Of a stretch of 64,000 nucleotides of DNA, positions 1 to 64,000 are shown in pieces. A program made the position numbers and the translations under genes. The notes under the pieces were generated by a model that saw only the letters and a program-made list of their open reading frames with translations, was not told the origin of the DNA and did not search any database. This DNA comes from Bacteriovoracaceae bacterium (lineage in GTDB: Bacteria > Bdellovibrionota > Bacteriovoracia > Bacteriovoracales > Bacteriovoracaceae): the NCBI GenBank assembly GCA_023701435.1, contig JAMPXB010000014.1, forward strand, positions 1 to 64,000. The letters are read 5' to 3'. Position 1 is the first letter of the stretch. Every line of letters starts with the position of its first letter.

Positions 1-40
1 AGGTTTTAAGTTCTTCTTGGCTCATTTGAATCTTTCCCAT
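1..40 (-). CDS. N-terminal fragment of an IS transposase (ISNCY-like), truncated by window edge
   Basis: Reverse strand from 40 reads ATGGGAAAGATTCAAATGAGCCAAGAAGAACTTAAAACC = MGKIQMSQEELKT..., similar to ISNCY-type transposase starts as I recall them; adjacent repeated motifs support an IS end. Confidence 0.5.
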   Translation of the reverse strand, partial: MGKIQMSQEELKT

Positions 41-151
41 CGCTAATAGTTCCTAATCTAAGTGTATAGAATTAGGGTACACAACTATTATTGATGGGTC
101 ATAATCGCTCAGAAATTAGATGAGGTCATAATCGACTAGAAACTATACACT
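1..151. mobile_element. Terminal part of an insertion sequence
   Basis: Transposase N-terminus plus direct repeats GGTCATAATCG at 97-107 and 124-134, and inverted pair AGTGTATAG (61-69)/CTATACACT (143-151). Confidence 0.5.
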
Positions 152-199
152 CATAATTTTGATAGTTATACCGAGAAGCTCTACAGACAAGGAGTCTGT

Positions 200-982
200 A
201 TGGAAGCCATTAAATGGAATTATTTTCAATATCGTAAAGGCTACGATTATCCGGTTTATATCCGTTTTAAGCAGGATGAACTTAATCCAAAATTTTCTCA
301 TTTATTGAGCGAGATGGGTTTCTCAGAGTTGTCAGAGATTGAAGCCAAGAAGATCCCCTTACAACGCCCTCATACCCGGGTTTTGACTATTCAAAGTGCC
401 GGATCAAGACTGCAGCTGCAAATCAATGGTTCTGATCTGCTCGACAAATATGGAGCAGAGTCCCTTTCTTTGCAGATGGGCATGCCAGTCTATACTTATC
501 GAAAAGTAGGAGTCATGGGACTGCCTTTAACGAAAACACTTTGGGACCTGGCCATTCACCCTGACCTGTCACATACGGATCAGATGGTTGGATTAAGGAT
601 TATTTTGGTGCGCTACCTGGCGCAGGCCTTGGCCGAACATGGAGTCCTTTCCTATTGGGGCACGATGAAAGACGATACGGTCGTTGTCATGAAACAACTA
701 CAGTCGTTTGGAGAGGCAGTATTTATTGATACCAGTAAGAAAGTCATCTTCTCCAATGGGGGTATATTAAAAATCGGCACTTCCCTGAAGATTCTTCGTA
801 AGGATAAGGAAGTGAGTCACTCCAGTGTCATGTCCCGGGAAGATGTGATTGGCTTTCTAAGCGTCAGCACCTGTCTGTTAAGTTTTAATGGCATTACTCA
901 TTCAATGAAAAAGGCCATTTATGAATTAAGTTCCAGTGTCAGCGGGTCGTACGCTGGAGCTGAAAAGAACCTCAATCTCTAG
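200..982 (+). CDS. Hypothetical protein, 260 aa
   Basis: Intact ORF, ATG preceded by AAGGAG. Confidence 0.8.
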   Translation: MEAIKWNYFQYRKGYDYPVYIRFKQDELNPKFSHLLSEMGFSELSEIEAKKIPLQRPHTRVLTIQSAGSRLQLQINGSDLLDKYGAESLSLQMGMPVYTYRKVGVMGLPLTKTLWDLAIHPDLSHTDQMVGLRIILVRYLAQALAEHGVLSYWGTMKDDTVVVMKQLQSFGEAVFIDTSKKVIFSNGGILKIGTSLKILRKDKEVSHSSVMSREDVIGFLSVSTCLLSFNGITHSMKKAIYELSSSVSGSYAGAEKNLNL

Positions 983-1018
983 TTGTCTTCAATGAATTAG
1001 TCTTATAAGCTAATTTCC

Positions 1019-1813
1019 ATGAATCAAGCATGGATTGACCCGGTTATTTTTTCTATTGGTCCTCTGCAGGTCCGTTGGTATGGCGCTATGTATGTGCTGG
1101 GCTTCATCGTTGGCGGAGCGATTCTTAAATATCTTTCAGATAAAAAATTCTGGCCGCTTCCCAAGGAAGCGATCGACAAATATGTGACCTGGCTCATTGT
1201 CGGGATGTTTTTGGGTGCAAGACTCTTTTACGTCTTCCTTTATAACTGGGAATACTACTCAGTAAATTTGGGCGATGTTTTAGCTGTTTGGAAAGGGGGA
1301 CTCTCTTTTCACGGTGCGGTTTTTGGAATGTGCATTTCCACTTACTTTTTTGCCAAAAAGAATAATCTTCATTTCTTTCAAATTGCCGACTGTCTGGCGG
1401 TTGCCGGTGGACCGGGACTGTTTTTTGGGCGAATGGGGAACTTCATCAATGGCGAATTGTACGGTCGGGTAACAGATTCATGGGCGGGAATCGTTTTTCC
1501 CGGCGGTGGACCTTTTCCAAGACACCCTTCTCAATTATATGAAGGAGTACTGGAAGGAATCGTTCTTTTCTTCATCTTATTTTATGTTCACAAGCGCCAG
1601 CGTTTTTATGGAGTCGTAAGTGCCGCGTTCCTACTGAGCTATGGGACTTTTCGCTTTATTGTTGAATTCTTCAGAGAGCCTGATTCTCAATTGGGTTACT
1701 ACTTGGGATATTTCACCATGGGGCAGTTTTTATGCGTTGCAATGATTATCCTTTCTTATTTCATTTTCCGCTGGGCCAAAAAAGCGAATGTTCCTAATCC
1801 GCTAGTTTCCTGA
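1019..1813 (+). CDS. lgt: Prolipoprotein diacylglyceryl transferase
   Basis: VRWYGAMYVLGF, GRMGNFINGELYGR and RHPSQLYEG motifs, multi-TM. Confidence 0.97.
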   Translation: MNQAWIDPVIFSIGPLQVRWYGAMYVLGFIVGGAILKYLSDKKFWPLPKEAIDKYVTWLIVGMFLGARLFYVFLYNWEYYSVNLGDVLAVWKGGLSFHGAVFGMCISTYFFAKKNNLHFFQIADCLAVAGGPGLFFGRMGNFINGELYGRVTDSWAGIVFPGGGPFPRHPSQLYEGVLEGIVLFFILFYVHKRQRFYGVVSAAFLLSYGTFRFIVEFFREPDSQLGYYLGYFTMGQFLCVAMIILSYFIFRWAKKANVPNPLVS

Positions 1814-2323
1814 GTTGGCCCTTTTCATTTTTTGCAGCAGACTAGGTTGCTCTTCTTCCCCTTTTTGAACAGCATAAAAAATGGGGAAGCAGGTAATAGT
1901 GCAGGCTGCACTGTAGATATGCTTTAAAGGTTTTGCGTCCCAAGTATAGTAAGCCTCTTCGCCCGTCCTTTTATAGGTCGTCTGTTTACCCAGTCGGTTT
2001 ACCAGGGACTGGAAAAAGATGTCGTGAAGAAAGTAGTGGGGAAGGCGGGCATGGAAATCTAGAATCTTCCCATCTTGAACCTGCACCAGAACAGGGAACT
2101 TATATCTCATATGGGCTACGTAGTACTTTAAGGTTTTAACTGAATCCTCATCATTCATTTCCTCGCCCTTGCCATATTTTTTGTCGAGTTCGGTAACCGG
2201 ACGGTCCGGGAAAAAATCATTAAAAGCATCAAGACTGAAGTTGTAATTAGGGGCTTCAACTTTTGCGTTTAAAGGTTGAAACATGATCATTATACATGGC
2301 AAGATGATAGAGAGCTTTAGCAT
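1802..2323 (-). CDS. Hypothetical secreted protein
   Basis: ORF with N-terminal signal-like sequence, convergent with lgt. Confidence 0.7.
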   Translation of the reverse strand: MLKLSIILPCIMIMFQPLNAKVEAPNYNFSLDAFNDFFPDRPVTELDKKYGKGEEMNDEDSVKTLKYYVAHMRYKFPVLVQVQDGKILDFHARLPHYFLHDIFFQSLVNRLGKQTTYKRTGEEAYYTWDAKPLKHIYSAACTITCFPIFYAVQKGEEEQPSLLQKMKRANSGN

Positions 2324-2599
2324 GTACTAATCTTAGCACCTAAAAGTGCCGATATGTTTGGCAATGATAATGAGTTTTTTATTATCTGGACCAAAAAGAT
2401 CGTGTATTTGAACGGCAAAGAATGAAATAGATGTAAACGTGTTTTTGGTCCTACCAGACATGGATATTAAGTCATTGTTTTTACTTGGCTTTTACCCGTC
2501 GGGACAAAATTATTTTGCCTTCTTGGGTAGGAACTCTAATTGATTTATTCTTTTAGAAATGAAGTATCCTACTTGCTTCAGGAAGATTAAGGGAATGGA

Positions 2600-4105
2600 A
2601 TGATAATAAATAAGATGGCCGTCTTGCCGCTAGGGTTTTTATTTCTTGTTTCGGCATGTTCCACCACCTCTAGTACCAGTAAAAAGCTAGCCGCCACTGA
2701 TCAGTATAATCCAACCGTTTCTGAACAAGCGGAGTACTACCGTGTTCAAGAGCAGCTGATTGAAAAAGACCTTCCTAATTGTAAGGGCTGTATTCATGGC
2801 AGTGCCCATGATTTGACTTTTACAGCTCCCTTAAAAACATATGAAATTTCCCCTGAGGCCGTAAGACAATTTGGCCTTCAGAATACCAAGTTTGACTTTC
2901 CTGTTACCTGGAACAAGCAAACTGCCATGTGGGTAAAGTTTTTTACCGGCCGTGGTCGCAGACATTTCATTAACTACACTCAAAGGGCCGGGCGATACGC
3001 TCCTGTTCTTTCAAAAATCATGGCAGACAACGGTCTTCCTCGTGATCTAATTTATCTGGCTATGGCCGAGTCTGGTTTTCAAAACCATGCCCGTTCTTGG
3101 GCCAAGGCAGTAGGTCCTTGGCAGTTTATGCCGGCCACCGGGAAAAAGTTTGGACTTAATATCGACTGGTATGTTGATGAAAGAAGAGATCCGTTAAAGG
3201 CGACGATTGCTGCCGCCAACTATCTTAAAATGTTGCATGGTCTTTTTGGCTCATGGGAGCTGGCAGCCGCTGGTTACAATGCGGGCGAAGGAAAAATCGG
3301 TCGTGCCATTCGTATGTATAGAACCAAAGATTTCTGGCAGATGAGTAAGGGAAGATACCTTCGTCCCGAAACCAAAAACTACGTTCCTAAGATCATGGCC
3401 CTCGCCATTATCGGCAAGAACCTAGAGGTCTTTGGATTCAATGAAATTGAATTTGAAAAGGCGCTGGATTACGAAGAGATCATGGTAAAAGGCAACGCTG
3501 ACTTATATGAAGTGGCGGAAGTTCTGGAACTCGATTTCGAGGTCGTAAAAAAATACAATCCTGAGATCGTCAGATGGCAAACTCCTTCTTACCTTGAGAA
3601 CTATACTTTAAGAGTACCAGTAGGAACAAAAGACGCTTGGGAAGAATACCCTAATAAAGATTCAGTGGTAGCTGACAGCTACAAAACATATGTGACCAAT
3701 GGCCGCAGTTCTCTGGCCCATGTGTCTCGAAAGTTTAAAGTTCCGGTCAACGTTTTGAGAAATCTTAATCCGGAAATTTCAGTCACCAGAATCTCGCCGA
3801 GGACGGTCGTTTACTTACCGTTTCGTGAAGATCACTCTCTTAAGGCCAGCATGTATGCTGATCTTTACGAGAAACCAAGAAAACGTATCCAAAAGAGAAA
3901 TACCTATCAGCGTATGATCAGCTCTTACGCTAATAAAGGTAAAAAGATTAAGAACCCAACTGTTTTCTATACCGTGAGAAAAGGCGACAGTCTTTGGCGC
4001 GTGGCTCAGAGAACAGGAGTTCCAATGGGTACTATCATTAAAACCAATCAACATATCATTAAGCGTCGACAAATCTTACCAGGTGATCGATTAGCAATCC
4101 GTTAA
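2600..4105 (+). CDS. mltD: Membrane-bound lytic murein transglycosylase D-like lipoprotein with LysM domain
   Basis: Lipobox LVSAC; AMAESGFQNHARSWAKAVGPWQFMPATG and AAGYNAGEGKI SLT motifs; C-terminal LysM (YTVRKGDSLWRVAQRTGV). Confidence 0.93.
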   Translation: MIINKMAVLPLGFLFLVSACSTTSSTSKKLAATDQYNPTVSEQAEYYRVQEQLIEKDLPNCKGCIHGSAHDLTFTAPLKTYEISPEAVRQFGLQNTKFDFPVTWNKQTAMWVKFFTGRGRRHFINYTQRAGRYAPVLSKIMADNGLPRDLIYLAMAESGFQNHARSWAKAVGPWQFMPATGKKFGLNIDWYVDERRDPLKATIAAANYLKMLHGLFGSWELAAAGYNAGEGKIGRAIRMYRTKDFWQMSKGRYLRPETKNYVPKIMALAIIGKNLEVFGFNEIEFEKALDYEEIMVKGNADLYEVAEVLELDFEVVKKYNPEIVRWQTPSYLENYTLRVPVGTKDAWEEYPNKDSVVADSYKTYVTNGRSSLAHVSRKFKVPVNVLRNLNPEISVTRISPRTVVYLPFREDHSLKASMYADLYEKPRKRIQKRNTYQRMISSYANKGKKIKNPTVFYTVRKGDSLWRVAQRTGVPMGTIIKTNQHIIKRRQILPGDRLAIR

Positions 4106-4112
4106 ACTGAAA

Positions 4113-4138
4113 AACCCGCTCGCAAGAGTGGGTTTTTT
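4113..4138 (+). terminator. Rho-independent terminator after mltD
   Basis: ACCCGCTCGCAAGAGTGGGTTTTTT. Confidence 0.85.
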
Positions 4139-4155
4139 ATTTTAAGATTCCCTCC

Positions 4156-5268
4156 ATGGGATTTGGACTACTAAAACACTTTAAAGACAACAAGAGCGCC
4201 AACGCTCAAAACTCTGTTTCAAAACACTATCGTCATGTGATTCTCGGTCAGGATCTGGGAGCTGTTTTGAAGCTCATGGAACTTAGAAGAACACTGCCTT
4301 TAGAGTCAGTGAGGCTTATTTCGACGAGACCAATGAATCGTCAAATGCTTCTTGAGAACTATGAATTCGGAGTCTCACATTTGCGATCGCCTTTGGCGGT
4401 AGAGAATATTTATCGTAAATATCATAACGCAAAGATTCTTCCTCAATCTGGTGAAGCCACTTTCTATAAAGATGGTAAGTTTCACGAATTCAGCGGCCGC
4501 GCTAAGTCGATGGAGCTGCAAATGGGGGAGGATTTCTTCATTCAAAAGGGTTACCGCATTGAACTGGAGAGTTTCTTCAGTCCAGAAGAGTGGGATAACT
4601 TTGATAACATCCTCAAAGAATGTTCAGAGTTGCGAATTTTTGAATCCATTGAAAAAACAACTCCCCAGGATCTGGTAGAGAAAAAAGAATGGCTTCTGAC
4701 TTATAAAGATTTTGCCAGCACCACTTGCGAAAATCTTTACGTCTCCCTGTCTCCGAAGCGCTTTATAAATCTCGTTAACAATAAAGATGAGCTCACTCCG
4801 GAAATGATCGATGTCTGCACGGCAGTCGAAGTCCAATCGGCCATGTCAGTGACATTGAAACTCAATAAAGAGATTTATCCGGAAGAAAAAACGATTTTTA
4901 TCCCTCAGAGCATGACTCATGAATGGGGACATTTTATCGTTGAATTTGAATCTTATAATCACCAAAGAAAAGAACAGCTCTGCCACGTGCTGTTTTTGAT
5001 TCATGAAGAAGAGCCGCAGACTGAAGACTTGGGAAGTAAAATTAAGCTGATGAAACGAGTTCTCGATCGTGTGTTCAATGATATTGAAAAACACATCACC
5101 AAAGAATATATCCGTTTTGATGAAGAGATGTTTATTTCGAATGTTAAAGATTCTGCGATGGAGCAGCTTTCATTTGACTATCCCTCCCTCCACTTCCTGG
5201 GACAGGCCACTCCAATGACTGGTGAACTTAATAATGAAAAATTTCTTGCACGCGTTTTATTAAACTAA
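4156..5268 (+). CDS. Hypothetical protein; possibly a divergent FAD/NAD(P)-binding oxidoreductase-like fold
   Basis: Intact 370-aa ORF; N-terminal RHVILGQDLGAVLKLMELRR and C-terminal SLHFLGQATPMTGELNNEKF weakly resemble flavoprotein termini. Confidence 0.6.
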   Translation: MGFGLLKHFKDNKSANAQNSVSKHYRHVILGQDLGAVLKLMELRRTLPLESVRLISTRPMNRQMLLENYEFGVSHLRSPLAVENIYRKYHNAKILPQSGEATFYKDGKFHEFSGRAKSMELQMGEDFFIQKGYRIELESFFSPEEWDNFDNILKECSELRIFESIEKTTPQDLVEKKEWLLTYKDFASTTCENLYVSLSPKRFINLVNNKDELTPEMIDVCTAVEVQSAMSVTLKLNKEIYPEEKTIFIPQSMTHEWGHFIVEFESYNHQRKEQLCHVLFLIHEEEPQTEDLGSKIKLMKRVLDRVFNDIEKHITKEYIRFDEEMFISNVKDSAMEQLSFDYPSLHFLGQATPMTGELNNEKFLARVLLN

Positions 5269-5278
5269 GGAGATATAG

Positions 5279-5875
5279 ATGAAACTTCTCATTGCTATTC
5301 TTGTTCTTTTGTCAGTTAGTCTAGCATCCGCTCAAACTAAAATCGTATCAATTGATGCTTTTGACTACTCTTACACTGGTGGACTTTTAATCAAGTCTGA
5401 CAATGGTGAAGGCCCTGACCGTGACGAAACAACTTTCCGTTTAAACCTTAACTACGCTCAAAATTGGGAGCGCTATTATGGTGTTATGTGGAAAGCTCGT
5501 GTCTTCATCAACCGTGAAGACGTTGATTTCGGAAACTCTGATAACTTAGAAACAAGCTGGGGTGGAGCTGCCGGTTTCCTTTACAACTTCCAGCCTGAAA
5601 ATATTAAAGAATCTTTTTTCGCTAGCGCTATGGTTGGTTTAGAAAGAGCCACTTATGAAATTGGCGGAGCTGATGATCAATCAGGCTTCAATCTCCTCGG
5701 TGATCTTGAGGCTGGTAAGCGTTTTGATCTTGGTTCTTATTCAGTTGTTAACATTGCTTATGCACCATCTTTTAGCTTTAGTTTCAAACGCTATGGTGGT
5801 GATATTCGTGATGAGTACTACCGATCAGGTAATGAAGTTAAAATTAATTTCTTAAAATTCGATATTCTTTTCTAG
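5279..5875 (+). CDS. Hypothetical secreted/outer membrane protein
   Basis: Signal peptide MKLLIAILVLLSVSLASAQ, alternating beta pattern, AAGGAG SD. Confidence 0.75.
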   Translation: MKLLIAILVLLSVSLASAQTKIVSIDAFDYSYTGGLLIKSDNGEGPDRDETTFRLNLNYAQNWERYYGVMWKARVFINREDVDFGNSDNLETSWGGAAGFLYNFQPENIKESFFASAMVGLERATYEIGGADDQSGFNLLGDLEAGKRFDLGSYSVVNIAYAPSFSFSFKRYGGDIRDEYYRSGNEVKINFLKFDILF

Positions 5876-5883
5876 TAAAAAAC

Positions 5884-5908
5884 GGCCACCGAAAGGTGGC
5901 CTTTTTTT
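5884..5908 (+). terminator. Rho-independent terminator
   Basis: GGCCACCGAAAGGTGGCCTTTTTTT. Confidence 0.95.
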
Positions 5909-6115
5909 GGTCTTCGCTCTGAGATAGGGGCATTAATTGTCAAAAATTTGATACTCATCGAACCATCACCTCTGGTCCTACATCACAACTTCATCGATTA
6001 AAAAAATATTGCCAAAGGAATATTGGTTGGTGAGACTTATACTCATTAGTTTAGTTTTTGATTTCGTTAACCATGGATTGGAATGACAGAACGTCATTTT
6101 TTAAAAGGAGATTTC

Positions 6116-7255
6116 ATGAAAAAACAGCTAACAGTTGCTCTTGGACTTGCTGTTCTTGCAACACCAGTTTTCGCTTCTAAAGCCCGTCTTCAAGCTCTTG
6201 GTGAAGACTCTTACGGTTCTGCGTACATCAACGACAACCGTAACATCTGGCTTAACGCAGCTCAGATTAACAACCACAAAGACCTAGTAACTTACGAGTT
6301 CGGTGGAAATCAAACTGCTGATTCTGCTGGTACTGCTCGTGGCGAAGGTGGCGTTTATAAAGCTCACGGTAACTTCGTATACGGTGCTCACTTCGGTGGC
6401 GCTTCTAACACAGCTAACGGCATGCGTGCTGCTACAGGTTTAACTAATGCTGATGAAGATAACAACCTTGACCTTTTCATCGGTGGCGACGCTGGTATGA
6501 AATGGGGTGCTAACCTTGGTTATGCTAAGACTGCAGACGAAACTTCACCACTTACTGCTGAATCAATGAGAACACGTCTTGGTGTGATCATGGGTGACAC
6601 TCAAGTTTACGCTAACATTAACCTTATCAATAATGCTAAAGGTGATAACGGCGCTAAATTCAATGGTGACCTTGGTTACCAAGTTGGTGCTATTCACGCT
6701 TGGGAAGGCAACACTCTATTCGTAGATTACCGTTCATTCGATGCTGAATCAGAAATTGGTGCAAGCAAAGAAGATATCTCTCTTATGCAAGCTGAAGTAG
6801 GTATGGGTCGTGTTGAGCGTCTAAACGATAAGACAAATCTTTTCGCTAAAGCTTCACTTTTTACTGCAAAAGTTGAAAATGATCGTACTGCTGGAAACAC
6901 TTTCGGTACAGCAGGTTGTGATGCTTCTCAATTGGCTTGTGAAGAGTACGATACTATGCGTGTTCCAGTAGTTGTTGGTCTTGAGACTGAAGCTACTTCA
7001 TGGTTAACTCTTCGTGCTTCAGTTACTCAAGTTGTTTGGGGATCTGAAGAAGATAAGAACAATGAGCGTACAATTGCTAACTCAACAGCTATCAACGCTG
7101 GTGCTACTCTGAAGTTCGGCGAACTTTCGGTTGATGGTGTTGTTGGTAACGGTACTGGTGCTACTAATGCTGTTGGTGAAAACACAGCTACTGGTAACGG
7201 CACAATCCGTACTGACGAGCTAATGTCTCGCGTTTCTATGACTTACCGTTTCTAA
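6116..7255 (+). CDS. Outer membrane beta-barrel protein (porin-like)
   Basis: Start at 6116 preferred (AAAAGGAG then ATG; MKKQLTVALGLAVLATPVFA signal peptide); ends in YRF typical of barrels; track start 6083 is earlier. Confidence 0.85.
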   Translation: MKKQLTVALGLAVLATPVFASKARLQALGEDSYGSAYINDNRNIWLNAAQINNHKDLVTYEFGGNQTADSAGTARGEGGVYKAHGNFVYGAHFGGASNTANGMRAATGLTNADEDNNLDLFIGGDAGMKWGANLGYAKTADETSPLTAESMRTRLGVIMGDTQVYANINLINNAKGDNGAKFNGDLGYQVGAIHAWEGNTLFVDYRSFDAESEIGASKEDISLMQAEVGMGRVERLNDKTNLFAKASLFTAKVENDRTAGNTFGTAGCDASQLACEEYDTMRVPVVVGLETEATSWLTLRASVTQVVWGSEEDKNNERTIANSTAINAGATLKFGELSVDGVVGNGTGATNAVGENTATGNGTIRTDELMSRVSMTYRF

Positions 7256-7281
7256 TCTTATCTTAAGATGAAATGATAGAG

Positions 7282-7307
7282 GGCCCGGAGTAATCCGGGC
7301 CTTTTTT
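7282..7307 (+). terminator. Rho-independent terminator
   Basis: GGCCCGGAGTAATCCGGGCCTTTTTT. Confidence 0.95.
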
Positions 7308-7426
7308 ATTTTTTAGACTCATTTTGACCCCAGTTTTATTGATATCCAGCGTCCATGTCAGGAAAATCCAGAGGTTTTTTCTATTCTTTTCTTGTACAAT
7401 TTTTTGAAACATAAGGAGTCTCGAAA

Positions 7427-8377
7427 ATGAGAAAGATGATTGCAGTGGCAGCGGTAGTAGTTGCTACATCTGCGAATGCGGCTGAGGAACTTAAATTTGG
7501 TGATGTTAACTACTTCTTAAAAGAGGGCCAGTTTAATGTTGCTGCAGATGTTAATCAGACTTTTGACAAGTATAAATATCAGGGCACCACGCTTGAAACT
7601 CGTGGAGTGCTATTCTCGACTCAGTTTGCTTATGCTTACAATGATCAGTTCAATGCTTTTCTTGGATTAGACTACGCATATGACAGAGAGACTGAAGATA
7701 AAACCAATCCTTCTATTTCGGATCGAAAAAAAGCAGATTATAGCAGTGATGGTCTAGCGAACCCGATTTTGGGCGCTAATTATCGCTACATGAATCAAAA
7801 TGACTCTCGTTACAATGTTGATTTTGGTGTTCTTGCTCGCATCAACATTGAAGATGCTGAAAAAGGCGATACCAATATTACTAATGCTAAGAACGGTAAC
7901 TTCGCTGATAGCCGTAGCTCATTAGAATTGAATGCCCGTACTGGTCGTAAGTGGAACATTGCCAATGAATGGCAGCTTGCTGCTGGGGCAGTTTACTTTA
8001 CTGAAGGTGATACAACGGTAAATGATGTTGCTGGGGATATTAAATTGGAAGATGACTCATCTTTTGATCTCTATGTTCGTGCAACTTATCAGTATCGTCC
8101 GGTTAATGAATTTATGATGTTGCTTTCTGCCCAGGCTACGCAAGTGGGTGAGACACAATCTGATATTAAAGGTGGCGGTAAGATTGAATCTGATTCTCAT
8201 CTTGATTGGGATTTCGGCTTTGTTGCTAAATATCTTGTGACAGATACCTTCATTGCTAGAATCAATTACAATATTTCTCGTAATCCTGATTACGATATTA
8301 AAACTGCCGGCACGACTGAGGAACTTTCACGTCGTCATGCAAATTTCTTTGGCCTTGGTGTAGATTTCCTTTTCTAA
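7427..8377 (+). CDS. Outer membrane beta-barrel protein
   Basis: Signal peptide MRKMIAVAAVVVATSANA, repeated beta-strand pattern, C-terminal VDFLF. Confidence 0.8.
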   Translation: MRKMIAVAAVVVATSANAAEELKFGDVNYFLKEGQFNVAADVNQTFDKYKYQGTTLETRGVLFSTQFAYAYNDQFNAFLGLDYAYDRETEDKTNPSISDRKKADYSSDGLANPILGANYRYMNQNDSRYNVDFGVLARINIEDAEKGDTNITNAKNGNFADSRSSLELNARTGRKWNIANEWQLAAGAVYFTEGDTTVNDVAGDIKLEDDSSFDLYVRATYQYRPVNEFMMLLSAQATQVGETQSDIKGGGKIESDSHLDWDFGFVAKYLVTDTFIARINYNISRNPDYDIKTAGTTEELSRRHANFFGLGVDFLF

Positions 8378-8562
8378 TTTCTTTTAATTTTCCTGGAGGC
8401 CATTATGGCTTCCAGGATTTTGTCCCGGTCCACTTCAATTTCATTTTGTTCAATGTACTTCTCAATCTTCTTGATGAGACTTTCAATTTCGGAGAGTTGT
8501 TCCAGAATTTTCAATGAATGATGGATAATCATACATACCTCCATGTTTAAATAATGATACAT
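8374..8562 (-). CDS. Hypothetical small protein (coiled-coil-like)
   Basis: 62-aa ORF in otherwise unused strand/space; heptad-like LEQLSEIESLIKKIEKYIE. Confidence 0.5.
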   Translation of the reverse strand: MYHYLNMEVCMIIHHSLKILEQLSEIESLIKKIEKYIEQNEIEVDRDKILEAIMASRKIKRN

Positions 8563-8650
8563 ACGTTTGACTTATCAAACAATAGGTTTTTTGAGTGCCA
8601 TACCGCATTGTAACTGTTTAAAATAAAAGCATTAAACAATGAGGACTTAA

Positions 8651-10138
8651 ATGAACCGTAAAAAATTTGCTTTTTCCTGGGGACGTAAAATCTTTTTTGG
8701 TCTGTCAGTTCCTTTATCTTGTGCCTTGGGTTTCATTTACCTTAAAAGTTATATTCTCCCGGAAACGTCTTCAGAGTGGATCTATTTCATCACTAATGTA
8801 ATTGGCCACTTTGGTCTCTTGAACGCTTTAGTCTATTTCCTTTTATATAGTCCGGTTGTGGCCCTTGTACCGAGTTATTACATTGCACGTTTTTGGTCTC
8901 TATTTCTGGTGATGTCCCTCAATATTTTAATACTGCTGGATGGGATATCTTTCTCTCAATATCAAATGCATCTTAATAGCTTCCTAGGAAAAATCTATTT
9001 GGAAGAAGGCATTCAGTATCTCATGCCGTCGCAAATTTTGCTGGTGGTGGCCTCAGTAGGTGCATTGGCTCTGGCACTTTTTATCTGGCTTCGTGGTGAG
9101 AGTTACTGGAGACAAATGCAGGGCCGCTTTAGTAATCCTATTAAGAATTGGTATCTGGCCATTATTTTTCTTTCTGTGGTCATCAGTAAATTATTCTTCT
9201 TCTACGGCAACATTCATCCACAATTGGGAACGATCCTGCCTTTGGATATGAACTTACCTAAAGATGCTTTGGTGACTGAAAAGAGAAAGTTTCATTACCC
9301 TAAAGATCTTTCATGTCAGGGGAAGAAGAATCCGAATCTTATTATGGTTGCCCTTAAAGAGTGGGGGAGTGATCAATTAAATCCAGAAGTGATGCCTCAT
9401 GTTTTTCAGATGAAAAAGCATGCTGTAAGTTTTAATAACCATCAGAATGTTGCCTTCAATAGTCAAAGCGGTCTGTTTGCACTTTTCTATTCTATTCCCG
9501 CAACCTATGAGCCTTTAGCCCAGAATACAAAACCTTTTTTCCTGAATGAAATGAATAAGCGGAATTACGAAATTCTCGACTGGGGAAGAAATAATGAAGA
9601 CGCATTTCCTTCTTTTCAAGGTTGGGCCCATGAGCGACCGGAAGATGATGAGAATCCTTATTTTATATCGATGGTTTTAAATAAAACCCCTGCGGAAGTG
9701 GATGCTGTCATTCAAGAGATGGTGTTGATTCTGCAAAAAAAGGACCTGCTTGATAACACCTACATTGTGATGACAGGTGGTTATTCGGGCAAGGACATTA
9801 ATCAGCGTATTCCATTCTTGTACTTCATGCCAGATAGAAAGTTTGGTGAGTTCTCCCATCCAACTTCTCACTATGATGTCATACCGACATTGGTAAGTGA
9901 TATGTGGAATTGTAAAAACGCTTATGAGCTGACCGGCATAGGACAATCACTGCATGATCAGAATCGAAGCTGGCTTCTTGCATCCGGGAGCGGACATTTC
10001 AGAATCACTGATCTTCAAAATAATTCAATGATGGAAGTTCTTGATGGTTCAGTGAAAACGGAAGGTTCTGTGCGAAATGAAATGATCTTTTCCGCGATCA
10101 AACTAATGAATAAATTTTATCGCCCGCAGCCTAGATAG
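8651..10138 (+). CDS. YejM/PbgA-like membrane protein with divergent sulfatase-fold periplasmic domain
   Basis: Multiple N-terminal TMs; SGLFALFYSIPATY and FLYFMPDRKFGEFSHPTSHYDVIPTLV resemble the YejM family. Confidence 0.75.
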   Translation: MNRKKFAFSWGRKIFFGLSVPLSCALGFIYLKSYILPETSSEWIYFITNVIGHFGLLNALVYFLLYSPVVALVPSYYIARFWSLFLVMSLNILILLDGISFSQYQMHLNSFLGKIYLEEGIQYLMPSQILLVVASVGALALALFIWLRGESYWRQMQGRFSNPIKNWYLAIIFLSVVISKLFFFYGNIHPQLGTILPLDMNLPKDALVTEKRKFHYPKDLSCQGKKNPNLIMVALKEWGSDQLNPEVMPHVFQMKKHAVSFNNHQNVAFNSQSGLFALFYSIPATYEPLAQNTKPFFLNEMNKRNYEILDWGRNNEDAFPSFQGWAHERPEDDENPYFISMVLNKTPAEVDAVIQEMVLILQKKDLLDNTYIVMTGGYSGKDINQRIPFLYFMPDRKFGEFSHPTSHYDVIPTLVSDMWNCKNAYELTGIGQSLHDQNRSWLLASGSGHFRITDLQNNSMMEVLDGSVKTEGSVRNEMIFSAIKLMNKFYRPQPR

Positions 10139-11279
10139 TTTTTAGATTTAGTTGAACTAAAGTCTCAAAGTGAGAAGTATTGGGAAACATATCGAATAGC
10201 TGAATTTTTTTCACTTCGTAAATTTTCCCAAGCTTCTCTAAGTCAGCGCAGAGAGTTTCATGATTGCAACTGGAGTAAATAATGACTTCAGGTTTGTGAT
10301 CAAGAAGAACCTGCACGGCCTGGACGAGTCCCCGACGAGGAGGATTTACCAGAATGACAGATGGATGGAATTTGGCCACTTCATCACTGACTTTGGATGC
10401 ATCGGCACTCTTAAATCTTAAATGAGGTAAGTTGAAAGTATCGGCCGTATGGTTGGCCTCTTTTACGGCCTCTTCGTTTATTTCAATACCCAGACCTTGT
10501 TTAATGAATGGGGCAGCAAAAAAACTGAAAGCTCCCTGACCGCAGTAAAGCTCCATAAAAGTTTTAAGACCAGAATCATTTACCCATGAAGCAGCCGTTT
10601 GATAAAGCTTAGTGGCCACATCCTGATTGGTCTGAACAAAGGCCCGAGGACCAAGATGAAAAGTGGTTGTCCCTAATTGGTGCAAGATCGATTTCTTTTC
10701 AGTGATAAAGATCTCTTCTTCACCTTCCAGGAGAGCATGGGGGATCGGCTGAATATTGACCGAGATGCATTTTAAGTGAGGAAATTTGGTTACAAGATCA
10801 TTCTGATTTTTTCTGATCCGATCGACGGCTTCTTTGGATCTTAGAATAAATCGCAGGTAGGTTTCCTGACTTTCTTCAGAATGAAAAAGAATAACTCCTT
10901 TGAGCTCACCAGTCTTGGCACCAATTTGATAGGGTTGCAGGCGCGCCTTGGTGATGAATTCTTTAATCGCCGGTAATAGTTCATTGATCTCTTTGACGTG
11001 CAGAGGACATTCCAGGAGTTCTCTGCCCTGATCGAGATTATCCTCTCCCCAAAGTCCGATAATGGGTTGCTCGAGCGTTCCCGTTATAACCAGCTTGGCC
11101 TTATTTCTAAAAGCAATAGGAGTAGAGGTGACTGCCGGAAGAAAGGCAGGATAGTTCAAAGCACCTAAGGCCTTCGCCAAGAGCTCTTCTTTTAAACTGA
11201 TCTGATCAGCATAATCCTTAGTGATCAAGTCACAGGACTTACATATGTTTTGATTAAAATAACTGCAAAAAGTCTTCAT
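10131..11279 (-). CDS. 23S rRNA (uracil-C5)-methyltransferase, RlmC-like
   Basis: N-terminal C-x6-C-x2-C, LYCGQGAFSF SAM motif, NPPRRG, YSSCNHETL catalytic Cys. Confidence 0.9.
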   Translation of the reverse strand: MKTFCSYFNQNICKSCDLITKDYADQISLKEELLAKALGALNYPAFLPAVTSTPIAFRNKAKLVITGTLEQPIIGLWGEDNLDQGRELLECPLHVKEINELLPAIKEFITKARLQPYQIGAKTGELKGVILFHSEESQETYLRFILRSKEAVDRIRKNQNDLVTKFPHLKCISVNIQPIPHALLEGEEEIFITEKKSILHQLGTTTFHLGPRAFVQTNQDVATKLYQTAASWVNDSGLKTFMELYCGQGAFSFFAAPFIKQGLGIEINEEAVKEANHTADTFNLPHLRFKSADASKVSDEVAKFHPSVILVNPPRRGLVQAVQVLLDHKPEVIIYSSCNHETLCADLEKLGKIYEVKKIQLFDMFPNTSHFETLVQLNLKTI

Positions 11280-11309
11280 GCGGTATAATCATACTTGGAT
11301 TCTATTATT

Positions 11310-12068
11310 ATGAAAGCACCTCAATTAAAGACTATCGGCTTGCGCGTACTTTACGTCAGTATTGTGGTGTTTTTATTGTCTCCTCTTTTTATGTATTTTT
11401 CCCATGATGTGGAAGTCCTAAAAACGCAGTATCCCCATATTGTTGAAAAAAAAGATGAATTTCCCGAATACGAGATCAAGAAAAAGCGACCTAATTACTG
11501 GGTTAGTCTTAATGAGATCTCCAAATACGGGAAATGGGCCATTGTCATTTCTGAGGATTGGGGCTTTTATCAGCACAGTGGGATTGATCTTAATCAAATC
11601 AAAGTGGCCTTGAATGAAATGGTGGAAGACCAAAAGTTTCGTGGGACCAGTACCATAACCCAACAAATGGTGAAGAACGTCTTTCTTTACCAGAAGCGAA
11701 CACTATGGAGAAAACTTCACGAAATCATCCTGACCCAGAAAGTTGAGCGGGTACTTTCAAAAAACCTTATTTTGGAAATGTACCTAAACTGCATAGAGTT
11801 TGGTCCGGGAATTTATGGCATTAAGAAAGCTTCTTATCATTATTTTAAAAAGCATCCGGGAAGACTGACTCCTAAAGAAGCTGCTTTTCTGGCGATGCTC
11901 CTTCCCAGTCCCAAACGCTACTATCAGTCCTTTCGAAAAAGAAAGCTCACGCCATTTGCCCGCAAAAGAGTCAGCGCCATCTTAATGAAAATGCGAATGG
12001 CAAAAATTATCAGTTTTGAGCAGTACGAACATGAGAAATCGGTTCCACTAAGCTGGGAAGTCCGTTAG
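11310..12068 (+). CDS. mtgA: Monofunctional biosynthetic peptidoglycan transglycosylase
   Basis: SEDWGFYQHSGID, RGTSTITQQMVKNVFL, EMYLNCIEFGPGIYGI (GT51 motifs); ATG at 11310 preferred over track start 11295. Confidence 0.95.
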   Translation: MKAPQLKTIGLRVLYVSIVVFLLSPLFMYFSHDVEVLKTQYPHIVEKKDEFPEYEIKKKRPNYWVSLNEISKYGKWAIVISEDWGFYQHSGIDLNQIKVALNEMVEDQKFRGTSTITQQMVKNVFLYQKRTLWRKLHEIILTQKVERVLSKNLILEMYLNCIEFGPGIYGIKKASYHYFKKHPGRLTPKEAAFLAMLLPSPKRYYQSFRKRKLTPFARKRVSAILMKMRMAKIISFEQYEHEKSVPLSWEVR

Positions 12069-12535
12069 ATCAAATGACGAAGACATTCATAGGCCACAGC
12101 GGTCGCTACGTTTGAGAGATTCAAGGAACGGATCTCCGGCGAATACATTGGTAGGCGATAAATCTGCGAGTGATATTCTTCTTCTACTTCGTAAGGAATC
12201 CCTCTGGTTTCTCCTCCGAAAATCAAATAACAGCCTTCAGAGTAGGGGGCTTCGTAATGAAGTTTTTCTCCATTATTCTCATAGAAAAAAAGCTTCTCTC
12301 TCTGCGGTTTTTCACGGATCAGAAAATCTTCCCAGGACTCAAATTCTTTAAGCTGGACATGTTTCCAGTAATCGAGACCGGCCCGTCTCACGGCCTTTTC
12401 ATCAATATCAAATCCATAGGGCTTGATTAGAATCAGTTCCAGGTTGAGGGCGACGCATGTGCGCCCGATACTCCCGGTATTACCGGGAATCTCAGGCGCA
12501 AACAATACGATTTTGAACTTTGAATTATTTTCCAT
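12065..12535 (-). CDS. trmL: tRNA (cytidine(34)-2'-O)-methyltransferase
   Basis: PEIPGNTGSIGRTC, FGGETRGIP, SLNLSNVATAVAYE SPOUT motifs. Confidence 0.95.
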   Translation of the reverse strand: MENNSKFKIVLFAPEIPGNTGSIGRTCVALNLELILIKPYGFDIDEKAVRRAGLDYWKHVQLKEFESWEDFLIREKPQREKLFFYENNGEKLHYEAPYSEGCYLIFGGETRGIPYEVEEEYHSQIYRLPMYSPEIRSLNLSNVATAVAYECLRHLI

Positions 12536-14075
12536 TAACTAATAAGTGAGTCAATGAACGAACAATCAAACCAGAAGCTCCGTGAGATGAGCAATAAGGA
12601 AGGTGTGATTGAGAATCAACTACACCGGCCACATCCAGATGCGCCCACTTGATATCGTTCTTAATGAACTCTTCAAGAAAAGCAGCGCCTAGAGCTGTTC
12701 CTGCTCTCATCGGAGTACCGATGTTTTTAAGATCTGCGATTTTGGATTTAATATCCTGTCTCCACTCATTAATGATTGGAAGTTGCCACATATACTCGTC
12801 CTGATTTTTAGCAGCATCGAGAATTTCTCCGATCCACTTTTGATCGTTACCAAGAATAGCACACACTTGATTGCCCAAAGCTACCAGACAAGCACCAGTT
12901 AAGGTTGCAGCATCAATGATATAATCAGGGTTCTGATCACAAGCATAATCAAGAGCATCACCAAGGATCAGTCTTCCTTCGGCATCGGTATTAAGAATTT
13001 CAACAGTCTTACCATTACGGGCAGTCACAATTGAATCCGGCATTGTCGCATATTCATTAACAGCGTTATCTGTCATCGCCATGATACATGTGATTTTTAC
13101 AGGAGCTTTTTCAAGAACGGCTGCACGGAAAGCTCCGTAAACGGTAGCTGATCCACCCATGTCATTTTTCATGTTCATCATGCTGGCGCCTGGCTTAAGA
13201 GAGTAGCCACCAGTATCGAAAGTGATCCCTTTACCAACTAAAGCAATGTGTTTAGTTTTTGAAGTCGCCTTGGCAGGTTCATAAGTCAGGTGAACGATAC
13301 GTGGTTCATATGCTGAGCCAGCGTTAACGGCCAAAAGCATGCCCATCTTTTCTTTTTGAATAGCTGCTTTGTTAAGAATTTTGATCTTAACGCCTTTAAG
13401 GTTTTTCTTAACGTCAGCTTCAACTCTTCTGGCATACTCTTCAGAATGAAGGTGATTCGGAGCTTCGTTCACGAAATCTTTAATAACAGAAATAGAGTCA
13501 CAGATGTTTTTTGTAGAAGCGAGAGTCTTCTCAATTTTTGCAGAGTTTTTCTTTTCAATATGACCAAGAACAACAGTCATAGAAACATTTTCAGTCTTCT
13601 TCGACTTATATTTGTCGTAAGAATAGTCAGAAAGGTAAACGGCTTCAGCAATTAAACCAGAAGTAAGGGCTTCATCTTTTAAGACATTAAAGCCAGTTAC
13701 ATCAAAGGCTACAGTTGCAAATTTTCCGGCCTTAGCCGCTTTGAATGCTTTTGCGATTGCCTTACGAATGTCTTCTGCTGTTACTTTTGTTTTATCGCCA
13801 AGACCAACAACCCAAACAGTTTCGCCGGTAGCACCAGTAAAAGAAAGAGTCTCATCTTTAGCGGCCTTGAAATTTTTGGCAGCTTTAAGATTTTCGTATT
13901 CTTCTTTCAAGCCCTTATCTGACCAGTGATCAATTGAGGCAGATGCTTCAGTTGAAGACTCAGTCTTTTTCTTTTTCGTAGATGGCTTTTCCGTATTTGT
14001 TTTTTGGAAAGCGGTTAAAATTTTTAAATCAGCAGCGAGGAATTGATCCCCGACTGTGTCGAGTTTAATTAGCAT
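12525..14075 (-). CDS. pepA: Leucyl aminopeptidase
   Basis: VGKGITFDTGGYSLKP, NTDAEGRLILGDAL (M17 signatures). Confidence 0.97.
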   Translation of the reverse strand: MLIKLDTVGDQFLAADLKILTAFQKTNTEKPSTKKKKTESSTEASASIDHWSDKGLKEEYENLKAAKNFKAAKDETLSFTGATGETVWVVGLGDKTKVTAEDIRKAIAKAFKAAKAGKFATVAFDVTGFNVLKDEALTSGLIAEAVYLSDYSYDKYKSKKTENVSMTVVLGHIEKKNSAKIEKTLASTKNICDSISVIKDFVNEAPNHLHSEEYARRVEADVKKNLKGVKIKILNKAAIQKEKMGMLLAVNAGSAYEPRIVHLTYEPAKATSKTKHIALVGKGITFDTGGYSLKPGASMMNMKNDMGGSATVYGAFRAAVLEKAPVKITCIMAMTDNAVNEYATMPDSIVTARNGKTVEILNTDAEGRLILGDALDYACDQNPDYIIDAATLTGACLVALGNQVCAILGNDQKWIGEILDAAKNQDEYMWQLPIINEWRQDIKSKIADLKNIGTPMRAGTALGAAFLEEFIKNDIKWAHLDVAGVVDSQSHLPYCSSHGASGLIVRSLTHLLVNGK

Positions 14076-14149
14076 AGAAGCTCCTTTATTAAGTCTTTCT
14101 ATTCTGCCATTTCTTGAAGGAAAGGTGAATCTAGAGTAACTTGTTATTT

Positions 14150-15280
14150 ATGAAACTTTTGCTCCAAAGATACCTGGCCGCCCAATTCATCCTGCCTCTG
14201 GTGGTGAGTACTTTCTTTTTTATCAGCTTTTTGCTGACTTTCGAGCTTTTTAGGCTGACCGAACTTCTGGTTACCCGGGATATATCCCTTTGGTTTACCC
14301 TGAAATTGGTAGGAAATATTGCCCTTACCTTTATCCCCTTATCACTACCCATTGCAGTGTTTTTCTCAACTATCTTCTGCCTGAACCGACTTTCTTCCGA
14401 TTCAGAGTATATTGCTATGCGTGCAGGAGGGCTTACCAAGTCCCGCATCCTCTTTCCATTTTTAATCGTCGCCGCCGTACTTGCGGCCAGTGTTTATCAG
14501 CTTAATCAGAACGTCATCCCTAAGTCGAACATGGCCTTCCGGCAGAAGATTAATTACCTCACTTCCAGTGGTCTCTTGGCGGGAATTAAGGAAGGACAAT
14601 TCTTTACTCTGATTCCAAATCTCACTCTTTTTGCGACTCACTCAACGAAATATGGACGAAATCTTGAAGAGGTTTTCCTTCACCTGAAAGAAAATGCGGA
14701 TTCTCATAAGGTTATTTTGGCGGAAAGAGGTGAGTTGGTGTTTGAGAGATCGGCCGAAAGTCTTTCAGAAAAACTTACCCTGACTCTTTATAATGGAAAC
14801 ATTGTGGGGCAGGCCAAGGGTGAGAACCTGGAAAAAATCCTCTTTGAGAAATACGTTTTCCCCGTATCCCAACAGCAGTTTGATGAGCGATTTAGTATCA
14901 AAGAAACCATGCTTACTTCCCATGAACTCGAGGGAGTTCTCAAGATGACTGAGCAAGAAGCGCAAAAGACTTATAATTTTAATAAAAAAGAATTTTTTAA
15001 TGCTAAGTATGAATTCTGGAACAGAAAAAATGGAGCTTTTATTTGTTTTATTTTCTGTTTTCTAGGATTTTCTTTGGGCGTTTCCGGTAATCGAGGTAAA
15101 AGCAAAAACTCAGGCTTGATGGGACTAATGTGCCTGATTGTCTACTATGGTCTTTATTTTTCTCTGGTCGGGTTGGCCAAGAAGGGAACCATTCCGATTC
15201 CCTTGGCCGTATTCTTACCGATAACTGTTATGTCTTTTTTTGGCATCTGGTTTTATAGAAAGTTGGACTGGCAATCCTGA
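14150..15280 (+). CDS. lptF: LptF/LptG permease (YjgP/YjgQ family)
   Basis: MRAGGLTKSRI, LFATHSTKYGRNLEEVFLHL, TM topology; ATG at 14150 preferred. Confidence 0.85.
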   Translation: MKLLLQRYLAAQFILPLVVSTFFFISFLLTFELFRLTELLVTRDISLWFTLKLVGNIALTFIPLSLPIAVFFSTIFCLNRLSSDSEYIAMRAGGLTKSRILFPFLIVAAVLAASVYQLNQNVIPKSNMAFRQKINYLTSSGLLAGIKEGQFFTLIPNLTLFATHSTKYGRNLEEVFLHLKENADSHKVILAERGELVFERSAESLSEKLTLTLYNGNIVGQAKGENLEKILFEKYVFPVSQQQFDERFSIKETMLTSHELEGVLKMTEQEAQKTYNFNKKEFFNAKYEFWNRKNGAFICFIFCFLGFSLGVSGNRGKSKNSGLMGLMCLIVYYGLYFSLVGLAKKGTIPIPLAVFLPITVMSFFGIWFYRKLDWQS

Positions 15281-15281
15281 T

Positions 15282-16439
15282 TTATTCAGCTTCCTTTCTT
15301 TTTGCCAATTCTTCTTCTTCAACCTTCATGCGTTTTTGATAATCTTCCGAAGTGTAGAGGATATCGTCGCTGGCCTTCGGGAAAAGAGGCAATTTAAACT
15401 TAGCATTGCTCTCTTCAGGAAATACCAGACTCTTCACACCTGACTTGCTGGCGGCGTTGACCAGGTAATTGTTATAGAAGATTTTCGTCACATTTATATT
15501 ACCCAGAAAAATTCTGATTTCTGAACCCTGAAGGAAGAGGTCGCTATCTTTATTAATAATGACGCTTTCGATAGGGTTGTTATCAATTTTGTAACTGAGC
15601 CAGGTGTTTCCATCAATCGCCTTGATGTAGACATTCTGTAGACTTGAATTCATGGAATCTTTAATCGGTCTAGGAAGAATGGTTTCATCGGTATTTTCAG
15701 GAGCATCTGTTTTGATGGTAAACAGCTTTCCTCTAATTGGCTTGAATTCAACCGGTGGAAAATTACGACGGAATTCTGGTTCCGGCTTAACTTCAACAGG
15801 CTTTTCTTCCACCGGAGCATTTGGTTTGGTTGCAGCTGTGGCTACGGCTTGAGGCTCTTCTTTCTTCACTTCAGGTACTTTGACCGGCTGATTAATCAGT
15901 GCAGAGCTTGATTCAATTTTGGGTCCATGATCCTTAGGTTTTTGACTGTTGACTTCACTTTCAACAACCGAGGAGATCAGCTTATAACCGCCGACAAATA
16001 GCAAAATGACTGCAGCAAAAATAATAATCGGAAGGATGGATTTAGTGCTCTCAAGAATAGTGTCACTGTTTTCTATGACTTCATGAGGAGTGCTGGTCTC
16101 TTCTGGTTCCTGGCTTTTTTTCGGAGAGCCGGTAACCATAAGTTTAGTATGATCCAGTGCCGGAAATGGCTTGCCTAAAATTTTCAGGTGAGTGTGTTCC
16201 ATCTTGATGATGGCCTCATCCTTGGGAATTCCCAGAATTTTTACATAAGTGCTAACAAAGCCCTTAATGTAAGCCGCGCTAGGAAGATTTTTGTAATCAT
16301 TGGCCTCAAGCGCCTTAAGAATGTTGACACTGATTTTTGATTTTTGAGCCAACTTCTCCAGAGTAAAGTTTTTCTCTACCCGTTTTTGTTTGAGGTACTC
16401 ACCCAGTAAATTGTTTTCATTCATGTTTTGGTTTTCCAT
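15282..16439 (-). CDS. RodZ-like HTH and transmembrane protein
   Basis: LGEYLKQKRVEKNFTLEKLAQKSKISVNILKALEANDYKNLPSAAYIKGFVSTYVKILG plus TM and C-terminal DUF4115-like region. Confidence 0.85.
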   Translation of the reverse strand: MENQNMNENNLLGEYLKQKRVEKNFTLEKLAQKSKISVNILKALEANDYKNLPSAAYIKGFVSTYVKILGIPKDEAIIKMEHTHLKILGKPFPALDHTKLMVTGSPKKSQEPEETSTPHEVIENSDTILESTKSILPIIIFAAVILLFVGGYKLISSVVESEVNSQKPKDHGPKIESSSALINQPVKVPEVKKEEPQAVATAATKPNAPVEEKPVEVKPEPEFRRNFPPVEFKPIRGKLFTIKTDAPENTDETILPRPIKDSMNSSLQNVYIKAIDGNTWLSYKIDNNPIESVIINKDSDLFLQGSEIRIFLGNINVTKIFYNNYLVNAASKSGVKSLVFPEESNAKFKLPLFPKASDDILYTSEDYQKRMKVEEEELAKRKEAE

Positions 16440-16458
16440 TTACGCCGTCCTTGGAGTA

Positions 16459-17292
16459 TTAGAAATCTGGAGACTCAAGCACCTTCCGTGATGCATGTGA
16501 TTCATTAGATTGCTTATTTTCAATGTGGTTTAATTCAACTGATTTTGCCCTGGCCATTGCCGCATATTGGGACTTTTTAAAACGTGTATCAATTTCATCC
16601 AGTTTGATTCTGGCATCTTCATAACGTCTGAGTTCAATTAAGGCCATCGCCTGGTAATAGTGAGGGGCAGGTGACTCATAACAAATTCCCATCGAAGCTT
16701 CTTTAAAATTTCTCAACGAGGAATTGAACTGGCGGCGCTTGTACTGGATAAGCCCCAGGTGATAGTAGGCCGGGCAGTAGTTATCGTCTTCTTTTATTGA
16801 TTTTTTGAAATATGTTTCTGCTGCAACAACATCTTTATGAGCTTGAAGTTCGATAATACCTAAGTTGAAATAGGTTCTTGCTTGTTTATCATAAGTCAGA
16901 TCTTTCAGGACTTTTTTATAAATTTTTTCTGCTTCCTGAACTTTTCCGGCTTTGTAATAAATGGAAGCCAGATTAATTTTTGCATCAGAATTGTTCTTAT
17001 TTAACTCAAGGGCTTTTTGCAGATGCTTAATAGCAAGATCTTTTTCACCTTTAAAGTAGTAGGCCATTCCCAGATTATTTAGAATCTCAGAATTGTCCGG
17101 ATCTAATTTATTGGCGTGAATAAGATTTTTCAAAGCTTCGGTGTACTGCTTATCCATCAGGCTTTGAGTGCCTGCTCCAAAATAAATCTCGGCTTGTTTA
17201 GCCTTGAGATCATTTTTAGAAGCACATGCAGTTAACAGGATCATCGCTAATACAAGCAGTAGGTGAGTTCTGAACCGGTCAAATGTGAGCAT
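16459..17292 (-). CDS. TPR-repeat lipoprotein
   Basis: Lipobox LLTAC, repeated TPR motifs. Confidence 0.9.
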   Translation of the reverse strand: MLTFDRFRTHLLLVLAMILLTACASKNDLKAKQAEIYFGAGTQSLMDKQYTEALKNLIHANKLDPDNSEILNNLGMAYYFKGEKDLAIKHLQKALELNKNNSDAKINLASIYYKAGKVQEAEKIYKKVLKDLTYDKQARTYFNLGIIELQAHKDVVAAETYFKKSIKEDDNYCPAYYHLGLIQYKRRQFNSSLRNFKEASMGICYESPAPHYYQAMALIELRRYEDARIKLDEIDTRFKKSQYAAMARAKSVELNHIENKQSNESHASRKVLESPDF

Positions 17293-17359
17293 TGCTCCTC
17301 CTGATTAAAATAAGAGTTATTTTATTCTATGTAAGGGGAGCATTTTTGTAAAACCTAAA

Positions 17360-18466
17360 TCACTGATTTCTCTCGAGAATTATGAAACTTTCAAAGTGAA
17401 AGGTGGAAGGAAAGAAATCAATCAGAAAGGCTTTTTTTAAGTGATAACCCTCAAGCGACTGAACATCTCGGGCGAGGGTGTGAGGATCACAACTGACATA
17501 AGCGATTGTTTTAGGTTTTAGGTCCTCAATCCATACCTTCAGGTTTTTTAAACCAGAGCGGGGAGGGTCAAGAAGCAGATGCTCAACTTTCATTGAGCGC
17601 TTTTTTAGCTCACTTTTAATATTCTTCAGAGCCCGTTCATCATAAAGATCCTGGGATAGAAAATCTGTTCCAGGTATTTTCTGATACATATCTACACATA
17701 ACCTCTTAGAATAATTCAATCCGTCAGAGAGGTTGCCATTGCCGCCAAAGAGATCGAGTAATTCAGTTGGTTGCTCGGGGTTCCACGAGTGATGCAAAAT
17801 GGATTTTAGTTTTTGATTCATTTCTTCAAAAACCTGAGTAAAACCACCTTCTGCATAAGGCCGGTTCCAGCTCACTTTCAGATCATTATTAATCCAGTAA
17901 ATTTCAACGTGGCCTTCAAGGGGAGCAGGAGGCGCTTCTTTGAGCCATTGGTTATTTTCATAAAGCCGCTCAAGTTCTTTTTGAACTTCTGGCACTCCGA
18001 TCAAACATTTAGGGATACTGGTGATTTGAAAAGTCTGCGGGTCTCTCATCCCTAATAGCTTAGATTTGAGACTATAATGCAATTGAACCCGGTTGCGATA
18101 AGCCGTACGACGATTTGCTCCTACTACTTCCAGTTCTGGAAGAGGTAATTTTCTGAATAATCTTTCAAAGCTCTCTTTTTTATAAAGAAGTTCCTGAGCA
18201 TAATCCACATGAAGGTAATGGCAGGATGGGCAATTGGCAAAATGGACGCAGGCTGGAGTCACTCTTTTATCGGATGACTGGCCAAGCTTTGTCATCCTGG
18301 CGAAAGCGACTCCTTTTTTCTCTGAAAGGATCTCGGCTTCCCCTTTGTCGCCTACCACCGTTTTGGGAATAAAGGTCACTTTGTCAGTAATTTTACTAAC
18401 TCCCTGTCCCAAGCTATCCATGCCGGTGATCTCAAAAGTGATTGTATGTTTTTGTCGCATTAACAA
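17360..18466 (-). CDS. RNA (uracil-C5)-methyltransferase, TrmA/RlmD-like
   Basis: TRAM-like N-terminus, C-x5-C-x2-C, LDLFGGNGNLS, LDPPRSGL, YVSCDPHTLARD. Confidence 0.9.
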   Translation of the reverse strand: MLMRQKHTITFEITGMDSLGQGVSKITDKVTFIPKTVVGDKGEAEILSEKKGVAFARMTKLGQSSDKRVTPACVHFANCPSCHYLHVDYAQELLYKKESFERLFRKLPLPELEVVGANRRTAYRNRVQLHYSLKSKLLGMRDPQTFQITSIPKCLIGVPEVQKELERLYENNQWLKEAPPAPLEGHVEIYWINNDLKVSWNRPYAEGGFTQVFEEMNQKLKSILHHSWNPEQPTELLDLFGGNGNLSDGLNYSKRLCVDMYQKIPGTDFLSQDLYDERALKNIKSELKKRSMKVEHLLLDPPRSGLKNLKVWIEDLKPKTIAYVSCDPHTLARDVQSLEGYHLKKAFLIDFFPSTFHFESFIILERNQ

Positions 18467-18505
18467 ATCCTAGGATTATTATAAAAAGAGCGTAAAATCA
18501 GGGTT

Positions 18506-20230
18506 ATGAATTATTTTATGGGAAGATTGCCCTTGATGCTTGAACTTTTCATCAATGGCTTTTTTGTCCTCGTCTATACATTACAAAAACTAGGTCAGGC
18601 ACCTGATCTGCTGGCCAAGCTTCCGATGGAACTACTGTTGGGGTATGCCCTGTGGGTTGTTCCTCTTATCCTCTTTATTACACTTGCTTCCAACTTTTTG
18701 AAAAGCGATGGTTTTGAGGATTTTTTCCGGCGCTACATCTTTTCGCTGATTATATTCGTACCCATCCTCATTACTTGGGGTGATATAGAATTTGTTTACT
18801 GGCTGTCTGCAGTCCATCTTTTTTCGACTCTTATTTCGGTTTATGAAAAAAATGAAGAAGCCCCAGCTCCTTATGTCAGCACCAGCAGCTTTTTATTCCG
18901 ATTAAAGTTGGCACCCGCGCAGGTGGTCCTCCTCTCATTTGGCGGTTGGATCCTTTTGGGATCACTGATTCTGATACTTCCGGTTTCCGCTGCTCCGGGA
19001 AAAAACATAGCGTATATTGATGCCCTCTTTATGGCCACTTCGGCGACTTGTGTAACCGGGCTGGCGAGCCTTTCCTTAATCGACGATTTTAGTATCTTTG
19101 GGCAAATGGTAATGCTGCTTCTGGCCCAGGTGGGTGGACTGGGAATTATGACTCTTTCCAGTTCCATGGCGGTCATCATGGGAAAAAACCTGCAGATGAG
19201 AGAGCAGGTCATCATGCAAGATGTACTGGATACTTCCAATTCCCAGGAACTCTTGGGACTTATTGTGGACATTATCCGTTATACCTTTGTGATTGAATTT
19301 GTCGGAGCGATGATTCTCACCATTGGCTTTTATCAACAAGGTTTAGAAATCGGCCAGGCCCTTTATTTTGGATTTTTTCATTCCATCATGGCTTTTTGTA
19401 ATGCTGGTTTTGCTCTTTTTAATAATAGTTTGGAAGACTTTAAGTTTCAGCCGATTATTCATCTGACCATTGTCTTTCTAATTATTTTGGGTGGTATTGG
19501 TTTTTATGTAATGAAGGATGTTTTAACCACCCTCAAATCTAAGCGGACCCTTAATACCTTATCTGTGCATACTAAAATTGTTTTATCTATTAATCTTCTA
19601 CTATGGGCCTTTGGCACAATCTATCTGTTCTTTGGTGAATTCTTGAATGCTTTCCAGGATATGACCATGTGGGAACGGCTTCAAACCTCCCTCTTCCAGT
19701 CCGTGACCACCAGAACGGCAGGATTTAATACGATCAATTTGAATTCTCTGCATCCACATTCTATCTATATGATGATTCTGTTGATGTTCATCGGCGCTTC
19801 GCCAGGATCAACCGGTGGGGGAGTGAAGACCACTACCTTGGCGATCTTACTCCAGTCGGTAACGGCGACTTTAAAGGGTAAAGCCCATGTGGAATTTTTC
19901 GAAAGAAAAGTTCCTGGAGCAACAGTTGTGAAGTCCATTGCGATCTTTATTATCTCTCTCATCATTGTAAGTGGTGGCGTATTAGTCATGATGAGACTGG
20001 AGCCCGATAAGAATTTCTTAGCGGTCTTCTTTGAGGTCACCAGCGCTTTTGCGACCACCGGTCTTTCCTTGGGGATAACTCCATTCTTGACTTGGACGGG
20101 TAAATTTATGATTTCGCTTTTGATGTTTATGGGGCGCGTGGGAGGATTGACTCTGGTTCTGGCGATTGCCAGCCGGGCGGCCACTCCTCGCAAAGTCGAA
20201 TATCCGGAAGGAAAAATTTTAATAGGATAG
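18506..20230 (+). CDS. Potassium uptake protein, TrkH/KtrB family
   Basis: TCVTGLAS, SIMAFCNAGFAL, TTRTAGFNTI, GASPGSTGGGVKTTT, ATTGLSLG pore motifs. Confidence 0.95.
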   Translation: MNYFMGRLPLMLELFINGFFVLVYTLQKLGQAPDLLAKLPMELLLGYALWVVPLILFITLASNFLKSDGFEDFFRRYIFSLIIFVPILITWGDIEFVYWLSAVHLFSTLISVYEKNEEAPAPYVSTSSFLFRLKLAPAQVVLLSFGGWILLGSLILILPVSAAPGKNIAYIDALFMATSATCVTGLASLSLIDDFSIFGQMVMLLLAQVGGLGIMTLSSSMAVIMGKNLQMREQVIMQDVLDTSNSQELLGLIVDIIRYTFVIEFVGAMILTIGFYQQGLEIGQALYFGFFHSIMAFCNAGFALFNNSLEDFKFQPIIHLTIVFLIILGGIGFYVMKDVLTTLKSKRTLNTLSVHTKIVLSINLLLWAFGTIYLFFGEFLNAFQDMTMWERLQTSLFQSVTTRTAGFNTINLNSLHPHSIYMMILLMFIGASPGSTGGGVKTTTLAILLQSVTATLKGKAHVEFFERKVPGATVVKSIAIFIISLIIVSGGVLVMMRLEPDKNFLAVFFEVTSAFATTGLSLGITPFLTWTGKFMISLLMFMGRVGGLTLVLAIASRAATPRKVEYPEGKILIG

Positions 20231-20234
20231 ATAT

Positions 20235-20930
20235 ATGATTGTAGCAGTAATTGGATTGGGAACATTTGGCGCAAAAACCGCTGTCAGACTGTTTGAAAAA
20301 GGCGCAGAAGTTTTGGCGATTGATTCAAACCCTGAATTGGTGGACAGAATTAAAGATAAGGTTTCCCATGCTGTTTGTATTGATGTGACCCAGGAGAAGT
20401 CTCTCCGGGCAGTGAGCATTTCCGATGTGGACACGGCCATTGTCGCCATTGGTGACAATATTGAGATGAGTATCATGTCAGTTGCGATGCTCAGAAAATT
20501 AGGGGTTGGTCGTATTGTTGCCCGTGCTACGACTCAGCTTCATGAACACGTTTTAAAAGAAATTGGAGCTTCAGAAATCATTAAAGTGGAAGAAGAAATG
20601 GGGGAAATTGTGGCCAGTAAAATTGCCGCTCCTCACGTGCTCCAACGCTATAACTTTGCTGCAGGATATTCCATTGTGGAACTTAAATTGGGCAAGTCTT
20701 TTGAAGGCAAGACCCTGGTTGAGTCACAAATTCGCCAAAACTATTCATTGAACATTGTGGCCCTTCAAAAAAGAGTGCCTTATATCTCTGAAGAAGGGAA
20801 AGCTGCTTACCGTGTTGTCATTAACGATTCACCACTTCCCATGGATGTGATTGAAGCCGATGATATTGTCGTTTTAGTAGGTAGTGAAAAGAATCTGGAC
20901 CGCTTGTTCCAGGATTTAGAAGAAGTTTAA
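20235..20930 (+). CDS. Potassium uptake regulatory protein, TrkA/KtrA (RCK-N and RCK-C)
   Basis: VIGLGTFGAKTAVRLFEKGAEVLAID Rossmann; single RCK unit. Confidence 0.95.
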   Translation: MIVAVIGLGTFGAKTAVRLFEKGAEVLAIDSNPELVDRIKDKVSHAVCIDVTQEKSLRAVSISDVDTAIVAIGDNIEMSIMSVAMLRKLGVGRIVARATTQLHEHVLKEIGASEIIKVEEEMGEIVASKIAAPHVLQRYNFAAGYSIVELKLGKSFEGKTLVESQIRQNYSLNIVALQKRVPYISEEGKAAYRVVINDSPLPMDVIEADDIVVLVGSEKNLDRLFQDLEEV

Positions 20931-20942
20931 TACGGAGTAAAT

Positions 20943-22112
20943 ATGCAGTTGTCCCTAAAACGACGTGTGGCCACCAGTTTTATTATTGCGAACGTTGTCG
21001 TTCTGGTAATGGGCTTCACTGTTTTTTTCTTTCTGGATTCTTTGAATACCCAGATCTCAACTATTACCGTGAATTCCAATAAAATTTCACTGCTAACAGA
21101 TGAAGTCAGGATTTCTGCCGTATCCATCATCAAGATGCAGAAGAAGATTCTCACCAGTAGACCGACCGGCGAAGACCTTAAGCGCCTGGAAAACTTGTGT
21201 GAAGGATTTCAGTCGCAACTTCAACGCCTGGATAGTTTTTATACTGAGGTCGAGGCCAAAAAAATTATTTCCAAAATGCAGGGTTATGTTGATTCCCTGA
21301 AAACCATTGTGGGTAAGTCCTCACTCTTTTACCGTGATGGGGAAGGTCTTTCGACCATTAACGAACTGACTGATAAAATCCTGGAAGCTTTTTCTGAGTT
21401 TCAGGACATCCAATATTTTCAAAACGAGCAGCGAGATAAGCAGGTCAAGGCCATTATCGGCGAGACTCGTCGGAATATGTTGATAACTCTGATTATTACA
21501 TTCCTTGGAACCATTCTTCTGTCTTTGGTTGTTCCTGGAAAAATTGCCATGCCCTTTAAAAAGATCATGGACGCGGTCCGCGAACTTCAGGACGTTAATT
21601 TTGACGTTTCCATTTACTATGATCAGGATGATGAGATTGGGGAACTTGCCAAAGAGCTCAATAAGATGATTGTAAACATGAAGAAATTCGAACAGCTTCG
21701 AACTGATCGTATTTCGGTGGAACATCGTAAATTTGATACCCTGGCCAACATGGTGAAAAAGAACATTATGATCGCCAACGCTAAGGGGGAACTTATTTAC
21801 ATGAACAACACGATGTACGGTACCCTGGAAATGCAGTCAGAAGATGTCCTGAATAAAAATATCACTGACACCCTGATGCCGGATTCGATTGTTGAGACTT
21901 TTGAACTTGCCATTAAGCGTCGCTCAAAGATTGAAAATGCTGAAATTACGATTCCAAAACGTAAAAAGGTTATCGATCCAGTCACCGGAGAGTACATTTT
22001 CGAGGACACCGAAGAAGCTTACCAGGGCTATGCCAACGTTATTCCTATCCGAGCAAAGGAATCAAACCTCGATTACTACATGATGATTATCTCTAAAGAG
22101 GTCTTTGTTTAG
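20943..22112 (+). CDS. Membrane sensor protein with HAMP and PAS domains, no recognisable output domain
   Basis: Two TM segments, HAMP (AMPFKKIMDAVRELQDVNFDVSI...ELAKELNKM), C-terminal PAS-like region. Confidence 0.8.
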   Translation: MQLSLKRRVATSFIIANVVVLVMGFTVFFFLDSLNTQISTITVNSNKISLLTDEVRISAVSIIKMQKKILTSRPTGEDLKRLENLCEGFQSQLQRLDSFYTEVEAKKIISKMQGYVDSLKTIVGKSSLFYRDGEGLSTINELTDKILEAFSEFQDIQYFQNEQRDKQVKAIIGETRRNMLITLIITFLGTILLSLVVPGKIAMPFKKIMDAVRELQDVNFDVSIYYDQDDEIGELAKELNKMIVNMKKFEQLRTDRISVEHRKFDTLANMVKKNIMIANAKGELIYMNNTMYGTLEMQSEDVLNKNITDTLMPDSIVETFELAIKRRSKIENAEITIPKRKKVIDPVTGEYIFEDTEEAYQGYANVIPIRAKESNLDYYMMIISKEVFV

Positions 22113-22168
22113 TTTTCCAAATAGTGTATGCTTGACCCCGCATAGCAAAAAAGGGTCAAGCACACGCC

Positions 22169-23971
22169 ATGGATATAAATCTCATCCGCAATTTTTCTAT
22201 TATCGCCCACATTGATCACGGTAAATCTACCCTGGCCGATCGAATTATCGAAATGTGTAAGGCCGTTACTGATCGTGAAAAATCTGATCGTATGCTCGAT
22301 AACATGGATCTTGAAAAAGAACGTGGAATCACGATTAAAGCTCAGACTGTTCGCTTGGCCTATAAGGCCCAGGACGGGAAAACATATTATTTCAATTTGA
22401 TCGATACTCCGGGACACGTGGATTTTACCTATGAAGTTTCACGCTCACTAGCTTCCTGTGAAGGGGCCTTGTTGATTGTAGATGCTTCTCAAGGTATCGA
22501 AGCACAGACTTTGGCCAACGTTTATATGGCCCTGGAAAATAATCTTGAAATCGTTCCCGTCATTAATAAAATCGATCTTCCTCACGCTGATCCGGAAAAG
22601 GTGAAGAAGGAAATTGAGGATGTCATTGGTCTGGATGCTTCGGACGCTCCGTTGGTTTCAGGAAAGTCTGGTATTGGCGTCGATTTGCTTTTAGAAGAGA
22701 TCGTTAAAAGAATTCCACCACCTAAGGGACTTGCCACTAATCCACTTCAGGCCCTGATCTTTGATTCATGGTTTGATCCTTATAGAGGAGTGGTTGTCCT
22801 TGCCCGTGTGATGGAAGGGAATATTAAAGTTAAAGATAAAATTCACTTTAAATTTTCCGGCATGGACTATGAAGTACTGAAACTCGCTGTTAACCAGCCT
22901 TTTTATCAGGAAGTTTCTGAATTAGGAGCTGGCGAAGTGGGGATGATCATTTGTGGGATCAAGACAGTTCGCGATGTAAAAGTCGGCGATTCAATTGTTC
23001 ATTCTGATAAGAAAGACCAAACGCCTTCGCTTGCCGGATACAAAGAAATTAAGCCAATGGTTTTCTGCGGGATTTTCCCGGTTGACTCTGAGGAATATGA
23101 GATTTTAAAAGAGGCCCTGGAAAAACTTGCACTCAACGATTCATCTTTTACCTATGAGCCTGAAGTATCTCAGGCCTTGGGGTTTGGTTTCCGCTGCGGA
23201 TTCTTAGGTCTCCTGCATATGGACATCATTCAAACCCGACTGGAGCGGGAATTTAAGCTGGCCCTGATTTCAACCGCACCATCATGCAGTTATGAAGTTA
23301 TTACTAATTCCGGTCAAAAAGTTGTGGTTGATAACCCGGCCAAACTTCCGGATCCAAGTACCATCGATACTATTCTAGAGCCGACCGTAAAACTTTCGAT
23401 TCATCTGCCGAATGAATTTGTTGGGAAAATTATCAAACTTTGTGAAGACCGCCGGGGTCGTCAGGAAGCGATCAATTACATCACTGAAGATCGGGTGCAG
23501 TTGATCTATATTCTTCCCCTTTCTGAGATGATGTTCGATTTTTATGATCAGCTTAAATCTCTCTCGAAAGGTTATGCTTCGATGGACTATGAACTCCATG
23601 AATATCAGGAGTCGGACATGGTGAAGTTGGATGTCCTTTTAAATGGCGACAAAGTAGATGCATTATCTGTGATTACTCACCGAAGTACTTCACAGCAAAA
23701 AGGTAAAGATCTAACGTTTAGATTGATGAAGGTGATAGACCGTCAACAATTTGATATCGCCATTCAGGCCGCCATCGGTTCTAAGGTGGTTGCCCGAGAA
23801 ACAATTAAGGCCCTCCGCAAGAACGTCTTAGCCAAGTGTTACGGTGGTGACGTTTCCCGTAAGCGTAAGCTCCTTGAGAAGCAGAAAGAGGGTAAAAAGC
23901 GTATGAAAATGGTCGGAAATGTTGAAATTCCTCAAGAAGCCTTCTTGGCAGTTTTGAAGTCAGAAGAGTAG
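22169..23971 (+). CDS. lepA: Elongation factor 4
   Basis: [27 protein letters not shown]; full-length LepA C-terminus. Confidence 0.98.
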
Positions 23972-23981
23972 AATACCCACT

Positions 23982-24602
23982 ATGCTCGACGTAGTTCATG
24001 AATATTTAGACAAAGTTTTAAGCCTTTATACACAAGGTGATTATTTCTCTGACCTGAAGGAAGCGAAAGATAATTATTTTTCGATCACTGGAAAGTTGGA
24101 TGAAGATAAAGATGAATTTGAATCACGAATGAATTCATTCAATGACTGGTATGTTTTTCAGTACCGTCAAAAAGATGGATCGAAAGTGATTGAAGAATAC
24201 ATCCGTAATCATGATGTAGAAGAAGAGCTTGCTCAGGCACTGTTAAATGTGAATCATTCACTTTTTGAATTCACTAAAACTACTTTTGGTAAGCAAGTTG
24301 TTTTAAGCGATATTCTTCATGACGAAAAAGTTGTTCTGAAAAAAGATCACCCCACTATCAGTCTGGTAAAAGGTGATATCTTTATTGGAAGAGTCATTAA
24401 GTATAAGGGTGAGAATTATCTCTTAAGAGGGATTTGCACTCTGCCTCAGTCGGTGAAGTCCACGCTTAAGAAGCAGTCTAAAAAGATGCGGAAGCTAAAT
24501 AACTTTGATGAAGAGCTTACTTTCCTTCTCCAACTTGAGGCCCTGAAAACCAAGGCCATGCATTACTCACACATCGATCCGGCTAAAATTTTTATTTTTT
24601 AG
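23982..24602 (+). CDS. Hypothetical protein
   Basis: Intact 206-aa ORF directly after lepA. Confidence 0.75.
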   Translation: MLDVVHEYLDKVLSLYTQGDYFSDLKEAKDNYFSITGKLDEDKDEFESRMNSFNDWYVFQYRQKDGSKVIEEYIRNHDVEEELAQALLNVNHSLFEFTKTTFGKQVVLSDILHDEKVVLKKDHPTISLVKGDIFIGRVIKYKGENYLLRGICTLPQSVKSTLKKQSKKMRKLNNFDEELTFLLQLEALKTKAMHYSHIDPAKIFIF

Positions 24603-25551
24603 ATTTGGTAAGTACGTAGGGGATAACTCCGCATACGTTTACTGCCAGCGTGACTACAAAGTAGAGATTGAAGAGGGATGCGCCATTTTCAATACCTGAA
24701 AATTCAAATAATTTTTGAAAGATGGCATGACCAACACCCAATCCTGATGGAGCTACCGGCAAGGCGAGCGTCATCAATCCTAAGGGGATAAAGGCCAGTG
24801 CTTGGACAAAATCCATATTGTTCCCGACGAAAGGATGGATTAGTGACCAGAAAATCAAGACCCCAATAAATTGAATAACCAAGGACATGGCAATGGCCTT
24901 GAGCATCTGAGATTTGATTAAGACTAAATCATCCCAGAGGCTGATAATTTTCTGAAATACTTTGGCCAGGGCGATTCCTTCCAACGTTTTTAAAATGTGG
25001 CGGATCCAGTGATGACAAAAGAAGAAAGTCGCAAAAGAGGCAATTACCAGTACGGCCAAAATATAATTCATGTTGAGGAGCGGTTTCATCAGTGGAGCAT
25101 TCCCTAAAATGTGCTGACTAAACAGCAGGGAACTCAGTCCTACCAGTAGAATCAAACCTGATAGACCCATGACCCGATCGATAAGTATGGAAGCGAAAAC
25201 AAATTTTTTGGAAAAGCTTTTATCAAAATTTTGAACGTAGAGAATTTTTACTAAATCCCCACTGACGCTTCCTGGGAGAACAGAACTAAAAAACTGTCCG
25301 ATCCAGGTAATTTTAAGCAGACCAATAATAGGAATGGTTACCTGACTACGCGCCCGTAGAATGGTTTCCCAGCGGTAGGAGACGAGGATAAAATTAAAGA
25401 TGCTGAGAATAACAGCAATGATAACTGCCCAAGGATGATCTTTAAGTCCAAGTAAAAGCTTGAAATCCAGTTTACCCGAGGAAACAAGCCAGTAAATGAG
25501 CGCACCCGCGACCAGGATCTTGAGGGAATTTATGAAAAATGTTTTCAGCAT
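24592..25551 (-). CDS. Lysylphosphatidylglycerol synthase TM region/flippase-like membrane protein
   Basis: SVLPGSVSGDLVKILYVQ, LALPVAPSGLGVGHAIF. Confidence 0.88.
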   Translation of the reverse strand: MLKTFFINSLKILVAGALIYWLVSSGKLDFKLLLGLKDHPWAVIIAVILSIFNFILVSYRWETILRARSQVTIPIIGLLKITWIGQFFSSVLPGSVSGDLVKILYVQNFDKSFSKKFVFASILIDRVMGLSGLILLVGLSSLLFSQHILGNAPLMKPLLNMNYILAVLVIASFATFFFCHHWIRHILKTLEGIALAKVFQKIISLWDDLVLIKSQMLKAIAMSLVIQFIGVLIFWSLIHPFVGNNMDFVQALAFIPLGLMTLALPVAPSGLGVGHAIFQKLFEFSGIENGASLFNLYFVVTLAVNVCGVIPYVLTKSKK

Positions 25552-25608
25552 GGCCTATTGATCCTATAACTGGTCATTAGATAGGTAAATTTATTATTGA
25601 GGACCCTT

Positions 25609-26409
25609 ATGAAAATAGCCGTCATTCAACTTCAATCTGTATTGGATCCATCTCAGAATCTTTCTACTATCACAAAATTTCTGGGTGAGGCCAAAACTAA
25701 TGGTGTTAAGGCCGTCTTTTTACCAGAAGTTTTTTATTCCATGTCAGATGGAACTAAACCGACTCCTTATTTGGTTGAAGGAAAAAACGAGCACTATGAA
25801 GCCATCAGAAGCCTGGCGATTGATTCGGGACTGTATATCCTCGGCGGTTCGGCTGCCACTCTGGTTGACGGCAAAGTCATGAACCGCTCATATAACTTTG
25901 CTCCTGATGGAGTGGAGTTAATGACCTACGATAAAATGAATCTTTTCATGGTGGATTTATCAAAACATCCCAGCAATACAGTCGTCGATGAGTCCCGTGT
26001 CTACACTGCGGGCAATACCCCGAAAATGCTTTCTTTGGATGGGTTTAATATTGGGCTTTCGATTTGTTTTGACCTGAGGTTTCCTGAATTTTTCAGATCT
26101 TACTCATATCAGGGGGCCAATGTTCTTTCTATTTCATCGGCCTTCACTGTTCCTACCGGAAAAGCTCATTGGCATACATTGGTTCGTGCCCGTGCCATTG
26201 AAAATCAGAGTTATGTCATCGCCTCTGCTCAGTGGGGTCAGCATAATGATAAATTGAGCACTTTTGGTCACTCACTTATTGTTGATCCATGGGGAGAAAT
26301 AGTAGCGGATGCCGGAGAAGGTGAGAAAATTATCTATGGCGAATTAGACCTGGATAAGATCTCAAGTGTCCGTTCAAGACTGAATGTTTTAAGAAATCCG
26401 AAAGCCTAA
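25609..26409 (+). CDS. Carbon-nitrogen hydrolase (nitrilase superfamily)
   Basis: FLPEVF (Glu), DKMNLF (Lys), SICFDLRFPE (Cys) triad context; ATG at 25609 preferred. Confidence 0.93.
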   Translation: MKIAVIQLQSVLDPSQNLSTITKFLGEAKTNGVKAVFLPEVFYSMSDGTKPTPYLVEGKNEHYEAIRSLAIDSGLYILGGSAATLVDGKVMNRSYNFAPDGVELMTYDKMNLFMVDLSKHPSNTVVDESRVYTAGNTPKMLSLDGFNIGLSICFDLRFPEFFRSYSYQGANVLSISSAFTVPTGKAHWHTLVRARAIENQSYVIASAQWGQHNDKLSTFGHSLIVDPWGEIVADAGEGEKIIYGELDLDKISSVRSRLNVLRNPKA

Positions 26410-26411
26410 AA

Positions 26412-26666
26412 CTACATGTAGGGATTTGTTCCGTTTTGATGGTCAGTAACGTCCACCACTTCGGTAATCTCCGGAAAGTTCTGCTTAATCAGTTGTTCAA
26501 TGCCACCTTTTAAAGTGGCCTTGGAGCTCGAGCAGCCCTGACAGCCGCCGAAGAATTTTACGAATAAAATATTATTATCAACATCTACAACTTCGACATT
26601 GCCTCCGTGTTGAGCGAGGGCCGGACGAATTTGTTGGTCGAATAGTTTTTCAATTTGAGTGATCAT
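26412..26666 (-). CDS. NifU C-terminal domain (Nfu-type Fe-S scaffold) protein
   Basis: IRPALAQHGGNVEVVDVDNN...FFGGCQGCSSSKATLKGGIE. Confidence 0.93.
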   Translation of the reverse strand: MITQIEKLFDQQIRPALAQHGGNVEVVDVDNNILFVKFFGGCQGCSSSKATLKGGIEQLIKQNFPEITEVVDVTDHQNGTNPYM

Positions 26667-26687
26667 GGGTTCATTCTAACACAGCAA

Positions 26688-27197
26688 TTACAGATTGGAG
26701 AGTTGTTGGCTGTGAAAATCCCTAAGAAGGGCCTGTAAATGTTTAGGTCGGTTGCTTCCGTAGGTAAATGGAGGAACCCAGGTCAGGCTTTCAATTATGC
26801 CCCCGGTAGTTATCTTATAAATCAGTCCTTCTTCGGGACTTCCGGCAAAAAACCAACTTGGTCGCTTGTTTTCCGGATCGTGATCATCCATCTGCACCAA
26901 AGAGAGCTTGCGCATTTCTGGATCTTGGATCTGAACAGTGCGATGAAACTTAACAATGGCACTGGAAACAACCTTATCTCTTAGTGTGAAAACCAATTCG
27001 GAACCATCAGTAAGAATGTAGGTATATTGATTTCTTGTTTGGGCCGAAGGTGTCCCAAAGGCCTTATTGATTTCGGGAACAGTCATGCCTAAGCGGATGG
27101 AGCTTAAGTTTAGGGGGCGTTCCATTTTGTTTTGGGCGGTTTGGTATGCCGCAAAAATAACGCCAAGTGTTAGTAAAAAGTAAATCCCATATTTCAT
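26688..27197 (-). CDS. Hypothetical secreted/anchored protein, BamE/OmlA-like region
   Basis: N-terminal hydrophobic segment; IRLGMTVPEINKAFGTPS resembles SmpA/OmlA motif. Confidence 0.65.
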   Translation of the reverse strand: MKYGIYFLLTLGVIFAAYQTAQNKMERPLNLSSIRLGMTVPEINKAFGTPSAQTRNQYTYILTDGSELVFTLRDKVVSSAIVKFHRTVQIQDPEMRKLSLVQMDDHDPENKRPSWFFAGSPEEGLIYKITTGGIIESLTWVPPFTYGSNRPKHLQALLRDFHSQQLSNL

Positions 27198-27277
27198 GAT
27201 TGATAGATTTAATCGTTTTAGAAACTTTTTGGCCAGATGAATTGGAATAACGATGCTTTATTAAATAGAGATGATTG

Positions 27278-28199
27278 ATGGTCATTCAAAACTTAATTGT
27301 CCTTACTTCTCCTCCAGCTTCCGGCAAAACTTATTGGATTAATTCTTTCCGAGAAGCAATTTCCGATGAGCGCTTACTGATCATTTCGCCTTTGCGGGCC
27401 CTCGCTGATGAATGTCGCGAGCGCTGGGGAAATGAGATGGATTTTATGACTCCTGAAGAATGGTTGATGAAAAAACCATTAAACAGAATCGTCATCTTTG
27501 ATGAGTTTCATCTCTTCTTTTATTGGGGGGATACTTTTCGTCCACTCATGTGGGAAGTTTTCTTTGAAATTTCCCAAACCGCCGAAATGGTTTTTCTTCT
27601 AACAGCGACTCTTTCTGGAAAAATGCGGGAAGAGATTGCCCATTTCTGCTCGCAGTTCAATCAAATTCTCTGGATTAATAACGGCAATCAGATTTTTAAA
27701 GTTTGCACCGGCAAAATACATCCGTGCTCCAGGCAAGTCCTGGCTATTGGATCAAATCCGCTCTAGCAGAAAAGGTCAGGAAGTAAGGCTCATCTTTTGC
27801 CAATACCGCGAAGAAGTATTTGCGCTAGAAAAAGAGCTCACGGAACTGGGATTTAATTGTCTTTCCTGTGTCGGTGGGGAATCCAAATACATGGCCCAGA
27901 AAATTAAAGTGAACGCTTCACCCGATTTCATTATCAGCACCACAGTTTTAAGTCATGGAGTAAACTTACCTCAGATCCGGAAGATTTATTTTATTTATCA
28001 AATTAAGAATATTGATTTTTGGATTCAGATGGTCGCTCGCGGAGGAAGGCGAGGGGAGCAGTATGAGGTCTATGCTTTGGAAAAACCTTATGGATTAAAC
28101 TGGAACCCTATAAGTAATCTAATTAGTCTTGCATGGCTTAGTATAAAACAGAAGTTGTCCCATCACTCTTGGCTCTCCACTCCATTTGATTTTGGTTAA
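27278..28199 (+). pseudogene. Compact SF2 DEAD/DEAH-like helicase split by a +1 frameshift (ORFs 27275-27766 and 27636-28199)
   Basis: First ORF: SPPASGKTYW (Walker A), IFDEFH (motif II), LLTATLS (motif III). Second ORF: STTVLSHGVNLP, QMVARGGRRG (motifs V/VI). Could also be a sequencing error or recoding site. Confidence 0.65.
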
Positions 28200-28265
28200 C
28201 TTCAGATGTCTCTTTCTCTCCTTATCTGCACTATTAATGCATAGGACTTTTTTGAGGAGGTCTGT

Positions 28266-29177
28266 ATGCGCTCAATTCTTCTTATCATCCTGACATTTTC
28301 GCTGAATGTGTCTGTCTGGTCTCAGGAGCGGCCAGTGAGTGCGGAAGCGAGAAAAACTTATGATGATATCAAGGCGACCTTGGGATCAGTGCCCACTTTT
28401 CTGAAAGATTTTCCTCAAGAAGGAATTAGCGGAGCCTGGGCCGATATGAAGGGCCTTCAGTTAAACCCCAATACCAGAATTTCCGGTAAATATAAGGAAC
28501 TCATCGGGCTGGCAGTTTCAGCGCAAATCCCTTGCAGTTATTGCGTTTATTTTCATACTCAAGCCGCTATTTTAAATGGGGCCGGACAACAGGAAATTAA
28601 AGAGACCATCGCCCTGGCTGCTACAGTACGAAGATGGAGCACTTATTTAAATGGAACACAGGCCGACGAGATGGAGTTTCGCCGGGAAGTTGATCAGTTA
28701 CTGAGCATCCAAAGCAACAGCCGCAATCGCCAGGCGATGGAAGAAAAGCCAGTGGTGTTGGCGATGAAAACCCCTCAGGATGCCTATGCTGATATAGACA
28801 GGACCCTGGGTTTTATCCCGACCTATATGAAAAACTACCCACAACAGGGCATCGTGGGAGTCTGGCAACAAATGAAGGGAGTGGAGCTCAATCCCGCCAC
28901 CGCCATTCCTGGAAAATACAAAGATCTTATTGGTTTAGCGGTAGCCGCGCAAATTCCTTGTAATTACTACACTTATTTTCATACCCAAACCGCCATTTTT
29001 AACGGCGCCACCAAAGAAGAATTGCAGGAAGCAGTAGCGATGGCCGGCATAACCAGACAATGGAGTACAGTTTTAAATGGCCTAAATATTGATGAGAATA
29101 AATTTCAGCAAGAGACGGATCAGGTGATGAAGTTCCTGAAGCAAAAAGCGCAGAAAAGTATGACGGTTAAGAATTAG
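28266..29177 (+). CDS. Tandem-domain AhpD/carboxymuconolactone decarboxylase-like secreted protein
   Basis: Signal peptide; two repeats, CSYCVYFHTQAA and CNYYTYFHTQTA, each preceded by GKYKxLIGLAV. Confidence 0.88.
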   Translation: MRSILLIILTFSLNVSVWSQERPVSAEARKTYDDIKATLGSVPTFLKDFPQEGISGAWADMKGLQLNPNTRISGKYKELIGLAVSAQIPCSYCVYFHTQAAILNGAGQQEIKETIALAATVRRWSTYLNGTQADEMEFRREVDQLLSIQSNSRNRQAMEEKPVVLAMKTPQDAYADIDRTLGFIPTYMKNYPQQGIVGVWQQMKGVELNPATAIPGKYKDLIGLAVAAQIPCNYYTYFHTQTAIFNGATKEELQEAVAMAGITRQWSTVLNGLNIDENKFQQETDQVMKFLKQKAQKSMTVKN

Positions 29178-29193
29178 TTGCATAGAATGAGGC

Positions 29194-29973
29194 ATGGTTT
29201 TTGAAGGTTTAGTCATTCACCGTTTGCCTTATAAGGAGCGCGATCTCATCGTGAAGCTCCTTCTCCGCAACGGTCTGGTCGGTAGCTTCTACATCTACGG
29301 CGGCCAGGGCGGGGGGAAAAAGCATAAGCCCACTGTCTTTGAATTGGGCTGCATGATGCGAATTATGATTAAGGAACAAAGAGTAAAACTCGATTCCTCA
29401 GATCTCATGATTTCAGCTGAACATCAGCGCCTTTGGGAACCTCAAACGATCCGTCATGACATCAAGGCTTTCTATCTGGTGTGCCTGTACTTTGAACTGA
29501 TTCAAAAATTTTCCATTCCCTTTCAGCAAGGCACCAGTGATTATGATCATCAGGATCACGAGGGAGTGTTCTCGGTTGTGAGCAACGCTCTTTTTTACAT
29601 AGAGGATGCTCTGGCCAAGAAGCAATTCAATGCTCATCAACATCTGACGCTGTTTATGGTGAAGCTTTTGTTCCATTTGGGAATCATGCCAGACACAGAC
29701 AACTGTTCCTATTGTCAGGTGGATCTGATGGAAAGTGAAGCCGTGGTCTTTATTCCGGCCAACGGTCAGTTCTCTTGTCAGCAATGCTCCAGCGGAGAAA
29801 ATGAAAAAGGTTTCTTACTGCGGATTAAGAAGGGTTATCAGACAAAGTACCAGGATTATCATGCCTATTTAGGAACCAATTTCCCGGAATGCGATAAGCT
29901 GATTCAATATTTTTGCCACCAATATCACTTGCGGCCGGTAGAACTTAAAAGTTACTCATTACTTTTTAAGTGA
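29194..29973 (+). CDS. recO: DNA repair protein RecO
   Basis: EGLVIHRLPYKERDLIVKLL, CSYCQVDL/CQQC zinc region. Confidence 0.9.
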   Translation: MVFEGLVIHRLPYKERDLIVKLLLRNGLVGSFYIYGGQGGGKKHKPTVFELGCMMRIMIKEQRVKLDSSDLMISAEHQRLWEPQTIRHDIKAFYLVCLYFELIQKFSIPFQQGTSDYDHQDHEGVFSVVSNALFYIEDALAKKQFNAHQHLTLFMVKLLFHLGIMPDTDNCSYCQVDLMESEAVVFIPANGQFSCQQCSSGENEKGFLLRIKKGYQTKYQDYHAYLGTNFPECDKLIQYFCHQYHLRPVELKSYSLLFK

Positions 29974-30471
29974 GTTGGCAAAATCCAACAAGGTTTTAAA
30001 GAAGGGATAATCTCCGGAGTGGGCATGCCTCACCAGGATTCCCAGGATTCCGGCATTCATTCCGGCCTGGGCATCAATTAACTTATCGCCCACCATATAA
30101 GAATGTTCGGGACTAATATGGTACTGTTCCATCAAATCCTGGATCATTTTTCCCGAAGGTTTCCGGCATTCACATTTATCGTCAGGGGAGTGGGGACAAA
30201 TGGCAAAATCCTTAAAAGGGGCCAGTTTTTGTTCTCGCATGTCATTTTGCAATTGCTTATGAATGACATAAACCGCTTCCAGGGAAAAATAACCCCTGCC
30301 GACTCCGGATTGGTTGGTGACAATGAAAAGTTCATAACCCAAATTTTGAAATAATTGCAAAGCTTTAAGCGTGTCCGGATAGTATTCAATGTCCTCAACA
30401 CGAGAAAGATAATTCTTATCCAGAATTATAGTTCCGTCCCGATCCAAGAAGATGGCCTTCCGTGTTTTAAT
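29959..30471 (-). CDS. gmhB: D-glycero-D-manno-heptose 1,7-bisphosphate 7-phosphatase-like HAD phosphatase, likely AUU start
   Basis: FLDRDGTIILDKNYLS, VTNQSGVGRGYFS, CPHSPDDKCECRKPSGKMI, YMVGDKLIDAQAG; extended upstream to ATT at 30469-30471 with GGAGG 8 nt upstream (track begins at TTG 30447). Confidence 0.85.
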   Translation of the reverse strand: MKTRKAIFLDRDGTIILDKNYLSRVEDIEYYPDTLKALQLFQNLGYELFIVTNQSGVGRGYFSLEAVYVIHKQLQNDMREQKLAPFKDFAICPHSPDDKCECRKPSGKMIQDLMEQYHISPEHSYMVGDKLIDAQAGMNAGILGILVRHAHSGDYPFFKTLLDFANSLKK

Positions 30472-30504
30472 TTACTTAGCCTCCGTTAAAGCTTAAGATG
30501 TCGC

Positions 30505-32217
30505 ATGCTCAATGTTCTTAAGTTAATGTTCCCATATCTTCGTCCTTTTTGGAAGCAGGCGCTATTCGCAACCCTTCTGGCCTTCCCTTTAGCGGGAATC
30601 AAAGCTTATGAAGCGTACCTGGTTAAAGATATTTTTGATAAAGGCTTTGCACAGGGTTCAACTTCCGCCGATGCTATGAAATTGGCCGCTATCCTGGTGA
30701 GTTTAGGGTTGATCAATTACCCTTTAAGATTTTTTCACTATTTTGGATTAAGACAAATTGTCGATAGTTCTACCCGACTTATCCGTTCCAGGATTTATTT
30801 AAAATTCCAGGATCTTCCGGCCAAATATTATTCTCAACAAAAACAAGGAAACCTGATTTCCACTATCATGAGTGATACCCAGGTTTTTTCAGAAGCTTTC
30901 AAAAACTCTCTGGAAGTGGTGAGAGAACCTGTTACCGCCATGGCCCTTTTAGGGGTAGCGTTTTATCACGACTGGCAATTAACACTTATTATTTTTGCGA
31001 CAGCTCCCTTATTCATTATCACTTTTCACTACACTGGAAAGCGCATCAGAAAGTATGTGAACCTGGCCCAGCAAGATAATGCTGAAATGACTCACATTGT
31101 GAGTGAAGCTTTGGGCGGACAGAAAATTATCAAAGCTTTTGGTCTTCGCGATTACATTGTGAGCCGCTTTGAAAGGGCCCAGGATAAGCTCATTGCTCAC
31201 AGAACCAAAAGTAACTCAGCTGAAGAGCACTCCCATCCTTTAGTGGAACTGATCGGCTCTTTTGCTTTTGCCGGTGTCATTATCTTTGCTCATCACCGAA
31301 TCAGTACCGGAGCTCTTACTACTGGTGGATTTATTTCTTTTGTGGCGGCCCTGGCGATGTTTATGGATCCGGTCAGAAGATTTAGTAAGGCCAACGCCAA
31401 ACTTAATCAGGCCCAAGCCGCCGCGGTCAGAATTTTTGGTCTGTTGGATGTTCAAGAAGAGCCCCAACCGAGTCTGAAAGAATTGAAAGGTTTTGAGCAC
31501 TCCATTGAATTTAAGAATGTTTCTTTCTCCTATGGGGAAGGTTTAGTGCTGAGAAATTTCAGTCTAATCATTAAGAAAGGTCAGAAAATTGGACTGGTGG
31601 GACTTTCTGGTTCCGGAAAATCGACGCTGATCAGTCTCTTGCTTCGTTTATATGAGGTGACCGAAGGTGAAATTCTTATTGATGGCGTTAACATCAATGA
31701 GTACAGCCTCTTCTCAACTCGTAAAGTTTTTGGGTTAGTGAGCCAGGATATTTTCTTATTTAATGACACGATTCGAGAAAATCTCTGTACTGGAGATGTC
31801 CATACCGAAGAAGAGATCCGTCATGCCCTGGAAATTTCTTATGCCTGGGAGTTTGTGAAAGATCTGCCTCAGATACTTGAAACTTCTATTGGTGATCGAG
31901 GAGTTCGATTATCCGGTGGCCAAAGTCAGCGTATCACTATTGCCCGTGCCTTTTTAAAAAACAGGGATGTGCTTTTATTTGATGAAGCCACTTCCGCCCT
32001 GGATAATGAGTCTGAAAAAATCGTTCAGGCCGCTTTGGAAAGAGTGGCCGGTCATAAAACCGTTATCGCTGTTGCCCATAGGCTTTCTACTCTGAAAGAC
32101 TTTAACCGCATCATTGTTATGAAAGACGGCCAAATGATCGAAGATGGCAGCCATCTGGAGCTGATTGAGAAGGACGGAGAGTACAAGAAGCTCTACGAGC
32201 TTTCTCAGCATCAATAA
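30505..32217 (+). CDS. msbA: ABC transporter, MsbA-like lipid exporter (permease-ATPase)
   Basis: 6-TM exporter domain; VGLSGSGKSTLISLLLRLY, RLSGGQSQRITIARAFLKNRDVLLFDEATSALD. Confidence 0.92.
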   Translation: MLNVLKLMFPYLRPFWKQALFATLLAFPLAGIKAYEAYLVKDIFDKGFAQGSTSADAMKLAAILVSLGLINYPLRFFHYFGLRQIVDSSTRLIRSRIYLKFQDLPAKYYSQQKQGNLISTIMSDTQVFSEAFKNSLEVVREPVTAMALLGVAFYHDWQLTLIIFATAPLFIITFHYTGKRIRKYVNLAQQDNAEMTHIVSEALGGQKIIKAFGLRDYIVSRFERAQDKLIAHRTKSNSAEEHSHPLVELIGSFAFAGVIIFAHHRISTGALTTGGFISFVAALAMFMDPVRRFSKANAKLNQAQAAAVRIFGLLDVQEEPQPSLKELKGFEHSIEFKNVSFSYGEGLVLRNFSLIIKKGQKIGLVGLSGSGKSTLISLLLRLYEVTEGEILIDGVNINEYSLFSTRKVFGLVSQDIFLFNDTIRENLCTGDVHTEEEIRHALEISYAWEFVKDLPQILETSIGDRGVRLSGGQSQRITIARAFLKNRDVLLFDEATSALDNESEKIVQAALERVAGHKTVIAVAHRLSTLKDFNRIIVMKDGQMIEDGSHLELIEKDGEYKKLYELSQHQ

Positions 32218-32348
32218 GCCCCTGTGGTGACTCGTCTTGTCACGAGCAAAACTCCCAAAAATTCATGATTTTGATTTGGTCACGACCCCATTCTGTATGA
32301 TAAAATTTCGGCGTTTATATTCGAAATTTCTTTCATCAGGAGTGCATT

Positions 32349-33668
32349 GTGTCAGAAGAGAATCTGAAATCCATGGCCGATTTAGTGGCCCATTCAAAAC
32401 ATCGTGGTTTCATCTTTCAAAGTTCAGAAATTTACGGTGGACTTGGTTCATGCTGGGACATGGGGCCTCTTGGTGTTGAATTAAAAAATAATATTAAGCA
32501 ATCTTGGTGGAAGTCGATGACCTTTCGTGATGACGTGGAAGGTATCGATGCTGCTATTCTGATGCATCCAACAGTTTGGAAAGCTTCTGGTCACGTTGAT
32601 AACTTCACTGACCCGATGGTGGACTGTAAGTCTTGTAAGAGCCGCTTTCGCGCGGACAACATTGACCTGACAGCACCTTGTCCGGTTTGTAAGGCAAAAG
32701 ATACATTCACCGAACCTCGAAATTTTAATTTGATGTTTAAAACTCAAATGGGTCCGGTGGAAGATTCTTCAGCGCTGGTTTATCTGCGTCCGGAAACAGC
32801 TCAGGGGATTTTTGTTAACTTCCTGAACGTTCAATCAACCATGAGAAGAAAACTGCCTTTTGGTATCGCTCAAATTGGTAAAGCTTTCCGTAATGAAATC
32901 ACTCCCGGCAACTTCATTTTCAGAACCCGTGAGTTCGAACAGATGGAAATGCAATATTTCATCAAGCCAGGCACTCAAGCCGAGGCGATGGAGCAGTGGA
33001 AAGAAATCCGTTGGAACTGGCATTTGAATAATGGTCTACGTAAAGAAAAACTTCAGTGGAAAAAGCACGAGTCTCTTGCCCACTACGCTGATGCTGCCTT
33101 TGATATTGAGTATGAATTTGCTCATGGTTGGGGAGAGATGGAAGGTATTCACTCTCGTACTGATTTCGATTTAAAGCAGCATCAAGAATATTCGAAGAAA
33201 AACCTTCAGTATGTTGATCAGATGGACGGGAATAAAAAATATCTCCCTTACGTGCTTGAAACATCTGTTGGTTGTGATCGCTGTATGTTGGCGGTCATGA
33301 GTGATGCTTACCGCACGGAATTCCCGGGAGACGCCGAGAAAGAACGCGTAGTAATGAGATTCAAACCAAGTCTTGCTCCAATCAAAGCGGCCATTATGCC
33401 TCTTATGAAAAAGCCAGATTTGGAAGGCCCTGCTACACAACTTCTGCATGAGCTTCAGCAAGACTTTAAGTGTGAATATGATACTGCTGGATCAATTGGT
33501 AAGCGCTATCGTCGCCAGGATGAAATCGGAACTCCTGCTTGTATTACCGTTGATTTTGACACTCTTACTGATCACGCAGTTACTGTTCGTGACCGCGATA
33601 CCATGGTTCAGGAAAGAGTCGCTCTGGATAAAGTAAAATCATACATTAAAGAAAAATTTTCTCTTTAA
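32349..33668 (+). CDS. glyS: Glycyl-tRNA synthetase (alpha2 type)
   Basis: [70 protein letters not shown] start after CAGGAG. Confidence 0.96.
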
Positions 33669-33680
33669 GGAGAACTCGCA

Positions 33681-36338
33681 ATGAAAAAATGGGTTTATAA
33701 ATTTTCTGCTGAACAAACAGATGGCAATAAGGATATGAAGGGTCTTCTTGGCGGTAAGGGGGCAAACCTCGCTGAGATGTGTTCGATGAAACTCTCTGTA
33801 CCTCCGGGGTTTACAGTCTCGACTGAGGCTTGTCTTGATTTTTATAAAACGAATAAAGAAATCTCCAAAGAGATTCGCGATCAGGTGATTGAATCACTTG
33901 CCTGGGTTGAAAAGCTAACCGGAAAAAAATTCGGCGATGTTGAAAATCCTCTTTTGTTCTCTGTTCGTTCCGGTGCCCGTGCTTCCATGCCGGGAATGAT
34001 GGACACAGTTTTAAATCTTGGTCTCAATGATAAAACAGTTTTGGGAATGGCGAAGAAAACCAATAATCCTCGTTTTGCCTGGGATTCTTACCGTCGTTTC
34101 ATCCAAATGTATTCGAATGTCGTTTTAGGGGTGAATACATCTCACCTTGAAAGCAACATGGAAGATTTGAAAGAAGCCAGAGGTGTTCACGAAGATACCG
34201 AACTAACTGCTTCTGATCTGGAAGAATTGGTAAAAGTTTATAAGTCTGTTCTATTAGAAGATCACGGAATTGTATTCCCACAAGATCCAATGGAGCAGTT
34301 ATGGAAAGCAGTCGCTGCTGTCTTTGGTTCATGGTTTAACAATCGTGCTACCAAGTATCGTGAGATGAACAATATTCCTCATGACTGGGGAACAGCGGTT
34401 AACGTGCAAAGTATGGTATTCGGAAATATGGGTGATACCTGCGCTACCGGCGTTTGCTTTACCCGTGACCCATCTACCGGAGAGAAAAAGTTCTTCGGAG
34501 AGTTCCTGATCAATGCTCAAGGTGAAGACGTTGTGGCCGGTATCAGAACTCCACAGCCGATCAACAATGCTTCTAAAATGGAGTCTAATAAGCACCACAA
34601 AACGTTAGAAGAACTAATGCCTGCTGCCTATGCTGATCTGGTAGAAGATTACCATATGCTGGAGAAGCACTATAAGGACATGCAGGATATTGAGTTTACC
34701 ATTGAAAATGGAAAACTTTGGATTCTTCAAACTCGTAATGCCAAAAGAACAGTCAATGCTGCCTTAAAAGTTGCCGTTGATCTGGTCGCTGAAGGTATGA
34801 TCACCTCTAATGAGGCGATCCTGCGCATTTCTCCTGAAGACCTCAACCAACTATTGCACCCACGTCTTGATCCTAAGGCGAAGAAGACGGTTATTGCAAC
34901 CGGACTACCTGCTTCTCCTGGAGCGGCTTCTGGTCAAATGGTCTTCACTTCCGCGCACGCAGAAGAGTGGCACAAGAATGGTAAGAAAGTCGTTCTCGTT
35001 CGCGCTGAAACATCTCCGGAAGATATTGGAGGAATGGTTGCTTCCAGCGGGATTCTTACGGCCCGCGGAGGGATGACTTCTCACGCGGCGGTAGTTGCCC
35101 GCGGAATGGGAAAACCATGTGTTGCCGGCTGTACAGCTCTGGTCATTAATGAAAAAGAAAAAACTCTGACCGTTAAAGGTAAAGTTTATAGAGAAGGTGA
35201 TCATATCACTTTTGATGGTGCCACCGGTGAAGTTTATGAAGGAATCGTACCGACGATCGAAGCCTCAATTACTGCTGACTTTGCTACCTTTATGAAGTGG
35301 GCCGATGCCACTCGCAGACTAAAAGTTCGTACCAATGCCGATACCCCAGAAGACGCCAAAATGGCGATTCAGTTTGGAGCAGAAGGAATTGGTCTGTGCC
35401 GTACAGAACATATGTTCTTTGCTCCAGAACGAATTCTTGCCGTTCGTGAAATGATCTTTGCCGAAAATGAAACGGATAGAAAAAAGGCCCTGGATAAATT
35501 ATTGCCATTCCAGCGCACAGACTTCATCGGTCTTTTTGTAGAGATGAATGGTCTCCCTGTTAATATCCGTCTATTGGATCCGCCTCTGCATGAGTTTCTG
35601 CCTCACTCAGAGAAGGACCAGCAAGAACTGGCCGATGTTTTAGGAATAACACTTAAGCAAGTGAAGGAAAGAAATGATTCCCTTCATGAGTTTAACCCAA
35701 TGCTTGGACATCGTGGTTGCCGTCTGGCCGTAACTTACCCTGAAATCTATCTCATGCAGGTAAGAGCGATTGTCGAAGCAGCCATTGAAGCAGAAAAGGC
35801 TGGGATCAAAGTTCTTCCGGAAATCATGATTCCACTTACCACTGAACTTAGAGAATATTCTTTGATCAAGGATGAGTGTAAGGATGAGATTGAAAGAGTC
35901 TTTAAAGAGAAAAACCACACCATTAAATATAAAATGGGAACCATGTTAGAGCTTCCTCGTGCCTGTATCATGGCAGGAGAGATTGCCCGTGAAGCCGAGT
36001 TCTTCTCTTTTGGAACTAACGATTTAACTCAAACCACATTTGGTCTTTCTCGTGATGATGCCGGTAAATTTTTACCGACCTATACGCAACGTGGAATTTA
36101 TTCGCGCGATCCATTTGTTTCCATTGACCAGGCTGGAGTAGGGTTCCTGATGAAGCATGCCGTTGCTGAAGGTAAGAAGACCAATGCTCACATCCACGCA
36201 GGTATTTGTGGAGAGCATGGTGGAGAACCTCAGTCTGTAGAATTCTGTCACCGAATCGGTCTTGATTATGTGAGTTGTTCTCCATTTCGAGTTCCGATTG
36301 CCCGTCTGGCAGCTGCTCAAGCCGTACTTAGAGCTTAA
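33681..36338 (+). CDS. ppdK: Pyruvate, phosphate dikinase
   Basis: GGKGANLAEM, GGMTSHAAVVARGMGKPCVAGC, FGTNDLTQTTFGLSRDD. Confidence 0.98.
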   Translation: MKKWVYKFSAEQTDGNKDMKGLLGGKGANLAEMCSMKLSVPPGFTVSTEACLDFYKTNKEISKEIRDQVIESLAWVEKLTGKKFGDVENPLLFSVRSGARASMPGMMDTVLNLGLNDKTVLGMAKKTNNPRFAWDSYRRFIQMYSNVVLGVNTSHLESNMEDLKEARGVHEDTELTASDLEELVKVYKSVLLEDHGIVFPQDPMEQLWKAVAAVFGSWFNNRATKYREMNNIPHDWGTAVNVQSMVFGNMGDTCATGVCFTRDPSTGEKKFFGEFLINAQGEDVVAGIRTPQPINNASKMESNKHHKTLEELMPAAYADLVEDYHMLEKHYKDMQDIEFTIENGKLWILQTRNAKRTVNAALKVAVDLVAEGMITSNEAILRISPEDLNQLLHPRLDPKAKKTVIATGLPASPGAASGQMVFTSAHAEEWHKNGKKVVLVRAETSPEDIGGMVASSGILTARGGMTSHAAVVARGMGKPCVAGCTALVINEKEKTLTVKGKVYREGDHITFDGATGEVYEGIVPTIEASITADFATFMKWADATRRLKVRTNADTPEDAKMAIQFGAEGIGLCRTEHMFFAPERILAVREMIFAENETDRKKALDKLLPFQRTDFIGLFVEMNGLPVNIRLLDPPLHEFLPHSEKDQQELADVLGITLKQVKERNDSLHEFNPMLGHRGCRLAVTYPEIYLMQVRAIVEAAIEAEKAGIKVLPEIMIPLTTELREYSLIKDECKDEIERVFKEKNHTIKYKMGTMLELPRACIMAGEIAREAEFFSFGTNDLTQTTFGLSRDDAGKFLPTYTQRGIYSRDPFVSIDQAGVGFLMKHAVAEGKKTNAHIHAGICGEHGGEPQSVEFCHRIGLDYVSCSPFRVPIARLAAAQAVLRA

Positions 36339-36342
36339 TTAA

Positions 36343-36389
36343 GGAAGGGACGAGATGAATAAAATTAATCACATCATCTCGTCCCTTTT
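36343..36389 (+). promoter_or_regulatory. Long hairpin overlapping RBS and start codon of downstream gene; possible ppdK terminator
   Basis: AAGGGACGAGATGA (36345-36358) perfectly complementary to TCATCTCGTCCCTT (36374-36387), followed by TT. Confidence 0.85.
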
Positions 36390-37266
36390 ACCTCATGGGC
36401 CCATGGATGCTATTGGGGTAGGGGTCATAGATTTTAAGAAGAAAAGCTATGAAGCCGTTGAGGCCAATAATTTTGAAATGGCGGTGAAATTTAAAACTGA
36501 GCCAACCCTTTATTTTGATCTCGCCTCGCTCACCAAGCCACTCACGAATTCTCTGTCTTATTTTTTAAAACCGGATGCTTTTGACCAGGGGATGTTACTG
36601 TGTCTCAATCACCGGGGTGGACTGCCCTCGTGGGGACTCCTTCCTGAAGAGGGATGGCAGGAACAAATTCTCAGTTATCCCATTAAAGAATCGGAAACCC
36701 TTTACTCTGATTTTTCTGCTTTAAGGGTGATGCTGGAGCTGGCCCGGAAAGGTGTTGATGAGAAAAAAATCTGTCAGGAAGTCTGGGATAAAGAAACTCT
36801 TTATTGGACAGACCTGCCGAGCTGGTTTCCCACCCTGCAGTTAGGTCACAAAAATGGTCTTCCTAATTATGGTGAGGTCCATGATCCTAATGCCTGGACC
36901 ATTGGACATTTTTGTAGTCACGCAGGCCTCTTTTCCACCACCGACGGTCTGTGCCGGACGCTTCTCAATTATCAGGCACGCACCGATTTTATCTCACAGG
37001 TCAAAACAGACCTGAAGAAACACAGTCATCGCTTTGCTTACGGTTGGGACCGAGTCGTTGATCCTCAAAACACCCTCGCCGGAAAAGGCTGCGGACACCA
37101 TACTTTTGGTCACCTGGGTTTTACCGGAACTTCTATTTGGATTGATCCCGATAAGATGATCGGACATGTGATCCTAACTAACTCTGCGAAATTTCACTGG
37201 CATGATAAGGCGAACTTAAATGACCTCCGTCGAACATTGGGTGAGATTATCTGGTCCCTCTATTAG
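36355..37266 (+). CDS. Serine hydrolase, beta-lactamase/DD-peptidase class C-like
   Basis: LASLTKPL (SxxK), YSDFSAL, HTFGHLGFTGTSIWIDP. Confidence 0.85.
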   Translation: MNKINHIISSLLPHGPMDAIGVGVIDFKKKSYEAVEANNFEMAVKFKTEPTLYFDLASLTKPLTNSLSYFLKPDAFDQGMLLCLNHRGGLPSWGLLPEEGWQEQILSYPIKESETLYSDFSALRVMLELARKGVDEKKICQEVWDKETLYWTDLPSWFPTLQLGHKNGLPNYGEVHDPNAWTIGHFCSHAGLFSTTDGLCRTLLNYQARTDFISQVKTDLKKHSHRFAYGWDRVVDPQNTLAGKGCGHHTFGHLGFTGTSIWIDPDKMIGHVILTNSAKFHWHDKANLNDLRRTLGEIIWSLY

Positions 37267-37322
37267 TAAAGTAATTTAGTCAAAAAGCCGATAAATCTAG
37301 GGCCACTTAAGAGGTTCTAGCA

Positions 37323-39602
37323 TTGAAGGTTTCCAAGCTTCTTATTATATTTTTTCTCACCACTTGTTTTGTCTACGCCAAAGATGAACAGCTCCTACGT
37401 GCCGTTAAGTTTGTTAACAAATCGTTAGATAAAATTCCCCAGGGTCTCAGTGAGTCTTGTCCTCCACAAAAGCAAGAGCGCGCTTGCCCTAAGGTCCTAA
37501 AGAGAAGTTTTGAAGATATTTATCGGCAGGGTACTGCTGGAACCATCAATACCATTGTCTCGGATGGCAGCTTAAAAAATCCCCGAACTGTTTGTTCCAC
37601 TAGTGCGGAGACGGCGAATAAAGTTTCTTTGAGTGGGCTCAACGAACAATTGAATTCTAATTTTAAGGAACAACCACAGTTGTTTGAATACACCCAGGCC
37701 TGTGCTGCCGGAAGATTGCAGAAGGCCGATGCAAAACTCGCTCAGGTCTATATGGCCTATGACTTTAATTATAAAAGTGAGGCCATAAAAAATGCCATGA
37801 ATGATCTCCTGGACTCACAAGCGCAAATTCAACTATTGATGCCAGCTTCAAGACCCAATTGTTATGAGATTCAAATGGTCAATGTGAAAAATCGCTGCTT
37901 GGAGCTCAATCAATGCAAGCCTTCAGCGAGCGCCAAACACTACATGGACATTAAAACAGAAGAAGTGTCATTGGCGCTGAATGGAATTAATAAGCTTAAT
38001 CAGGCATATCAAAAACTAATGAACGGCACGGGAAGGCTCAGTTCCGCAAATCGCCAGAAAGCAAATTTAATCAAAGAAGACATTGAGCGAATTAAAGACA
38101 TGAATCCGCTTCTAAGAGGGGAGAAGTTTAAAAGACTTCTCAACGTGAAATCCTCCCCCCAGGAAATACAAGCTGCGATCAAAGGGCAGCTGAATATCTC
38201 TCAGAACGAAATTCATAAAAAACTTAAAGAGTTCAATGGAGCTTATCAATGCCTGATCGGTTCCAGACAGCAATGTGATGATTTTGATAAAGTGATCAGT
38301 CAGTCAAAATATCGGGTGAATGGAGATCTCTATCTTAAGCAGAAGGACCTCTCTTATGCCTCGACCTTTCATCAGTGTACAGAAAACATTAAAGAGGCGA
38401 GAAATAGTGCAGACGTTATTCTAAACGATGCTGGGATTAACCTCGCTTTAACTTTAACTCCTTATGCTATCGTTAACGGAGTTAAACTCGCTGCCACTAT
38501 GGCACGAACTGCAAGTATTACCTCAAAAGTCACCCGCACCGAGAATCTCACTGCCAAAGCGGGACTTGCCGCCAACATGGGTTATGGCGGTTATCATAAC
38601 ATCAATGAATTTAACCAATGTCAGAGTGAGATCAAATTATTCCAAAAATTAGGGGCCAGCCAAAAGCGGTTGTCCTGCAACAGTATGGACCGCATTCTAG
38701 TCAATAATAGTAACAACTCCCGCTGTATCACTCAGGCGCTGATCTCTGCGGCCCTAATGACTCCCATGGCAGCAGAGAGTCTGCGGCTAGCGAGGCACTT
38801 ACCCAAGGTAGTATTACCTCAAGCGCAGATAAATGCTTTAACCTCAAAGATTCGCTCTGGAGCAAGCCTTACCAAAGCAGAAGAGCTTTTACTTCTGGCC
38901 AAGCTGAAAGAAAAAAATCCCCTCGAGAAACTCATGGTGAGGGGTCTTTCTGCAAATGACAAAAAATTTGCCAGCACAACTCTGGATAAGCTTTATCTGC
39001 AGCAGGATGTTTCTCCGGAAGATCTACTTAAACTTTCTAAACTCATTAAACAAAGAAACCCGCCGCTGCTCATTGTGACCAGACAGGATAATGTGGATGA
39101 CATTATGAAATCTGGAAAAATTTGGGGCAGTACTGAAGGCAGTGTTTATGCGGCCGCCAAACCAGCGGAAACGAAATGGGACAAACTCAAGACTGGTGTC
39201 CACGGTGACAAAGAAGGGACATTTATTTTTACTCCTGAAGCCGCAGGTCTTTTTAAGCCTCATGAAATAACCGGTCTCTACAGCGCCATAAAAAGGGCTG
39301 CTGGCCAATACAAGGGACCCTTTGGAGACATCGTTATTGAGGAGGCCAAGAAAACCATGGTTAATGGTCGACCTCACATCATTGTGACCAAGGCCCGCAG
39401 AGCAGGTGCCCCGGGTGAAACACTTCATGCTGGGCAGAAAACCAGTAAAGCAGCAGCCAGGTTAACAGGAAGAAGAGTCGGCCTAGATCCCTTGTTTACC
39501 GGGACTGGCGTCATTGTCTCTATTCAGGCCGCCAGTACTTTTACCGGGGTCTCGGTCAATGATATCCTATTGGAATTATTCCAAAAGAAATCAGAACCGT
39601 AA
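37323..39602 (+). CDS. Large secreted protein with possible ADP-ribosyltransferase-like C-terminal domain
   Basis: 759 aa, TTG start, signal peptide MKVSKLLIIFFLTTCFVYA; C-terminal LLIVTRQDNVDDIMKSGKIWGSTEGSVYAAAKP. Confidence 0.6.
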   Translation: MKVSKLLIIFFLTTCFVYAKDEQLLRAVKFVNKSLDKIPQGLSESCPPQKQERACPKVLKRSFEDIYRQGTAGTINTIVSDGSLKNPRTVCSTSAETANKVSLSGLNEQLNSNFKEQPQLFEYTQACAAGRLQKADAKLAQVYMAYDFNYKSEAIKNAMNDLLDSQAQIQLLMPASRPNCYEIQMVNVKNRCLELNQCKPSASAKHYMDIKTEEVSLALNGINKLNQAYQKLMNGTGRLSSANRQKANLIKEDIERIKDMNPLLRGEKFKRLLNVKSSPQEIQAAIKGQLNISQNEIHKKLKEFNGAYQCLIGSRQQCDDFDKVISQSKYRVNGDLYLKQKDLSYASTFHQCTENIKEARNSADVILNDAGINLALTLTPYAIVNGVKLAATMARTASITSKVTRTENLTAKAGLAANMGYGGYHNINEFNQCQSEIKLFQKLGASQKRLSCNSMDRILVNNSNNSRCITQALISAALMTPMAAESLRLARHLPKVVLPQAQINALTSKIRSGASLTKAEELLLLAKLKEKNPLEKLMVRGLSANDKKFASTTLDKLYLQQDVSPEDLLKLSKLIKQRNPPLLIVTRQDNVDDIMKSGKIWGSTEGSVYAAAKPAETKWDKLKTGVHGDKEGTFIFTPEAAGLFKPHEITGLYSAIKRAAGQYKGPFGDIVIEEAKKTMVNGRPHIIVTKARRAGAPGETLHAGQKTSKAAARLTGRRVGLDPLFTGTGVIVSIQAASTFTGVSVNDILLELFQKKSEP

Positions 39603-39636
39603 GAATCTTAAGATTTGGTATTGATACACCTACATC

Positions 39637-39654
39637 GGTTTGATATATCAAACC
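39637..39654. promoter_or_regulatory. Perfect 18-bp palindrome adjoining the start of the PepSY gene (candidate operator)
   Basis: GGTTTGATATATCAAACC immediately before ATG at 39655. Confidence 0.65.
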
Positions 39655-40740
39655 ATGAAGAAAATCATCCATCAGCTCCATCTTTGGCTCGGTTTGGCCA
39701 GTTCCCTTATTCTCTTCCTCATTTGTCTCAGTGGAAGCGTATTAACGTTTCAGCATGAATTTGAAGAGCTACTAGACCCTGAGATCTATCACATTAGCAC
39801 GTCACCTTCCCGCCAACTCTTGCCGGTGGATGATCTCATTCAGAAATTGGAAAATCACTCTCAAGGAAAAGTGGCGAGTTTTGTGATTCCTAAAGAGAGC
39901 ACTCGTTCCTATCAGTTCAATGTCAAAATGCGTCCCGAAGATCGTCGCGGTAAAGCAGTTTATGTAAATCCCTATACCGGAGATGTGTTAAATAATTCCG
40001 GAGAAAAAGGGGAAGGGTTTTTCTTCTTTTTTTTCCGACTTCATCGCTGGCTACTATTGGACACTGAAATCGGTAGACCCATTGTGGGAATTGCTACAAT
40101 AATTTTCAGTTTTCTTTTGATGAGTGGTCTGTATTTATGGTGGCCTAAAAGCCGCACTCATTTGAAGAACTCATTAAAAATAAAATTCACCGGAAACTGG
40201 AAGCGCATAAACTATGATCTTCATAATTCTTTGGGCTTTTACGCTATTGGTTTTTTACTGATCATGTCGCTGACTGGTTTGTTTTGGTCATTTGAGTGGT
40301 ATCGAAATCTTGGCTCCATAATTCTCCGGACAAATGTTTTCGATCGAGGTGGGGCTCCCGCTGAGGTTGTAACTGCCACAGCTAAACTTCCTCTGTATCA
40401 GCTGCTGGGAAATTTCTCCGTTACCGGAAAAAAAATGGTCATGCTTCCCCCGCGGGAAAACCTCGCCGTGACAGTGCTGGTAGTAAACGAGGGGCTATTC
40501 ACTGTAAATTCCACTGACAAATATGAAATAGATCCATATTCAGGAAAAGTTCTGAAGCATGATAAATTTTCAGATAAAACTTTTGGTCAAAAAATTGCCT
40601 CACTTATAAAGCCCCTCCATACCGGAGAGTTCATGGGAACTCTCTCAAAAATTATTTATTTTATTTCATGCCTGATTGGAACCTCGCTTCCGATTACCGG
40701 TTTTTTTATCTGGTTTAACAAGAGAAGAAAAAATGTTTAG
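39655..40740 (+). CDS. PepSY-associated transmembrane protein (siderophore-iron reductase-like)
   Basis: KIIHQLHLWLGLASSLILFLICLSGSVLTFQHEFEELL, FFRLHRWLL, LHNSLGFYAIGFLLIMSLTGLFWS; start ATG at 39655. Confidence 0.9.
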   Translation: MKKIIHQLHLWLGLASSLILFLICLSGSVLTFQHEFEELLDPEIYHISTSPSRQLLPVDDLIQKLENHSQGKVASFVIPKESTRSYQFNVKMRPEDRRGKAVYVNPYTGDVLNNSGEKGEGFFFFFFRLHRWLLLDTEIGRPIVGIATIIFSFLLMSGLYLWWPKSRTHLKNSLKIKFTGNWKRINYDLHNSLGFYAIGFLLIMSLTGLFWSFEWYRNLGSIILRTNVFDRGGAPAEVVTATAKLPLYQLLGNFSVTGKKMVMLPPRENLAVTVLVVNEGLFTVNSTDKYEIDPYSGKVLKHDKFSDKTFGQKIASLIKPLHTGEFMGTLSKIIYFISCLIGTSLPITGFFIWFNKRRKNV

Positions 40741-42607
40741 AACAAAAATTATCATAACTTCCTTCATTTTCTCATCGGTTGTGACTGGTTACGCTGAAGA
40801 CGCGTTAGATGTAATTGAAGTTGAAAATTTAACTGAGAGAATTGAAGATCAGGTCATTACCCAGGAGGATCTGCGCAAAATATCACCCACTGATATGCGA
40901 GGACTCTTTGAAAAGGCCCAGTCCTTGTCAGTCGGTGGAGGAGCTGCTACCAGTCAGAAACTTTACCTCCGAGGAATCGAGGATATTAATCTTAATGTTC
41001 AGGTCGATGGCGCCCGCCAGGGTGGATATCTTTTTCATCATCAGGGAAATCTTTTCATCGAGCCTGAATTAGTTAAATCAATAGAAGTCCGCCCTGGTAT
41101 CGCCCGCGCCGATGATGGATTCGGGATTATGGGAGGCAGCGTTCTGGTTAAAACCAAAAATGCATTTGATTTTGCTTCTCCTGATCATCGTCACGGAGGA
41201 ATAGTTAAGGGAACATATTACTCCAATGAAAGATATCTCCGTCCTACCCTGGGCCTCTTTAGTATCCCCACCGATAAACTGGGTGTATTGGCACTGGGAA
41301 CTTATAAAGATGGCAATAGTTATGTGAACGGTGAGGGAGATACCGTGAGAGGAACCGCCGACCATCAGTTGTCAGGCCTATTGAAAGTGAGCGGCAGAGG
41401 AGATCGTTTTTCCTATGATCTGGGTCATGAACGTTTTGAAGATGAAGGCATTCGCGCCCCACGACAGAATTTCGGACACTCTGACTCTGATGTCGCCGCC
41501 AGACAGGAGTCCCGTAGAGATACTTTGACCTTCAATGGAATCTATTCAGTCGATCCTCATTTTGTTAATTTAGAAACAAACCTCTATCATACTCATTCTA
41601 AATTACGACGGGAAAGAGTTGATCTTTCCGATTCCCGTTCCCATGCTACCTCCATTGGAGGAAATCTTTCCAATACCATTGAGCTCAAAAACAATCGCAC
41701 TAAGATAGGGGCCGATTATATCCGGAGTGCTACCAATGCCGCCCAAGGCAAGGAGAAAGAAAGAAACACCGGGCTCTTTCTTCAGAACCGGTTAAAGTTA
41801 CTGGAGAAAATGAATATTGATTTTGGAACACGTTTTGATGAACATCTCTTTACGACTGCCTCGGACAAGACTTTTTCCAATAGCGCCTTCTCACCAAATA
41901 TAAGAGGTGAGTACTGTTTCCTTGGTGCTTGTTTGTTTACGGGATACTCCGAATCTTTCCGGGGTATCAAGCCAGGAGAAGCTGTTCTCATTACCGATGC
42001 TATTATTTACCCTGATGACTTAAGGCCCGAAACAAGCATTGCCAGAGAGGTGGGAGCTTTCGTGGTAAAAAATAAACACCAAGGGAAACTGGTATTCTTC
42101 CAGACCGATATCAGAGACTTTATAGTTCATAATCGTCCTGCCAATACCCGTGATAACAACGGACTCTTAAGCACTGATGGCTATGAGGCATCTTACTCCT
42201 ATACCGATCCCTCTATTGTGAGCGGACGCTTAACTTATACTCAAGTGAATCCTACTTATCAGGGAACTGAAATATTAAATCAGAATATGGGGATGGGAAC
42301 TTCCCTAGGGAACAATTGGGTTCTCTCGCTCAACCGGCAATGGGAAAAATACCGTCTGGGGTATGGGGCAAGTTTTAAATATGTGGAGAGCGTAAATACT
42401 TCCACCATCGATAAGCCCGGATATCAAACTTACGATTTGTGGTTTGATTGGTCTCCCGGCATAGAGCAGGATTTAAAACTTTCGCTTTATATCAGCAATC
42501 TTTTCAATAAGACCTATGTCGATCATGCAACCTTTGTGTCAACTGGTCGCGAGCCTTTGTGGGCACCAGGAAGAGACGTCAGAGTAACAGCTTCTTATGC
42601 ATTTTAG
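40733..42607 (+). CDS. TonB-dependent outer membrane receptor
   Basis: Plug (LYLRGIEDINLNVQVDGARQGGYLFHHQGN...GIMGGSVLVKTKNA), C-terminal barrel ending SYAF; ATG at 40733 overlaps previous stop. Confidence 0.93.
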   Translation: MFRTKIIITSFIFSSVVTGYAEDALDVIEVENLTERIEDQVITQEDLRKISPTDMRGLFEKAQSLSVGGGAATSQKLYLRGIEDINLNVQVDGARQGGYLFHHQGNLFIEPELVKSIEVRPGIARADDGFGIMGGSVLVKTKNAFDFASPDHRHGGIVKGTYYSNERYLRPTLGLFSIPTDKLGVLALGTYKDGNSYVNGEGDTVRGTADHQLSGLLKVSGRGDRFSYDLGHERFEDEGIRAPRQNFGHSDSDVAARQESRRDTLTFNGIYSVDPHFVNLETNLYHTHSKLRRERVDLSDSRSHATSIGGNLSNTIELKNNRTKIGADYIRSATNAAQGKEKERNTGLFLQNRLKLLEKMNIDFGTRFDEHLFTTASDKTFSNSAFSPNIRGEYCFLGACLFTGYSESFRGIKPGEAVLITDAIIYPDDLRPETSIAREVGAFVVKNKHQGKLVFFQTDIRDFIVHNRPANTRDNNGLLSTDGYEASYSYTDPSIVSGRLTYTQVNPTYQGTEILNQNMGMGTSLGNNWVLSLNRQWEKYRLGYGASFKYVESVNTSTIDKPGYQTYDLWFDWSPGIEQDLKLSLYISNLFNKTYVDHATFVSTGREPLWAPGRDVRVTASYAF

Positions 42608-42683
42608 GCCATGATTAAGGACATTGCGTTTTAAACATGTAAAATAGAATTATGTTGAATCTAAATCTTTCAAGGAAGAGATA

Positions 42684-43661
42684 ATGCTTTCTATTCTTTT
42701 AGCTTTTTTGATGAGTTTTGCTTTTGCTGCCTTCAAACCCCTTGATGCAGAATTAAAAAAATACCCTTATCCCTTTCCGGTAGATTTTTACGAAGTAAAA
42801 GTTAAAGACCACAAATACCAGATGGCCTTTATGGATGTTCGTCCCACAGGTGAAATTAAAGGTAACATTGTCCTGCTTCATGGAAAAAACTTTTCCGGAA
42901 ACTACTGGGAAAAGACCATTAAAGATCTTAATAAGGAAGGCTATCGTGTCCTGGTACCAGATCAGATAGGCTTTGGTAAATCCAGCAAACCGGAGTCCTT
43001 TCCTTATACTTTTCATTTGCTGGCAACCCTTACCCGCAATCTCGCTTTACAGCAAAAAATGACCAGTTATACCGTCATTGGTCACTCGATGGGTGGCATG
43101 CTGGCGACACGTCTGGCGTTAATGTTTCCGGAAGAAGTACAAAAACTAATTTTGGTTAACCCGATTGGCCTGGAAGATTGGAAGACCATGGTGCCTTATC
43201 AAACAGTGACAGATGCTTATCAAGCGGAGTTAAAAAATAACGAAGAAAAAATCAGAAACTATCAGAAGGCGAGTTATTTTGATGGCAAATGGAAAACGGA
43301 ATACGAGAAAGGGATTGAAATTCTGGTGGGCTGGACCAAACATAAGAGTTATCCCCGCATTGCATGGAATGCTGCCCTAACTTCAGACATGGTTTTCACT
43401 CAACCAGTACTCTATGAATTCAAAAACCTCAAAATGCCTACCTTGCTTCTTTTGGGCACCAGAGACAGAACGGCCATCGGCAAGGACCGCGCCACTCCTG
43501 AGTTGAAGGAGAAAATGGGCCGCTATGACCTGTTGGGCAAAGAAGTGATTAAGAGCATTCCAAAAGGGACCTTGGTGGAACTTCCGGGAATTGGTCATAT
43601 GCCACAAGTCGAAAACTATGACCTATACTGGCAGAAATTACAGGGCTTCCTGAAAAAGTAA
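42684..43661 (+). CDS. Alpha/beta hydrolase, secreted
   Basis: LLHGKNFSGNYW, VIGHSMGGMLATRLAL, GTRDRT, GIGHMPQVE. Confidence 0.92.
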   Translation: MLSILLAFLMSFAFAAFKPLDAELKKYPYPFPVDFYEVKVKDHKYQMAFMDVRPTGEIKGNIVLLHGKNFSGNYWEKTIKDLNKEGYRVLVPDQIGFGKSSKPESFPYTFHLLATLTRNLALQQKMTSYTVIGHSMGGMLATRLALMFPEEVQKLILVNPIGLEDWKTMVPYQTVTDAYQAELKNNEEKIRNYQKASYFDGKWKTEYEKGIEILVGWTKHKSYPRIAWNAALTSDMVFTQPVLYEFKNLKMPTLLLLGTRDRTAIGKDRATPELKEKMGRYDLLGKEVIKSIPKGTLVELPGIGHMPQVENYDLYWQKLQGFLKK

Positions 43662-43708
43662 GAAATTGAAAGTTACGTATATGGCAGGAATTGGCTTTAA
43701 TTCCTGTC

Positions 43709-44470
43709 ATGAAAAATCTACTTTTCGTCTTCCTTGTTTTCTTCTCCCTTAGCTCAGAAGCCTCCATCTCCATACTAAGTGATCTTGATGACACCATCAA
43801 AATCACTCAGTCAAATGGGAGCGCTTACGACTATGTAGGGGAGGACGTATTTAGCGCCATACCGGACTTCTTTGATGCCGCAGAAGAATACTCAAATGAG
43901 ATGCACGTGCTCTCCGCCTCGCCCACCTTCATGAAAAATCACATTATTCACGTCCTAAAAAAACATCAGATTAATTTCAAGAGCCTAACTTTAAGACCCA
44001 GCCTTTTTGAGAACAAGTTTAACTATAAAGTACGGGAGATTAAGAGAATCCTGGAAAGCAGTTCTGATGACTTCATTCTGATCGGGGATGACCTTGGGGA
44101 GGATCCGGAAGTCTATATGGAAATTGCTCGACTTTATCCCAACCGCGTACTGGATATCTATATCCACGTGGTAAATGGCAGACCCTTAAAGAAGAAAAAT
44201 TCCCTCACTACCTTCTATACCAGCTTTGATCTTTTTCTTAGAGAGTATCTTGCTGGCCGAATGGGTTACAGTTGGGTCAAGACTGCCTTGGATAAGCTGA
44301 TGAAAGAAGTTGAAACCACCTTGATTTTTCCTCTCAAGGCCAAATGTCCAACCACTTATCATCCTTGGCAGTGGCAATATGAAACTGAGTTCGCCAGCGG
44401 CGCCCGGGCGCTGGTTCAAAAACTCAATGCCGTCTGCAGAGTAAGACAGTCAGTTAATATTCTCCCTTAA
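43709..44470 (+). CDS. App1-like (DUF2183) phosphatase domain protein
   Basis: Signal peptide, ISILSDLDDTIKIT, LSASPTFMKNHI, FILIGDDLGEDPEVY; ATG at 43709. Confidence 0.85.
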   Translation: MKNLLFVFLVFFSLSSEASISILSDLDDTIKITQSNGSAYDYVGEDVFSAIPDFFDAAEEYSNEMHVLSASPTFMKNHIIHVLKKHQINFKSLTLRPSLFENKFNYKVREIKRILESSSDDFILIGDDLGEDPEVYMEIARLYPNRVLDIYIHVVNGRPLKKKNSLTTFYTSFDLFLREYLAGRMGYSWVKTALDKLMKEVETTLIFPLKAKCPTTYHPWQWQYETEFASGARALVQKLNAVCRVRQSVNILP

Positions 44471-44533
44471 GGGATCTTTATTCCTTGTGCCATTCTGCTA
44501 GAATACTAGCTTGAACCGGAACAAGGAAAATGA

Positions 44534-45982
44534 ATGGATCTCTCGAATCTCATCTCGCAAGAGGAGTTGATTAAGCGCAGCTCACAAATTAAGAAAGTTT
44601 TCTTCTACCGCATTTGTGGTGCAGGAATGGGGCCTGCTGCGGTTTTGGTAAAGCAGGCCGGCTTTGATGTGCATGGTGCTGATTCTGCTTTCTACCCACC
44701 GATGAGTACCTTCCTTGAGACAACCGGAATCCCTTTGTTCAAATTAGAAGAAGCCACTCCTGAATTTTTAAAACAATATGATTTGATAGTTGTAGGGAAC
44801 TCGGTTTCTGGTAAATCAGATGCCGCCCGCATGTTGGAACAAGTTGGCGTTCCTTTCACTTCATTTCCCTCGGCTCTGGGATCTTTAGTACTGAAAGAAA
44901 AAAATGTAGTCGGGATTGCCGGAACTCACGGTAAGACGACCACTACATTTTTCATGACACAGATGCTGGAGAAACTGGGACAGAATCCGGGTTATCTGGT
45001 TGGTGGTATTATTGAAGGTCGTGAGCCGGCGAAGCTAGGAGATAAATATTTTGTCATTGAAAGTGATGAGTATGATTCTGCTTATTTTCATAAAATTTCA
45101 AAATTTAGATTATATGAATTAAAAAATATGATTCTGACCTCATTGGAATTTGATCATGCTGATATTTTTTCATCGGTTGAAAAAATTGAAGATGAATTCA
45201 GGGACGTGATCCCGGGAATGAAATCAACCCTGATTTTCAATCAGGAATATGCATCAGCCATGAAACTTTACCATGATTACTCGGGCAAAAACCCAGGTCA
45301 GAAATGGTGCCTCTATGGTGAAGGTTCTGAAATAGGTCCTCATGATGTGAAAACTTTTGAAAATGGTTCAAGCTTCACCATCAAGTGGAAAGGTGAGAAG
45401 GTTCCGTTTACTTCCAGTGTTGTCGGTCAGCATAACGTGCTCAATCTGGCGAGTTGTGTGATCTTCCTTTTGGCGGAAGGTTTCAGTGTTCCAGAGATAC
45501 AAAAAGCCTCCTTAGAAATTGGAATGGTTAAGCGCCGTCAGGAAGTTCGCGGAAAATACAAAGACATGATTGTGATTGATGATTTTGCCCATCATCCACG
45601 CGCCATTACAGTTACTTTGGATGCGATCCGTGCACGCTTTAAAAACAAGAAAATCATAACCATTTTTGAGCCTATTTCGGCCACTGCCCGAAGTGCCATT
45701 TTCCAGAATGAATTCAGGGATTCATTGGCCCTTTCAGATAAGGTGATTATTGCTAAGGCGAGCATCCCGACCACCGCACTTGGCGGCAAAGACCTGGATG
45801 TTGATCAACTGGCAAAAGAAATCGGGGAAAAAGGAAAACCGACCATTTGCGTTTCCAAGCTTGAAGATCTCAGGCATTCAATCGATCAATTCACAGATAA
45901 AGATTCTGTGCTTTTAGTATTAAGTAATAGGACCTGTTTAGGACTGTGGGAGTCTAGTTTTGTTCAAGAACTCAAGTCTTAA
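44534..45982 (+). CDS. mpl: UDP-N-acetylmuramate:L-alanyl-gamma-D-glutamyl-meso-diaminopimelate ligase
   Basis: GAGMGPAAVLVKQAGFDVHGAD, GIAGTHGKTTTTFF, ESDEYDSAYFHKISKFRLY, DDFAHHPRAI. Confidence 0.93.
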   Translation: MDLSNLISQEELIKRSSQIKKVFFYRICGAGMGPAAVLVKQAGFDVHGADSAFYPPMSTFLETTGIPLFKLEEATPEFLKQYDLIVVGNSVSGKSDAARMLEQVGVPFTSFPSALGSLVLKEKNVVGIAGTHGKTTTTFFMTQMLEKLGQNPGYLVGGIIEGREPAKLGDKYFVIESDEYDSAYFHKISKFRLYELKNMILTSLEFDHADIFSSVEKIEDEFRDVIPGMKSTLIFNQEYASAMKLYHDYSGKNPGQKWCLYGEGSEIGPHDVKTFENGSSFTIKWKGEKVPFTSSVVGQHNVLNLASCVIFLLAEGFSVPEIQKASLEIGMVKRRQEVRGKYKDMIVIDDFAHHPRAITVTLDAIRARFKNKKIITIFEPISATARSAIFQNEFRDSLALSDKVIIAKASIPTTALGGKDLDVDQLAKEIGEKGKPTICVSKLEDLRHSIDQFTDKDSVLLVLSNRTCLGLWESSFVQELKS

Positions 45983-47684
45983 GGTTCTTTACCTTACACT
46001 TTTTTGTTTCTCTTTTAATTCCTGTGCCCATTCTGTGAAATGGGAGGGGAAGATGAATGACCATGTTTCATCTTATTTAAAGGCATTGAAAAAATTCAAT
46101 ACCAATATTTGCGTGCCCAAAGCAGAAAGTCTCTTTGAGGAGTATTTGCGGGCCTACCGCGGCCAGGGTTATTGGATTCCTGAACTGAATGAAGATGTGG
46201 ATGTTGAAACCATCAAATCCCTGTTGCCTCAGATGGAAAAGAAACTGGCCTGGATTAAAGAACAAAAAGAATCTGTTAAGAAGAAAACTTTTCCTTCGGC
46301 TACATTGACCGCTGAGACTAAAAACATCTTAAGTCGTCTCCTGAACTTAAAGAAAGATGAACTAAGTGATGAGGAAGCGAAGAAGGTAAAATCGCGCCAG
46401 GAATCATTAAGGCTTTTGGGATCGTTATTAAAGTCCTATGAAGCACTGATTAAGAAGGTTTCATTTCTTTCTAATTTTCAGTATCCGGTTGATCACCTGA
46501 AGAACCGAAAAGTTCATGAAGGATTTCGGGACAAAGAGGATACTGAGTCAATCAGGATCTCCAATTACACTTTTCTTTACCGTAAGCTTTTAGAAGATGG
46601 GGCCTACAATAAAGATCACACTGGTTCTGATATCTATCTGCGAACCACCCTTGATACTCTTCACTATGAATTAAAGTCCCACGGCTTTTATCTGACTGAA
46701 GATGCTCGTTACGATCTGGACTTTGTCCTGTCAAAAATTGAATCCGAACTTTCCAAAGGCAAGGACCGTATTCTGGAGAGACTGACTGAATGGGAAGAGA
46801 GGACCCAGCGGACCCGTGACTTTTATGCTTCCCTTACTCTTCCGCAAAACCAGGTTCCTTCTATCGCCGGAGATAGAACCAGCACTCCTAACCGTCAGTT
46901 GATACGGGAACACAATCAAGCCGCCAATCGCTTAAAAGAATTCGTCTATAAAAAACAAGCTGAAGTCTATAAGTACTGGCTTAATCAGCCCGAACTGACT
47001 CGTGCCATTTTTGTGCTGGAAACTATCCTACTTAATGAAGTGGGGGGGGTCGATGGTGATGAAGCCTTGGAACGCATGGACGTCGCCCGGGTCGTCATGA
47101 ATCGTCTCGATAAACCGAAATATCTTTCTATCGGTAAAAAAGAATTCATCTATCCTTATCTCAAAGAAGTAACAACTGACTTCCATCTAAAAAATGAAAC
47201 CTGGTTGAATGCGCTCTTTAAGCAAGGTGAGTTTTCATTCACGTATTATTACATGAGTGGAGTGGCCAAAATTTTCTGCTCGGATATGGCCCCCAATGCC
47301 AAACGCCTCCGCCAGAAAAATATAGAGATTGCTTTGCAGGTTCTGAAGGAAGGCAACACATCTTTTAAAACGACCCGCTATTTTTCCCGGGCCAGTATGA
47401 TTGGCAGAATTCATATGGATTCTATCTGGGAAGACTATGTCCCATATCCGGAACGACCAGGTCTTTTGGCCGAAGGGCAAAAGCAACTGTTAAAAGCCTT
47501 CAACAAGGGCGACTACACCTATTTATATTCTTTTAAAGACCCCGCCTTTGAGTTGTATCAGGTGGTGGAGATCAATGGTAAGAATTATGCCTTGGGTGAT
47601 AAAAAGGGTGTGAAGCTCTTTTTTAGTCATCGAAATCCTCACTATTTTAAATACTTCACTAAAACTGAAACGAGTCCTCAGTAG
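45960..47684 (+). CDS. Lipoprotein with SleB-like (cell-wall hydrolase) C-terminal region
   Basis: TTG start after GGGAG; lipobox FNSC; AIFVLETILLNEVGGVDGDEALERMDVARVVMNRLDKPKYLS resembles SleB family. Confidence 0.6.
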   Translation: MFKNSSLKVLYLTLFCFSFNSCAHSVKWEGKMNDHVSSYLKALKKFNTNICVPKAESLFEEYLRAYRGQGYWIPELNEDVDVETIKSLLPQMEKKLAWIKEQKESVKKKTFPSATLTAETKNILSRLLNLKKDELSDEEAKKVKSRQESLRLLGSLLKSYEALIKKVSFLSNFQYPVDHLKNRKVHEGFRDKEDTESIRISNYTFLYRKLLEDGAYNKDHTGSDIYLRTTLDTLHYELKSHGFYLTEDARYDLDFVLSKIESELSKGKDRILERLTEWEERTQRTRDFYASLTLPQNQVPSIAGDRTSTPNRQLIREHNQAANRLKEFVYKKQAEVYKYWLNQPELTRAIFVLETILLNEVGGVDGDEALERMDVARVVMNRLDKPKYLSIGKKEFIYPYLKEVTTDFHLKNETWLNALFKQGEFSFTYYYMSGVAKIFCSDMAPNAKRLRQKNIEIALQVLKEGNTSFKTTRYFSRASMIGRIHMDSIWEDYVPYPERPGLLAEGQKQLLKAFNKGDYTYLYSFKDPAFELYQVVEINGKNYALGDKKGVKLFFSHRNPHYFKYFTKTETSPQ

Positions 47685-47722
47685 TTGTCTTTTATTTAAG
47701 AGTAAATAATCCCAAAATTCTT

Positions 47723-47751
47723 TTGATAAATTGCAGCAACCGGGGTATAAA
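47723..47751 (+). promoter_or_regulatory. Sigma70-type promoter for metK
   Basis: TTGATA (47723-47728), 17-nt spacer, TATAAA (47746-47751). Confidence 0.75.
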
Positions 47752-47801
47752 TCGCCAACCCTATTAGATTATTATTTGTTTAGATACCAGGAGCTACGCT
47801 T

Positions 47802-48965
47802 ATGTTGAAAGATTATATGTTTACCTCTGAATCAGTAACTGAAGGTCACCCGGATAAAATCGCGGACCAAGTTTCTGATGCAATCTTGGATGCAATGCTT
47901 AGCCAAGATCCTAAATCACGTGTTGCCTGTGAAACACTTATTACAACTGGTTTAGTAGTTGTAGCGGGTGAGATCACTACGGGTGCCAACGTTGATATCA
48001 ACGAAACAGTTCGTAAAACTATCCGTAAAATCGGTTATGACCATTCTGATAAAGGCTTTGATGCCAATACTTGCGGCGTTTCAATCGCTGTAGGTAAGCA
48101 ATCTCAGGATATCGCTGTTGGTGTAAACGAAGGCGAAGGTAAGTTCCTTGACCAAGGTGCTGGTGACCAGGGTCTTATGTTTGGTTATGCCATCAATGAA
48201 ACTGAATCTTTCATGCCGATGACTATCGATCTTTCTCACCGTTTGGCCAAGCGCCTTGCAGAAGTTCGCCACAACGGAACTCTGAAAGACCTTCGCGCTG
48301 ATGGTAAAACTCAAGTTACTGCTCAGTACATTGATGGAAAGCTTTCTCGTTTGGATGCGATCGTTGTTTCTACTCAGCACGCTGAGAGCATGACTCAAAA
48401 ACAAATTGAAGAAGGGATCATGGAAGAAGTCATTAAGAAGACTGTTCCATCTCACTTGATCGATAAAAATACTAAATACTTCATTAACCCAACTGGCCGT
48501 TTCGTTATCGGCGGACCAATGGGTGACTGCGGTCTGACTGGCCGTAAAATTATCGTTGATACTTACGGTGGTCACGGCGCTCACGGCGGTGGAGCTTTCT
48601 CTGGTAAAGATCCTTCAAAGGTTGACCGTTCAGCTGCCTATGCTGCCCGTCACATTGCCAAGAACGTAGTAGCTGCTGGTCTTGCTGACCGCGCTCTGGT
48701 TCAAGTTGCTTACGCCATTGGTGTTGCTAAACCTATGTCACTTTTGATCGATACTTTTGGTACAGCTAAAGTTGATGAAGCAAAACTTACGGTTGCAATC
48801 AACGAACTTTTCGATATGAGACCTAAGGCCATCATTCAGCGTCTGGATCTTCTTCGTCCAATTTACTCTGAGACAGCAGCTTACGGACACTTTGGCCGTA
48901 CTTCTGCTCAAGGCTTCACTTGGGAAAGACTGGATATGGTTGATGCCCTTAAAGGCTTTTTCTAA
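47802..48965 (+). CDS. metK: S-adenosylmethionine synthetase
   Basis: [52 protein letters not shown]. Confidence 0.98.
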
Positions 48966-48977
48966 ACAAAACAATAA

Positions 48978-49004
48978 GGCCCCTTTTCAGGGGCCTTTTT
49001 TTTT
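48978..49004 (+). terminator. Rho-independent terminator of metK
   Basis: GGCCCCTTTTCAGGGGCCTTTTTTTTT. Confidence 0.95.
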
Positions 49005-49039
49005 ACCCATAAATATTATTTCGATTTAAACTAGCATCT

Positions 49040-49270
49040 ATGCAAGAAATCTATTTTCTGGCCCGCCATACGCCTTTTTGGGCCGTCCCGTTGATTGTTT
49101 TGGGGGGCGAGTTTGCCTATTTATTCTGGTTAAAAAGAAGAAAAGCCTCTGTTTTTTTATGCCTGATTATTGTCCTGATTGGTCTTTCGGCGACTTCTTT
49201 TTACATCTGGGCCGGAGGTCCGGAAAAATCGGTGAAGTTTATCAAAACGCTGCATCGCAATTCACAATAA
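49040..49270 (+). CDS. Small membrane protein, 76 aa
   Basis: Two hydrophobic segments; sole sensible ORF between metK terminator and response regulator. Confidence 0.6.
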   Translation: MQEIYFLARHTPFWAVPLIVLGGEFAYLFWLKRRKASVFLCLIIVLIGLSATSFYIWAGGPEKSVKFIKTLHRNSQ

Positions 49271-49399
49271 GCGTCCTTCAAAAATTGTCTTACAATTGAC
49301 ACCTATAAATTAAGTTTAGGAAATCATTAAGAAAAGATGGGGTCTGAAAATTGACACTAAGACTCGGTCAATTGTAAATTGGATTTCTTCGGAGGATCT

Positions 49400-50914
49400 A
49401 TGGACGACATGAATTTCCTGCATCAAAGCTTTGATGGATCACTTCTGGCGAATTTTCCGCCCATTATTGTCGTTGAAGACGATAAACTTTTGGGGCTCTC
49501 CCTTAAAAAATATCTCGAGCAGACTTTGAAATTAAAAGTCATGCTATTTTCTAGTTCAGAAGAATGTCTGAATTATTTCGGCCAGTCTCATCCCAAAGAA
49601 ACACCATTCTGTCTGGTGACTGACATCAGTCTGGAACAGGGATCTGACGGTCTGCTGTTAATTGATATTTTAAAAGACCGTGGATTTGAATTTGTATCAA
49701 TTGCCATGACTGGTTTTGCCAGTGTTGAGACCGCCATTGCTGCCACAAAAAAAGGTGTTTTTCACTACCTCACTAAACCTTTTGAGTTAGAGAATTTAAA
49801 GAAGCTGGTCATTCAGGCCCTGCAAACCAAGCTCTCTACTGTTTTCCCTAGAGAGATCATTAGTGAAGGTGAGGGTGTATTTACTGAGTCCCACCGGGCC
49901 CGCATCCCGTCTAAATTAAAGATTGATCGTCCGACGGTAGAAGATCAATTTGAAGGCATGATCGGCCGCTCAAGGGCGATGAAAGACGTTTTCGAGCGTA
50001 TCGGTAAAGTCGCTAAAACTGATTCTACTATATTGATCATGGGACCTTCGGGAACCGGCAAAGAATTGGTGGCTTCGGCCATCCACCGCCTCTCCAGTCG
50101 CGGTCAGAAAAATCGTGTTTCCGTGAACTGTGGTGCCATTCCAGGTGAACTTCTGGAGAGTGAGCTCTTTGGTCATGTCAAAGGTGCCTTCACAGGAGCA
50201 ATTTCCACCCGTAAAGGCCGTTTTGAAATGGCCCAAGGTGGGACGATCTTTTTAGACGAAATCGGTGATATGCCCCAGCTTCTGCAGGTAAAACTGCTAA
50301 GAGTTCTGCAAGAGCGTCAGATTGAGCCAGTAGGTTCTTCTGAAAATGTTCATATTGATGTCAGGGTCATTGCTGCGACCCATAGGGACCTGGAAAAGGC
50401 CGTTCAGGAAGGTAAGTTCCGCGAGGATTTATTTTATCGCTTGAATGTCATTCCGATCAGGATGCCGGCGTTGAAAGAGCGGCGTGAAGATATTCCTCTG
50501 CTTATCTCTCACTTTCTGGACCGATTTGTTTCTGCTGATAGATCCAATGAAATTAGCTTTTCATCGCTGACGATGGATCTTCTGATGGGCTATGACTGGC
50601 CTGGAAACGTCCGCGAGTTGGAGAATGTCATTGAGCGACTGGTTATTCTGCGGGGAGGAAACGAAATTCTCCCAGAAGACCTGCCGGCCAAAATCTTCCG
50701 CTCTAATCCACTGGCGACGAATCAATATAAGACCCTTTTTGAACTGCCCGAAGTAGGGGTAGATCTTAAACAGATCCTATCTGACATTGAAGACTCTTTA
50801 ATCAGACAGGCCATGAACCGTACTCAGGGAAATAAGAATCAGGCTTCCAAGCTGTTGACCCTGAATCGAACTACTCTGATTGAGAAAATGAAAAAGAAAA
50901 ACTTAGAAATCTAA
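49400..50914 (+). CDS. Sigma54-dependent response regulator (NtrC family)
   Basis: Receiver (VVEDDK, LVTDIS, AMTGFA, LTKPF), [21 protein letters not shown], Fis-type HTH; ATG at 49400 after GGAGG. Confidence 0.96.
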
Positions 50915-50919
50915 AACTC

Positions 50920-50952
50920 CAAGTGCTTCACCACACAAGAGTGAAGCACTTG
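50920..50952. repeat. Perfect 12-bp inverted repeat after NtrC-family gene
   Basis: CAAGTGCTTCAC / GTGAAGCACTTG with 9-nt loop, no T-tract. Confidence 0.9.
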
Positions 50953-51067
50953 ATCTGCTACAAAAAAATCATCACATTAAAACTTATCATCGTCCGATAA
51001 GAGCCAAAACGCACCTTTGACGAAAGTTTACAACTCCATTAGCCTTAAAAAAAATGGAGAAATGCCT

Positions 51068-51139
51068 ATGAATTATGTTCTATGGGTTTGCTTTGTCATG
51101 CTCTCATTTCTGGTGATGAGTTTAAGTTTCATCAATTAA
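51068..51139 (+). CDS. Putative 23-aa hydrophobic peptide MNYVLWVCFVMLSFLVMSLSFIN
   Basis: GGAG 8 nt upstream of ATG; strongly hydrophobic; not in ORF track because of size. Confidence 0.4.
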   Translation: MNYVLWVCFVMLSFLVMSLSFIN

Positions 51140-51251
51140 AGATGAAAACTTAATTGGGTACAAAGATTTCAATCAACATCTCTTTACTTGTTTTTATAAC
51201 CTAAAAATCTCCCTATACTTCGGGCCTCTTAACTAAACTAAGGAGGACCCT

Positions 51252-51668
51252 TTGAAAAAGTTAATTCTAGCCATCACTTTATTAGCTTCTATGGCAGCAT
51301 CAGCAGGAGAGCTTAAGGTTCTCGATTTGCCTTCTTCTGCCTTGGCCCATGGGCATGTTACGACGCGCTTTGAAATCAATCAATCCGAGGGAACAGCTGG
51401 AGTCTCTGCCACTGTAACCAAAAGAAGACCAGGTCGTGCCGGAGGTTCTAATTATACGAAAACCTTTGAAAAAGAAGTGCCTGAACTAAGCATGGTTGGT
51501 GGAACACTCTCTTTGAATGTAGATGGTGTTTCAGTGGTGTGCGGTACGATGGGAGTCACTCGTATCTTTAAGCGTCCTATTTTAAATCTCAATGGCAATT
51601 GTGATTTAGAAACGAGACGAATTCGGAATGCTGAAGGCAGAAGGTATCAGCTCTTTATTAAGTATTAG
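51252..51668 (+). CDS. Small secreted protein, paralog A
   Basis: TTG start after AAGGAGGA; signal peptide; homologous to 52002-52415. Confidence 0.85.
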   Translation: MKKLILAITLLASMAASAGELKVLDLPSSALAHGHVTTRFEINQSEGTAGVSATVTKRRPGRAGGSNYTKTFEKEVPELSMVGGTLSLNVDGVSVVCGTMGVTRIFKRPILNLNGNCDLETRRIRNAEGRRYQLFIKY

Positions 51669-51677
51669 AAAAACATG

Positions 51678-51707
51678 GAATGCCTCGTTCAAGGGGCATT
51701 CTTTTTT
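51678..51707 (+). terminator. Rho-independent terminator
   Basis: GAATGCC...GGCATTC followed by TTTTTT. Confidence 0.85.
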
Positions 51708-52001
51708 GGAGAGCGTAGCATTGTTGTTGCTGCGGTTTTAGCGAGTAAAACTTATAAGCTTGAGTCCCTCCGTTATGAATTTGTAATCCATTTCCGGTTT
51801 CAAATGAAAGATTTTTCGACTGTAGATGAGTCCAATATTTTGCTCTAGATGAATCTTTACTTCCAGTTACAGGCAGAAACCAAATCAACGAGTCTACCTC
51901 CTGTTTCGACTTTTTACAGTGTCAAAAAGCACCTTTGACAGCTTTTTTTAACTTCTCTAATTTCCGCTTCAACGAAATTTAAACCCTTTGAGAAGGCCCC
52001 G

Positions 52002-52415
52002 ATGAAAAGATTGGTTTTAGTTACAAGTTTATTTGCTTCTTTAGCCGTTTCAGCTGGCGAGCTGAAAGTAAATGATGTGCCTTCTACAAAAATGCCTTAC
52101 GGACACGTTAACACTCAATTTGAAGTTAACCTTCAAGAGGGTACAGCAGGTGTTTCTGCTACTTTTAAGAAAGTAAGACCTCGCAAGTACTCTCGTATTC
52201 AAGTTACAAGCTTTGAAGCAATCGTTCCTGAGCTTTCTATGGTTGGTAATGATCTGATACTTGATGTTGATGGTTCATCAATCACTTGTGGAACAATGGG
52301 TGTAACTAATGTTTTTAAGCTTCCAGCGTTGAAGTTAAACGGAAACTGCTTACTCGAGTCAAAAAGAGTTAAAACTGCTAAAGGCAAACGCTTTCAAGTT
52401 GTTGTTAAGTACTAA
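52002..52415 (+). CDS. Small secreted protein, paralog B
   Basis: Signal peptide; shares SAGELKV, EGTAGVSAT, VPELSMVG, CGTMGVT.FK.P.L.LNGNC with paralog A. Confidence 0.87.
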   Translation: MKRLVLVTSLFASLAVSAGELKVNDVPSTKMPYGHVNTQFEVNLQEGTAGVSATFKKVRPRKYSRIQVTSFEAIVPELSMVGNDLILDVDGSSITCGTMGVTNVFKLPALKLNGNCLLESKRVKTAKGKRFQVVVKY

Positions 52416-52430
52416 TAAAAAAATAGATGA

Positions 52431-52454
52431 ATTGCCTCCGCTTCGGGAGGCAAT
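52431..52454 (-). terminator. Terminator-like hairpin at the convergent end of paralog B and mlaD
   Basis: ATTGCCTCC/GGAGGCAAT stem; on the minus strand followed by TCATCTATTTTTTT. Confidence 0.65.
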
Positions 52455-52455
52455 C

Positions 52456-53298
52456 CTATCTTGTTAGATGTGATTGCTTTTCTGATTCTCTTTGTTCTGA
52501 ATTTTTTATCGATTCTCTAATATAATATTTTATAAGCTTATTTCTCTGGGCTCCTCCTAAAAGGGCACGTAGTTCATCATGTAAGCTTTCATCATAGATA
52601 AGTGAATTCATCGTGCCTGGACCTTTTTCAACCCTGCTCAAAATCCTTTCCAGAGAAGCGGAAGACTTATTCATACTGCTCACCATAGTGCCCATTTGAG
52701 CAGCCTTAAGTTCAGTTGTAACGGCTTCTAGATGTTTTGCTGACTTGTTCAGTGAATTAAACGTTTCAATGATAGTGTTGCCATCGCCAAGTTTAACCAG
52801 GATGTTGTCAAACTTAATGAGAATTCTTTCGGTTACAGTAGCGATGGAATCGCCTTTGGCCACGATTTGTTTCAAGTCAGTGAGGCTCTCAGCAATGAGG
52901 ATGTCTTTTTCGGGGTTAAAAGTAGGGGCTTCTTTGGTGCCATTATAGATTTCAACAAATTTATCGCCTACTAATCCGGCAGTTGTAATGGAAACTCTTG
53001 AGTCTTTTTTTATCCAACGCAATTCTTTTTCAAGAATGGTCATTACCACTTCAACTTCTTCTTCCGAGATAATATTGACACCAGTTACTGAACCTATCCT
53101 TATACCTTTAAGTTCCACATAGGAGCCAGTTTTCAGATTGGAGACATTTTCTACTCTGGCCCTGATGTCTACCTTAGGTTCGAAAACTGCGGTCTCCTTA
53201 CCGATACTGGCAATGATAACCATTAAAACCAGGGTCAGTCCTGCTACAAAAGCCCCAACTTTGACGAGATTGGATTTATCTTTTTTTCTGACTCTCAT
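52456..53298 (-). CDS. mlaD: MCE/MlaD family protein
   Basis: VKVGAFVAGLTLVLMVII, VENVSNLKTGSYVELKGIRIGSVTGVNI. Confidence 0.92.
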   Translation of the reverse strand: MRVRKKDKSNLVKVGAFVAGLTLVLMVIIASIGKETAVFEPKVDIRARVENVSNLKTGSYVELKGIRIGSVTGVNIISEEEVEVVMTILEKELRWIKKDSRVSITTAGLVGDKFVEIYNGTKEAPTFNPEKDILIAESLTDLKQIVAKGDSIATVTERILIKFDNILVKLGDGNTIIETFNSLNKSAKHLEAVTTELKAAQMGTMVSSMNKSSASLERILSRVEKGPGTMNSLIYDESLHDELRALLGGAQRNKLIKYYIRESIKNSEQRESEKQSHLTR

Positions 53299-53305
53299 AT
53301 TGTCC

Positions 53306-54034
53306 TCATTGTCCTAAAAAGCTTTGTACGAATGGATCTTTGCTGTTTTCAAACTCTTCAACCGTGCCGGTAAAGCCAATCATTCCATCTTTTAAAATCA
53401 AAATACGATCACAGATTTTCTTGGCTGCAGGGATATCGTGGGTTACCAGAATTCCTGAAAGACCTTGTTTTTTGAATCGGTTCATAATGTCTAAAACCAT
53501 TTCTATATTTACTGGATCCAGACCGGCCGTCGGTTCATCGTACAGCATGATTTCGGGGCTCAAAACCATGGAGCGGGCAAGGCCAACTCGTTTTTGCATA
53601 CCACCTGATAAATCTGAAGGCATAAGATCTATGGCCTGTTCCAGATTTACGGTTTTAAGAATGTTTCTAACTTTTACTTTTATCTCATCCTCTGTCAGCC
53701 TGCTATGTTCAAAGAGCGGATAGGCGATATTTTCATAAACGGAGATGGAATCAAACAGGGCTGCGTTTTGAAAGGAGTAAGAAATTTTGGTACGGATAGG
53801 ATAGAGCTGCTGCTCTGAAAGATGATCTATCCTTTGCTGATGAAAAAGTATTTCTCCACCTTCTATTTGTTCCAGACCGATTAATGAACGAAGCAGAACT
53901 GATTTTCCTGTTCCAGAATTCCCTAGAAGTCCGATTGTCTCACCGGTCTTAAGGAAAAAGGAGATATCACGATGAACAACTTTTTCGTCGAATCGTTTAA
54001 CTAGATTTTTAACTTCCAGAATATTTTCAGTCAT
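53306..54034 (-). CDS. mlaF: ABC transporter ATPase, MlaF-like
   Basis: LLGNSGTGKSVLLRSLIGL, LSGGMQKRVGLARSMVLSPEIMLYDEPTAGLDP. Confidence 0.95.
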   Translation of the reverse strand: MTENILEVKNLVKRFDEKVVHRDISFFLKTGETIGLLGNSGTGKSVLLRSLIGLEQIEGGEILFHQQRIDHLSEQQLYPIRTKISYSFQNAALFDSISVYENIAYPLFEHSRLTEDEIKVKVRNILKTVNLEQAIDLMPSDLSGGMQKRVGLARSMVLSPEIMLYDEPTAGLDPVNIEMVLDIMNRFKKQGLSGILVTHDIPAAKKICDRILILKDGMIGFTGTVEEFENSKDPFVQSFLGQ

Positions 54035-54037
54035 AGG

Positions 54038-54802
54038 TTAATCAAATAAAAGGATTAAGAGTTTACTGAGGAAAAAATCTGATACCAGAATAATAATGGA
54101 AGTGGTTACGACAACCCATGTGGTGGCCTCTCCAACTCCCTTGGTTCCTTCCTTCGTTTGAAAACCTCTATAACAGGCAATGATGGCGATATTAAATCCA
54201 AAAAAAGCCGTTTTAAACATGGCCCCAAAGACATCTGTAAACTGGACAGTGGACAGGACCTTATTAATATAAAATCCAGGGGGCATTGCGAATTCTGCAT
54301 AAGCAATAGAGAAGCCGCCAATGATACCCATGAATGCTGACAGGGTGGTTAAAAGAGGAAGGGCCAGGACAGTTGACAGGACTCTCGGCACTACCAGTAC
54401 TCTTATCGGATTAGTGCCAAGTGCTCGGATCGCATCAATTTGTTGGGTGACATTCATGGCGCCTATTTCAGCACTAATCCCTGACCCGATCCTTCCCGCA
54501 ATAAGCAGAGAAGTAAAGATAGGTGCCAGCTCCCGCATGAGTGATAGTGAAACGATGGCCGGCACATAGAGGGTGCCCCCAAATTTTGCGAGGCCATATC
54601 CAAATTGCAGAGTCATAACCAGACCGGTCACGATACCGATGACGATAGTGATGGAAAGGGAGCCAACTCCAAGTTGTATGATTTGTTCAAAAAGTCTTCC
54701 CCAGTAGAATGGGCGTGTGAACATACAATAAAAGAAGTCCTTGGAGAGCATGACAAGCTCCCCCAGGATTTTCAAATTTTTTTCTATATGGCCGATCATC
54801 AT
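54038..54802 (-). CDS. mlaE: ABC transporter permease, MlaE-like
   Basis: SLMRELAPIFTSLLIAGRIGSGISAEIGAMNVTQQIDAIRALGTNPI. Confidence 0.96.
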   Translation of the reverse strand: MMIGHIEKNLKILGELVMLSKDFFYCMFTRPFYWGRLFEQIIQLGVGSLSITIVIGIVTGLVMTLQFGYGLAKFGGTLYVPAIVSLSLMRELAPIFTSLLIAGRIGSGISAEIGAMNVTQQIDAIRALGTNPIRVLVVPRVLSTVLALPLLTTLSAFMGIIGGFSIAYAEFAMPPGFYINKVLSTVQFTDVFGAMFKTAFFGFNIAIIACYRGFQTKEGTKGVGEATTWVVVTTSIIILVSDFFLSKLLILLFD

Positions 54803-55278
54803 TTAAAATCCACAGCTTTTAAGAAATCCTGGAAAGAGGAATCACTGATATGAGAAAGCTCTGGATTTATGGATACGAAATCGAAATAGCAGTTATTCCT
54901 GCGGGTATTCAGCAGCCGCAAATTAACTCTCACGCCGTCCACCAGGCCCATCCCTTCTAGTCTGTAGGCTTCCCGGTTATGGAAAGTGGTGTATTCATGA
55001 ACTGAACTCTTGAAGTCGGTTACCGTTTTGAAAGTTTTATTCGCAAGCTGCTCAAGAGGTTGCTCCTGAAACTCTTCACAAAAACTATTGGAGAGCAGGA
55101 TGCGGCCATCTTTTATATTTTTATAAATATAATCTGATCTTTTATCTTTTTCTAAAACCCAGTCTGCTTTTGCAAAGAGAATAGAGTAGTAAGTGCCTTT
55201 GGCTGTTTTAGGTGCTTCGCTTCCTTTAATAAAGAAAGAACAACCTGATAAAAAGAGAAGAGTAATCCAAACCTTCAT
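54799..55278 (-). CDS. Lipoprotein encoded upstream of mlaEFD
   Basis: Lipobox LFLSGC; stop/start overlap with mlaE. Confidence 0.75.
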   Translation of the reverse strand: MKVWITLLFLSGCSFFIKGSEAPKTAKGTYYSILFAKADWVLEKDKRSDYIYKNIKDGRILLSNSFCEEFQEQPLEQLANKTFKTVTDFKSSVHEYTTFHNREAYRLEGMGLVDGVRVNLRLLNTRRNNCYFDFVSINPELSHISDSSFQDFLKAVDFK

Positions 55279-55511
55279 AACGAACCATTTTCAGCGGGTA
55301 ATAGTTGGTAACTAATATTTTAAGTTATTGTATTCCTTCTGGAAATGATGGTTGTGTCAAAGGTTCGACTGAACTTTTTTGCCTATGGGTAAAATTTGTC
55401 TTTTCCAAACTCAAAATGACGTTACAATGAATTTAGCAGGTAAAAAAGACCACATGAAGTGGTCGCGGTTATTATGACTGCAGCCTCAGTAAAGACAGGA
55501 AGTCTTCACGG

Positions 55512-58205
55512 ATGAAAATCTTATCAGCTTTTTTAATGACTATGTGGGTGGCCAGTGCGCTGACTGCTACTTCTGTTTTAGCTGACATCATTAATCAAGA
55601 AAACCTGAAGACCCACCTTCGTTGGAATCTCGTCGTTCCTCGTGATCAGTTTTATATTGTTAAACGCGGGCAGACACTTTTTATAGAGACCGTTAATCTT
55701 GAAATGTTTAAAACTCTCTCAGGAGAGATAGCCAGGCTTAACGCCAATCAACAATATATAGACAGCATTCAGTATTCTAAAGATGATTTTCCGGCCAAGC
55801 CGGCAACCATTGCAGTTAAGCTGAAAGATCCCTCGGTTGAACTTTTCTCTTTCTATCGAGACGCAGACAAAAAATACATTCTGGATTTTTGGATTAATGC
55901 AGATCTCATCACTTCGAGTCCTTCAGCTTTTCGCAAGCCTCTTCCTGTTCCGGCAGAAAATAAGCCAGTGAAAGTGGCCAAAAAAGCGGCTCCTAATAAG
56001 AATGCTCTTCTAACCAGAAAGAGCGCCATATTACCAGTAGTGGAAGTTGCTGCAGCCGATATCAAAGACCAAAAAGTTAATTCAGGGGTCAGGGACTATC
56101 GTTATGGGGCCAGTTTCCTATGGGACTATGAACCAATGATTCCTCAGCTGGAAAAAGACATAAATCTTCAATCGAAGACACCTGATGCGCTTTACCCTAT
56201 CGAAGATCGGGTTAACCTCGACGATGCCAAAGAAGCTCATATGCAGCTTTCAATTAATTTCTATCGGGAGCAGAAATGGGGGCTTATGAATAAGTCCATT
56301 TCACTTTATGAGAAGAAATATGGCAAAGATTCCAACTTTGTTTTTAATGAATTCATTAAGGCTAATGCTCTTCTGAAAGGTAACTTGGCCAAGCCCAATC
56401 GCGGAATTACTCAATCAGCCATGGTTCTTCTTTCCAATATTAAGGATATGACCAAAGAGTACGCCGTAAAGTCGGCTATTCTTCGTTATCTCATTCAGTA
56501 CAGTGTAGACATGAGAGATCATGTGAAGGCGCTGGAGTTATCGAAAGAATTGTATGTCGAGGCAAGAGGGGACTATGATCAGACGATGGTCATTCAATCG
56601 GCTCTTACTATTCTTCATTCTCTTGCCGAACTCAGACAAGTGGAAAAGATTGAAGCATTCTTGAATGAGAATAAAAAAATCGACAGTATCCTTCCTCCTC
56701 AAATGAGCATGGCCTACATGACTTTTGCCATGCTTTCCAAAGGGGAGACAGATAATCTGATTAAGCGTTACAAAATGGTAGAGAAGTCGCTCGCCAAACC
56801 AATACATCCGGCGATCCTCTACAATCTCGGTGAGAGTCTGTTCCGTCGCGGTGATTTTGAAGGTTCCATCAAAGCCTTTGATGAATTCATTGCCAATTAC
56901 TCTTATCTTCTCCAGGCTCCCCATGCCCGCCTGCGCCTGGCAACGGCCTATGAGTTGCTCGATCGTCCAACGGATGAAACCCTGGTTCTCTACAAAAATG
57001 CCATTGACCGTTCAACCTCTCCTGAAATTCGTTATGAGGCTAAGCTTCGTTATGTGGCGATGAATCTTCTCCGTAAAATCAGACCAACCGAAGCCGACAA
57101 AGAAACAGAAGTTTTCCTGGAACAGTCTCCTGATGAATCCAAGGCGCTTGATCTTAATTTGAAAAAACTTCTGTGGCTGGTACGGTTGAGACTGTTTATT
57201 ACCAACAAGGATTTTGATAAGGCCCTGGCCTATTTAACCACTATTCCACTGGACTCATTGAAGCCAGCTGAGAGACGGGTCTTTGAAGGTGACGGAGCTG
57301 AGATTGTTTACGGAATGATCCAGGATGCTTATCTCAAAGAGGACTACGCTAAAGTCGTAAAAATCTGGGAGATTTACAAAGACAAGTTTGAGACCAAAGT
57401 TGCCAGAAATGTTTATATGAATTTTGTTGTTTGTGATGCCTTCATTAAGCTTGGTCTTTATAAGAGTTACGATCGGGCGCTTGCCAGTCTTAAAAATGCC
57501 CAAAAAGAAGAGCCCCGGACATTTCCATTGTGGGTTGACCGTCTAAAAACAACAAATCTTGATCAGATGATGGAAGAGCTAACTCTCATCCGTTTAGTGG
57601 CGGACTCCAATTGGACTGAAGCTGAAGCCAAGTTGGCCTCTTATCCAGTGTCACTTAGGGACTCTTTGAACTATCCTTTTTACAGGGGTGTGATTGATTT
57701 CAATCAGAAAAACTACTCTGAAGCCATCCTCGAATTCGAAAAAGTACTCGTTAAACAGAATCCCGAAAATCAGCTGACTCCACGGCAAACAGCAGATCTT
57801 TTAATGGGTTACGTTGAGTCTTTATATCAGTTAAAAGACCAGGAACGTTTCAAGACAGTGGTCCGAGCGCTTAATGATGATATCGGCCGCTCAAAGTCGG
57901 CACCGATCTTGAATATCTCCGAGCGAATCAACTATCTCCTCATAGAAGCCTATGCGGGGGAGTTGAAGCCAGAATGGAAGGAGCTCGAAGTGATGACAAA
58001 GACGTTCAGGGAAAAATATCAAAAATCTCCTTACACTGCACGAATCGGCTATCTTTATGGGCTATCATTAATAAAGAATGCCAAAGTGCCTGAAGGGCGT
58101 GAGGTCTTTACCCTTTTAACAAATGATAAAGATGTTCCTTCTCACATTAAGGAAATGTGCAGGAGTGAATTGGCGACACTCGAACTGATAGAAAAGAAAT
58201 TATAA
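55512..58205 (+). CDS. Large TPR-repeat secreted protein preceding flagellar genes
   Basis: Signal peptide, 897 aa, multiple TPR-like segments (AILYNLGESLFRRGDFEGSIKAFDEFI). Confidence 0.8.
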   Translation: MKILSAFLMTMWVASALTATSVLADIINQENLKTHLRWNLVVPRDQFYIVKRGQTLFIETVNLEMFKTLSGEIARLNANQQYIDSIQYSKDDFPAKPATIAVKLKDPSVELFSFYRDADKKYILDFWINADLITSSPSAFRKPLPVPAENKPVKVAKKAAPNKNALLTRKSAILPVVEVAAADIKDQKVNSGVRDYRYGASFLWDYEPMIPQLEKDINLQSKTPDALYPIEDRVNLDDAKEAHMQLSINFYREQKWGLMNKSISLYEKKYGKDSNFVFNEFIKANALLKGNLAKPNRGITQSAMVLLSNIKDMTKEYAVKSAILRYLIQYSVDMRDHVKALELSKELYVEARGDYDQTMVIQSALTILHSLAELRQVEKIEAFLNENKKIDSILPPQMSMAYMTFAMLSKGETDNLIKRYKMVEKSLAKPIHPAILYNLGESLFRRGDFEGSIKAFDEFIANYSYLLQAPHARLRLATAYELLDRPTDETLVLYKNAIDRSTSPEIRYEAKLRYVAMNLLRKIRPTEADKETEVFLEQSPDESKALDLNLKKLLWLVRLRLFITNKDFDKALAYLTTIPLDSLKPAERRVFEGDGAEIVYGMIQDAYLKEDYAKVVKIWEIYKDKFETKVARNVYMNFVVCDAFIKLGLYKSYDRALASLKNAQKEEPRTFPLWVDRLKTTNLDQMMEELTLIRLVADSNWTEAEAKLASYPVSLRDSLNYPFYRGVIDFNQKNYSEAILEFEKVLVKQNPENQLTPRQTADLLMGYVESLYQLKDQERFKTVVRALNDDIGRSKSAPILNISERINYLLIEAYAGELKPEWKELEVMTKTFREKYQKSPYTARIGYLYGLSLIKNAKVPEGREVFTLLTNDKDVPSHIKEMCRSELATLELIEKKL

Positions 58206-58236
58206 TGAACCAATCTAACAACGGACAGGAGGTCTA

Positions 58237-59178
58237 ATGTTATCTCAAGGTTTAACACTTGTAGGCAATCATCCCAAATTCAACAGCGCTCTTGAGACTG
58301 CACGTAATGTTGCTGTCACTAAGACACCAGTGCTGATCTCTGGTGAAGCAGGGTCAGGCAAGAAGGCGCTTGGGGCGTACATTCACAACAACTCTGTGAG
58401 AAAGAATGCCCGTCTTGAAATCGTTGATTGCAGCTTAGACTCTCAGACTGTTGAGAAGATTGTTCTTGGTTACCGTGATGATGAAAGCGGCCGATTCAAT
58501 CGTGGAGTTCTAGAAGTTGCCAACGGTGGTACGGTAATTTTTGCCAACATTGATGCATTGGATGAAAATTTTCAGAAACGCATCTATACTATCCTTCAAG
58601 AGCTGCCAGACTATGAGCTAGACGTTCGCATTCTTGCTACCACTTCGAAAAATCTCTCAAAGCTCGTTGGTGCAGGAAAGTTCTCACGCGCACTTTATAC
58701 TTACTTCAATGGGGCGTCGATCGACATGATCGCACTTCGTGAAAGAGGAACAGACGTGGAATTGATTGCTCGTCATTTTATTGAAGAGTACGCAGCAGAA
58801 ACTCATGCTGGCGATATTTCACTTTGTGTAGATGCAGCCCGTAAGCTTACTGACTACAACTGGAACAACAATCTTTCTGAACTTAGATCCTTCATCCGTA
58901 AAACTCTATCAAACATGGAAGGCTCAACTCTTGACCTCCAGGCAATTGAGAAGGGCGAGCGTAAAGTTGAATTCTCATCTCATGAAACAGATGAAGATGG
59001 TCTTAAACTGATGTCTCTTAAAGATGCAGAAAAACTACTTATTAAAAAAGCATTGGTATTCACTTCAGAAAATAGAACTCAGGCTGCAAAAATCCTTGGA
59101 GTATCTATCCGTACATTGAGAAACAAAATCAATGAATACAGATCTGAAGGTGCCAGTTACTTTGTTAACTTACGATAG
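58237..59178 (+). CDS. Degenerate NtrC-type AAA+ protein with Fis-type HTH
   Basis: GEAGSGKKALGAYIHNN, NGGTVIFANIDAL, C-terminal RTQAAKILGVSIRTLRNKINEY; no GAFTGA. Confidence 0.9.
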   Translation: MLSQGLTLVGNHPKFNSALETARNVAVTKTPVLISGEAGSGKKALGAYIHNNSVRKNARLEIVDCSLDSQTVEKIVLGYRDDESGRFNRGVLEVANGGTVIFANIDALDENFQKRIYTILQELPDYELDVRILATTSKNLSKLVGAGKFSRALYTYFNGASIDMIALRERGTDVELIARHFIEEYAAETHAGDISLCVDAARKLTDYNWNNNLSELRSFIRKTLSNMEGSTLDLQAIEKGERKVEFSSHETDEDGLKLMSLKDAEKLLIKKALVFTSENRTQAAKILGVSIRTLRNKINEYRSEGASYFVNLR

Positions 59179-59208
59179 TTTTTTAGTTTAAATTGTTGAG
59201 GCCATCAG

Positions 59209-59616
59209 ATGGATGTAAATGACAAAACATTAAAAGCATTAACGACGGCGTTGAATTTCCGTGAGATGCGCCAAGAGCTCATCTCTTCCAACGTCGCCAA
59301 TGCCAACACTCCGGGCTTTAAGGCCAAGAAGATGGATTTCGAGGAAGCGTTGGCCCGTGCCCTGGATGTGGACGGTCAGATGCAGATGAATGTCAACGAT
59401 GGGCGACATCATACTGTCGGTAACGGTGGCTTCAATAATTTAGAACCTGAGATTTATGATAATCCAAACGGCGTGGTATCTGAAAATGGCAACACAGTGG
59501 ATGTGGAAGCTGAAATGGCAACCATGGCCGAAAACAAGTTGATGTACGATGCACTTGTTCAGTTGATCAATAAAAAGATGGGTATCATGAAGTACGCCAT
59601 TAACTCTGAGAAGTAG
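59209..59616 (+). CDS. flgB: Flagellar basal body rod protein FlgB
   Basis: LISSNVANANTPGFKAKKMDFE; N-terminal rod signature. Confidence 0.95.
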   Translation: MDVNDKTLKALTTALNFREMRQELISSNVANANTPGFKAKKMDFEEALARALDVDGQMQMNVNDGRHHTVGNGGFNNLEPEIYDNPNGVVSENGNTVDVEAEMATMAENKLMYDALVQLINKKMGIMKYAINSEK

Positions 59617-59625
59617 GAATAAAGA

Positions 59626-60066
59626 ATGGATTTACTCTCATCTCTTAGAATCAGTTCCAGTGGCCTTGCGGCCCAGAGAAAAAGAATGGAAGCCCATTCT
59701 TCGAATATTGCCAATGCTCAAACAACGAGGACTGCCGAAGGCGGTCCCTATCGTCGTAAAGAGGTGGTTTTTGGATCCGAGCCTGCCCGCGAAGCCTTTT
59801 CAGAAATCCTGGAAGGGGAGCTGGCTGAAAATGCTCAGACCGTACACGCCACTGAAGTGGTTCATTCTGATAAAGTCATTTATAAGCACGATCCATCCCA
59901 CCCTGATGCTAACTCTGAAGGGTATGTGGCGATGCCGGACATCAACCCGATGGTTGAAATGGCCAATATGATTGAAGCTCAGAGAGCTTACGAATCAAAC
60001 GTGACTGCGATCAATACGACCAAACAGATGGCCGTTAAAACATTAGAAATCGGAAGAGGTAACTAA
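59626..60066 (+). CDS. flgC: Flagellar basal body rod protein FlgC
   Basis: LRISSSGLAAQRKRMEAHSSNIANAQTTRT; NPMVEMANMIEAQRAYESNVTAIN. Confidence 0.96.
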   Translation: MDLLSSLRISSSGLAAQRKRMEAHSSNIANAQTTRTAEGGPYRRKEVVFGSEPAREAFSEILEGELAENAQTVHATEVVHSDKVIYKHDPSHPDANSEGYVAMPDINPMVEMANMIEAQRAYESNVTAINTTKQMAVKTLEIGRGN

Positions 60067-60425
60067 TGTCGATTAAAGATATTGCAGGTTTTCAACAAAC
60101 ACTTGGAACTGGCGATGCCCGTGGTTGGTCCCGTAAGGTTGACAATGATTTTGGCGGCCAATTTGGAATTGAAACTCCAGGAGTTGGTGGCACTGAAGAA
60201 ACGGGTAAAACATTCGGTGAATTCCTTCAGGATTCTATCGGTAAAGTGAACTCGCTTCAGCAAGACGCCAATGTTGCCATGGAAAAACTAGCTAGTGGTG
60301 AGAGTCAGAATCTGCATGAAACATTACTGGCCGTTGAAAAGGCCGATATTGCATTCAGAACAATGAATCAGGTTCGAACTAAAGTAATAGACGCTTACCG
60401 CGAAATAATGAAAATGCAGATCTAA
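60066..60425 (+). CDS. fliE: Flagellar hook-basal body complex protein FliE
   Basis: FGEFLQDSIGKVNSLQQDANVAMEKLASGESQNLHETLLAVEKADIAFRTMNQVRTKVIDAYREIMKMQI. Confidence 0.96.
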   Translation: MSIKDIAGFQQTLGTGDARGWSRKVDNDFGGQFGIETPGVGGTEETGKTFGEFLQDSIGKVNSLQQDANVAMEKLASGESQNLHETLLAVEKADIAFRTMNQVRTKVIDAYREIMKMQI

Positions 60426-60464
60426 CTTAGGATGAGTTAGTGAACATAGAATCAGGAGGATTCT

Positions 60465-62153
60465 TTGAATAATTTCATGTCCCAGACCCTGCAGAACTTC
60501 GTCGATTTTTTCCGGTCGCTAGATATGACCAGAAGAATTGGATTGATCGTTGTGGCAGGCCTCCTGGTAGCTTCCATGACAGGAATTGTCGTATGGTCAA
60601 GCAAGACTGATTACAAAGTACTCTATACTGAGCTCACCAAAGATGATTCGGCTGTCATCGCCCGGATGCTGGAAGAAGGAAAAATTTCTTACCAGGTCAA
60701 GGACGACGGTAAAACCATCATGGTGCCGGAAGATCAGGTTGAAATCTGGAGACTCGAGATTGCCAAAAAAGGCGTTAACTTCACCGGCACTGTCGGTTAT
60801 GAAGTCTTTGATAAACAGGCCTTCGGTACAACCTCCTTCGTTCAGAAAATTAATAAGCAGCGTGCCCTTGAAGGTGAGTTGGTTAAGACCATTATGCACA
60901 TTAAGGGTGTGACTCGTGCCCGTATCCACTTATCTATTCCTGAATCTTCTCCATTCGTCTCTGAGCGAAAGCCACCAGGAGCATCGGTTGTCCTTGATGT
61001 AGAGCGCGGTGTAACTATGACGGGTGATGAAGTAAAAGGCATTCAGTCTCTCGTCAGTTCTTCTGTTGATGGTATGCGTTCTCATAATGTTGTCGTTATT
61101 GATTCTCGTGGTAAAAAGCTATCTGAGAACGATGGGGATAACATGTCTACGGAGACTGCTAACCGCATCGCTCTCGAGACCAAGTTAAACTCACAATATG
61201 AAAAGAAAGTGGAAGAAATTCTTTCCCGTGTTATCGGTGAAGGAAAGGTCATTGCAAAAGTGGCCTTAAAAATGGATTTCACTGAAAAGTTTGAAACGCA
61301 AACGACCTATGATTCAGAAAATGCAGCGGTTGTTTCGGAAGTTCGTAATGAACAGAAAATGGTGGGGGTAAGACCTTCACCTCAAGGTATTCCTGGAGCA
61401 CGTTCTAACCTGCCGGGTGAAGCCCCTCAGCCGGGAATTCCTGAAACTCGTAATGATGTGGATAAGTCCCTGGTTACCAGAAATATGGCCGTACCAACAG
61501 TGGTCACCAAGTCAAAGAAGCCAACAGCGGAAATCTCCAGTATGTCGGTTGCAGTGATGGTTGACGGCAAGAAGGTGCCGGTTCTGGCAAAAGATGGCAC
61601 TCCGATGGTCAATGAAGACGGAGTTAATGTTACTAAGTATCAGGCATGGTCACAGGAAGAATTGCAAAACTTCCAGCAGATCGTGGGTTCAGCTCTCGGT
61701 ATCAATCTGAGCAGAGGTGATAAACTCGTTATCAAGAACATGGAATTTGCCAAAGAAGATCTGTCGGAAATGGAAGCTATCATGAGAGCGCGTGAGAACC
61801 GCGAGCTTATGAAAAATATCACTAAGTACTTGATGATCGGTGCTATAATTTCATTATTCTTCTTCATGGTTGTTCGTCCTTTCATCCAGTGGCTTACAGA
61901 GAACTCGGTTGAATCGATTGAAGACTTTCTTCCTAAGACCATTGAGGAATTAGAGAAGATTCAGGCCAATCAACGCCTGCCGGGTCTTGAAGATGTCCTT
62001 CCTTCAATTGAGGACAAGCTTAACCCTGAAAAGATTGAAGGGAATATGTTGCGAGAAAAAATTATTTCTCTTGTGGAGGCCAACCCTGGTAAAGCAGCTC
62101 AGGTCATCCATGAAATGATACATGTCGCTGATACACATAAAGAGATTGCGTAA
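60465..62153 (+). CDS. fliF: Flagellar M-ring protein FliF
   Basis: VLYTELTKDDSAVIARMLEE, KINKQRALEGELVKTIMHIKGVTRARIHLSIPE; TTG start. Confidence 0.97.
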   Translation: MNNFMSQTLQNFVDFFRSLDMTRRIGLIVVAGLLVASMTGIVVWSSKTDYKVLYTELTKDDSAVIARMLEEGKISYQVKDDGKTIMVPEDQVEIWRLEIAKKGVNFTGTVGYEVFDKQAFGTTSFVQKINKQRALEGELVKTIMHIKGVTRARIHLSIPESSPFVSERKPPGASVVLDVERGVTMTGDEVKGIQSLVSSSVDGMRSHNVVVIDSRGKKLSENDGDNMSTETANRIALETKLNSQYEKKVEEILSRVIGEGKVIAKVALKMDFTEKFETQTTYDSENAAVVSEVRNEQKMVGVRPSPQGIPGARSNLPGEAPQPGIPETRNDVDKSLVTRNMAVPTVVTKSKKPTAEISSMSVAVMVDGKKVPVLAKDGTPMVNEDGVNVTKYQAWSQEELQNFQQIVGSALGINLSRGDKLVIKNMEFAKEDLSEMEAIMRARENRELMKNITKYLMIGAIISLFFFMVVRPFIQWLTENSVESIEDFLPKTIEELEKIQANQRLPGLEDVLPSIEDKLNPEKIEGNMLREKIISLVEANPGKAAQVIHEMIHVADTHKEIA

Positions 62154-62166
62154 GTAGGAGTTGATC

Positions 62167-63204
62167 GTGGCCGAAGATAATAAATCATTAGAACCTGATG
62201 TGCAGTATGCGCTGTTGTCAGGACAGGAGAAAGCAGCAATCCTTCTTTCTGCTTTGGGGCCCACGACCACCAAGCTTATTTTTAAGCATATGAAAGACAA
62301 TGATGTTAAACGAATGATTAATACCATGTCCTCGCTCTCAAAATCTCCCATCTGGATGGTTAAAAAAGTTCTGGAAGAATTCTATTCTGCCATTAATGAA
62401 GACTCTGAACTTCTCTTCTCTGAAAACAAGGGTCGCGACTTTATTCTGGGAACGCTGGGTGAAGACCGCGCCAAGCAGCTCCTTGGTCAGATCGTTGACG
62501 TCGGTCAGTCCAATACGCTTGAATCGCTGGAGCTGGTTGATACCAGAACTCTTGCGAACTTCCTGATCAATGAACATCCGCAAACGATTGCCTTGATTTG
62601 TGCTCACTTGCCGGTAGAAAAGAAAGTGGATGTTTTGAGAAAACTTCCGGAAGGTCTCCAGGCAGAAGTTGTTCTTCGTGTGGCCAACCTCGACTTCGTC
62701 TCTCCGGAGCTGATTGCCCAATTGGATGACGTTCTTAAGACCGAGCTCTCAACTCTCGGTTCGATTGATACTCAACAGCTTGGTGGTATTGAGCCTATTG
62801 CAGATATGCTCAACCTTATGGATAAGAATTCGGAGAAAAATATCATGGCACGAGTTGAGGAGAAAGATCCTGAGCTTGCCGAAGAAATCAGAAAACTCAT
62901 GTTCGTCTTCGAAGATGTTATCTATGTGGACGATCGTGGTATCCAAGAGCTTCTTAAAATCGTTGATAACCAGAAATTGGTTATTGCTCTTAAGACTGCT
63001 CCTGATGATGTTAAATCAAAACTTTTCAAGAACATGTCAAACCGTGCGGCGACTCTTCTCAAAGAAGATCTCGATGCCATGGGGCCTACGAAGATTTCCG
63101 ATGTGGAGAAGGCTCAACAGGAAATCGTTCAGCAGCTTAAAGACCTTGAAACGAAAGGTAAGGCGATTATTTCCCGTGGTGGCGAGGGCGAGGCGTTCGT
63201 CTAA
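62167..63204 (+). CDS. fliG: Flagellar motor switch protein FliG
   Basis: SGQEKAAILLSALGP, NEHPQTIALICAHL, MFVFEDVIYVDDRGIQELL; GTG at 62167 after TAGGAG (track start TTG 62161). Confidence 0.95.
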   Translation: MAEDNKSLEPDVQYALLSGQEKAAILLSALGPTTTKLIFKHMKDNDVKRMINTMSSLSKSPIWMVKKVLEEFYSAINEDSELLFSENKGRDFILGTLGEDRAKQLLGQIVDVGQSNTLESLELVDTRTLANFLINEHPQTIALICAHLPVEKKVDVLRKLPEGLQAEVVLRVANLDFVSPELIAQLDDVLKTELSTLGSIDTQQLGGIEPIADMLNLMDKNSEKNIMARVEEKDPELAEEIRKLMFVFEDVIYVDDRGIQELLKIVDNQKLVIALKTAPDDVKSKLFKNMSNRAATLLKEDLDAMGPTKISDVEKAQQEIVQQLKDLETKGKAIISRGGEGEAFV

Positions 63205-63219
63205 AAGGTTTAGTTTTAA

Positions 63220-64000
63220 ATGCAAAAGTATCGTCAAACTGAAATTAAAACTTTTGAATTCGCTGATCTTCAGGGAACTCATGTCGTATCCCAGACTCAG
63301 TTTCAATCTTTTGAATTTAAAACCCTCGACGGCAAACCTGTAACAACCGACAAAGTGACAGAAGAAGAAATCCGCCTGGAGAGAAAATTCGCCCAAAAAA
63401 ATAACTTCAAAGTAGACGACATTGTCCGTGATCGCCGGGGTCAATCCCGTCAGGAGCAGAATGATCTGGAAGAAAAAATCCAGATCGAAGTAAAAAAGCG
63501 GCTGGAAGAGGCTTATCAGGAAGCTTACCAGCAAGGCCTTGAGCAAGGACGGGAAGAGGGCAAAGAAGCTGCTCAAGCCGAGTATCATGAGCAGTTGGGA
63601 CAGAAAGTTGAAGAATTTACCCAAGTCATTTCTCAGGTTCAGGCACAATCAGGAAAGATCCTGGAAAAAAATCGTATGGAAATCTATGATTTCGTAAAAC
63701 GCTTCACTAAGTGGATTGTGCTGAAAGAAATTAACGAAAAAGTTTACCTGGAAACCCTGCTGGAAAAATTGATTCTTGAACTCAATGTTCGAAAAAACCT
63801 CATCGTCAAAATCGGCAAGGCAAACTTTGAGCAGATGCCGGAAATTATCCAGACAGTTGAGTCCCGTTTAGGTCAGCTATCGAATGTACGGGTTGAAATT
63901 GTTCCGGAAATTAATCATCCAGGCATCATTCTGGAAAGTGAAAATGGCTTGATCGACGGATCCATTGAGGGTGTTTTTAAAAACATCGACAAGATCTTCG
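63220..64000 (+). CDS. fliH: Flagellar assembly protein FliH, truncated by window end
   Basis: ATG at 63220, open to the window end; EAYQQGLEQGREEGKEAAQAEY, C-terminal FliH-like region; position after fliG. Confidence 0.85.
   Translation, partial: MQKYRQTEIKTFEFADLQGTHVVSQTQFQSFEFKTLDGKPVTTDKVTEEEIRLERKFAQKNNFKVDDIVRDRRGQSRQEQNDLEEKIQIEVKKRLEEAYQEAYQQGLEQGREEGKEAAQAEYHEQLGQKVEEFTQVISQVQAQSGKILEKNRMEIYDFVKRFTKWIVLKEINEKVYLETLLEKLILELNVRKNLIVKIGKANFEQMPEIIQTVESRLGQLSNVRVEIVPEINHPGIILESENGLIDGSIEGVFKNIDKIF

Follow-up and report, generated by a model that had tools for sequence, protein, structure and literature searches.

Several bEBPs that lack the GAFTGA motif act at sigma70 promoters, including NtrC of Caulobacter and of R. 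capsulatus, VspR, TyrR, DhaR and HupR (PMC10274813, PMC3162934), and individual bEBPs (TyrR, HupR, Caulobacter NtrC) are already known to have lost contact with sigma54. These proteins, and VpsR too, retain the bEBP architecture and DNA binding but have lost the sigma54 loop. The flagellar bEBPs FlbD (Caulobacter), FlrC (Vibrio), FleR and FlgR combine an AAA+ core, a lid and a Fis-type HTH; FlbD both activates and represses, and its repression of fliF is exerted through ftr4 (PMC3930126). In Bdellovibrio, FliA has been proposed as the main attack-phase regulator (PMC3627812). Searching the literature on sigma54 flagellar control in Bacteriovorax and Bdellovibrio, we found no paper on the regulator described here or on a sigma54 layer of flagellar control in the phylum.

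The window analysed here is a stretch of 64,000 nucleotides from a Bacteriovoracaceae bacterium, and we refer to the product of its plus-strand open reading frame at 58237-59178 as DEG. DEG has the flagellar context, AAA+ core, lid and Fis HTH of FlbD, FlrC, FleR and FlgR but is without their receiver, GAFTGA, L2 loop, Walker B acidic pair and arginine fingers. Like the GAFTGA-less sigma70 bEBPs it has lost the sigma54 loop and kept its DNA-binding domain; unlike them, it further lacks L2, Walker B, both arginine fingers, the sensor-II Arg and a sensory N-terminal domain, and it has been eroded repeatedly, in several lineages, at a single syntenic flagellar locus. We propose, with a probability of about 0.7, that in Bacteriovoracaceae DEG regulates the early flagellar operon by binding DNA, independently of sigma54.

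DEG is an eroded bEBP with a conserved sequence

The reading frame opens with ATG and encodes 313 residues. DEG exceeds the Pfam cut-offs for all three of its domains (Sigma54_activat, 78.2 against 20.2 bits; AAA_lid_14, 43.1 against 27; HTH_8, 35.9 against 22), and together with the fold match described below this places it by descent in the bEBP superfamily; for comparison, Sigma54_activat scores 245 bits in the canonical copy in the window and 78 in DEG. Its best NCBIfam matches are bEBPs, with FlbD first, all of them far under their cut-offs, and with 153 bits, where the FlbD equivalog (NF050807) requires 750, it lies outside that family. An AlphaFold model built from a 50-row alignment (pLDDT 84) has FlrC as its best PDB fold match (4qht, E 2.4e-21); the top matches are the AAA+ domains of FlrC, NtrC1, ZraR and FleQ, and VpsR was also matched. 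The open reading frame, Pfam domains, orthologues, model and fold matches all describe an eroded, receiver-less bEBP.

When 291 genomes of the phylum were searched, 94 of the 97 belonging to the window's family (Bacteriovoracaceae, hereafter f1) yielded a DEG orthologue at 49% identity or more; the named relatives are Bacteriovoracaceae, Bacteriovorax and Halobacteriovorax. Two of the three f1 genomes without a match (G274 and G286) have no fliF match either, and in the third (G282) the contig ends just past flgC. Among 19 close relatives the median dN/dS is 0.073 overall, 0.066 for the AAA+ part and 0.034 for the HTH, values that indicate strong purifying selection; residues 1-7 are not conserved. 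The low value for the AAA+ domain despite the loss of catalysis indicates that this domain still does something, and since fold and HTH are both kept under selection, the AAA+ fold is retained for some reason other than sigma54 remodelling. Reading DEG as a pseudogene or frameshift is ruled out by 76 intact relatives and a dN/dS of 0.07, and sequencing error or gene decay as the source of its changes by the sharing of the loss among all 76 complete family orthologues.

Both sigma54-contacting loops and most catalytic residues are lost

The following residue counts refer to the 76 complete f1 orthologue rows, and all features lie on the plus strand and were placed by alignment. The preliminary description had claimed four motif replacements in DEG, with Walker A and the Fis HTH retained; all four are present (GYRDDESGRFNRG, FANIDAL, FSRALYTYFNG and YNWNNNLSELRSFI), as are both retained elements. 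Walker A reads GEAGSGKK (58342-58365; canonical GESGTGKE), and its core GxGK is invariant in 76/76 rows, as expected of an active bEBP, with K or R in place of the canonical final E across the whole family. The other features of an active bEBP are missing. GAFTGA is deleted in 76/76 rows, leaving the loop L1 remnant YRDDESGRFNRGVL (58471-58512). In Walker B (58528-58557, GGTVIFANIDA) the canonical D-E pair is replaced by A103-N104; position 103 is A in 60 of the 76 rows and mostly S, V or E in the others, and position 104 is N in 70, the pair mostly reading A-N or S-N. The arginine-finger segment FSRALYTYFNG (58681-58713) has lost both canonical arginines, and the lid/sensor II region (58855-58896) carries YNWNNNLSELRSFI instead of the canonical WPGNxREL, with the sensor-II Arg gone.

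Three further changes were absent from the preliminary description. The second sigma54-contacting loop, L2 (pre-sensor I), has lost 8 residues in 76/76 rows, with the deletion point between residues 122 and 123 (58600-58605). The "glutamate switch" pair is swapped from the canonical N/E to D64/N104, with D64 replacing the canonical N in 74/76 rows. Finally, a new arginine, Arg151, is invariant in f1 and lies one position past the lost first arginine finger.

Judged by these motifs, DEG is not one of the active sigma54-dependent bEBPs, and it cannot activate sigma54 in the known way; with both sigma54-contacting loops gone family-wide, the earlier statement that it cannot remodel the sigma54 holoenzyme in the usual way is well supported. 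Poor ATP hydrolysis, or none, is also well supported, as every catalytic element but Walker A is gone throughout the family. ATP could nonetheless be bound, and some of it perhaps slowly hydrolysed, because Walker A is conserved. At the C-terminal end, the Fis-type HTH (59008-59151; recognition helix LGVSIRTLRNKINEY) is almost invariant in f1, consistent with its dN/dS of 0.034, and f1, canonical and f6 rows all share the recognition helix SIRTLRNK[LI] without variation.

The regulator occupies one syntenic place ahead of flgB

Across the phylum the regulator lies directly upstream of flgB-flgC-fliE-fliF-fliG. In the window these genes follow DEG on the plus strand as flgB (59209-59616), which is the next recognised gene downstream of the regulator in 106 of the loci read, flgC (59626-60066), fliE (60066-60425) and fliG (62161-63204), all assigned by synteny or gene order, with fliF (60465-62153) identified by locus reading and genome search. 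The operon is headed by a gene for a secreted TPR protein of ~900 residues (55512-58205, plus strand; Pfam and synteny), and at almost every phylum locus read a protein of this size is encoded ahead of either the regulator or flgB. DEG had been described as heading the flagellar genes, which is nearly right: it stands directly before flgB, but the TPR gene precedes it and the operon promoter sits upstream of the TPR gene, not directly before DEG. Synteny and the HTH also speak for its being a flagellar DNA-binding regulator, and we conclude that DEG is orthologous, by vertical inheritance, to the FlbD/FlrC-like, receiver-less sigma54 activator found ahead of flgB phylum-wide.

A PDB sequence search with the TPR protein gave no useful match. 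One flagellar-operon protein of B. bacteriovorus has been called PflA-like from its domain architecture (PMC5758724), and the two may belong to the same family. The window also encodes a canonical response-regulator bEBP with GAFTGA (49379-50914, plus strand; Pfam, alignment and synteny), whose gene adjoins the TPR gene in several relatives and which is a candidate activator of sigma54-dependent flagellar genes. Two more bEBP-like proteins of the same genome, of 495 and 657 residues, are without GAFTGA (L088, G000:C42:23897-24358; L089, G000:C33:140846-141301).

Erosion has recurred across the phylum

Most families outside f1 encode at the same locus a protein of similar length with intact GAFTGA, D-E Walker B, both arginine fingers and WPGNxREL. 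Nearly all 24 orthologues from these families are intact (L095-L112 and L123-L128, of which L096 is slightly altered), in contrast to motif loss in 76/76 f1 rows. The exceptions differ in degree. In f6, which from our own reading of gene order we take to be Bdellovibrionaceae-like, L1 is lost and E-D or E-N stands for D-E, with the first finger Arg and WPGN mostly kept; one f6 relative (L283) has been reduced to a 141-residue protein with a lid remnant and the same HTH at its end. The f20 rows have GAFAGT, and their Walker B and finger arginines are changed; the loop is lost or altered in f12, and at seven loci (L140, L142, L144, L147, L148, L150 and L151) the regulator is absent and the TPR gene lies directly before flgB. 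In a distant family (f9, G017), the regulator right before flgB is 521 residues long with GAFTGA intact (L152:4287-5852), and an extra N-terminal domain may therefore be present.

On a tree built from FlgB, FlgC, FliE and FliF, a quick tree without a mixture model, f1 forms one clade (support 100) and f6 nests among intact lineages, in agreement with an earlier tree. A single clade of all non-intact rows was rejected (AU p 0.0031), and the nesting of f6 together with this test (p 0.003) rules out one shared loss for f1 and f6. If regain is excluded, at least seven separate erosions or losses are needed (f1; L140 with L142; f20; f12; L150; f6; L148 with L151); plain parsimony with regain allowed gives three changes.

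The f1 operon promoter has a tandem element instead of a sigma54 site

We scored -24/-12 matches of at least 14 within 400 nt upstream of the operon as sigma54 sites. Such sites precede 21 of 24 canonical loci, 7 of 8 f6 loci and 5 of 7 loci without the gene, as against 1 of 66 in f1; shuffled controls gave 0.4-1.4% in all four groups, so that f1 is at the shuffle level. Nor did a pattern search detect a sigma28 promoter in its place. The f1 promoters have instead a conserved element, GGnAAAAwTTTgCC-N5-6-RGnAAAATTTTCCTTT, followed after ~20 nt by TAnAAT (also written GGnAAAAwTTTgCC / AAAATTTTCCTTT with TAnAAT as -10), which was aligned in 50 f1 loci. In the window, on the plus strand, the operator-like site A reads GAACTTTTTTGCC (55371-55383; alignment A1, model R1), site B reads GGGTAAAATTTGTC (55387-55400; alignment and model), and a putative -10 box of a sigma70-type promoter, TACAAT, lies at 55423-55428 (alignment), with no -24/-12 match ahead of the operon. 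There is no recognisable -35 box under the tandem element, and site B adjoins the -35 region. A sequence-only model of the element (R1) has one strong match in the same genome (E 1.3e-13) and one in each of ten relatives. DEG shows three marks of GAFTGA-less sigma70-type regulators: GAFTGA lost, HTH kept, and a promoter of its own without a sigma54 site.

The f1 arrangement does not carry over to the canonical clades, where its matrix is found as a strict tandem in 3 of 24 loci at p<=0.05 and the element is weak (5 of 22 on the forward strand against 2.3 expected), though the recognition helix is identical. In canonical and f6 promoters another dyad, TGTCA-N4-TTTGTCG, which resembles an enhancer, precedes the -24 box by ~80-100 nt; since some loci that lack the gene still have this dyad, it is probably read by another activator. 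A composite promoter similar to that of f1 (TTGGAAAAACTTTCC..ATTTTCCTTT..GGTATAATG) also lies ahead of a putative ~75-nt small RNA (L167:1501-1680, G000:C33:127096 onward; L198:1501-1680), which has a GTGACA-GGA-TGTCAC hairpin with a CsrA-like GGA loop and a terminator and found no match in Rfam.

Sigma54 use persists elsewhere in the genome

The genome retains rpoN and several canonical bEBPs. The pattern TGGCAY-N5-TTGCW matches it 19 times, compared with 4 for the reversed pattern, and one match precedes flgF. A flgF sigma54 site scoring at least 15 is present in 7 of 12 f1 genomes (the other five are without a strong site) and in 3/3 f6 and 5/5 canonical genomes at slightly lower score; a sequence resembling site A precedes the flgF -24 box by 27-28 nt in 9 of the 12 f1 genomes. 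Sigma54-like sites were also seen ~171 nt from four contig starts (L219, L222, L228 and L230; G000 C24, C32, C45 and C49), each before a probable secreted protein and at near-equal distance, a pattern that would fit contigs broken at a repeat.

In f6, TTT[TG]CC occurs upstream of the -24 box in 25 of 29 loci with the gene and in none of 5 without it (Fisher 4.5e-4), or none of 8 when three other gene-less families are added (Fisher 1.3e-5), values to be read with the fact that the pattern was picked after viewing the sequences. Corrected for ancestry, with at most three independent pairs, the co-occurrence of gene and site is not significant. From proximity, Fis-like symmetry and co-occurrence, we consider it likely that DEG binds the tandem element.

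Discussion

By analogy, DEG may work like the GAFTGA-less sigma70 bEBPs and FlbD, as a flagellar counterpart of Caulobacter NtrC and TyrR. It would bind the tandem element through its Fis HTH; nucleotide, if bound, would not be hydrolysed and would have a structural or allosteric role. With Fis-family proteins DEG shares HTH_8, and its putative operator is an AT-rich dyad with flanking G/C, but the f1 protein carries a full AAA+ fold. Since the operon promoter has the tandem element where a recognisable -35 box would be expected, DEG would probably act there on the housekeeping polymerase in the manner of a class-II activator; at flgF a site of similar sequence immediately precedes the -24 box, and DEG bound to it could hold transcription back. 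A different bEBP of the canonical kind, for example that at 49379-50914, probably drives the other sigma54 flagellar promoters.

DEG could be an activator or a repressor. One variant of this explanation fixes the sign and has DEG keep only the repressing half of FlbD's function, as a repressor or autoregulator that binds the early operon promoter and shuts it down after the early parts have been made. There are precedents in the repression of fliF by FlbD through ftr4 (PMC3930126) and of its own operon by the GAFTGA-less NtrC of Caulobacter (PMC10274813), and site B adjoins the -35 region as the flgF site adjoins the -24 box; the missing -35 box under the element suits an activator better, however, and we regard the variant as possible but somewhat doubtful. 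The tandem element might also be read by another factor, with DEG acting elsewhere or being an operon passenger, as would fit the similar composite promoter found elsewhere in the genus ahead of a putative small RNA and the non-significant co-occurrence after ancestry correction. This seems unlikely, because the near-invariant HTH and low dN/dS speak against a passenger and the element is missing in 5/5 f6 loci without the gene.

Two other possibilities, both raised in the preliminary description, give the AAA+ part a different task. DEG could be a nucleotide or c-di-GMP sensor similar to FleQ or VpsR, its AAA+ part a ligand-binding switch over DNA binding; Walker A is invariant, the AAA+ dN/dS is 0.066 despite lost catalysis, and the fold matches include VpsR and FleQ. 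The c-di-GMP motif of FleQ is located in the region just before the AAA+ domain. DEG begins where its AAA+ domain begins, with seven non-conserved residues, and, judged by domain position, is without that region; in addition, one f6 relative has kept the HTH without the AAA+ part. We found no positive support for c-di-GMP sensing and think such a sensor rather unlikely. Least credible to us is an anti-activator that joins the rings of the canonical bEBP at 49379-50914, or competes for its sites, and so poisons sigma54 activation. The AAA+ fold and Walker A are indeed under strong constraint, the canonical gene is next to the operon in several relatives, and heteromeric bEBPs exist, as in HrpR/HrpS (PMC7057263), but we found no positive support for such a role. 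The recognition helices differ (SIRTLRNK and NRTTLIEK), the partner is not always adjacent, and in f6 the AAA+ part shrinks to leave a 141-residue protein while the HTH stays, so that the function conserved in f6 is not ring formation.

Returning to DEG as a sigma54-independent regulator, the loci can be arranged as a series: intact activator; loops damaged (f20, f12); ATPase residues lost and HTH frozen (f1, partly f6); lid remnant with HTH (141 residues); and gene gone. That this is a natural conversion series at one locus, and that in f1 the sigma54 promoter was swapped for a DEG-dependent sigma70-type one, putting early and middle flagellar genes under different sigma factors, is a tentative proposal to which we would give not quite even odds. 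What is new relative to the single bEBPs known to have lost sigma54 contact is that the same flagellar regulator has done so several times in one phylum, with a matching promoter change in one family. As intact, damaged, ATPase-dead, truncated and absent states stand side by side, the conversion of an ATP-driven activator to an ordinary DNA-binding regulator becomes testable, and the same series allows a test of the role of the AAA+ fold after catalysis is lost. The finding bears on the timing of flagella in the bacteria of this phylum, several of which are predators.
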